Shown piece by piece: positions 1 to 43,856 of a stretch of 43,856 nucleotides of DNA. Source of the stretch: Mycoplasmataceae bacterium (GTDB lineage: Bacteria > Bacillota_I > Bacilli_A > Mycoplasmatales > Mycoplasmoidaceae); NCBI GenBank assembly GCA_031262935.1, contig JAISGU010000029.1, forward strand, positions 1 through 43,856. Reading direction: 5' to 3'. Position 1 is the first letter of the stretch; each line of letters starts with the position of its first letter. A program made the translations under genes and the position numbers. Under the pieces are notes generated by a model, which did no database searches, was not told the origin of the DNA, and saw only the letters and a program-made list of their open reading frames with translations.

Positions 1-77
1 AACAATTAGGTAAATGAGACACTTATCGTATGACGCCAATTCAATCATTAACTTTTAACTACGAAAGGTATACTTAA
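1..77 (+). CDS. possible 3' end of an upstream gene (partial)
   Basis: Reading from base 3, the frame is open for 24 codons, including one TGA read as Trp, and ends in TAA at 75-77. It reads like an ordinary protein tail (ends in NYERYT). An ATG at 77-79 overlaps the stop as TAATG, an arrangement used several times in this genome between coupled genes. The stretch is too short to assign a family. The opposite strand is also open from about base 50 to the edge, so this could be chance. Confidence 0.3.
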
Positions 78-167
78 TGGGTATTAGATATTTCCACGAT
101 GTCTATCTTCTCACCACAACTTTATTTAAATATGGGAATAGCACTAAAAATATATTTTTACAAAATA

Positions 168-173
168 TATAAT
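168..173 (+). promoter_or_regulatory. -10 box of purL
   Basis: There is a perfect TATAAT 12 nt before the purL ATG at 186. Transcription would start about 5 nt before the start codon, so the mRNA would be nearly leaderless. No Shine-Dalgarno sequence is visible. No clear -35 box was found. Confidence 0.5.
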
Positions 174-185
174 TCATAAACAATT

Positions 186-3100
186 ATGAATCTTGTAAAT
201 AAACTTGTTTTTGTTGAAAAGAAAATCCCATACAACATCCAAGCTAAAGCACTATTAAACGATTTTAAAAGTAATTTAAATCTCCCCAATTTAAAAAACA
301 TTAGAATTATCAATCGTTATCTTATTAACAACATTGATGAACAAACTTTTAATAATGCTTTAATTTCAGTTTTTAGTGAACCACCAGTCGATAATTATTA
401 CATTGACAAATTTCCTGTTAATAACAACGAAATATCTTTTGCTGTTAGTTTATTGCCAGGACAATTTGATCAAAGAGCAAGTTCAACTGAACAATGTTTA
501 AAACTAATTAATGTTAATAACCAATCAATCATAACAACTGCTATAGTTATTGTATTAGAAGGTAAAATAACTAATCAACAATTAAAGAAGATTAAGCATT
601 ACTATATTAACCCTATTGAATCTTACGAAATTAAACCTTATGAAATAAATAATAATGACGATAAGATAAAGTTATCTAAAATACAAATTATTGGTGAATT
701 TATTAATTGAAATATTTCTGAATTAAAACAATTCTATTCATCTAATTCGTTAGCAATGTCATTTGATGATTTACTTTTAATTCAGAAATATTTTCAAAAA
801 GAAAAAAGAAACCCAACAATAACAGAAATTAAAGTTATTGATACTTATTGATCAGACCATTGTCGTCACACCACTTTTGAAACACAAATTGATAATATTT
901 CAATTAGTGGTGGACAATATTCTAAACTTATTCAAGACGAATTAAAAAGATATTTAAAGACAAGAGAATCTTTATATGGTAAAAAAACCAAAAGAAAAAT
1001 ATCTTTAATGGATTTAGCAACCATTGGTGCTAAATCATTAATTAAAAAAGGATATGTTAAAGATTTAGATATCTCGGATGAAAATAATGCTTGTTCAATA
1101 AATATTGATGTAAAAATAAATAATAAAATTGAAAAATATTTATTGATGTTTAAAAACGAAACTCATAACCATCCTACAGAGATTGAACCATATGGCGGGG
1201 CAGCTACTTGTTTGGGTGGTGCAATTAGAGATCCATTATCAGGAAGAACATGAGTTTATCAAGCAATGAGAGTAACAGGATGTGCTGATCCAACTGTACC
1301 AATTGAACAAACATTACCTAATAAATTGCCACAAAGAACGATTACTTTAAATGCAGCACATGGATATAGTTCTTATGGTAATCAAATTGGATTAGCAACA
1401 GGACAAGTAGATGAAATCTATCATCCTAATTATGTTGCTAAACGATTAGAAGTTGGAGCAGTTATTGCTGCTGCACCAAAAAATAATGTTGTAAGAAAAA
1501 AACCAACTAACGGTGATGCAATTATTTTATTAGGAGGTAGAACTGGTAAAGATGGTGTTGGTGGTGCTACAGGCAGTTCTAAATCACAAACTAATAAATC
1601 AATTCACACTAGTGGTGCAGAAGTACAAAAGGGAAATCCAGTAGAAGAGAGAAAAATTCAAAGACTATTTAGAAATGAAAAAGTAAGTAGATTAATAAAG
1701 AAATGTAATGACTTTGGTGCTGGCGGTGTTGCTGTGGCCATTGGGGAATTATGTGATGGATTAGATATTAACTTAGATTTGGTTCCTAAAAAATACCAAG
1801 GACTTAATGGCACTGAATTAGCAATTAGTGAATCACAAGAAAGAATGGCAGTTGTTGTCAATAAAAAAGATGCTAAAAAATTTATTTCTTTTGCAAATGA
1901 AGAAAATTTGGAAGCAACAATTGTAGCAAAAGTTACTAATACTAATCATTTAAGAATGTTCTGAAACAATCAAAAAATTGTTAATATTTCAAGAACATTC
2001 TTAAACACTAACGGTGCAACACAACATATCGATGTGAATATTACATCAATTGATAAATATCCATATGACATTAAAAACAATATTGATTTTAATAAACATT
2101 GAATAAACATGATTCAAGATTTAAATGTTTGTTCAAAGATTGGTTTAATTCAAATGTTTGATTCATCAATTGGTGCAAATACCGTATTGGCACCCCTTGG
2201 TGGTAAATATCAATTAACACCATCTGAAGGGATGGCTTCGTTGATTCCTGTAGAAAACAAAACAAGCAACACAGTTTCTTTAATGTCTTATGGTTTTAAT
2301 CCTTATTTAGGAACTTGAAGTCCATTCCATATGGCTTACTATAGTGTTATTGAATCAATAACCAAGATTGTGGCCATGGGAGGAGAATGAAATAAAATCA
2401 GATTATCTTTTCAAGAATATTTTCAAAGACTTGATAAAGATAAAAATCTTTGAGGGAAACCTTTTGCTGCATTATTAGGGGCTTTAAAAGTGCAACAAGA
2501 CTTTAACATTCCCTCAATCGGAGGCAAAGATTCAATGTCTGGTTCTTTTGAAAATATTAATGTACCACCTACTTTAATTTCGTTTGCTGTAACTACAACC
2601 GCTGTTAATAATGTTATCTCACCTGAATTTAAGCAAGTTAATTCAACGATTGTATTAATTAGTCCAAAAGTTAATAACGATAAAACAATTGATCCGATAT
2701 CATTAAGAACTAATTTTGATATTGTTTATAAAAATATTGTTAATAAAAATATTATTTCTGCTTATTCGCTAAAACAATTTGGTATTGCCGAAGGGTTGAC
2801 TAAAATGTCTTTTGGGAATAAGATTGGTGTTGATTTTAATAATTTAAAAATAAGTGAATTGTTTGAAATGAATTATGGTTCATTAATTGTTGAGATACCA
2901 TATGGTATAAATATTAATAAGATATTGAATGGTACTAACTATAAAGTAATTGGCAAAACCATTAATGAGCCATTAATAAAATCAAAACAATTAAAAATCA
3001 ATTTTAGAATTGATGAATTAATTACTTTATCTTTAAGTAAGTTACAAAATGTATTTACATATAAAACTACTAATGTTAACAAAAATGTTTCTATTAAACC

Positions 3101-3950
3101 TTATAAAAACAAAATAACTAGGTATTCAAAAAAGAAAATATCGCATCCATTAGTTGTTATTCCTGTGTTTCTTGGAACTAATTGTGAATATGATAGTGAA
3201 AGAGCATTTAAAAAAGCAGGAGCAAGAGTTAAACAAATTTTAATTAGAAACTTAAACTCTAAAATATTATTAAAATCTATTAAACAATTAGCTAACGCAA
3301 TCAATAAAGCTAATATTATTATGGTTCCTGGAGGTTTCTCATCTGGTGATGAACCAGATGGATCAGCAAAGTTTATTGTAAATGTATTTAAGAATCCATT
3401 AATTAAAGATGCTACAATGAATTTATTGAATAACCGTGATGGACTAATGATTGGTATTTGTAATGGTTTTCAGGCATTAATCAAACTTGGATTGTTACCT
3501 TATGGTAAGATTACAAAAACTACAAGCAATAGTCCTACATTAACGTTTAATAAAATACACCACCATATGTCTTGTATGGTTAATACAAAAGTAATATCTA
3601 ATAAATCACCATGATTATCTAATTTAAAGATTAATGACATTAGAACTGTTCCTATTTCTCACGGAGAGGGACAATTTATCGCTAACGAACAAACAATGAA
3701 ACAATTAATTAGAAATGGACAAATTGCTTTCCAATATGTTGATTTTAATAACAATCCAACAATGAATATGCCGTACAATCCAAATGGTTCTATTTATGCC
3801 GTTGAAGGAATCACCAGTATTGATGGAAGAATATTAGGAAAAATGGGTCATAGTGAACGTATTGGAACAAACATTTATAAAAACATTCCAGGAAAGTATG
3901 ATCAAAAATTATTTAAAAGCGGAGTAAAGTACTTTACTCATAAAAAGTAA
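186..3950 (+). CDS. purL: phosphoribosylformylglycinamidine synthase, single-chain (FGAM synthase)
   Basis: This enzyme converts FGAR, glutamine and ATP to FGAM in step 4 of de novo purine synthesis. The reading frame is 1254 codons with UGA as Trp. Domains in order: an N-terminal PurS-like region (about 1-170, with SEPPVD and LPGQFDQRA), a linker (DTYWSDHCRHTTF), two AIRS-type synthase halves (ETHNHPTEIEPYGGAAT in the first, GGKDSMSG in the second) and a C-terminal class I glutamine amidotransferase (about 1000-1254). The nucleophile is Cys1092 in GICNGFQAL, and GHSER lies near the C-terminus. This is the large one-chain form. The N-terminal sequence looks most like Clostridia-type enzymes (recall, not a search). 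No other pur gene is in the window. It converges with dnaK. ATG 186 is supported by the adjacent -10 box and the family start. Confidence 0.95.
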
Positions 3951-3960
3951 GAACTAACTT

Positions 3961-4085
3961 CTAAACATTTCCACTACACTTTCCTTCTTGGCAATTCTTA
4001 TCATTTAGACTATGTGGATTTGTGTCTGCTTTTTTAATAAACTCTTGAATTTTCTTTTTTAATGATTTGTTAGATTTAATAACCA

Positions 4086-4086
<1 letters not shown>
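3961..4086 (-). CDS. small 41-aa peptide translationally coupled to dnaK
   Basis: The ATG at 4086-4084 overlaps the dnaK stop as TAATG, the same coupling seen for atpF/atpH, atpG/atpB and proS. The product is 41 aa. It has a lysine-rich, probably helical start (MVIKSNKSLKKKIQEFIKKA) and a C-terminal CQEGKC pair of cysteines that could bind metal or form a disulfide. No family is recognised. It would be co-transcribed with dnaK and so controlled by CIRCE. Its short length means chance cannot be excluded. Confidence 0.4.
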
Positions 4087-5858
<1,772 letters not shown>

Positions 5859-5887
5859 TTACCTCTTTAAATTAATTTATGGGTAAT

Positions 5888-5916
5888 AGTATAACACAAA
5901 AATTAGCACTTGTCAA
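5888..5916 (-). promoter_or_regulatory. sigma-A type promoter of dnaK
   Basis: On the minus strand a perfect -35 TTGACA (5916-5911) is followed, after a 17-bp spacer, by -10 TATACT (5893-5888). The dnaK ATG is at 5852, leaving about a 30-nt leader with a Shine-Dalgarno sequence (AGAGG). The -35 box lies inside the CIRCE element. Confidence 0.8.
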
Positions 5917-5929
5917 GTATGAGTGCTAA
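5903..5929. promoter_or_regulatory. CIRCE operator (HrcA binding site)
   Basis: The 9-bp inverted repeat TTAGCACTT / GAGTGCTAA is separated by 9 bp. It matches the CIRCE consensus (TTAGCACTC-N9-GAGTGCTAA) with one mismatch. HrcA repressor binds CIRCE and releases it on heat shock. Overlap with the -35 box implies direct blocking of RNA polymerase. Confidence 0.93.
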
Positions 5930-5966
5930 TTTAGATTGTCCGCTATTTATTTACCGTCGTTACTTT

Positions 5967-7004
5967 TTACTTATTACTCACAGGTCAATATGTGAATTGC
6001 GCATTTGGATAATCTTCTTTATCCAGTACTATAGGTCTATTATCTGATTTGCCATCAACGTCTTTACCATCGCAGAAAAGAACATAAAAATCCTTTTTCA
6101 AATAAAGATATTTACTAAGATTCAAATTATTAACTATTGAATCAAAATAACCATTTAATGAAAAACTCATCTCAATAGAACTTCTATTGTAAGTGGTTAC
6201 ATCGTCTTCGTGATAACCATAATCACCAGGAGCAGCTTCAATAGGTTGGTCTGGTATGATTTTTGCTGATGGTTTATCTGTGCCAAATTGTTCTTGTAAT
6301 AATGACGGTATCATCATTATTGCCACATCCAATGCACTACCCATTTTTTGTTCAGAAGTTTTTGCTTCAAAAGATGGATTATCAACAAGAGAAACCCCAT
6401 ACACAAATTTATCTGGTATAGTTTTATCAATAGAAAATTTCATTTGTAAATCTTTTACTTCTATAGAACATGTGTTGTTTGGAGATATTGTAACTTCTTC
6501 AAACGCATCAAACAAAGTTTTGTACTCATCTGGAATTGCTCCATCTTTAAACATTATTTTCATAATTTCTCCAAGAGTAACATTAATTGCTGCTTTAAAT
6601 GAAAATTTTGTACCTTTTAAATTTAAAATAACAGCATCTCCATCCGTCGTAGAAGACACATTAGGTTTTAATTCGATTGATTTAAATGGTAAAAACATCG
6701 GTGAATTTTTATCTTTTACAAGATTTGTCATTTCTTTTGATATTCATTCAAAATCAGTTAACATTCTTACAATTCCATTCACAATATTTTGCGCATTAAT
6801 GTTCTTTTCATGATTTATGAGATTGTCTCAGTCTTTTTTTGGCGAAGTTAATTCAGAAACATCACTATGGACAGACTTGTGTTCAGATAAATACTTCTCT
6901 CCAATGCTACTACCACAAGAAGATAATGGTAATGCAACCGCACAAACAGTTCCACTCATTAATATTGTACTTCCTAGTATCAATGATATTTTTCTTTTAT
7001 TCAT
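5967..7004 (-). CDS. lipoprotein of unknown function
   Basis: The product is 345 aa. The N-terminus is a typical lipoprotein signal: basic MNKRK, a hydrophobic core (residues 6-27), then LSSC with the lipidated Cys at 30. The mature part is soluble-looking with no further membrane segment, and would face outward anchored by lipid. I recognise no family. UGA-coded Trp occurs several times, including near the C-terminus (TYWPVSNK). A strong Shine-Dalgarno (TAGGAGAAA) precedes the ATG. It lies 37 nt after rpsD on the same strand and may share its transcript. It could be an adhesin, a substrate-binding protein or a surface antigen; nothing in the sequence decides. Confidence 0.85.
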
Positions 7005-7041
7005 TATATTGTTTCTCCTAAATTTTAAAAGTAATTAAACA

Positions 7042-7653
7042 TTACTTTACTAATCTATTATACCACTCTACAACGTAAGTTTCATTAATATCATGATTTA
7101 ATTCGTTTCTTTCAGGGTATCTTTCATATACGCCTTTATGGTTTGAATAATCAACTTTAACGAATGGTAATGTACCAGCCTTTGCTTCATTATTAATAAT
7201 TGGTAACTTACGAGAATTTTCTTTAATAGCTATTTCAGACTTTAATGGTATGATGGTACTTGGAATATCAACCTTTTTATTATTTACTAATACATGCCCA
7301 TGATTTACCAATTGTCTTGCTGCACGTCTAGTTGGTGCAAAGCCCATACGATAAACTAAATTATCAAGTCTTGATTCAAAAACAATTAAAAGGTTCAAAG
7401 CATTTGAACCTTTCATATGTTTAGCAATAGTAAAAAATCTTCTAAATTGACGATCAGTAACTCCGTACATTAAGGCTAGTTTTTGCTTTTCTGCTTGTTG
7501 TTCCCCATAACCACTTAATTTACGATTCCCTTGTCCGTGTTGACCAGGTGCATAAGTTCTTTTTTTACCTTTAACAAACTCTTTGCCTGTTTCAAGTATT
7601 GAAAAACCTAATCTTCTTGATTTTTTATTAATACTTCCTGTATATCTTGACAT
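7042..7653 (-). CDS. rpsD: 30S ribosomal protein S4
   Basis: S4 is a primary 16S rRNA-binding protein that nucleates 30S assembly, and in many bacteria it represses its own synthesis. The product is 203 aa, full length. The N-terminus MSRYTGSINKKSRRLG is the zinc-free form. It is followed by the PGQHGQ motif and the S4 RNA-binding domain (FESRLDNLVYRMGFAPTRRAARQLVNHGH, in part). There are no UGA codons. The start has a Shine-Dalgarno (AAAGGAG) that partly lies in the arm of a leader hairpin. The gene has its own promoter and about a 155-nt leader. Confidence 0.98.
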   Translation of the reverse strand: MSRYTGSINKKSRRLGFSILETGKEFVKGKKRTYAPGQHGQGNRKLSGYGEQQAEKQKLALMYGVTDRQFRRFFTIAKHMKGSNALNLLIVFESRLDNLVYRMGFAPTRRAARQLVNHGHVLVNNKKVDIPSTIIPLKSEIAIKENSRKLPIINNEAKAGTLPFVKVDYSNHKGVYERYPERNELNHDINETYVVEWYNRLVK

Positions 7654-7666
7654 TTATATATAACTC

Positions 7667-7695
7667 CTTTTGTGTCAAACGTATTTACACAAAAG
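7667..7695 (-). promoter_or_regulatory. leader hairpin overlapping the rpsD ribosome binding site
   Basis: A perfect 9-bp inverted repeat, CTTTTGTGT and ACACAAAAG, encloses an 11-nt loop in the rpsD 5' leader. The 3' arm runs into the Shine-Dalgarno GGAG (7667-7664). Folding would partly hide the ribosome binding site, as expected for S4 autoregulation. The structure is visible; the regulatory role is inferred. Confidence 0.5.
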
Positions 7696-7816
7696 ATGGA
7701 TTAATTCTCAATTCACTATCTAATACTAATGTTTTCAGATTTCAGCATTCTTACTTACAACACTAAGGCTATTAGCTATCGATGAATTAATATTAATCGG
7801 CTGATGTGTGAGACAC

Positions 7817-7846
7817 ATTATATACATAAATATCTAATGTAGTTAA
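7817..7846 (-). promoter_or_regulatory. promoter of rpsD
   Basis: On the minus strand TTAACT (7846-7841), an 18-bp spacer and a perfect TATAAT (7822-7817). It overlaps the stop codon of the upstream gene. The predicted start near 7810 gives a leader of about 155 nt before the rpsD ATG, long for this genome. A short palindrome (TGTGT/ACACA) lies at the leader's 5' end. Confidence 0.5.
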
Positions 7847-8189
7847 AGATAGTTAATGTACCTATATTGATGTTTGTAGTAAAAGAAATATCATAGGCAA
7901 TCGGATTTGATTCAATATTTGCTCAATAAATAAATTGTTCGTTTTGTTCTTTAAAATATGATATTTTAGAGTTATTTTTTTGTTCATTAATCGTTATTAA
8001 TACATCACAAATACCTAAAACATTTATTAAACTATTAGTTTTCTTATCAACAACAATCAATGAGTTGTCTTGTTGTTGAATAAACATACATTGCTTATCA
8101 ATAGATATTCTAATAGTGAATATCACTAAAACAAAAGTGATTATTAAAAAACACATAAAAAATAAGATGTAATACATTTTTCTAGTCAT
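7818..8189 (-). CDS. small single-pass membrane protein, unknown
   Basis: The product is 123 aa. A basic start (MTRK) is followed by one strong membrane segment at about residues 5-27. The rest is a roughly 95-residue polar domain of probable beta type (IQQQDNSLIVVDKKTNSL), presumably extracytoplasmic. One UGA-coded Trp occurs near residue 89. It lies 33 nt downstream of ysxC on the same strand and probably shares its mRNA. No family is recognised. Confidence 0.75.
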
Positions 8190-8222
8190 ATCAATATCTT
8201 TATTGACATAGTTTTTAAAAAT

Positions 8223-8792
8223 TTACTTATTTATTTTTAAAATATGATAAATTAAAGATTGGATTTGGTTGATATTGATGAACTTTTTTACACTTGTTAA
8301 AAATATGTGTTCTGTTGATTGATGCAAGTATTTAGCAATTTGATTTAATTTATTCTTATAAACACTAATATTTTGCTTATCAACCTTGTTTAAGATGATG
8401 TAGTGTTTTTTAAATTTTTTTTGCAAAAATTTAGACATCTCTACATCATCTTTTGTAATCACATTAGCATCACATATTTGTAATACTCCATACAGATTAA
8501 CACGATTAACCAAATATTCATTAACCATTTTGTTAATCGTATTTTTAGTGTTTTTATCAACATTGGCATAACCATATCCTGGTAAATCAACTAATCTATG
8601 TGTGTCAAAATCATAAAAATTAACACATTGTGTTCTACCAGGCGTTTTAGATGTTTTAGCAATAATGGATTTTGCCAAAACATTAATCAATGATGATTTA
8701 CCAACATTTGATCTACCAACAAGGCAAATTTCACTTTCTTGATCTTTTGGTCAATCATTAATTATTGACGCTGATTTTATAAATTTAATCAT
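8223..8792 (-). CDS. ysxC: ribosome biogenesis GTPase YsxC/EngB
   Basis: This GTPase is needed for late 50S subunit assembly. The product is 189 aa, normal for the family. GTPase motifs are G1 GRSNVGKS (26-33), G2 TPGRTQ, G3 DLPGYG and G4 NKVD. Translation from ATG 8792 with one UGA-coded Trp gives the family start MIKFIKSA. It faces the gene at 8829 head to head with a 36-bp gap. Confidence 0.96.
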
Positions 8793-8828
8793 TTAATGAT
8801 TATATGAATTGTAGTTATGTAAACATTT

Positions 8829-9278
8829 ATGAAGCAAAATTTACTTACAATTAACGATAATACATCTATGTATTGAAACGAAAAAGATCAAAAATATTTT
8901 AATAATATTTTTAAAAATGTTTTAATGAGAAAAAATATATATTTTCATCGTAATACACATTTAAATCACCAGGATATTCAAGTTAAAGTTATTAAATTAA
9001 GTAAAAGGGATGATTTAAAAAAATGATTTAGTTCATTAACAAATCTTGATTCGACAATTTGCTATTACATTAGACACATTCATAATCTTAATTTCAAAAT
9101 TTTTAAAATTAAAATCGATATTATATTTACAAATATTTATCATCGTGTTATTGAAACGACTAACAATTTAAATGATGATATCAAAATTCCTAAAGGTACA
9201 GAAAATATTTGAATATTTGTAAACAAATCTATTAGATATCATCAAATAAAAAAGAATGATTTATTATTAACTCATTAA
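8829..9278 (+). CDS. uncharacterised 149-aa protein
   Basis: The frame is visible only when TGA is read as Trp (three in-frame UGA codons). It is rich in Ile, Asn and Lys, with no signal peptide or membrane segment. The second half (about residues 85-149: FKIKIDIIFTNIYHRVIE ... IWIFVNKSIRYHQIKKNDLL) weakly resembles the DUF192 pattern of a buried 'LDIIF' strand and a closing 'GI..GD' segment, but key DUF192 residues are not clearly present. It has its own divergent start beside ysxC, and its stop lies 2 bp from the stop of the convergent ABC permease. Function unknown. Confidence 0.7.
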
Positions 9279-9280
9279 CA

Positions 9281-11254
9281 TTATTTAAAATCGGTTCTTG
9301 AATAAATCACAATTGCAAGCGAGAACATTATGATGCTAAAAATTGTGTAAAAAATAATAATTCCTTTATTAGTAACATATGGTTTTGCATCATATGAGAA
9401 CATATCATTTAATTGGTTAGATGATAGTTTACTACCTGATGAATATATAAAAACTTCTTTGTTACTACCAGTTTCATAATTTTTCTTAATGTCTGTATTA
9501 GAAAAATCAAAATATTGAAAGTGGGTATAAAATAAATTTTTTACATATCAATTAAGCAATTGATATGTTTCTTTATCTTTTTTGTTCTGATCAGTAGAAA
9601 AAATAGCTGGTATTCCTGTTTGTAAAACATCTAAAAAATTATCATCCCCCATATTCTTTAAATTATTCCATGTAGAAAGATGTTCAACATATATTGTTCA
9701 CATCTGGCTAATAAAATATTTATCTAAGTAAAACAATAACGCTAAATAATCTAATGACATTGCTAAATTCTTATCGGAATCACTACCAATTATTTTATAT
9801 CCTAATATTTCATCAAGTGTTTTGTTATTTATTTTTAAATCACTATTTAATATATCCATTCCAAATTGACGACGAATATTTAAGTAATCATGATTAGGAT
9901 CTTTATATGTTTGGCTAGATGATGAAGAGAAATTTTTAAATTCATTATATCTTTTTAATGCTTTAGGTCCTCATGCTGTTTTGTCATCTTCTATAATGTC
10001 AATATATGGTAGAGTATTGTCACCACTTAAATCTTGAGGGTCCGGTTGTCAACTATTCATTTGATTTAATAAATGATCAGTAATATATGTATTAACAAGT
10101 GATTCATCTTTAACAACAATATCTTTAATATTAATGAATGTAGTTTCTTGTATTAAACTCAAAACATTAGATGAATCGACAGAAATACCACCCACATCAT
10201 CAATTGACATCCCGACGGAAGAATATAAAGATAGGTTGTTTATTGGTACACCATCTAATTGTCATTCAACATATTTTAAACCATCATCATTTTTTATGTT
10301 AGGGTAAGCAAAAGGAAAATTATTGACTGGTTTGTTAATATCTGCTGATGCTAAGAAATTAGTTGAATTGCTATCAAAGACATATCTTAAGTTTGAATCA
10401 TTACCATAACAATAATCTTCATTAATAGAAGAAGTATTAAAAATTCTATATATATCAGCCATTTGTAAACCAATATTACTATATGCCCCAAATCCTCCAG
10501 TAATATGCTTGTTTGCCTCAGCAATATAATCCTTAGTCATCATATCCTCATTAATGTCATTTATATTTACACCGTATCTTAATTGGTTGTCCAACGATAT
10601 ATAACGGTGTGAATCTAATGAAGTATTGTAATTTTTTTGTAAATAACTATTTTGAGTAGAACTTAACATAGGGATTACAGAATAGAAGATTTCTATCAAA
10701 ATGGAAATACCTATTGTACAAACCATAATACCGATTTTGTTAGAAATAGTACTAATTAAAATAGCAATTCCACCAAATAATAAAGACATTAATAATGAAC
10801 CAATAAAAAATCCACCTTCTGTTTTAACTAGGTCGCTAAAAACAAGACCATTAGGATTTATTTTGCTATATTGTCCTCAACATAAAGTAAATAAAAAAAT
10901 AATCATTGTAATGCAAATTGTAATTATTATTGTGATCAAAAAAATAATAAATTTTGAAATAATAATTTTTCATCGATTAATGGGTTTTGAAAGGATAATG
11001 ATTTCAGTCCCATCATCACGACTATCTCTAAAAATAACCACAGTAATAATCGAACAAATAATTGCCATAATAATAACAATAAAAGCCGGTATATCGATTA
11101 ATGTGTTGTTTCAAAGTGTTAATGGAGATAGTTTCAAAATTAATGGAACAATTAAAACTATCGCCGCAATAAATAATCATAAAACACCCGATGATATTCA
11201 AACTGATTTTTTCTTTAAAGTTAATTTCAATAGATATTTAAAGTAGTTCAACAT
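9281..11254 (-). CDS. ABC-2 type transporter permease with large ectodomain
   Basis: The product is 657 aa. The N-terminal 190 or so residues hold about five membrane segments with the motif IFRDSRDDGTEIIILSKPI and KIIISKF. A polar domain of about 430 residues follows, then one C-terminal membrane segment (GIIIFYTIFSIIMFSLAIVI). This is the ABC-2 layout with a large insertion between TM5 and TM6. It overlaps the 3' end of the ATPase gene by 17 nt and is last in the operon. It is a paralogue of the permease at 12330-14672 (shared D.RD.G.E and SKPI.R.KII motifs). It would form the membrane half of a heteromeric exporter; substrate unknown. Confidence 0.85.
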
Positions 11255-12326
11255 TGTTACTTTTATTTATATTCATTGTATCGACAGAACCTTTAACAAC
11301 AAATTTACGATACATATCTTCCAATGTCGGTTGAATAAATGCTAATCTTTGAATAAGCTGCTTATTTTTAGACATATAAATTTGTAGATCGTAAATTTGT
11401 TTATTATTTTTAAAAAACACTACAAAACAATCCTCGTGTTCATTGAAATAATGTTTGATTTTTTTAGAAGTTAAATATTTACTTAACAAATCATTTTTTT
11501 CAACTTGCACATAATATCGTTTATCTCTAATTTTTGTAACAAAATCTTTTTTCTTACCACTAAAAACGATATTACCACCATCCAAAACTGTTACACTATC
11601 AGCGTATTGCTCAAGTTCAGCTAATTCATGACTGCTTACAAATATTGCTTTGCCTTTTTTTCTTAATGTTTCTAATAAATCAAAAAATTCAATTCTTGCT
11701 TTCGGATCAAGATTAGCAGTAGGTTCATCCATAATGATAATATCAGGATCATGAATTAAAGCTTGAGCTAGCAAAATCTTTTTCTTTTGACCTGATGAAA
11801 AAGAATTTGGTGATTTCTTATAAAGATTTCACATATTCAATTCTTTTAATTTTTTGATAGCAAATAATTTAGCATCTTTTTCTTTTCATCCAGATAACAT
11901 TACCATCCATTTAAGATATTCTATTGATGAGAATTGTTCAGGAAAACGTGCGTTCTCGGGAATATATCCTAATTTCTTCTTAGCTTCTTCTTTATCGTTT
12001 CTAATTCCTTTAATAAGAACTGTGCCATTTCAATTAGCATATGCCCCAATCAAGGATTTAATTGTTGTTGTTTTCCCTGCGCCATTAGCACCAATAAAAG
12101 CATGAAATTCCCCAGGGAAAACATCAAATCCGATATTATTAATAGCAGGTTTTGTTTTTAAAAAATATCTTTTAGATAAATGTCTAACAAATAAAATTGG
12201 TTTAGTTTTCATTTTTTTATACTCATCAATATCACTCTTTAAATACTTAATAGTTAAAAAAGTATTAATTTTTGTTTTACTTCTTTTGCTATAAAATTTG
12301 TTTTGAAATTTATTAATTACGCCCAT
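11238..12326 (-). CDS. ABC transporter ATP-binding protein
   Basis: This is the energy-coupling subunit for the two flanking ABC-2 permeases. The product is 362 aa. Walker A is GANGAGKT (79-86), the signature is degenerate (FSSGQKKK rather than LSGGQ), and Walker B is IIIMDEP (196-202), followed by the switch His in SSHELAEL. An N-terminal extension of about 45 residues (basic) precedes the domain, and a C-terminal domain of about 100 residues follows. It most resembles the CcmA/BcrA-type exporters. The ATG lies 3 nt after the stop of the upstream permease, so the three genes form one transcription unit. Confidence 0.93.
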
Positions 12327-12329
12327 ATT

Positions 12330-14672
12330 TTATTTAAAGTCCAATCTTAAATAAAGAGATGCCGCTATTGAACCAATCACTAACATTATACATGTTCATA
12401 TAATGGCATAAGTTCAGAATTGATCAACAGGTGTAGCACTAAAAGAGCTATCCAAATTATTAAAAATAATTGGGTAATTTAATGTTGATATATTATTGCT
12501 TCCGCCGCCACTTGATGATACTGTATTTAGATTGGCAACATATTTTTTATCTCTTGTAGTAATAAATGGATCATCTGCATTAATATAACCATAATTATCA
12601 TTATCAACTGCTCAATCTAATAAAACTCTATCAATTAATGCAGATTTACTAGAAAAGAAAGGATTAGTTTTTTGTTCAGCATTCGTATCTCATCCTGGGA
12701 TTAAATTTGTATATGGATAAGGAATAGATAATGATAAAATTTTTAAAACATTCTCAATAAATTGTTCTGGGTGCTCAGAATACAAATTTTGATTAATCGT
12801 AATATTTAATAAATCTTTCCCATAAGAACCATCTTTAATACTAAATGGTAACAATAAAGAGTGATCAATATTTAATTTGTAATTACCACTAATATTTTCT
12901 TGACAAAAACTATCTAAATTAATGTCTAAATTAATTGGTAAATCAAGTGGTGCATTATATGTATTAGAAAAATCTGAATCTTTATTTTGTGATGATAATT
13001 TTGTACATAATGATACAAATGCATAATATTTAAATTTAATATATTCGTCCATTAGTGTTTTTTGATCTATTATCCCAAGTTCTTGTTTATGAGATACTAA
13101 AATAATATGTATCAAATCTCAAAAATTTCTTAACATTCCTCTATTTGTGAGTGTTGGGACATCAATCAAATTACTAAAAGCACTTAGCGTATTCGATAAA
13201 GACCAGCCATCTACATCGTTGTTAAATCCAACAAGCCTCATTGGTAAGTCATTAGAAGAACCACCACTATAATTTTTTCCACCATAGACATTATTAGCAA
13301 CAATGATATTTGGACTAGTTGTAGAGGTTGATGAACCGACAAATTTATCATAATTATCTTCATTATCTAAATCACAAATAATTTTTTTAAAAATTTTTTC
13401 TTCTTGTTCATTTGTTTGCAACATATCCTTCGAATAATAAATACGATTATTTCTACTACCCGTATTCCCATCAATACCACTAGCAATAACTAATTGATCA
13501 TTATTGGTTGTCTTATTTACGCTAAATAACGAAGAAATTATTGAAGTATTGCTATTGCCGATGTAAACAACGCTTTCGTCTGTTAACATCGTCATAAAAA
13601 AATTCATAGCTCGCTCTAAATATGAATTTAAAGTTGCTATATCACCAGTTGATATAGCGATCATAATTTTATTCACATCATTACTATCAAATACAGCACT
13701 TGATTGAGTTAAAATTGGTAATTTTACATAATACAAAGGTTGATCTTCTCTTTCGAGATTAGTTATTGATTTGTTAATCTTATAGTTAAAAAACCTACTA
13801 CTACCAAAATAGTTGCTCGCTTTATCATTCATTTTTTCTTGTAAAGTGAGCATATTACTCATTAATGCAAATTGATGAATAAAATCAAATTTAGTTGCAA
13901 GATTTGCTGAAGAAGAATTGACATATCGATTCCACTGTTCTACTTCATTATCAAAACTTGCATCTAACGAAAACCCATGTTCATCTTGTTTAAATTGAGG
14001 TGTTAAAGCTCCCATAGATTTTACTTCACCATTTTTACTTAGATATTGTGAAGTAATAATGACACTGCCTTCATTATTTGCAATATCACCTGGAGACTTT
14101 ACAACAATTACTGTAATTGTAGAATAAATGTTCAAAACAATCACAACTAAAATATTGGCTAGGATTGTCCATACTTTAGAAAAAAAGATAGAAACAATTG
14201 TTGATAAAAAACCAAAAGCAATAATGAAAACAAGATTGGATATGATAATTGAAAACACTAACGATCCTACATCCTTACCACTAACACTACCGAAAGAGAA
14301 AGTTGATAAAGATATTAAAGCTAAAAATAATACAAAAATTAGACTAACAAACATGTAAACTAGAAATTTGGTCAAAATTATTTTATATCTAGATATTGGT
14401 TTACTAACAACAATTAATTCTGCTCCGTTATCCCGATAATCTTTAAATATTGCAATTGCTAAAATAGCCGAAAATAATGCTCCGACATACATAATAATAG
14501 CTTGAATACCAATATCGGTGTCACCCCATAATATTCAAGGATTAGAATTAATAATTTTTGGAACAATTAATAACAATAATAAAATAATAAATACATACAA
14601 AATACCTAAAATTCATATGGTCCATTTCTTTAGAATATTGATGAATAAAAACCTAAAGTATGTTAAATTCAT
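12330..14672 (-). CDS. ABC-2 type transporter permease with very large ectodomain
   Basis: The product is 780 aa. About five membrane segments lie in residues 17-190, including IFKDYRDNGAELIVVSKPI. An outward domain of about 540 residues follows, rich in Ser and Asn (for example GGSSNDLPMRL), then a final membrane segment near residue 755 (YAIIWTCIMLVIGSIAAS). It is the first gene of the ABC operon and starts 33 nt after the ileS stop, with AGGACGAG upstream of the ATG. It pairs with the second permease (9281-11254). A similar ATPase flanked by two large permeases is known in M. pneumoniae (from memory). Substrate unknown. Confidence 0.85.
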
Positions 14673-14705
14673 TTCTCGTCCTATTTGTGTAAAAATAAGT
14701 ATAAC

Positions 14706-17414
<2,709 letters not shown>

Positions 17415-17425
17415 AAAGTGATATG

Positions 17426-17449
17426 ATTATAAAAATAATTTCGTATAAT
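17426..17449. promoter_or_regulatory. divergent -10 boxes of ileS (-) and the toxin-antitoxin unit (+)
   Basis: TATAAT on the minus strand (17431-17426) lies 11 nt before the ileS ATG. TATAAT on the plus strand (17444-17449) lies 9 nt before the antitoxin ATG. The two start codons are only 44 bp apart, so the two polymerases would compete for overlapping DNA. Both transcripts would begin within a few nucleotides of the start codon. Confidence 0.6.
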
Positions 17450-17458
17450 ATTTTATCT

Positions 17459-17593
17459 ATGAAAACTAATTGTAGACCTAGTAAACAAATGATTCATGCT
17501 TTTGAAGAAGCAGAGAAAATTTCTTCTGGAGAAATTAAGGTTAAGTCATATACATCGTTTAAACAAATATTAAAAGAATTGAAATTGATTTAA
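17459..17593 (+). CDS. short RelB/DinJ-like antitoxin (44 aa)
   Basis: This is the probable partner that neutralises the downstream YafQ-like toxin. The product is 44 aa. It matches only the toxin-binding C-terminal pattern of RelB/DinJ antitoxins (AFEEAEKISSGEIKVKSYTS then FKQILKEL). The usual N-terminal ribbon-helix-helix DNA-binding domain is absent; an ATG with a -10 box 9 nt upstream leaves no room for it. Stop and toxin start overlap as TAATG, the standard coupling of antitoxin and toxin genes. Assignment rests on position, size and this pattern. Confidence 0.65.
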   Translation: MKTNCRPSKQMIHAFEEAEKISSGEIKVKSYTSFKQILKELKLI

Positions 17594-17913
17594 TGAAAAA
17601 GATTAAAGAAACAATAGATTTTAAAGAATCCCTTGCTATCTGTCGTACTTTGTACGGAACATTTGGTATAAGTGAACTCTATTCAATTATTGCAATTTTG
17701 CAGCAAGGGAAGAAATTAAATCCTCGCTATAAGGACCACAACATTAATTATGGTTCATACAAAGATAAGAATTATCGTGATTGTCATATAGTATCAGTTA
17801 ATGATGATTTTGTTTTAATTTATAAACCAGAGAAATTCCAGTTGATTTTAGTTAATGCGGGGTCTCATGAAAAATTATTTCCAAAGGGTTCACACAATAA
17901 ATGCAAAAAATAA
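17593..17913 (+). CDS. YafQ-family mRNA interferase toxin (RelE superfamily)
   Basis: RelE-superfamily toxins cut mRNA on the ribosome. The product is 106 aa. Landmarks match YafQ: LNPRYKDHNI with His49, RDCHIV with His65, DDFVLIY with Asp72, and GSHEKLF with His92 and Phe96. These align with the E. coli catalytic residues His50, His63, Asp67, His87 and Phe91. There is an insertion of about 3 residues between His65 and Asp72, and Phe73 replaces the usual Trp. It is coupled to the antitoxin by TAATG. Its last 13 nt overlap the start of ispH. Confidence 0.85.
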   Translation: MKKIKETIDFKESLAICRTLYGTFGISELYSIIAILQQGKKLNPRYKDHNINYGSYKDKNYRDCHIVSVNDDFVLIYKPEKFQLILVNAGSHEKLFPKGSHNKCKK

Positions 17914-18665
17914 GAATATTGCAACCCATTGGGTGGTGTGAAGGCGTAAAACAAGCCATTAATAATTTAAATAAAATAATTAAAAAGCACAAGAATAATA
18001 TTTATTTAATTGGCCAACTAATTCATAATAAAGAAACTATGAATTACTACATTAAGAAGGACATTAAAATCCTTGATGGAGTTGATAGATTAAAACTAAT
18101 TAAGAGCATAAAAAATAAAGATGCTACAATTGTTTTTTCTGCTCATGGAACATCGCAAAATATTATTGACTACGCTAATCAACACTTTAAGCATGTATAT
18201 GATTTAACTTGTAAATATGTTAAAGCTAATTACCTATTAGTTAACAAGTTAAAAAGCCAAGGACATAGTGTTACATACTATGGCAATAAGAACCATCCTG
18301 AATCTATTGCGATGAAAAGTCTAGGGATTTCATTTAAACCAAGTAAAACTTCTATATTAATTAATCAGACTACAATCCCATTAATTAAGGTAAAGAAAAT
18401 TCAACAAAAATATAAATGTAAATGAATCCCTACCACATGTTTAGCTACAAAAAAAATCCATCAAAATATATTAAAGCTTCCAATTCATAGTCAACTATTA
18501 GTAATTGGTGATAAAAATTCTAATAACACTAAGGAATTAATTGGTTTAGCAAAACAGCACCAATTAAAAGTTAATTGTAAGTTTGATGAATCTAAAGTTC
18601 TTTATATAACAAGTGGTACATCTGTTAGTAAAAAACAAGTTCATGAAGCAATTAAATCACTTTAA
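17901..18665 (+). CDS. ispH: 4-hydroxy-3-methylbut-2-enyl diphosphate reductase
   Basis: IspH is the last enzyme of the MEP isoprenoid pathway; it makes IPP and DMAPP using an Fe-S cluster. The product is 254 aa, shorter than the usual 280-320. The three cluster ligands are present: Cys13 (GWCEGV), Cys104 (DLTCKYV) and Cys180 (TTCLAT). His42, SAHGTS and the YYGNKNHPE segment are also kept. One UGA-coded Trp lies at 175. The ATG is inside the toxin gene, so it is probably read from the toxin-antitoxin transcript. The gene overlaps the convergent atpB stop by 4 bp. No other MEP gene is in the window. Confidence 0.93.
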
Positions 18666-19465
18666 ATATTAACATTTGGAATTGCAATTACTTTTGGCTC
18701 TTCGTTATTATTAATTTCATAATTACCTTCTTCCATTGCTAATTTTCAATAAACAATTGTTAGTTGTGTAAATACTAAAGCTTGGATTAATCCACATAAT
18801 AAATCAAAATATCCATGAAGTGGTGGAGCAGTTAATCCTCCTAATACATTTAATACACCAATCACAGGAATCTTTGCTTGCAAATTACCTCATAAGAAAA
18901 ACCACAAAGAGATAACTGTTCCACCAGCAAAGATGTTTCCTCAAAGACGGAAAGATATGGAAATTAATGGTGTAATTACTTCAACAATATTTAATGGATT
19001 AACCATTATTCCATAATGTTTCCCTGTCTTTTTAGATTTTATCTTAATGCAAAATCTTGTTAAATAAGATAACTTTTGATATCTAAAACCGATAACAAAA
19101 GTACCAAAAAACATAATTAAACCAAGTGATAATGTAACCGTTAATGAACTTGTTGGATTTTCTAATCCTAAAATGCCAATCATGTTGCTTAATATTAAAT
19201 AAGACATTAGAAATATAAAATATGGGGTTAGTTTTTCTAATTTTTTTCCTAAAACTTCTACAACCATATTTCTAATGTATTCAACATAGATTTGCATAAT
19301 TAAAACAAATCCTCTTGGTGTTTCATTAACTTTTACTTTTTTAAGCTTTGTATAGTAAATTACAATACAGATAGTTAAAATAACTAAAATAATTAAAATA
19401 GTCAATACCTGAGGTCTTAGTTTTAAATAGTCTTTATCAGCTGCTCATTGTCCTAACGCGCCCAT
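18662..19465 (-). CDS. atpB: ATP synthase F0 subunit a
   Basis: Subunit a forms the proton half-channels against the c-ring. The product is 267 aa and polytopic. The essential Arg is Arg173 in SFRLWGNIFAGG. The last helix motif HGYFDLLCGLIQALVFTQLT is conserved. The start overlaps the atpG stop as TAATG, so it is translationally coupled to atpG. Normally atpB opens the operon ahead of atpE; here it is the last gene and atpD and atpC are absent after atpG. Convergent with ispH. Confidence 0.96.
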
Positions 19466-20343
19466 TATTGAACACTCCCTGAAGCACCAGAAACAATTTC
19501 ATTAATTTCTTGAGTAATATGCTCTTGTCTTGCACGATTAAATTGAATGGTTAAATCATCAATTAAATCCTTAGCATTATCTGTTGCTGTCTCCATTGCG
19601 TTTCTTCTTGCCCCATTCTCACACACTCTAGATTCAGAAATAGCAGCAAAAATTGATGTTGTTAAGTAAATTGGTGAAGCACCATCAATAATTTGTTGTT
19701 TACTTGGTTCATAAAGGATTTCTTTTTTTGTTTGATCAAGATCAACTCTTGAAGGAATTTTATTTTCTTCATTAGTTTTAAATAGTGAGTAGTCTAATGG
19801 AAATATTTGCAAATCTGTTGGTTGAAATGTAAGTGAATTAATAAATTTACTATAAACAATATGAACAGAATTGATATTATCTTTAGAATATGCTGTCATT
19901 ACTTTTTCAGTAACTGGTAATAATTCAAAATAATTAACATTACTATCACTTATTTCAACGAAATCAACTATTTGATCTTGCAAATTATGTGCTTTTAAAT
20001 ACGCATATCCTTTTTGACCTATAACAATAATTTTATCTTGCTTGGATACTAATGTTGTTAAATGCTTACAAACATTAATATTAAAAGATCCGCATAATCC
20101 AAGGGAAGATGAAATTAAAATTCATAACTTACTATTTGATTTGTGTTGATCTTTAATATTTGGAACTGTTCGTGCAACATCTTCAATAATTTGATAAAAA
20201 TCATGACAAAAACTACTAACAACTTTAAATTCGTTCATTTGTTTTTTTAATTTAGCAGTTGCAACTAAACGCATTGCTCCTGTAATTTTAGAAGTTGTTT
20301 GTACTGATTTAATTCTTCTTTTGATTTTATCAAGTGATTGCAT
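19465..20343 (-). CDS. atpG: ATP synthase F1 subunit gamma
   Basis: Gamma is the central rotor shaft of F1. The product is 292 aa. The N-terminal coiled coil (MQSLDKIKRRIKSVQTTSKI, ITGAMRLVATAKLKK) and C-terminal coiled coil (ARRNAMETATDNAKDLIDDL) are both typical. The ATG lies 2 nt after the atpA stop. It is followed directly by atpB instead of atpD. Confidence 0.97.
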
Positions 20344-20345
20344 AA

Positions 20346-21908
20346 TTATTTAACATCTAACTCTTTAATATCACCATATTGTTTAATATCATATTTCTCA
20401 ATTCCTGTAATAAAAGTTTTAATAAATTTTTTATATTCATTCTTTAATGATTGAGTTAATTTATCATCGAATGCTTTTGTTTTAACTAATGCTTTTCTAA
20501 TTTCAGAAGATTTAAAATGAGCAATAATCTGTGATTTGAAATCTTCAAAATTATCTAATGGAATCCATTTAATTAATCTTTCCTTGATAGCAAACAACAT
20601 AATCGCTTCATCAATTTGATCAATTGGCTCGTTTTGTGGTTGTTTAATCATTAACATCACGCGTTTACCATGTTCAAGTGTTTTCTTAGTTTCAATATCA
20701 AGATCACTACCAAATTGACTAAAAGCATCAAGTTCTCGATATTGTGCTAATTCAAGTTTTAAACTTCCTGACATTTGTTTAATACATTTAATTTGTGCCG
20801 CACTACCAACACGAGACACAGATAACCCAGCATCAATAGCCGGTCTTTGACCAGCATTAAATAATGATGCCATCATAAATAATTGACCATCAGTAATGGA
20901 AATAACATTAGTTGGAATGTATGCCGAAATATCACCAGCTTGTGTTTCAATAATAGGCAACGCCGTAATTGAACCACCACCGTTTTCATCGTTTAAACGA
21001 CAAGCTCTTTCTAATAAACGCGAATGTAAATAGAAGACATCTCCAGGATAAGCTTCACGACCTGGTGGCCTTCTTAACAATAATGATAAAGTTCGATAAC
21101 TTACGGCATGTTTAGATAAATCATCGTAAATAATTAAAACGTTCTTCCCTTGGCTCATTCATTCTTCAGCAATAGTTATTCCTGTATAAGGAGCGATATA
21201 TTTGATTGCAGGTAAATCACTTGCTGTCGCACTAACAACACATGTGTATGCTAAAGCATCTTTAGCATTCAATGTTCTCACTAATTGTGCAATTGATGAA
21301 TTTTTTTGACCGATACCAACATAAACACAATAAACGTTCTTACCTTTTTGATTAAGAATCGCATCTAGGGCGATAGTTGTTTTTCCAGTTTGACGATCAC
21401 CAATAATTAATTCACGCTGCCCCCGACCAATTGGAAACATGCTATCAATTGATAAAATTCCCGTCTCTAAAGGAACACTAACTGATTTTCTAGTCATAAC
21501 TCCTGGTGCAATTTTTTCGATTGGCATAAATTTCTTGGCAACAATTTCGCCTTTTCCGTCAATAGCGTGTCCTAATGGATTAACGATTCTTCCAATCATC
21601 TCATCTCCAACCGGTACAGAAACTACACGATTAGTTCTTTTAACTACACTATTTTCTTTAATGTTTTCAAAATCACCAAGCATAACTACACCAACAAAAT
21701 CACTCTCAAGATTTAATGCCATCCCAAATGTACCATTTTCGAACTCAAGAAGTTCATTTAACATAACATTGTCTAATCCAGAAACATTAGCAATACCATC
21801 ACCAATAGAAATAACTTTCCCTTCTTGATTAATAGAAGTTTTTAAAGCATACTTTTCGATTCTTGCTTTGATGATTGTTGAAAATTGATCTGCATTATTA
21901 ATTGCCAT
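20346..21908 (-). CDS. atpA: ATP synthase F1 subunit alpha
   Basis: Alpha is the regulatory nucleotide-binding subunit of the F1 hexamer. The product is 520 aa, full length. The P-loop is GDRQTGKT (about residue 170), with [28 protein letters not shown] and the arginine-finger segment [14 protein letters not shown]-coded Trp precedes MSQGKNV. A pairing beta subunit (atpD) is needed for activity but is not in this window. Confidence 0.98.
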
Positions 21909-21909
21909 A

Positions 21910-22464
21910 TTAGTCTCCTTTCTGAATTGATTTAAAAGAATTAGCTTTCATTAAATCTAATTTATTTTTAATGGTATCGTCAATGATTTCACTATTCATT
22001 TTGAGTTTGATTCCCCCAATAATACTCTTATCAACATGATTATGTAATTGAATTTTATTAAAACCATATTTCATTTTTAAACCGTCCGTCAATGCTTGTT
22101 TTTCTTGAATCGAAAGTTGATAAGCAGTAGTAACTTGAATATATTTTATACCAAGAGTGTTTTGACATAGATTCATAAAATTTTTAAATATCTTAATCAA
22201 TTCCTTTGTTCGATTAAAATCAATTACTGACCATAAAAAATAAATTACTTCTCGTGGTAAACAATCAGAAAATAATTCTTTAATTTTATTTTTTCTTTCT
22301 AGCTTATCAATGTTAATATCGTTTAAATAATTAGCAAAATTTTTATCATTATTTAATAAAGAATATAAGGTATGAGCAATATCATAATACGCTTTTACGC
22401 TATTAGTTTTGTTAGCATAATTAAATAAAACTGAAGCATAACTATTAGCAATATTAATAATCAT
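21910..22464 (-). CDS. atpH: ATP synthase F1 subunit delta
   Basis: Delta joins F1 to the peripheral stalk. The product is 184 aa. The N-terminal helical domain ([20 protein letters not shown]) and the C-terminal motif ([12 protein letters not shown], then [12 protein letters not shown]) are typical. The start overlaps the atpF stop as TAATG, and atpA begins 1 nt after its stop. Confidence 0.95.
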
Positions 22465-23072
22465 TATGCAGCTCCTTTATTTAATTTTTTAATAAAATCA
22501 TTAACAATCTTTTTATTTTCTTCATCATCAATATTTTTATTTAATAATGCTTCGGTAGCACTAAAAGCAATATCCATAATTTGCTTTTCATTATTTTCTT
22601 TTAAGGATTGATGTAATTGTGTTGCAGATAGTTTTGCATCCTCAACAATTTTCTTAGCATTATTTTTACCTTCAGATTCAATAGCTTCTTTTTTAACATA
22701 AGCTTGACTAGTAGCATTATCAACAATAATTTTGGCTTGTTCGTGTGCTTTAACTTTTTCTTGCTGAGCTTTTGTTAATTTTTCAAAAGCTTCCCTCTTT
22801 GCTTTTTCAGCTTCAGCAATTTCATTAGCAATATATTCTCTTCTTTTTGCTAATGATTTTTTAGTTGGTTTTCATACTAATCAAATAATTAAAATCAATA
22901 AAACAACCGTTGCAAATACATGACTTAAAAACACTCATACATTTGGTAATAAATCATTTACAACATCACTTGAAGCAATCGGTTGACAACTTGTTAAAGT
23001 TAAACATAGTGGTAAAAATAAAACAATTCCACTAATTAAAAAAATTATTAACTTTTTAAGTTGCTTATTCAT
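22464..23072 (-). CDS. atpF: ATP synthase F0 subunit b, lipoprotein form
   Basis: Subunit b is the peripheral stalk. The product is 202 aa. It has a lipoprotein signal (MNKQLKK, hydrophobic core, LTSC with Cys29), then a membrane segment (about 47-66, VFATVVLLILIIWLVW), then a long charged coiled coil (about 70-165). A lipid-anchored b subunit is known in M. pneumoniae and is a mollicute feature. It lies between atpE and atpH, as usual. Confidence 0.95.
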
Positions 23073-23086
23073 TATCTCCTTGTCTT

Positions 23087-23365
23087 TTATTTAACAACGA
23101 ACAATAATAGAATAGCAACGATTAAACAATAAATGGCAGATGTTTCAGCAATAGCTGCACCAACAATCATCATTGTTCTAATTCTACTTTCCATTTCAGG
23201 ATTTCTAGCTAACGCCTCACAAGCCTTACCAGCAGCATAACCTTGCCCAATACCTGCACCAAGTCCTCCAACAGCCGCAATACCTGCTCCTACCATCCCT
23301 AAACCATGATCGGATATTGATGTATCAGCCAATACTGTCGCAATGTTATTTAATATATCTACCAT
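23087..23365 (-). CDS. atpE: ATP synthase F0 subunit c
   Basis: This is the rotor ring subunit that carries protons. The product is 92 aa with two hydrophobic helices joined by the polar loop ARNPE. The proton-binding carboxylate is Glu74 in AAIAETSAIY. The Gly-rich first helix (GAGIAAVGGLGAGIGQG) is typical. The ATG has a good Shine-Dalgarno (TAGGAGAA). It is the first gene of the operon here; atpB and atpI do not precede it. Confidence 0.98.
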   Translation of the reverse strand: MVDILNNIATVLADTSISDHGLGMVGAGIAAVGGLGAGIGQGYAAGKACEALARNPEMESRIRTMMIVGAAIAETSAIYCLIVAILLLFVVK

Positions 23366-23557
23366 ATTATTCTCCTAGATAATAACATTAATAATACTAC
23401 ATATAAATGTTATAGATTAAGGAAATGTAGTTAACTTCTATCGAGTATATCCGTATCCAACCAAATCATAAGTTACTCCATTAAATGTTTTTTTTATAGT
23501 TAATTTGCAAAAAGAGCGATTAAATTATTCGTTGATGAATTTTTCATTTTTAATATC
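23366..23557. other. spacer between the tRNA genes and atpE
   Basis: This is 192 bp with no supported gene on either strand; the longest minus-strand reading frames are 12-15 codons. It must hold the atpE ribosome binding site (TAGGAGAA), but I could not choose one convincing promoter, so transcription may also come from the tRNA genes upstream. Confidence 0.4.
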
Positions 23558-23648
23558 TGGCGGACAATAGCGGATTCGAACTGCTGCATGATTTACACCA
23601 TCTAAACGCTTTCCAAGCGTTCCCCTTGAGCCTCTTGGGTAATTGTCC
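23558..23648 (-). tRNA. tRNA-Ser (anticodon GGA)
   Basis: The RNA is 91 nt including an encoded CCA. The acceptor stem GGACAAT/ATTGTCC pairs fully and the discriminator is G. The anticodon stem AACGC/GCGTT holds the loop TTGGAAA, so the anticodon is GGA (codons UCU, UCC). A long variable arm is typical of class II tRNA-Ser. The T-stem has one A-C mismatch next to the last pair. Confidence 0.93.
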
Positions 23649-23650
23649 AT

Positions 23651-23724
23651 TGGAGCAGACAAAGGGAATCGAACCCTCGACCACAGCTTGGGAAGCTATT
23701 GTTTTACCACTAAACTATGTCTGC
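23651..23724 (-). tRNA. tRNA-Gly (apparent anticodon CCC)
   Basis: The RNA is 74 nt including CCA. The acceptor stem GCAGACA has its full partner, the discriminator is U as in tRNA-Gly, and the D-arm GTTTAGTGGTAAAAC and T-arm AGGGTTCGAATCCCT are canonical. The anticodon loop reads TTCCCAA, giving CCC, which reads only GGG. AT-rich mollicutes usually use UCC for this box. It lies 2 bp before the tRNA-Ser gene and is probably co-transcribed with it. Confidence 0.9.
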
Positions 23725-23930
23725 GGCTATGTTAATAATTCTAAACTTTTAAAATTATTTTTATTACAAATTAATTAAATTTACTTAAAAATATTTGCAT
23801 ATAAAAATGGTTTATTTAATGACGGTTTTTCATAAATTAATTTTTTAAAAATAAAAGTTTTTAAGCAAATTTTAAAAATCGTGTCAATAAGTATATATAG
23901 AGAAGGTAGTTGTTATATAGAAAGGATAAT

Positions 23931-24221
23931 ATGAAAAGATTCAAATCAGAAATTTATTGAAGCGATACTAATGAGATGATTGGTACAAAAATTGGCTCAC
24001 ATATAATTACAAATATGCCAAAAGGTAAATTTGTAACGCATAAAGAGTTGAATGAAAGACTTAAACCAATCGAAAAAAGATTAGATTGTATAGAAGCTAA
24101 TATGGTAACTCAAAAAGAATTTAATGAATTCAAAAATAACGTTAACAAAAGATTTATCGCTATTGAAAATAATATGAATATTAGATTTAATCGATTGGAA
24201 AAATTGATCTTAAATAAGTAG
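23931..24221 (+). CDS. DUF16-like coiled-coil protein, copy 1
   Basis: The product is 96 aa. It begins with a 23-residue segment (MKRFKSEIYW then SDTNEMIGTKIGS) that is identical in the second copy at 34598-34891. Next comes the KGKFVTHKELNERL motif, close to the GTKYVTHKQL motif of the M. pneumoniae DUF16 family. A predicted coiled coil with repeated VTQKEFNEFKN and NMNIRFNRLE units follows. Residue 10 is UGA-coded Trp. Shine-Dalgarno AAAGGA precedes the ATG. DUF16 proteins have no established function. It converges on mgtA with a 2-bp gap. Confidence 0.8.
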
Positions 24222-24223
24222 TT

Positions 24224-26941
24224 TTACAACCAACTATTAAACAGTTTAATGTAGCACATCTTTGAAAATTGTGCTAACACTATATAGCCCGCTGCCATCG
24301 CAAAGATATAACCAATAATTATTGGTTGTTGTGTTAATGAAGAGAAAATAGGATTCAATCCAGGGGTTAATGATAATAAGAAACCAACAATCAATGTTAA
24401 TAATAAAGATAAAATAACCGGTAATGAAGGTGATGTTTTAATAAACGGAAACTTATTGCTTCTTAAAACAATTACCACAGCAGTTTGTGTTAATAAACTT
24501 TCTAAAAATCATCCTGTTTGAAATAAATTTAGTTTATTCAATAAATCTGGATTATTTTGAATAGTTTCCGAAGAGATTCCTGCAGGCCCATGTCACCCCA
24601 ATACAAAGAACATTATTAAAAACGTTCCAATATCAAAAATTGAACTCACCGGCCCCATAAATAACATAAATTTCAAGATTGACCGGGCATTCCAACTTCG
24701 AGGTTTATTATAAAAATCGGGATCAACGTTATCTCATGGCATAGCAAGTTGTGCAAAGTCATAGATTAAATTCAAAATTAGAATTTGTTCGGGCCTCATT
24801 GGTAAAATACCATACATTCCCAATCAGATACTTGCGACTAACATACTTAACATGTTTCCAAAATTTGAAGAAACAGTCATCTTAATATATTTAATGATGT
24901 TAGCATAAGTTTTTCTACCTTCAATACAACCTTGTCCAAGAATAGTTAAGTCTTTTTCTAAAAGAATAATATCAGCGCTTTCTTTAGCAATATCAACAGC
25001 TGTATCTACTGAAATCCCTAAATCTGCTGTTCGCATTGCAGCAGCATCATTAATTCCATCCCCCATGAATCCAACAACATGTTTATTTGCTCTAATGGCA
25101 CTAACAACACGAGATTTTTGTTCGGGTGATAACTTGGCAAAAACAGTGATGTTCATAACAACATTTTTTAATTGTTCATCATCCATATTTTCAATTTCAC
25201 TACCTAATAAAATCTTTTTACCACGCAATCCAACTTGACCACATATATATTTAGCAACAACATCATTGTCACCAGTAAGAACTTTTACTTGAACACCACG
25301 TTTTTGCAAATCTAAAATTGCTTTTTTAGCAGAAAATTTAGGAGGATCTAATAAAGCAAAATATCCTAATAACTTTAATCCTTTCTCATCACTTACTGCA
25401 AATTGATGATCAGTTGGTAATGGTTGATTGTTAGAAGCAATCGCAATAACCCTCATCCCTTGTTCGTTCAACGAACGAACGTCCTTAAGAATTTTATTTT
25501 TCAATTTTTCATCAATATTAACAGTCTTACCTTGGTATTCAGCTGTGTCACAAATTGATAAAATTTCTTCAATTGCTCCTTTTGTAATTAAGTGAGTTTT
25601 ATTTGCAGAGTCTTTTAAAACTACCGACATTCTTCTTCTTTGAAAATCAAAAGGAATTTCATCAATCTTAGTAAATTCAGATGCTATTTGATCAAATTGT
25701 GATGATTTAGCTTTATCAATAATAGCTAAATCAAGTAGATTTTTTAATCCAGTTTGAAATTGACTATTTAGATATCCATAAATTAATACACGGTTATCAT
25801 CATCGCCATCAACATTTAAATGCCTTTCCAAAACAATTCGATCTTCTGTAAGTGTCCCTGTTTTATCAGTACATAACACATCCATTGCCCCAAAACTTTG
25901 AATGGAATTAATATTTTTAACAATGGTTTTTTGTTTTGATAGTTTAAAAGCTTCTTTAGCTAAATTAACAGTCACAACCATCGGTAATAATTCTGGTGTC
26001 AATCCAACAGCAAGTGCTAAAGCAAATGTTAATCCTCCTAATCAGTCTTTAGCAATTGCTCCTTGTAAAATAAAGATTGTAATTGTCATAATAGCTGTAG
26101 TAATTAACAATAATAAACTCACAGCTTTTATTCCTTTATCAAAACTTGTCTTTGGTCTTTTTGCTGAAATACTTTTAGCAATCTTACCAAAGAAAGTATT
26201 CATTCCAGTGTTTAATACCACACATTTTGCACTACCTGATGAAACAGAAGTTCCCATAAAACACAAGTTATTAGCTTCTAATGCACTTTGCGTCTCCTTA
26301 TTTAAATTAGGAGTCTTTTCAACCGGTGCTGATTCTCCTGTTAATGAAGACTGGTTAATAAATAAGTCTTTAGCATTTAATAACATTAAATCAGCTGGAA
26401 CCATATCTCCAGCAGCTAGATGAATAATATCTCCTGGAACAATTTCATCAATTGGTATTTCTTTTTTAATACCATCTCGTTCAATTAATGTTGTTGTTTC
26501 AATCATATCATGCAGTTTTTCACTTGCTTTAGAAGATCTAACTTCTTGAAAGATCTTAACAATACAAGTAACAGATAAAATTGCCATGATAATTGCAAAT
26601 GCCACTCAATCAGGTTTAAATCTTCATGAACCATTATCACGAGTTGGAATAGAAACATCTAAAATAGCAATGATGATTAAAATAATAGAAAACGGATTAA
26701 CAATTGCATCTAATAAAGAATTGTATCATTTGTGTTGTTTGCTTTTCTCTAAAGTGTTTGTACCAAATGTTTCTCTTTTAGATTCAATTTGTTCTTGTTT
26801 TAATCCGTTTTCACTTGTCTGTAGTGATGTTAAAACATCACTATTAGATTTTTTGGCGTTTTCTAATAAATTCTTATTAAGTTCAGAATTAACTGAAGGT
26901 AATTTATTTTTTCTTGCGGCGATTCTTTCTGTAATTGGCAT
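24224..26941 (-). CDS. mgtA: magnesium-importing P-type ATPase
   Basis: MgtA is a P3B-type ATPase that imports Mg2+. The product is 905 aa, full length. It has the actuator SLTGES, the membrane motif [10 protein letters not shown] typical of MgtA/MgtB, the phosphorylation site DKTGTLT with Asp359, and the hinge GDGINDAAA. About ten membrane segments are expected. The soluble N-terminus [16 protein letters not shown] is of family type. The ATG has no evident Shine-Dalgarno. A 32-aa upstream ORF with a strong one precedes it by 35 nt. Confidence 0.95.
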
Positions 26942-26976
26942 ATAGATACATGATGTTCTATATGTAGTATGTTTAA

Positions 26977-27075
26977 TTACAGTTGAGTATTAACTAATGA
27001 AGAAGAGTTTTTCATGTTAGAAACAATATTGCTGTAATACTCATCTGTAATTGAACTACTACCATATGAATCCAT
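26977..27075 (-). CDS. upstream ORF (possible leader peptide) of mgtA
   Basis: The product is 32 aa and rich in Ser, Asn and Tyr (MDSYGSSSITDEYYSNIVSN...). It has the promoter-proximal Shine-Dalgarno of the transcript (GAAGGTGG) 5-6 nt before its ATG, whereas mgtA itself has none visible. It ends 35 nt before mgtA and is in another frame, so it is not an N-terminal extension. Leader peptides that sense Mg2+ are known for enterobacterial mgtA (MgtL); that link here is inference. Confidence 0.5.
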   Translation of the reverse strand: MDSYGSSSITDEYYSNIVSNMKNSSSLVNTQL

Positions 27076-27109
27076 GAAAACCACCTTCTTTCTTTTTAAA
27101 AGTAAAATT

Positions 27110-27115
27110 ATTATA
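27110..27115 (-). promoter_or_regulatory. -10 box of the mgtA transcript
   Basis: A perfect TATAAT on the minus strand, with a weak TTAATT 17 bp further upstream. The start would fall near 27103, giving about a 28-nt leader before the 32-aa ORF. Confidence 0.5.
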
Positions 27116-27159
27116 AACTCGTTTTAAAAATTAATTAATGAATTATCATTAATTAAATT

Positions 27160-27780
27160 ATGGATAAATTTAATGATTTAAAGTTATTTGTAGATCGTAG
27201 ATTTTTTACTAATACATATTTACTCTACAAAAATAATAAGTGTGTGGTGATCGATCCATCTATTAATGATGATAAGATCATTAGTTTTTTACAACAACAC
27301 AATTTAAAACTAGTAGGAATTATTTTAACACATGCACATTATGATCATATTGGTAATAGTTTCACTTTAGCAAAACAGCATGATGTTAAAATCTATATTT
27401 CTAAATATGAATGACAAACATTAAAAGATGGCACTTGTGCTAATGAATTAGGAGCACAGCCTCCATACATTGATAAGCTATTAATTGTTGATATTAATCG
27501 AAACACATTAACAATTGATAACTTTAATTTTGATATTTTATATTTTGCTGGACATACACCAGGTGGTATTTGTCTAAAATATCAAAATTACGTTTTTAGT
27601 GGTGATAGTATTTTCTTTAATGCCATTGGCAGAACTGATCTAATTTATGGGAACCAAAATGATATGAATAAAAATATTAAAATTTTTTTAAATACTTATA
27701 GCGATGAAAATATCATTTTTCCGGGTCATGGACAATCAGGAACACTAAAAGAAATTAAACAAAACAACACATTTTTATAA
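27160..27780 (+). CDS. metallo-beta-lactamase fold hydrolase (glyoxalase II-like)
   Basis: The product is 206 aa. The metal-binding signature HAHYDH lies at 58-63, with later ligands in FAGHTPGG, SGDSIFF and FPGHG. This is the pattern of the small YcbL/GloB-type hydrolases, which cleave thioesters such as S-lactoylglutathione or related substrates. True glutathione use is unlikely in a mollicute, so the substrate is unknown. UGA-coded Trp occurs at 86. The start lies 10 nt after a TATCAT box, so the mRNA is probably leaderless. Divergent from mgtA. Confidence 0.9.
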
Positions 27781-27791
27781 TAAACATTAGT

Positions 27792-28607
27792 ATGCACAAA
27801 ACTCGTATAAATAAAACAAAAAATAAATTTCTTAATTGGTTTTATTTATCGTCAATGTTTATTTTATGAGTTCTAATGTTTGTTTTTCGTGCTTTAGAAG
27901 TTTTTAATAATTATTCAATATTAAACACAGACAATGAATATTTGAGAGATTTGTTCCCTGATATTTTTACATATCTAATATTAATTTTCAATATTTTATA
28001 TGTCCTACTCTATCAATATAAAAAACACCAATGAATGATAGCGATAGCAATATTCCTTGTATTAGTATCTGAAGTGTTTTTTGATTTTGTGCCGTCTCCA
28101 AACGGAGTATATGGTGCATTTTTTGAAAATTTAGGGGCAGGGTTTTTAATAACATATTTTCTTATTTTAAATAAAGGTGTCCATAGAAATGATTGAAAAA
28201 TATTACCCGTATTCCTTGCAATATTTCTAATGTTTGTTTTATTCATGTGTGTGCTTTTCTCTCAAAAAATGATATCATGAACTGCTCATAGTATTTTCTT
28301 TATTTTAGGAACAATATGATTATGTATATCGTGATGAGCATCATTTAACTTGTCACACACAAAATTTTATCAACAAAGTTATTTACCATTTATTGCTATC
28401 TTTTGTTGAATGGCTGCCGATATCAGTATAGATGTTTCTTATATAGTAAATGATGCTTCGGTTACTTCTCACCATCATTCACTTGTTGTTCAATCTATGC
28501 CAAAATTTACATACATTATTCAATGACTAACTTATAGATGGGGCACAATTTTCTTATCTATGTTATATAAAGATACTTTTAACATTTTTAAAAAAAGTGG
28601 TAAATAA
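27792..28607 (+). CDS. polytopic membrane protein, unknown
   Basis: The product is 271 aa with about seven hydrophobic segments and many UGA-coded Trp residues (a WW pair sits in ICISWWASF-like context near residue 185). It starts 11 nt after the hydrolase stop and is probably in the same transcript. Segments such as SEVFFDF with GAFFENLGAGFLITYF, and a later CWMAADISID, recall the acidic membrane motifs of YhhN/TMEM86 lysoplasmalogenases, but the match is weak. It abuts the dCMP deaminase stop with no gap. Confidence 0.75.
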
Positions 28608-29087
28608 TTAAAGGTCTACTTCAATTCTTTTCTTACTTGAGATATATTGTCTAAAAGTTACACCGGCAGCAGTAAACATTTTTTTAGAAGCAATAACTGC
28701 ATCTGTTTTCTCATATTTATCTTCACCATATACAACTTCACTAATTCCAGATTGAATAATTGCTTTAGCGCATTCATTACAAGGAAATAATGTGACATAA
28801 ATTTTGCAACCTTTTAAACTTGTTCCTGCAAAATTTAAAATAGCATTTAGTTCGCTATGAACAACATATAAGTATTTTGTTTCAAGCGGTGTCCCTTCAC
28901 GATTTCATGGGAAATCATCATCACTACAACCTCTTGGTAAACCGTTATAACCTAATGAAGCAATACGATTATCACTTGTAGCAATACAGCAACCGACTTG
29001 TGTACCAGGATCTTTTGATCTTAGTGCAGATAATTTAGCTACCCCCATAAAGTATTCATCCCAACTAAGATAATTATTGCGTTTCAT
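28608..29087 (-). CDS. dCMP deaminase (cytidine/deoxycytidylate deaminase family)
   Basis: This enzyme deaminates dCMP to dUMP, feeding thymidylate synthesis. The product is 159 aa. Zinc ligands are His77 with catalytic Glu79 (HSELNAIL) and Cys103 and Cys106 (FPCNEC). The insert [18 protein letters not shown] is typical of dCMP deaminases (ComEB type). Its 5' end overlaps the upstream membrane-protein gene by 14 nt. It is third in the proS operon. Confidence 0.93.
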
Positions 29088-29604
29088 GTTTATTAATTTT
29101 ATTCTTATTTAATGAATTAATTTTAGTAATTGCTAAAGCATAATCTAATTTATTAATTCATCCTAATTTTTGAAATCACTTTAAATCTTTAACTTTAAAT
29201 TTAGATAAATCTTCCTTTTTATATTTACTAACTTGCATTGTGTATTCGTTAGAATTCATATATAGTATTCTGGATTCTTTATAAAGGATTGGATAATATA
29301 AACCAGGAATCAATATTGCAACAACAACAGCAATAATAAAAAGCATAATCCCAATAATTAAAAAATATATATGTCCTTTATTTAAAAAATATGGATAAAA
29401 ATTAGATGTATTAACAGTTTCATCAGCATTCACACCAAGTCCATAAAAAGAAAACATCACAATCGAAATTAAAAACAAACAAAAAGTCGTTAATAAAATA
29501 CCAATATATAGTCATTTGAATTTAATTCTTGATTTCTTATCTTTGTGAATTCAAATGGCTTGTTGTGTTTTCTTATTAAATCAAGCTTTAAACTTCTCTT
29601 TCAT
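29074..29604 (-). CDS. two-TM membrane protein, unknown
   Basis: The product is 176 aa. A basic N-terminus (MKEKFKAWFNKK) is followed by a membrane segment at about 33-55, an outward loop of about 35 residues ([11 protein letters not shown]), a second segment at about 75-100 and a charged cytoplasmic tail. The ATG overlaps the proS stop as TAATG. No family is recognised. Confidence 0.8.
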
Positions 29605-31019
29605 TAATATGCCCTACCAAAATATACAACATATTTTGCTGGTTTATTAGTGAAGAAACATGTTCCTTTATCAATGGTTTTATCAATACAACGTGGGGAA
29701 GCGGATGTTTGTATTTTTAATTGTTTCTCGTCCGCTTCATCTCCACCCCATAAAGCTTTAATAATTTTTTTATTTTTAATTGCTTGATTAAATTCATCAA
29801 TATTTTTAACTTCAATAATTGATTCGTTTAATCTCTTTTCGGCTTTTTCATAAATTGACAATTGATAATTGTGAATTTGTTTATCAATATTATTGATAAT
29901 GTACTCAACACTAACAGTCGCTTTTGTGTCATTATCTCTTCTAATTAATGTAACTTTATCTTCGTTAGCTTCTTTTGGACCAACGACAATAATAATCGGC
30001 GTTCCTTCTACTTCTTGTTGAGAAACTTTATAACCAAAACTTTCATTAGAATTATCAATATATGTACGATATTTTGTATGAAAGTCTTTATAAAGTTTTT
30101 CAACAAGAATATTTACTTTTGAATCTTTATTAGCAAGAACTGGCAATAAAGCAATTTGTGTTGGAGCAATACCAATTGGTAACATTAATCCTTTATCATC
30201 AGCATGTGACATAATGATAGCTCCAATAATTCTTGTAGAAATACCAGCAGACATTTGATATACATTTTCAAACTTATTTTCATTAGTTTGAAAATTAACA
30301 TCATACACTTTAGAAAAATTTTGTCCTAAATAATGACTAGTTGCACACTGCAAAGCTTGTCCGTCTTGCATTATTGCTTCTAAAGTGTATGTATTCTCTG
30401 CCCCCGCAAATCTTTCTCCAATGGTTTTTTCGCCCATAATTGTCGGGATACATAAATAGTATTTAACAAAGTCATAATATAGTTTAATCAAAGTACTAGT
30501 GAATTCTTTTGTATCTTTTTCATTATCAAATACGCTATGTAGTTCTTGTCAAAAGAATTCACTAGTTCTTAAAAAAGGACGTGTTGTTTTTTCAGCGCGA
30601 TAAACATTACATCATTGATTTAATTTAATTGGTAAATCGTTGTATGAATGAATAATGCTTTTAAAATAATTACAAAAAGTAATTTCACTTGTTGGTCTGA
30701 TAACGTATGATTCTTCCAAATCTTTGTCACCTTGTTTAGTAACTTGAAAGACCTCTGGTGCAAATCCTTCAACATGTTCTTTTTCTTTAATAAATTCTGA
30801 ACTTCTTATAAATAAAGGTAATTGAACATTTTTAATAGCATGAGCTTTAAATCTACGATCAAGTTCATGCATAATATGTTGTCAAATTGCTCATCCATTA
30901 GGTTCAAAGATCATCATTCCTTTAATTGATGAATAATCAACTAATCTGGCAGCTTTTATTACACTTGTATATCAATCAGCAAAGTTTTCACTACGCGGGA
31001 TAATCTTCTCTAATTTCAT
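29604..31019 (-). CDS. proS: prolyl-tRNA synthetase (archaeal/eukaryote-like short type)
   Basis: This enzyme charges tRNA-Pro. The product is 471 aa, the short form lacking the bacterial editing insert. Class II motifs include VIRPTSEITFCNYF and the motif-2 loop NVYRAEKTTRPFLRTSEFFW. The C-terminal domain carries the anticodon-binding fold and ends in GRAY, as in this subclass. The start lies 7 nt after a TATAAT box. It leads an operon with a membrane protein and dCMP deaminase. Confidence 0.96.
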
Positions 31020-31026
31020 GTATGTA

Positions 31027-31087
31027 ATTATAGATAGAGTAAACTTTAAATAATTTACTAAATATTAATTCTAATGTTTCTTATAAT
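31027..31087. promoter_or_regulatory. divergent -10 boxes of proS (-) and the amino-acid permease (+)
   Basis: TATAAT on the minus strand (31032-31027) lies 7 nt before the proS ATG. TATAAT on the plus strand (31082-31087) lies 12 nt before the permease ATG at 31100. Both mRNAs are predicted to be leaderless or nearly so, and neither gene has a visible Shine-Dalgarno. Confidence 0.55.
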
Positions 31088-31099
31088 TCTTTAAACATA

Positions 31100-32947
31100 A
31101 TGTCAAATCAAAAAAAAATAGAAAATAAACCTAAAAAATTTACATTAAGACAGTTTTGTTGAGATGGTTTCAACTTAACTGTTGGTGTAACTTTTTTAGG
31201 TAGTTTAGCATTGCTTGTTAATCCTGATTTTAAAGGCAATTACCAATTAGGTCTAAATATCATATGAATTTTTGCTTTAATGGGTCTAATTACTGGTTCA
31301 TGTGCTTTCGCTTTTGCAAAACTTTCTAGATATCATAATTCTGACAACAATGGTGGTGCTTATATTTTTGTAAGAAGTGCTTTTGGTAGATTCGTAGGCT
31401 TTTTAGTCTTATTTATAAACTACATCATTATGCCTCTCACAATTGTTAATCAGATTCTATATTTTGTTACGATTAATTTAGACCCCATAAAAGCCGGTGG
31501 TGGATGATGAAGCAATTGAGTTCCGGGAAGCCTTGGCAACTGAAGTTCATTAACATTTGATTTAATGGGTATTGCTTTGTCTGTCGTTTTTATTTTAGTT
31601 GCCATATTAGGGGCAAAACTATATCGAAAATTTAATAAACACTGCTTGTGAATTAAATGAGCATCAGCAGGATTTTTTATTCTATTTGCAATTGTTTCTG
31701 CATGTTTACCAACGAATAGTAATAATGCCGCTGAATGAGCTCAACACTCTAATATTAATGGTCCATTATTTTTAAAGGCATTTTGTACTTGTTTTTATTT
31801 TTTTACTGGTTTTGAATCATTTGCAAGTGCTGGGGCAACTGTTGAAGAACCAGAGAAGAATGTTGGTAAAGGAATTATGATTGTTATGTTTTGTGCCACA
31901 ACATTTTATGTTGTACTAACAACTATTTTCTTACTTGCTATTTATCCTAACCAAATAAATAGTGGTAAAGAAATTCAAAATATAAATACATCATTTTGAA
32001 ATATTTTTCAACAAAATAAATGACTTAAATGATTGATTTTTGCTGGGCCAATTATTATGTTCATTAACACTATAACTACACGCGGCAATACTATTTGTCA
32101 AACTGTGCTTTACGGTGGGACAACATTACAACCCATGTGTGTGGAAGGATATATTTCTAATAAGTTTGATAGACAAAATGCTGATGGTTTCCCAATTGGT
32201 GCGATGAGATTAAATATCATTATTACCGCTATTACTATAGGAATATGAACGCTCATCCCCGACATCATTGTAGGTATTAATCCAAATGCAGATTTCGTCG
32301 ATGTAAACACTTTTATTGATGCATCGTCTGTGTTCTATATTGCTATATATTCAATTGTAATATTGGCTTTACTTAAATTTTCTTTTAAAAACATTATCAA
32401 AACTAATATATATGAAATAATTTTATATTTTGTTTCATTAACGGTGTTGGCTCTTGTGTTTGGTTATTTCTTTTATGATTTATTTAAATCCGCATTAGAT
32501 CCAAGTGTGTATTTATGAACTGATAGTGAAGGCGTACATAATGATCAAATTAAAAACATAGTTAGTCTATGTATCCAAATGTTCTTTATTATTGCTTGTA
32601 TATTGTTTGTAGTAATCGTATATTTTGCTTACTACAAAAAGAAGTATCAAATCCGTTTGAAAAATTCTCCAAATATTCAAAAGAAATTAAATTATGAGTT
32701 TAGAGTGTTAGACGGTTGAAAATATATGCAAGGATTAGTAACGCAAGTTTTAAAAAAAGAAAAAATGCCAGAAAATATTAGAAATGAGAAACTTATAAAA
32801 ATTTATTTAAGATTTATATTAACGATCAAAAGAATTAATAAATACAATCTTCATAACGGTAACAATACTACATTAGAAAACAAGAACCATTACACTTTAG
32901 CTAAACAAGCCTATTCAAAAATAGGACAAAAATTATTTAAATTTTAG
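31100..32947 (+). CDS. APC-family amino-acid permease
   Basis: This is a secondary transporter that takes up amino acids. The product is 615 aa with about 12 membrane segments. The first helix region TLRQFCWDGFNLTVGVTF and SGACATVEEPEKN-like FESFASAGATVEEPEKN are APC signatures. Many UGA-coded Trp residues are present, including WW near 135. The C-terminal 90 residues are charged and cytoplasmic. The start is supported by the adjacent -10 box. The last 11 nt overlap pyrG on the other strand. Substrate not determinable. Confidence 0.88.
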
Positions 32948-34556
32948 GTAGATCTTTACTTCTTCTTTTCTCGTGATTGATAGATGCATTAATAAATCCC
33001 GAAAAAACTTGATCAACTTTATTTGGTCAACAATTAAACTCAGGATGATATTGAACACCAATAAAGAATGAATTAGTTGGAATTTCAGCAATTTCTACCG
33101 TTTTTTCTTTATCATTACTAAAAGCATCAAATTTAAATCCTGCTTTTTCAAATTGTTCACGATACTCATTGTTAAATTCTCAACGATGACGATGTCTTTC
33201 TTTAACAATATCAGTTTTATACAATCTATATGCTAAAGAATTTTTATTCTCAAAAACACACTCTTGTTCCCCCAATCTCATACGTCCATCAATATAAATA
33301 AAAATCTTATTTGTTGTATCAGGATCAATTTCTGTTGTGTTAGCATCTTTTAAATTCAATACATTTCTAGCAAACTCAATTGTAGCAATTTGCATACCAT
33401 AACATATTCCTAAATAAGGAACGTTGTTCTCTCTTGCATACTTAACTGCTAATATTTTGCCTTCAATGCCTCTCGAACCAAATCCCCCAGGAACAATAAT
33501 ACCATGACACCCTTTAAATGCTCGATTAATATTTGCTTTTGATTTTTCTAATTGTTCAGAATTAACTCATTCAATTTTTACATTACGATTTACTTCTCAA
33601 CAAGTCAATTTCAACGCTTCAACTAACGAATAATAAGAATCATGTAAATCGTTATATTTACCAACGATAGCAATCTTAATAGTTCGATCGATATTTTTAA
33701 TTTTGTGAATGTATTTATTTCAAGCAGAAATATTAGCTTTAGAATTTAGTTTCATTCCAAAATAGTTATAAATTGATTGATGAATGCCTTGTTTATGTAG
33801 TTCTGTTGGTAAGTAATAAATGGAAGGTAAATTTAATGATTTAAAAATGTTTTCAGTAGAAATATGACACAACATTGCTAATTTATCAACCGTTCCTTGA
33901 TCAACTGGTACATCACTTCTTAAAACTAACATGGCAGGAACTACACCCATATTACCAATCGTCTTAACAGCATGTTGTGCAGGCTTTGTTTTTAATTCAC
34001 CACTTGTTTGTAATTTAATAAGTGGAGCACATAAAACAAATAGAACATCATCTCTACCATATTCTCCTCTAAATTGACCAAGTGCTTCCACAAAAGGAAT
34101 TGATTCAATATCCCCAACAGTCCCACCAACTTCAATAATTAAAAAATGTGGTTGTTCATCATCGATGATTTTATAAATCTTTGATTTAATTTGGTCAGTA
34201 ACGTGTGGAATAGTTTGGACGGTTTTACCGTTATATCGACCGCTTCTTTCTTTTTCAATTACTTCTTTATAAATTCTTCCACTAGTTACTGTTGATAATT
34301 TAGTAATTTTTCTTCCTAAAAATCTTTCATAACTTCCTAAATCAAGATCGGTTTCTGCGCCGTCTTGAGTAACAAATACTTCTCCATGTTGTAATGGTGA
34401 TAAAGTCCCAGGATCAACATTTAAATATGGATCAAATTTCATCATGGAAACTTTATTACCCATTTCAGTTAAAATCCTTGCAATTGATGATGCAACAATT
34501 CCTTTTCCTAAAGAACTATATACACCACCAAAAATTACAATGACTTTAGTCTTCAT
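32937..34556 (-). CDS. pyrG: CTP synthase
   Basis: This enzyme aminates UTP to CTP with glutamine and ATP. The product is 539 aa, full length. The N-terminal synthase domain has [10 protein letters not shown] (canonical VVSSLGKG with one change) and the [12 protein letters not shown] motif. The C-terminal amidotransferase has [10 protein letters not shown], the nucleophile Cys385 in LGICYGMQ, and the HPEF motif of the triad. UGA-coded Trp occurs at several places. TATAAT (34577-34572) lies 15 nt before the ATG. Convergent with the permease. Confidence 0.98.
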
Positions 34557-34597
34557 AAATAATTAGTTTTTATTATACATAAAAACTAAATGTGTTC

Positions 34598-34891
34598 TTA
34601 TTGCCTGCTTATGATTAAATCAAGTTTTGAATTTAATTTTGAATTTAATTCATTAAACTCCTTTTGTGTAACCATATTCGTTTCAATATTAGTAAATCTT
34701 TTATCAATAGTATTTTTAAATTCACCGAATTCTTTTTTAGTAACTAATCTATTCTCAATAATCTCTTCTAATTGTTTATGAGTTACGTATTTACCATTAG
34801 TTCCCATATCATTGATTATACGAGAACCGATTTTTGTACCAATCATCTCGTTAGTGTCACTTCAATAAATTTCTGATTTGAATCTTTTCAT
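34598..34891 (-). CDS. DUF16-like coiled-coil protein, copy 2
   Basis: The product is 97 aa and a paralogue of the gene at 23931-24221. The first 23 residues are identical, while the codons differ at six places, all silent. It carries NGKYVTHKQLEEI and VTKKEFGEFKN, the best match here to the M. pneumoniae DUF16 motif (YVTHKQL then VTKTEFKEF). A coiled coil with repeated VTKKEF/VTQKEF units follows. A TATAAT (34926-34921) lies about 30 nt before the ATG, with AAGGAA as Shine-Dalgarno. Function unknown. Confidence 0.82.
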
Positions 34892-34993
34892 ATTTTATTC
34901 CTTAAATTAAATGTGAAGGCATTATAGAAACGTAAGAGTGAAAATTATTCTTAAAATTTTTTAATATTTTTTTAGAATTTTTTTAATTTTCTT

Positions 34994-35593
34994 TTAATAC
35001 TTAGTCTTATTTTGTAATGCATATTTTAACGTTGTATTGTCAGCATAATCTAGTGCTGAATTGATTGGTAACCCCAATGCTAAACGATAAAAATTAGTTG
35101 TTTTACTTAATTCTTTAATAATACTTTTAATGAAGGCAGCAGTTGCTTCGCCATTAATTGTTCAGTTAGTGGCAAAGATGACTTCATTAAAAGTATGTGA
35201 TCTTACTAAATCCATTAGTTGTCTAATTACTATATGGTTTAACGTTTGTTTTGTTTTAACATCAACCTCTCCATTTAAAACAAAATATAAACCGGTATAA
35301 GAATTAGTTTCTTCAATTTTTTGTAAATCTTCAATCGTTGAAACAATGCATAACTTATCTTGCGTTCGACTTTGATTAGAACAAATATCACATAGTTCAT
35401 GTTCAGCAAAGTTATTGCATTGTTTACAAAAATGAATATTATCTTTACCATTTTTAATTCTTTGAATTAAATCATCAATATATTTTTCATCTTTATTGAT
35501 TAAAAAATAAGCAATTCTTTCTGCTTGTTTTTTGCCAACACCAGGTAATGATTTTAAAGCATCAATTAAATAGCCAAAAGATACTGGTTTCAT
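34994..35593 (-). CDS. recR: recombination protein RecR
   Basis: RecR works with RecO (and RecF) to load RecA on gapped DNA. The product is 199 aa. It has a helix-hairpin-helix (SLPGVGKKQAERIAYFL), a zinc finger with Cys 56, 59, 68 and 71, and the Toprim domain (KLCIVSTIEDLQKIE ... YTGLYFVLNG). One UGA-coded Trp starts the WTINGEATAAF segment. It lies 6 nt after ybaB, the classic pairing; dnaX is not upstream. Confidence 0.96.
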
Positions 35594-35599
35594 TTTGTC

Positions 35600-35908
35600 T
35601 TAAAAAGGCATTCCTTTAGGTATTGATTGACTTTGAATATTTTCTTTATCCTCTTCAATTGATTGATGAGCTTGATTAATGGCTTCACTAATCATTTCTT
35701 CCATCATACTTTTGTCTTCTGGGTCAACTAATGCTTTATTGACTGTTAATTTAGTAATCTGACCTTTACCTGTCATATTAATAACTACTGAACCATTTTT
35801 ATAGTCAAACTCAAATTCTTTTTGTTCAAATTCATCTAATTTCTTTTGTAGCTCTTTTTGCATTTTTTGAGCCTGTTGCATCATTTGATTTAAGTTCATA
35901 TTAGACAT
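35600..35908 (-). CDS. nucleoid-associated protein YbaB/EbfC
   Basis: YbaB/EbfC is a small dimeric DNA-binding protein commonly linked to recR. The product is 102 aa. The N-terminal helix is Met/Gln-rich (MNLNQMMQQAQKMQKELQKK), followed by the GSVVINMTGKGQITKLTV core and DPEDKSMMEEMISEAINQA. The start overlaps the upstream membrane-protein gene by 8 nt. A GGAGG lies about 17 nt upstream. Confidence 0.95.
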   Translation of the reverse strand: MSNMNLNQMMQQAQKMQKELQKKLDEFEQKEFEFDYKNGSVVINMTGKGQITKLTVNKALVDPEDKSMMEEMISEAINQAHQSIEEDKENIQSQSIPKGMPF

Positions 35909-36302
35909 TTAACTTTATCAAGTTACCTCCATTAATTTTTTTATATTGATGAATCATGTAATAAGTAATAATGAAAATACCAACAATTGTTAGACAACAT
36001 AAAAAGAATTGTAAAAAATGTCTCATAATCCATACTTGATAAAAACTACTTTCTTTAATTAATTGGTAATCGTGTACACCATTTAGACTTATGAGATATT
36101 TTTTACATTTATGTTTTATAGCTGGAATAAGAATAAATAAACCTATAACAGTAACACAAACTCAAAACAACCAAATAAAGTTTCTTGTAGGTCATACTTG
36201 ATAATAAGCACTTTTTACAACAATTGCATATTCTTCATCAGTCATTGATTCAACTTTTGTAGCTTGTTGATCAATTTTTTCAGTAGTAATTACCTTTGTC
36301 AT
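35901..36302 (-). CDS. two-TM membrane protein, unknown
   Basis: The product is 133 aa. Two hydrophobic segments (about 43-62 and 100-120) each follow a similar short stretch: SAYYQVWPTRNFIWLF and SSFYQVWIMRHFLQFF. This points to an internal duplication of a YQVW.xR.F unit. The N-terminal 35 residues are polar. Its 3' end overlaps ybaB. TATAAA lies 10 nt before the ATG. No family is recognised. Confidence 0.75.
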
Positions 36303-36312
36303 CTTGAAATAA

Positions 36313-36353
36313 TTTATAACATAAATTATTTAAAATAAAAGTAGTAATATACT
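36313..36353. promoter_or_regulatory. divergent -10 boxes of the 35901-36302 gene (-) and nrdG (+)
   Basis: TATAAA on the minus strand (36318-36313) lies 10 nt before the membrane-protein ATG. TATACT on the plus strand (36348-36353) lies 8 nt before the nrdG ATG. The start codons are 59 bp apart, and both messages look leaderless. Confidence 0.45.
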
Positions 36354-36361
36354 ATTGTTTT

Positions 36362-36868
36362 ATGAGACAAATTAGATTATCAGGTATTGCTCCCCAAAGC
36401 TTAGTCAATGGCCAAGGGTTGAGAAAAGTCTACTTTTCTCAAGGGTGTACTCATCATTGCAAAGGATGTTTTAATCCTGAAACCTGATCTTTTAAAGATG
36501 GTCAATTATTTGATATTAATAAATTAGTTGACACTTTAAAAGATGAATCATATTTAGATGGTGTAACTTTCTCTGGTGGCGATCCATTACAACAAGCAGA
36601 ACCATTTTCATATTTAGCAGAGAAAGTTAAACAACTTGGTATGAACATTTGATGTTATACAGGTTATACATGAAACCAAGTTGTTGAACTAATGTCTAAA
36701 GATAAATATGTAAATAAATTAATTAGACATTTAGATATCATAGTGGATGGAATATTTGTTGAATCACTAAAAGATGATAAATTAAAATATCGTGGTTCTT
36801 CTAATCAAAGAATTATTGATGTTCAACAAACTTTAAAAGATAAAAAAATAACCGAAATATTGATGTAG
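36362..36868 (+). CDS. nrdG: anaerobic ribonucleotide reductase activating protein (radical SAM)
   Basis: NrdG uses SAM and a 4Fe-4S cluster to make the glycyl radical of anaerobic ribonucleotide reductase NrdD. The product is 168 aa. The cluster motif CTHHCKGC (Cys 29, 33, 36) has the CxxxCxxC spacing and is followed by FNPETW, as in NrdG. VTFSGGDPLQQ is the SAM-binding GGE-like motif. Several UGA-coded Trp residues hide it from a standard-code reading. The partner nrdD is not in the window. Start: the -10 box lies 8 nt upstream. Confidence 0.92.
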
Positions 36869-36908
36869 TCAAAATGACTTAATTTATATAATAAATTATC
36901 ATTAAATC

Positions 36909-39368
36909 ATGTCTGATAAAATAGATAAAACATTAATTCATTTAATACCTATTGAAGAAATCATGTCTGATAGTTTTGGTAGGTATGCCAAATACATCAT
37001 CCAAGATCGTGCACTGCCAGACATAAGAGATGGATTAAAACCAGTACAAAGAAGAATTTTATATGCAATGAACGATCTTGGATTATTTTATGATAAACCA
37101 CATAAAAAATCTGCAAGAACCGTTGGAGAAGTAATCGGTAAATATCACCCACACGGTGATACTTCTATATATGATGCTATGGTAAGAATGTCACAAGGAT
37201 GAAAAAATAACATTCCTTTATTGGACATTCATGGTAATAATGGTTCAATTGATGGTGATGGTCCTGCAGCCATGCGTTATACCGAAGCAAGATTATCACG
37301 ATTTGGACAAATGATGGTGGACAATATTAAAAAAGATACTGTTCCATTTATTAATAACTTTGATGACAGTGAGGTTGAACCTACGGTTCTGCCAACATTA
37401 TTACCAAACTTATTAATAAATGGATCAAGCGGTATTGCTGCAGGATATGCAACTAACATTCCTCCATTTAATCCAAATGAAGTAATTGATTCCATCATCG
37501 CAAGAATTGATTCACCAACTGGATATTTATCAACCATATTAAGAATTATGCCTGGGCCAGATTTTCCTACTGGTGCCACTATTTTAAATCCTGAAGGAAT
37601 TAAACAAGCATATGAAACGGGTAAAGGCAAAATTACCATTAGAGCCAAGATAGAACAAAAAACAGCAAGACAAGTTTATATTACGGAGATTCCTTATGAA
37701 ACTAATAAAGCACAAATTATCAGAGACATTCAAGAGCTTGCTGAAAAACATGATATTTTAAATATTGACGAAGTAAGAGATGAGTCTGATGGTAATGGTG
37801 TTTCCATTGCTCTTGATATGAAAAATGGTAAGAATTTTGATTTTGTAAAAAACTTCTTATACAAGAATACCCAATTGCAAATTTCTTATTCCATTAACAT
37901 GATTGCCATTAAAAATCGTAAACCTTGTTTATTACCGATGTTAGAAATTTTAGATGCTTTTATTGAACACATTAATCAAATCACCATTAGTGCAAGTAAA
38001 TATGATTTAAATAAATGTTTATCAAGAAAAGAAATTGTTACTGGTTTAATTAAAGCAATTAAGATATTAGATGATGTTGTTTCATTAATTAGAAAATCGT
38101 CTGATAAATCATCAGCCAAAGAATCTTTAATTAAAAAATTAATGTTTAGTGAATCACAAGCAGAAGCTATTGTTAATTTGCGTTTATATAAATTATCAAA
38201 TAGCGATGTAACTGAATTAAATAATGAATTATTAGAACTTGAAAAACAAATAAGCGAATTAGAATTATTGGTTAAAAATAAAGAATATCGAAATACTTAT
38301 TTAAAAAATAAATTAAGAGAATACAAAAAAACATTTGGATATAAACGTAAAACAGAAATCTCTCAAGAAGATTCTAAAATTGAAATTGATACCATTGATA
38401 CTGTTGAAGATAAAGAATGTATTGTTGTCATTAGTAGAGATGGATATCTAAAAAAGATTTCTAAAAGAAGTTATGGTAATTCAGAGTATGGTCGCTTAAA
38501 AATTAAACAAGGGGATATTCCAATTGCTCAATTTATTTCTAACGAAAGAGATAAATTGGTATTAATTACTTCCAAAGGAAACTATGTTTCTGTTCCAACA
38601 TTTAAAGTAGAGGAATCAAAATGAAGTGATATGGGCGTTCATTTAAATAACATTATTGTTAATGATCCAGACGATAAGATTATTACTGCCTTTAATTTTG
38701 CTAACAATCTTGAAGATAGTCGATGTTTAATTATTGCTTCTAAACAAGGTATGATTAAAAGAACATTAATTAAAGATTTGGGTATTACCAAAATTATCAA
38801 ATCTTCAACCGTTATGAATCTTGATAAAAATGATAACGTGTGTTCTTGTGTAATTTCTGACACAATTGATGATTCAGAACAAAAAATTTGCACAATTACT
38901 AAATACGGTATTGGATTAATGTATCTATCTAATCAAATATCAATTGTTGGTAGAAACGCTTCTGGTGTTAAAAATGTTACTTTAAAAGATAATGATGAGG
39001 TATCAGCTATCTTTATTGACGACTCTTCTAAAGAATTTATTTTAATTGCTTGTGAACAAGGTATGAAACGAATTAGAAGAGACATTGTTAATAATGGCTC
39101 ACGGGGAAATGTAGGTAAATCATTAATTAGTCAAGTTAAAAGTAATCCAATTGTTGTATTAAATGCTTTTGAAGTTAATATGAATGACATTATTAACAAT
39201 GTTGATCATGAGGGTAATTGAATGTTGGTTAAATCAAGTGAAATCGTAATTGGTGATAATGAAACAAGAGTTAGCCCAATTAAAGGCAAACACTCTCTAT
39301 TTGCAACAATTACCACTCAATTAAAAGGAGCAAGCGATAGCGAACAGCCATCGTTATTTGATAAATAA
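36909..39368 (+). CDS. parC: DNA topoisomerase IV subunit A
   Basis: This subunit forms the DNA break and decatenates chromosomes with ParE. The product is 819 aa. The N-terminal breakage domain has [14 protein letters not shown], the HPHGD motif and the catalytic Tyr124 in [10 protein letters not shown]. The coiled-coil gate follows ([20 protein letters not shown]), then a C-terminal beta-pinwheel. No GyrA-box (QRRGGKG) is seen, which favours ParC over GyrA. parE is not adjacent, although the two usually sit together. TATAAT (36887-36892) lies 16 nt before the ATG. Confidence 0.93.
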
Positions 39369-39369
39369 T

Positions 39370-39951
39370 ATGGCTAAAAAGAAAACAGTTTGATTAAATT
39401 ATTTTAGACCAACTATATATATCAATTCATTTAAAGATATCAATTTGTTTGGTTTAAGAAAAATGGGAATTAAATTATTCATTTGTGATTTAGATAATAC
39501 ATTATCTCCACATTTTGTTAAACATCCAACAAGTGATGTTAAGAGATTTATTAAATCAATTCAAGAATTAGGCATTAAGTTTGTACTTTGTTCTAACAAT
39601 AGAAAAAAAAGAGTGAATGAATATAGCAAAGATTTAAAAGCCGATTATGTTATTACTTTTGCAATGAAACCTTTTAAAAGAAAAATTATTAAACTAATGA
39701 ACAAATTAGATATGACTCCTGATGAAGTGCTAATTATGGGAGATCAATTTATTACCGACATCTTTTTAGCAAATCGAATTATATGTAAAAGTATTTTAGT
39801 GAAACCAATGGTTAATCCAATTAACGATAGTTCTGTAAATCCAATTGTAAAAATGCTAGATAAATTTATTTACAAAAAATTATCTTACGGAAATGATGTT
39901 TTATTAAATAATAATTCTAACAATATTACCGATGAAACAGCATACTTATAA
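39370..39951 (+). CDS. YqeG-like HAD phosphatase
   Basis: The product is 193 aa. HAD motif I is DLDNTL (Asp40, Asp42), motif II is CSNN and motif IV is GDQFITDIF. The layout matches YqeG, a HAD-IIIA phosphatase that often precedes nadD or yqeH. It starts 1 nt after parC and its last 20 nt overlap nadD, so the three genes form a unit. Its substrate is not known. Confidence 0.9.
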
Positions 39952-40987
39952 AACAATCGTTATTCTTGGTGGGGTTTTTGATCCAATTCATAATGGTCAT
40001 ATTTCTATATATAGAGCCATTCAAAGAAAAATACATCCTAATAAATTTATTGTAACCCCATCTAAATACCCACCGCTAAAAAATAATTTACCTATTGCTT
40101 CATCAATCGATAGATACAATATGTTAAAGTTAGCTTTTAATAATTTTAAAAATGTTGAGATATCTAAATATGAAATTAGTAAGAATAATAACGATAAATC
40201 ATACACTTACATTACGATTAATCATTTTAAAAAAATCTATCCTTATAGTTGTCTTTATTTTGTCGTTGGTTCTGATCGTTTTAATGATTTTAAACAATGA
40301 AAGAATTACAAGCAAATATTAAATAAATGTCATTTAATTGTCATCAACCGTGATCAAAATAAATTAACAAACAATATTGAAAATACTGTTTATATAAAAA
40401 TTAAACCAATTCAAATTTCAAGTAAACAATTAAGAAAAATTCCTGATAAAAAATATTTAAATCCTAAAGTTATTAAATACATTCAATCTCATCATTTATA
40501 TATGGAAGAACAAATTAAATCTTTAATGTCTGCTCATAGATTCCAACATACATTGAGAGTTTGTAAACTTGCACAAGAACTTGCTAAATCTATAAATAAT
40601 AAATTAATTGAAAAAGCTTATATTGCAAGTATGTATCATGATATTGCAAAAGAAATGTTAGAATCTCAATCTAGAAAATTAATAAAATCATATGATAAAA
40701 AAAGATTCCCAACATTTCACACAACACATGGATTAGTTAGTGCAATATATGCTCACAAATATCTAAATATTAATGACAAAGAAATTTTAAACGCCATTAA
40801 AAATCATGTCATTCCCAATAACAAACCAACAACTCTAGATATGATTTTGTATTGCGCAGATAAATTGGAACCAAAAAGAACTAAAGATGATGTTAAAAAT
40901 CGAATTGCTTATATCAGACTAGCAAAAATTAATTTAAAGCAAGCTTTTTATAAATTACTAAAAGAAACACAACAGCATTACAAGTAA
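39932..40987 (+). CDS. nadD: nicotinate-nucleotide adenylyltransferase fused to YqeK-type HD hydrolase
   Basis: NadD makes NaAD (or NAD) from the mononucleotide and ATP. The product is 351 aa in one frame. Residues 1-190 are NadD (GGVFDPIHNGH, SSKQLRK). Residues 191-351 are a YqeK HD domain (HRFQHTLRV, MYHDIAKE, HTTHG), a family that hydrolyses diadenosine tetraphosphate. No stop separates the two. The same fusion is known in M. pneumoniae and M. genitalium. The Met at 191 could allow a separate HD product. Convergent overlap with the PPTase gene. Confidence 0.92.
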
Positions 40988-41454
40988 TACTTAATAACTT
41001 TATTAATAGATTGAAATGAAGCAATTGTTAAATAATTGTTATTAATAAAAAAACTTTTATAAAAATATTTTTCATCATTAATAGCAATTAAGTTCATTTT
41101 TTTATTAATCCCCATACCAATTAATTTAACAATTGCTTCTTTGATTGTTCATACTTTTGTTAATTGTTTGTCGGTTTTATATTTTTTTAATTCTTCTTTA
41201 TTTAAAAGTGAATCTCTAATCCTCTGTAATTTATCGGTAACTATTTCAATGTCAATACCAATTGGTTCTTTACTAACAACACAAACTATATATTGATTAT
41301 TGTGTGATAAATTAAAATTAATATCTTTAATATATGGTTTACCATATTTATTCAACTTAACTACATAATTTTTAATACCTTCTTTTTTTAGAACTTCTTT
41401 TAAAAATAGTTTAGAAGATTGTACCTTTCCACTAATATACAAACGGATATCCAT
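40978..41454 (-). CDS. 4'-phosphopantetheinyl transferase, Sfp-like
   Basis: This enzyme activates acyl carrier protein by adding phosphopantetheine. The product is 158 aa. It has the Sfp-type motifs FNLSHN, GIDIE (Asp68, Glu70) and WTIKEAIVK (Lys105, Glu106; Trp is UGA-coded). A typical AcpS begins with GxDI near residue 5; here the motif is in the middle after a pseudo-repeat half, as in Sfp. It is shorter than Sfp (about 220). TATAAT lies 7 nt before the ATG. Confidence 0.82.
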
Positions 41455-41461
41455 ATAAAAA

Positions 41462-41487
41462 ATTATAGGTATTCATATTGGTATAAT
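41462..41487. promoter_or_regulatory. divergent -10 boxes of the PPTase (-) and cls (+)
   Basis: TATAAT on the minus strand (41467-41462) lies 7 nt before the PPTase ATG. TATAAT on the plus strand (41482-41487) lies 8 nt before the cls ATG. Only 41 bp separate the two start codons, so both promoters overlap and both mRNAs look leaderless. Confidence 0.55.
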
Positions 41488-41495
41488 TCCATACA

Positions 41496-43043
41496 ATGAA
41501 TAAACTAAAAATTTGAATTAGTGGAATCGTTGGTGTAATATTTATTTTGATTTTGGGGTTAGGAATAACAGCTATTGTCTTAGTTCACACCGGATGAGGA
41601 ATTGCCATTATTGCTTTAGCGACATGATTTATTGATATGATTTTTGGAATATATATCATTAATTCGCATCGTGAACAATATAGCAAAACATGTTGAATTT
41701 TAACAATATTAGTTTTACCTTTTATTGGTGTAGTAATTTTTTTAATATTTGGAACCAATCCGTTAACAAAAATTGAATGACATGATTTTGTTAAAAAGAA
41801 CAAAGAATTGTCAAAATATGAAGATTATTCTTATACCAAAGAGGTTATCTCTAACCAATCATTACCAAAAGAATTTATCTACGGATATACATCATTACTT
41901 TCACCAATTTATAACGATACCGACATTAAAATAATTAAATATAACGAAGAGTTTTATGATTCTACGATTCAATTAATTAGAAGTGCCAAAAGCTTTATTC
42001 ACATTCAAATGTTCATGATTAGAAGTGGTGTCTTCTTTAAAACTTTTTGTTCTGAATTAATTAAAAAAGCAAAAGAAGGAATCGAAATAAGATTGTTATT
42101 CGATTGATATGGAAGTTTTCATAAATATAAACGTAAACAACTAAAAGAAATGAAAGCTGTTGGTATCCAAATAGGTATATTCAATCCTCCAGGAATTAAT
42201 ATGTTCAAAGGAGCGACTAATTATCGTTCTCATCATAAAATGATTATCGTTGATAATAAATCAGCATTATGTGGTGGTAGCAATATTGCTGATGATTATT
42301 TATCAATTTCTAAAAACAAATATTATTGACGTGATTTAAATTTTCTAATATCTGGTTCCATTATTAATTCGATGAACATTAATTTTATTACTAACTGGAT
42401 TTTATTTTCTGAATATACCGTTGATAAGAGTGATAAAATGCTTTTTGCTAATCAAACCAATAAATATTTAACTATCAACAAAAATAATCGTAATGATAGT
42501 TTAGCACAATATGTTTATTCATCTCCATGTTTACAAACTAAAGATATTCATAACGAAATTATTAACCTTATTACAAACGCTAAACATTCTATAAAAATTA
42601 CTACTCCATACTTTTTAATAACATCTGAATTAATCACAACCATTTTAATAGCCAGGAGAAAAAATATTCCTATTGAAATCATTGTCCCTGGCAGAAGAGA
42701 TAATAAAGATTTTATCATTCCTATGAATCGTAGTCATTACAAAAAAATGCTTGATATGGGTGTGTCTATCTATGAGTATGATGGGTTTATTCATTCGAAA
42801 TTATTAATCGTTGATGATTATTGTTTAATAACAAGTTCTAACTTTGACTATCGTTCATTCTTTTCAACCTTTGAAGGTGGTGTTTTAGTACATTCAAAAA
42901 ACATACTAAAAGAATTAACAAGCATTTTTGAAGATGATAAACAAAATAGTAAAAATATTACCAAAGAATTTATTAAAACCTATGATAGCTTGTGGTTCAA
43001 AATCCAATGTTTGGCAGTAAACATCATTAAACCATTATTCTAA
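41496..43043 (+). CDS. cls: cardiolipin synthase (phospholipase D family)
   Basis: This enzyme makes cardiolipin from phosphatidylglycerol. The product is 515 aa. Two N-terminal membrane segments (about 5-60 and 68-90) anchor it. Two HKD motifs follow: HHKMIIVD (His246, Lys248, Asp253) and HSKLLIVD (His433, Lys435, Asp440), each with a downstream Gly-Ser/Ser-Asn pair (GGSNIADDY, SSNFDYRS). Trp positions are often UGA. The start is supported by the -10 box 8 nt upstream. Confidence 0.95.
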
Positions 43044-43073
43044 TAAAAAAACTTTTATTATTCATGAATATCT

Positions 43074-43079
43074 TATAAT
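43074..43079 (+). promoter_or_regulatory. -10 box of ptsH
   Basis: A perfect TATAAT 30 nt before the ptsH ATG. The leader has a strong Shine-Dalgarno (ATAGGAGC), unlike the leaderless genes nearby. Confidence 0.55.
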
Positions 43080-43109
43080 GTATCTCTAATTAATATAGGA
43101 GCTTATATA

Positions 43110-43373
43110 ATGAAAACTATTAGTGTAAAAATTATTGACCCGATTGGATTACATGCAAGACCTGCAAGTAAATTAACTAATGAGGCAAGTAAATTTAAAT
43201 CCGAAATTACTATTAACCTAGATGGTAAAACTGCTAACGCTAAATCATTAATCAATTTAATGGCTTTAGGGGTTAAATCTAATAACAAGATTGAAATTGG
43301 TGCTAGAGGTTTAGATGAAATTGAAGCGATTGCCGCTATAGAAAAAGTAATGAAAGAAAATAAACTTATATAG
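43110..43373 (+). CDS. ptsH: phosphocarrier protein HPr
   Basis: HPr passes phosphate from Enzyme I to sugar-specific Enzyme II of the PTS. The product is 87 aa, full length. The phosphorylated His15 is in GLHARPAS, and the regulatory Ser46 (HPr kinase site) is in AKSLINLMALG. It is a single gene without ptsI next to it, as in other mollicutes. A 7-nt gap separates it from the next ORF. Confidence 0.98.
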   Translation: MKTISVKIIDPIGLHARPASKLTNEASKFKSEITINLDGKTANAKSLINLMALGVKSNNKIEIGARGLDEIEAIAAIEKVMKENKLI

Positions 43374-43380
43374 TTTGTTT

Positions 43381-43701
43381 ATGTTTAATAAAAACCTATT
43401 GGTTTTACTATCCGTCAACTCATTAAATAAGGGTTTTGATGGATCAGCATCATCAATAGTTTTTTTAATATTAGGAATAATTTTACTAGTTGGTTTCATA
43501 CCATTGTGTTATTGAACATGATGATGTAATAGAAATAAAGTTGACATAAATCTTGCTAATCAAAAAAACTGGTTTAGTAAATTTTTTTATAAAAATAGAT
43601 TGACTTTTGCTTTCATAGTAACAATTCTTATTTGTTTATGTGGGATTGCTTTTATATTAATGAGTTGTGGAATTATGATTCCAAATGCCGATGTCGAATA
43701 A
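43381..43701 (+). CDS. small two-TM membrane protein, unknown
   Basis: The product is 106 aa. Two hydrophobic segments (about 25-45 and 78-100) are joined by a basic loop. Three UGA-coded Trp residues include the WTWWC cluster after the first segment. The start follows the ptsH stop by 7 nt without a visible Shine-Dalgarno, so it may be read through from ptsH. No family is recognised. Confidence 0.6.
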
Positions 43702-43827
43702 ATTATCTCAATGTTAGATGTACATTTTTACTTTTAGTGGCTTAATGGCCAAATTGGGTTGGTTTTCTAAGATTTAGATATTCAAAAAAGGTTTATTTTA
43801 TAACCATTTTTATATTTTTAAATCTCC

Positions 43828-43853
43828 GAACTATACAAATGTTAGTATAGTTC
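43828..43853. repeat. perfect 9-bp inverted repeat near the right edge
   Basis: GAACTATAC and GTATAGTTC pair perfectly around an 8-nt loop. No T-run follows on either strand within the window, so it does not look like an intrinsic terminator. It may be an operator or an RNA stem of the gene beyond the edge. The 43702-43827 stretch before it has no supported gene. Confidence 0.5.
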
Positions 43854-43856
43854 AAT

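What the first reader, a model, noticed from the sequence alone, without database searches (positions are those of the whole stretch)
23931..24221. DUF16-like paralogue pair with a 23-residue N-terminal tag under strong protein-level selection
Copies at 23931-24221 (+) and 34598-34891 (-) share identical residues 1-23. Over those codons the DNA differs at six positions (AGC/AGT, GAT/GAC, AAT/AAC, ATT/ATC, GGC/GGT, TCA/TCT), all silent. After residue 23 the sequences diverge, apart from coiled-coil units. So the tag is conserved as protein, not as a recent copy. It may be a targeting or partner-binding signal on a variable coiled coil. DUF16 was best known from M. pneumoniae.
Basis: partly seen in the sequence, partly recalled or inferred. 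Interest (0 to 1): 0.62.

Follow-up and report, generated by a model that had tools for sequence, protein, structure and literature searches.

The report
Tagged DUF16-type coiled-coil protein pair
Two small mycoplasma proteins share an identical 23-residue start on rod-like bodies that differ, and relatives in the same genus carry up to about 40 genes built the same way, so this design, known mainly from Mycoplasma pneumoniae, is more widespread than described and its function is still unknown.

Summary
Two genes (96 and 97 aa) share residues 1-23 exactly, with six silent and no replacement differences; the rest differs at many replacement sites (Fisher p = 0.002). DUF16 is supported for the body: copy 1 just passes Pfam's cut-off, and copy 2 matches the solved M. 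pneumoniae MPN010 (2BA2). The 'coiled-coil units' carry the VTxKE beta-layer motifs of 2BA2, so the proteins are probably short trimeric alpha/beta coiled coils. No third copy of this exact tag turned up in its own genome (84% complete) or in 36 genomes of its genus. The design does recur. A 36-position profile of other N-terminal tags hits 25 of 36 genomes of the genus at E <= 0.02 (17 at E <= 0.001), up to 41 copies in one ~0.7 Mb genome, and almost nowhere else in the order. In five of seven paralogue sets the tag has lower pN/pS than the coil. Two further family members lie in the window's own genome. The window tag resembles the common tag in position, length and pattern, but sequence homology is not shown. 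Best reading: a constant N-terminal docking or capping module on a length-variable trimeric rod. Docking is inferred.

The parts
23931..24221 (+). copy 1: tagged DUF16-type alpha/beta coiled-coil protein, 96 aa
   Evidence: ORF under code 4; PF01519 40.3 bits, at the gathering score
23931..23999 (+). copy 1 tag, residues 1-23
   Evidence: identical protein to copy 2, six silent differences
24030..24047 (+). copy 1 beta-layer motif 1 (FVTHKE)
   Evidence: positions; same motif as YVTHKQ of MPN010/2BA2 (PMC4786415)
24102..24119 (+). copy 1 beta-layer motif 2 (MVTQKE), 24 residues after motif 1; helix break in the AF2 model
34598..34891 (-). copy 2: tagged DUF16-type alpha/beta coiled-coil protein, 97 aa, between recR and pyrG
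   Evidence: PF01519 32.8 bits; phmmer to 2BA2 E 1e-4
34823..34891 (-). copy 2 tag, residues 1-23
34772..34789 (-). copy 2 beta-layer motif 1 (YVTHKQ; YVTHKQL identical to MPN010)
34730..34747 (-). copy 2 beta-layer motif 2 (LVTKKE)
   Evidence: helix break in the low-confidence AF2 model
34658..34675 (-). copy 2 beta-layer motif 3 (MVTQKE), 24 residues after motif 2

Best explanation
The two genes are diverged paralogues encoding short, soluble, probably homotrimeric alpha/beta coiled coils of the DUF16 type: an N-terminal module of about 23-35 residues, then a rod of coiled-coil segments broken by beta-layers (VTxKE/VTxKQ motifs). Shown: the sequence facts, the DUF16 match of the rod, the beta-layer motifs, stronger protein-level constraint on the tag than on the rod, and the recurrence of the same design in multi-copy families of the genus. 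Inferred: trimerisation (from MPN010 and the beta-layer literature), and that the tag is a constant docking or capping surface that joins each rod to the same partner while rod length and surface are free to change, mostly in whole heptads so that the register is kept. By analogy with M. pneumoniae (insertions in two DUF16 genes reported to alter gliding or satellite growth) the likeliest setting is internal scaffolding, but that step is weak.
For: Tag 0 replacement/6 silent versus rest 46.8/22.2. DUF16 Pfam hit at cut-off for copy 1 and 2BA2 phmmer hit with shared YVTHKQL. MPN010 has beta-layers at exactly these motifs, and the proteins in that survey are homotrimers apart from the SLH domain (PMC4786415). 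AF2 breaks helices at most of the motifs. No TM or signal-like stretch: maximum 19-residue hydropathy 0.18 and -0.03. In the genus: 104 tagged small proteins collected; tag pN/pS 0.12-0.28 versus coil 0.31-0.55 in five of seven paralogue sets; coil length in a single class mod 7 in 9/9 (G140d) and 14/15 (G144b). The tag MSIKYKIDDAKKNKNLINDEIKLSRIKSKG is identical as protein in four genomes, with only silent DNA differences. Two more family members in the own genome, C36 and C28. Gliding/satellite-growth report for MPN104 and MPN524: PMC3472980.
Against: Only two copies of this exact tag are known, so its dN/dS rests on one pair. In two of seven relative sets (G141_II, G049) the tag is not more constrained than the coil, and in two sets coil lengths are not in one class mod 7. 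The tag has low AF2 confidence (pLDDT mostly below 50), so its fold is unknown. No partner, expression or localisation data. Homology of the window tag to the common genus tag is not shown (39/1000 shuffles for copy 2, 622/1000 for copy 1). Foldseek gave no useful match.
Confidence: 0.5

Rival explanations
1. RepMP1-like repetitive coding DNA: a dispersed multicopy element whose N-terminus is the recombining constant part and whose coil changes by slippage, with little organismal function, as a source of sequence variation.
For: M. pneumoniae RepMP1 has a conserved proximal part plus variable DUF16 coils and recombines (PMC3472980). In relatives the genes are many, dispersed and often at contig ends. 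One tag group lies next to a truncated tyrosine-recombinase-like ORF.
Against: Silent-only divergence of the tag in the window pair and low tag pN/pS in most relative sets mean that the protein is selected. In the window the copies are near saturation at silent sites, so not recently converted.
Confidence: 0.2
2. Secreted or host-interacting small proteins: the tag or first part of the rod binds a host factor.
For: A M. pneumoniae DUF16 protein was reported to enter macrophages and bind NOD2 through residues 13-90 (PMC11165193).
Against: No signal peptide-like or TM stretch in the window copies; the nearest named relatives are metagenome bins, host contact unknown; a conserved tag with a variable rod does not by itself suggest host recognition.
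Confidence: 0.12
3. Recent duplication plus chance: the tag is identical because the copies are young or gene-converted over the first codons.
For: Codons 1-10 are identical in DNA.
Against: Codons 11-23 have pS 0.75 with no replacement; codons 1-10 offer only 4.3 synonymous sites; the rest is near saturation at silent sites.
Confidence: 0.04

Closest known systems
DUF16 / UPF0134 family (PF01519), e.g. MPN010 of M. pneumoniae, PDB 2BA2
   Same: Rod region: copy 1 reaches the Pfam cut-off, copy 2 matches 2BA2 by sequence; same YVTHKQL beta-layer and second VTKxEF layer; small paralogous family in a mycoplasma
   Different: Copy 2 is below the cut-off; the 23-residue N-terminal tag is outside the matched region; inter-layer spacing is 24 (and 14) instead of 13
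RepMP1 proteins of M. pneumoniae (PMC3472980)
   Same: Conserved proximal part on variable DUF16 coils; coil length changes by whole heptads; multicopy and dispersed in relatives of the window genome
   Different: RepMP1 was described as M. pneumoniae-specific; the tags here are short (23-35 aa); relation to the RepMP1 core was not tested here
Alpha/beta coiled coils with beta-layers (DUF3782/Tcar0761, DUF1640/CCDC90-like, TAA necks; PMC4786415)
   Same: [hydrophobic]-V/A-T-K/H/Q-x-E/Q motifs as N-cap and internal layers; in G049 and G140 relatives regular spacings 13, 17 and 20
   Different: No sequence relation shown to those proteins beyond the motif; no endonuclease, membrane anchor or adhesin head

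Membership tests
DUF16 (PF01519) | Whole-protein score at or above the Pfam gathering score (40 bits), copy 1 | tested here: met
   Copy 1 scores 40.3 bits, just over
DUF16 (PF01519) | Whole-protein score at or above the Pfam gathering score (40 bits), copy 2 | tested here: not met
   Copy 2 scores 32.8 bits, E 1e-7; described as a DUF16 relative, not filed as a member on this score
DUF16 (PF01519) | Sequence relation to a solved member | tested here: met
   phmmer of copy 2 to 2BA2 (MPN010), E = 1.3e-4, aligned 33-82, YVTHKQL identical
DUF16 (PF01519) | Homotrimeric coiled coil with two beta-layers, as in MPN010 | not testable with these tools
   Motifs present and AF2 helices break at most of them, but monomer prediction only; oligomer state not measured
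RepMP1 proteins | RepMP1 core (about 300 bp) and sRep repeats around the gene | not tested
   RepMP1 core sequence was not fetched or compared
Genus-wide N-terminal tag family found here (profile A2) | Window tag significantly similar to the tag profile built without it | tested here: inconclusive
   Copy 2: 39/1000 shuffles score as high; copy 1: 622/1000. Position, length and the I-G...II pattern agree
Phage or plasmid protein | Relative in annotated phages, plasmids or viral contigs | tested here: not met
   No match at E <= 1 in phages or plasmids, none in viral contigs; weak PHROG coil matches only

The most novel reading that the evidence does not exclude
Relatives of M. pneumoniae known only from metagenome bins carry a large, undescribed family of small proteins in which a short N-terminal beta-hairpin-like module acts as a sorting code: each tag class docks trimeric rods of different lengths to one site, so that a minimal cell builds a scaffold of graded rods from up to about 40 genes.
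Probability: 0.2. Interest if true: 0.7.

Novelty: new variant of a known kind. Interest (0 to 1): 0.5.

Why it matters
DUF16 proteins are among the most numerous unexplained proteins of M. pneumoniae and have been treated as close to species-specific. Finding the same 'constant N-terminus, variable alpha/beta rod' design outside M. pneumoniae, and large tagged coiled-coil families through one genus, gives comparative material for asking what the constant end does, separately from the rod. The G049 and G140 relatives also look like natural alpha/beta coiled coils with up to eight regularly spaced beta-layers.

Tried and rejected
Third genome hit of the tag (C9) is inside a PTS transporter gene: chance. 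Most single-protein hits in the family were ordinary coiled coils or housekeeping proteins. First ORF readings of '-' hits were wrong because genome-search loci are not oriented; redone. Genome contigs, viral contigs, phages and plasmids gave no relative. Synteny at atpE is not kept in relatives; at pyrG only G143 has a tagged gene. Recombinase or cassette organisation: only the MSIKYKI group lies by a recombinase-like fragment; most tagged genes sit singly between housekeeping genes, so rejected as the general rule. Promoter-like match inside both tags: the regions hold no more such sites than shuffles. Foldseek of the model: no usable match.

Full report
What was checked. The window is the whole of contig C10 of a 741,621-base, 46-contig genome estimated 84% complete, read with code 4. 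Its closest named relatives by AtpA are metagenome bins, Mycoplasmataceae Pcl387_bin181 (80%) and Zx50_bin45 (78%); that these come from arthropod (termite or cockroach) guts is my inference from the isolate codes. Two ORFs at the stated places encode 96 and 97 aa, share residues 1-23 exactly, and differ there by six silent changes. By Nei-Gojobori counting the tag has 0 replacement and 6 silent changes, the remaining 63 aligned codons 46.8 and 22.2 (Fisher p = 0.0019); in codons 11-23 silent sites are near saturation (pS 0.75) without a replacement. The duplication is therefore old and the tag is held as protein. Residues 24-42 are intermediate, so the boundary at 23 is not sharp.

What the proteins are. 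Copy 1 reaches the DUF16 cut-off (40.3 versus 40), copy 2 scores 32.8, and copy 2 finds MPN010 of M. pneumoniae (2BA2) in the PDB at E = 1.3e-4 with an identical YVTHKQL. Hartmann et al. (PMC4786415) identify just these stretches of 2BA2 as beta-layers, short strands that interrupt a trimeric coiled coil. The window proteins carry two (copy 1, 24 residues apart) and three (copy 2, 14 and 24 apart) such motifs. AF2 monomer models, of low confidence in the tag, break the helix at the second motif of copy 1 and at the first two of copy 2 but not at the third. There is no signal-peptide-like or transmembrane stretch.

How far the tag goes. The exact tag has no third copy in the own genome or in 36 genomes of the genus. 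But the genus is full of proteins of the same design. A chimeric query of N-termini found tagged small coiled-coil genes in many copies (28 hits in G144, 25 in G141, 23 in G140); I collected 104 proteins. A 36-position profile (A2) matched 25 of 36 genomes of the genus at E <= 0.02, with up to 41 hits in one genome of about 0.7 Mb, two genomes of one related genus and one marginal hit in a third. At E <= 0.001 over 298 genomes of the order it matched 17 genomes of the genus, two of the related genus and one marginal other. The profile holds the two window tags, so their own hits with it are by construction. Two further members with a different tag class lie in the own genome (C36 and C28). Counts are likely lower bounds because assemblies tend to break at these genes. 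Leave-one-genome-out tests support a common tag for most classes. For the window tag itself they do not: copy 2 is borderline and copy 1 not significant. I therefore claim shared architecture, not shown homology, for the window tag. No Pfam, PHROGs or NCBIfam model covers the tag region of the proteins tested.

Selection and length in relatives. In five of seven paralogue sets the tag has lower pN/pS than the coil (0.12-0.28 versus 0.31-0.55); G141_II and G049 are exceptions. Coil alignments are uncertain and can inflate coil replacement counts. One tag is identical as protein in four genomes, including one of the related genus, with only silent DNA differences; binning error cannot be excluded for single contigs. 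Coil lengths fall in one class modulo 7 in 9/9 (G140d) and 14/15 (G144b) genes, that is, they change by whole heptads, while G144a and G141_I are mixed; the p-values ignore shared ancestry. Beta-layer spacings in relatives are mostly 13, 17 and 20, i.e. 7, 11 or 14 plus the six-residue insertion described for hexad beta-layers (the paper's abstract; the arithmetic is mine).

Reading. M. pneumoniae RepMP1 proteins are described as a conserved proximal part on variable DUF16 coils with heptad-number changes (PMC3472980), so the window pair is a further case of a known design, outside the species for which it was described. I favour a constant docking or capping module on a length-variable trimeric rod. 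Structure is supported by motif and homology; docking is inference. Rivals are RepMP1-like repeat DNA with little function, and host-directed proteins.

Noticed in passing
18662-23365 (-): ATP synthase genes run atpE-F-H-A-G and are followed by the F0 subunit a gene where beta and epsilon would be expected; in several relatives subunit a lies upstream of atpE.
   Followed up: partly
L195:3715-3933: In G143 a tagged small coiled-coil gene of another tag class lies directly upstream of pyrG, the same place and strand as copy 2 in the window.
   Followed up: partly
L087 (G049:C4): A relative with eight beta-layer motifs spaced 13,13,13,13,13,17,17: a possible natural hexad-type alpha/beta coiled coil.
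   Followed up: partly
L349:1977-2485, L355:1357-1958: The MSIKYKI tag group sits immediately downstream of a truncated tyrosine-recombinase-like ORF in different genomes.
   Followed up: partly
L039, L051, L053, L054, L056 (G030): Another genus of the family has its own small coiled-coil family with constant ends (MA[KR][KR]SK... and SEAIKHGWN).
   Followed up: no
G144 and G140 contig ends, e.g. L235, L240, L242, L275: Tagged genes often lie at contig ends, so assemblies break there and copy numbers are probably underestimated.
   Followed up: no
23558-23724 (-): tRNA-Ser and tRNA-Gly lie between copy 1 and atpE.
   Followed up: no
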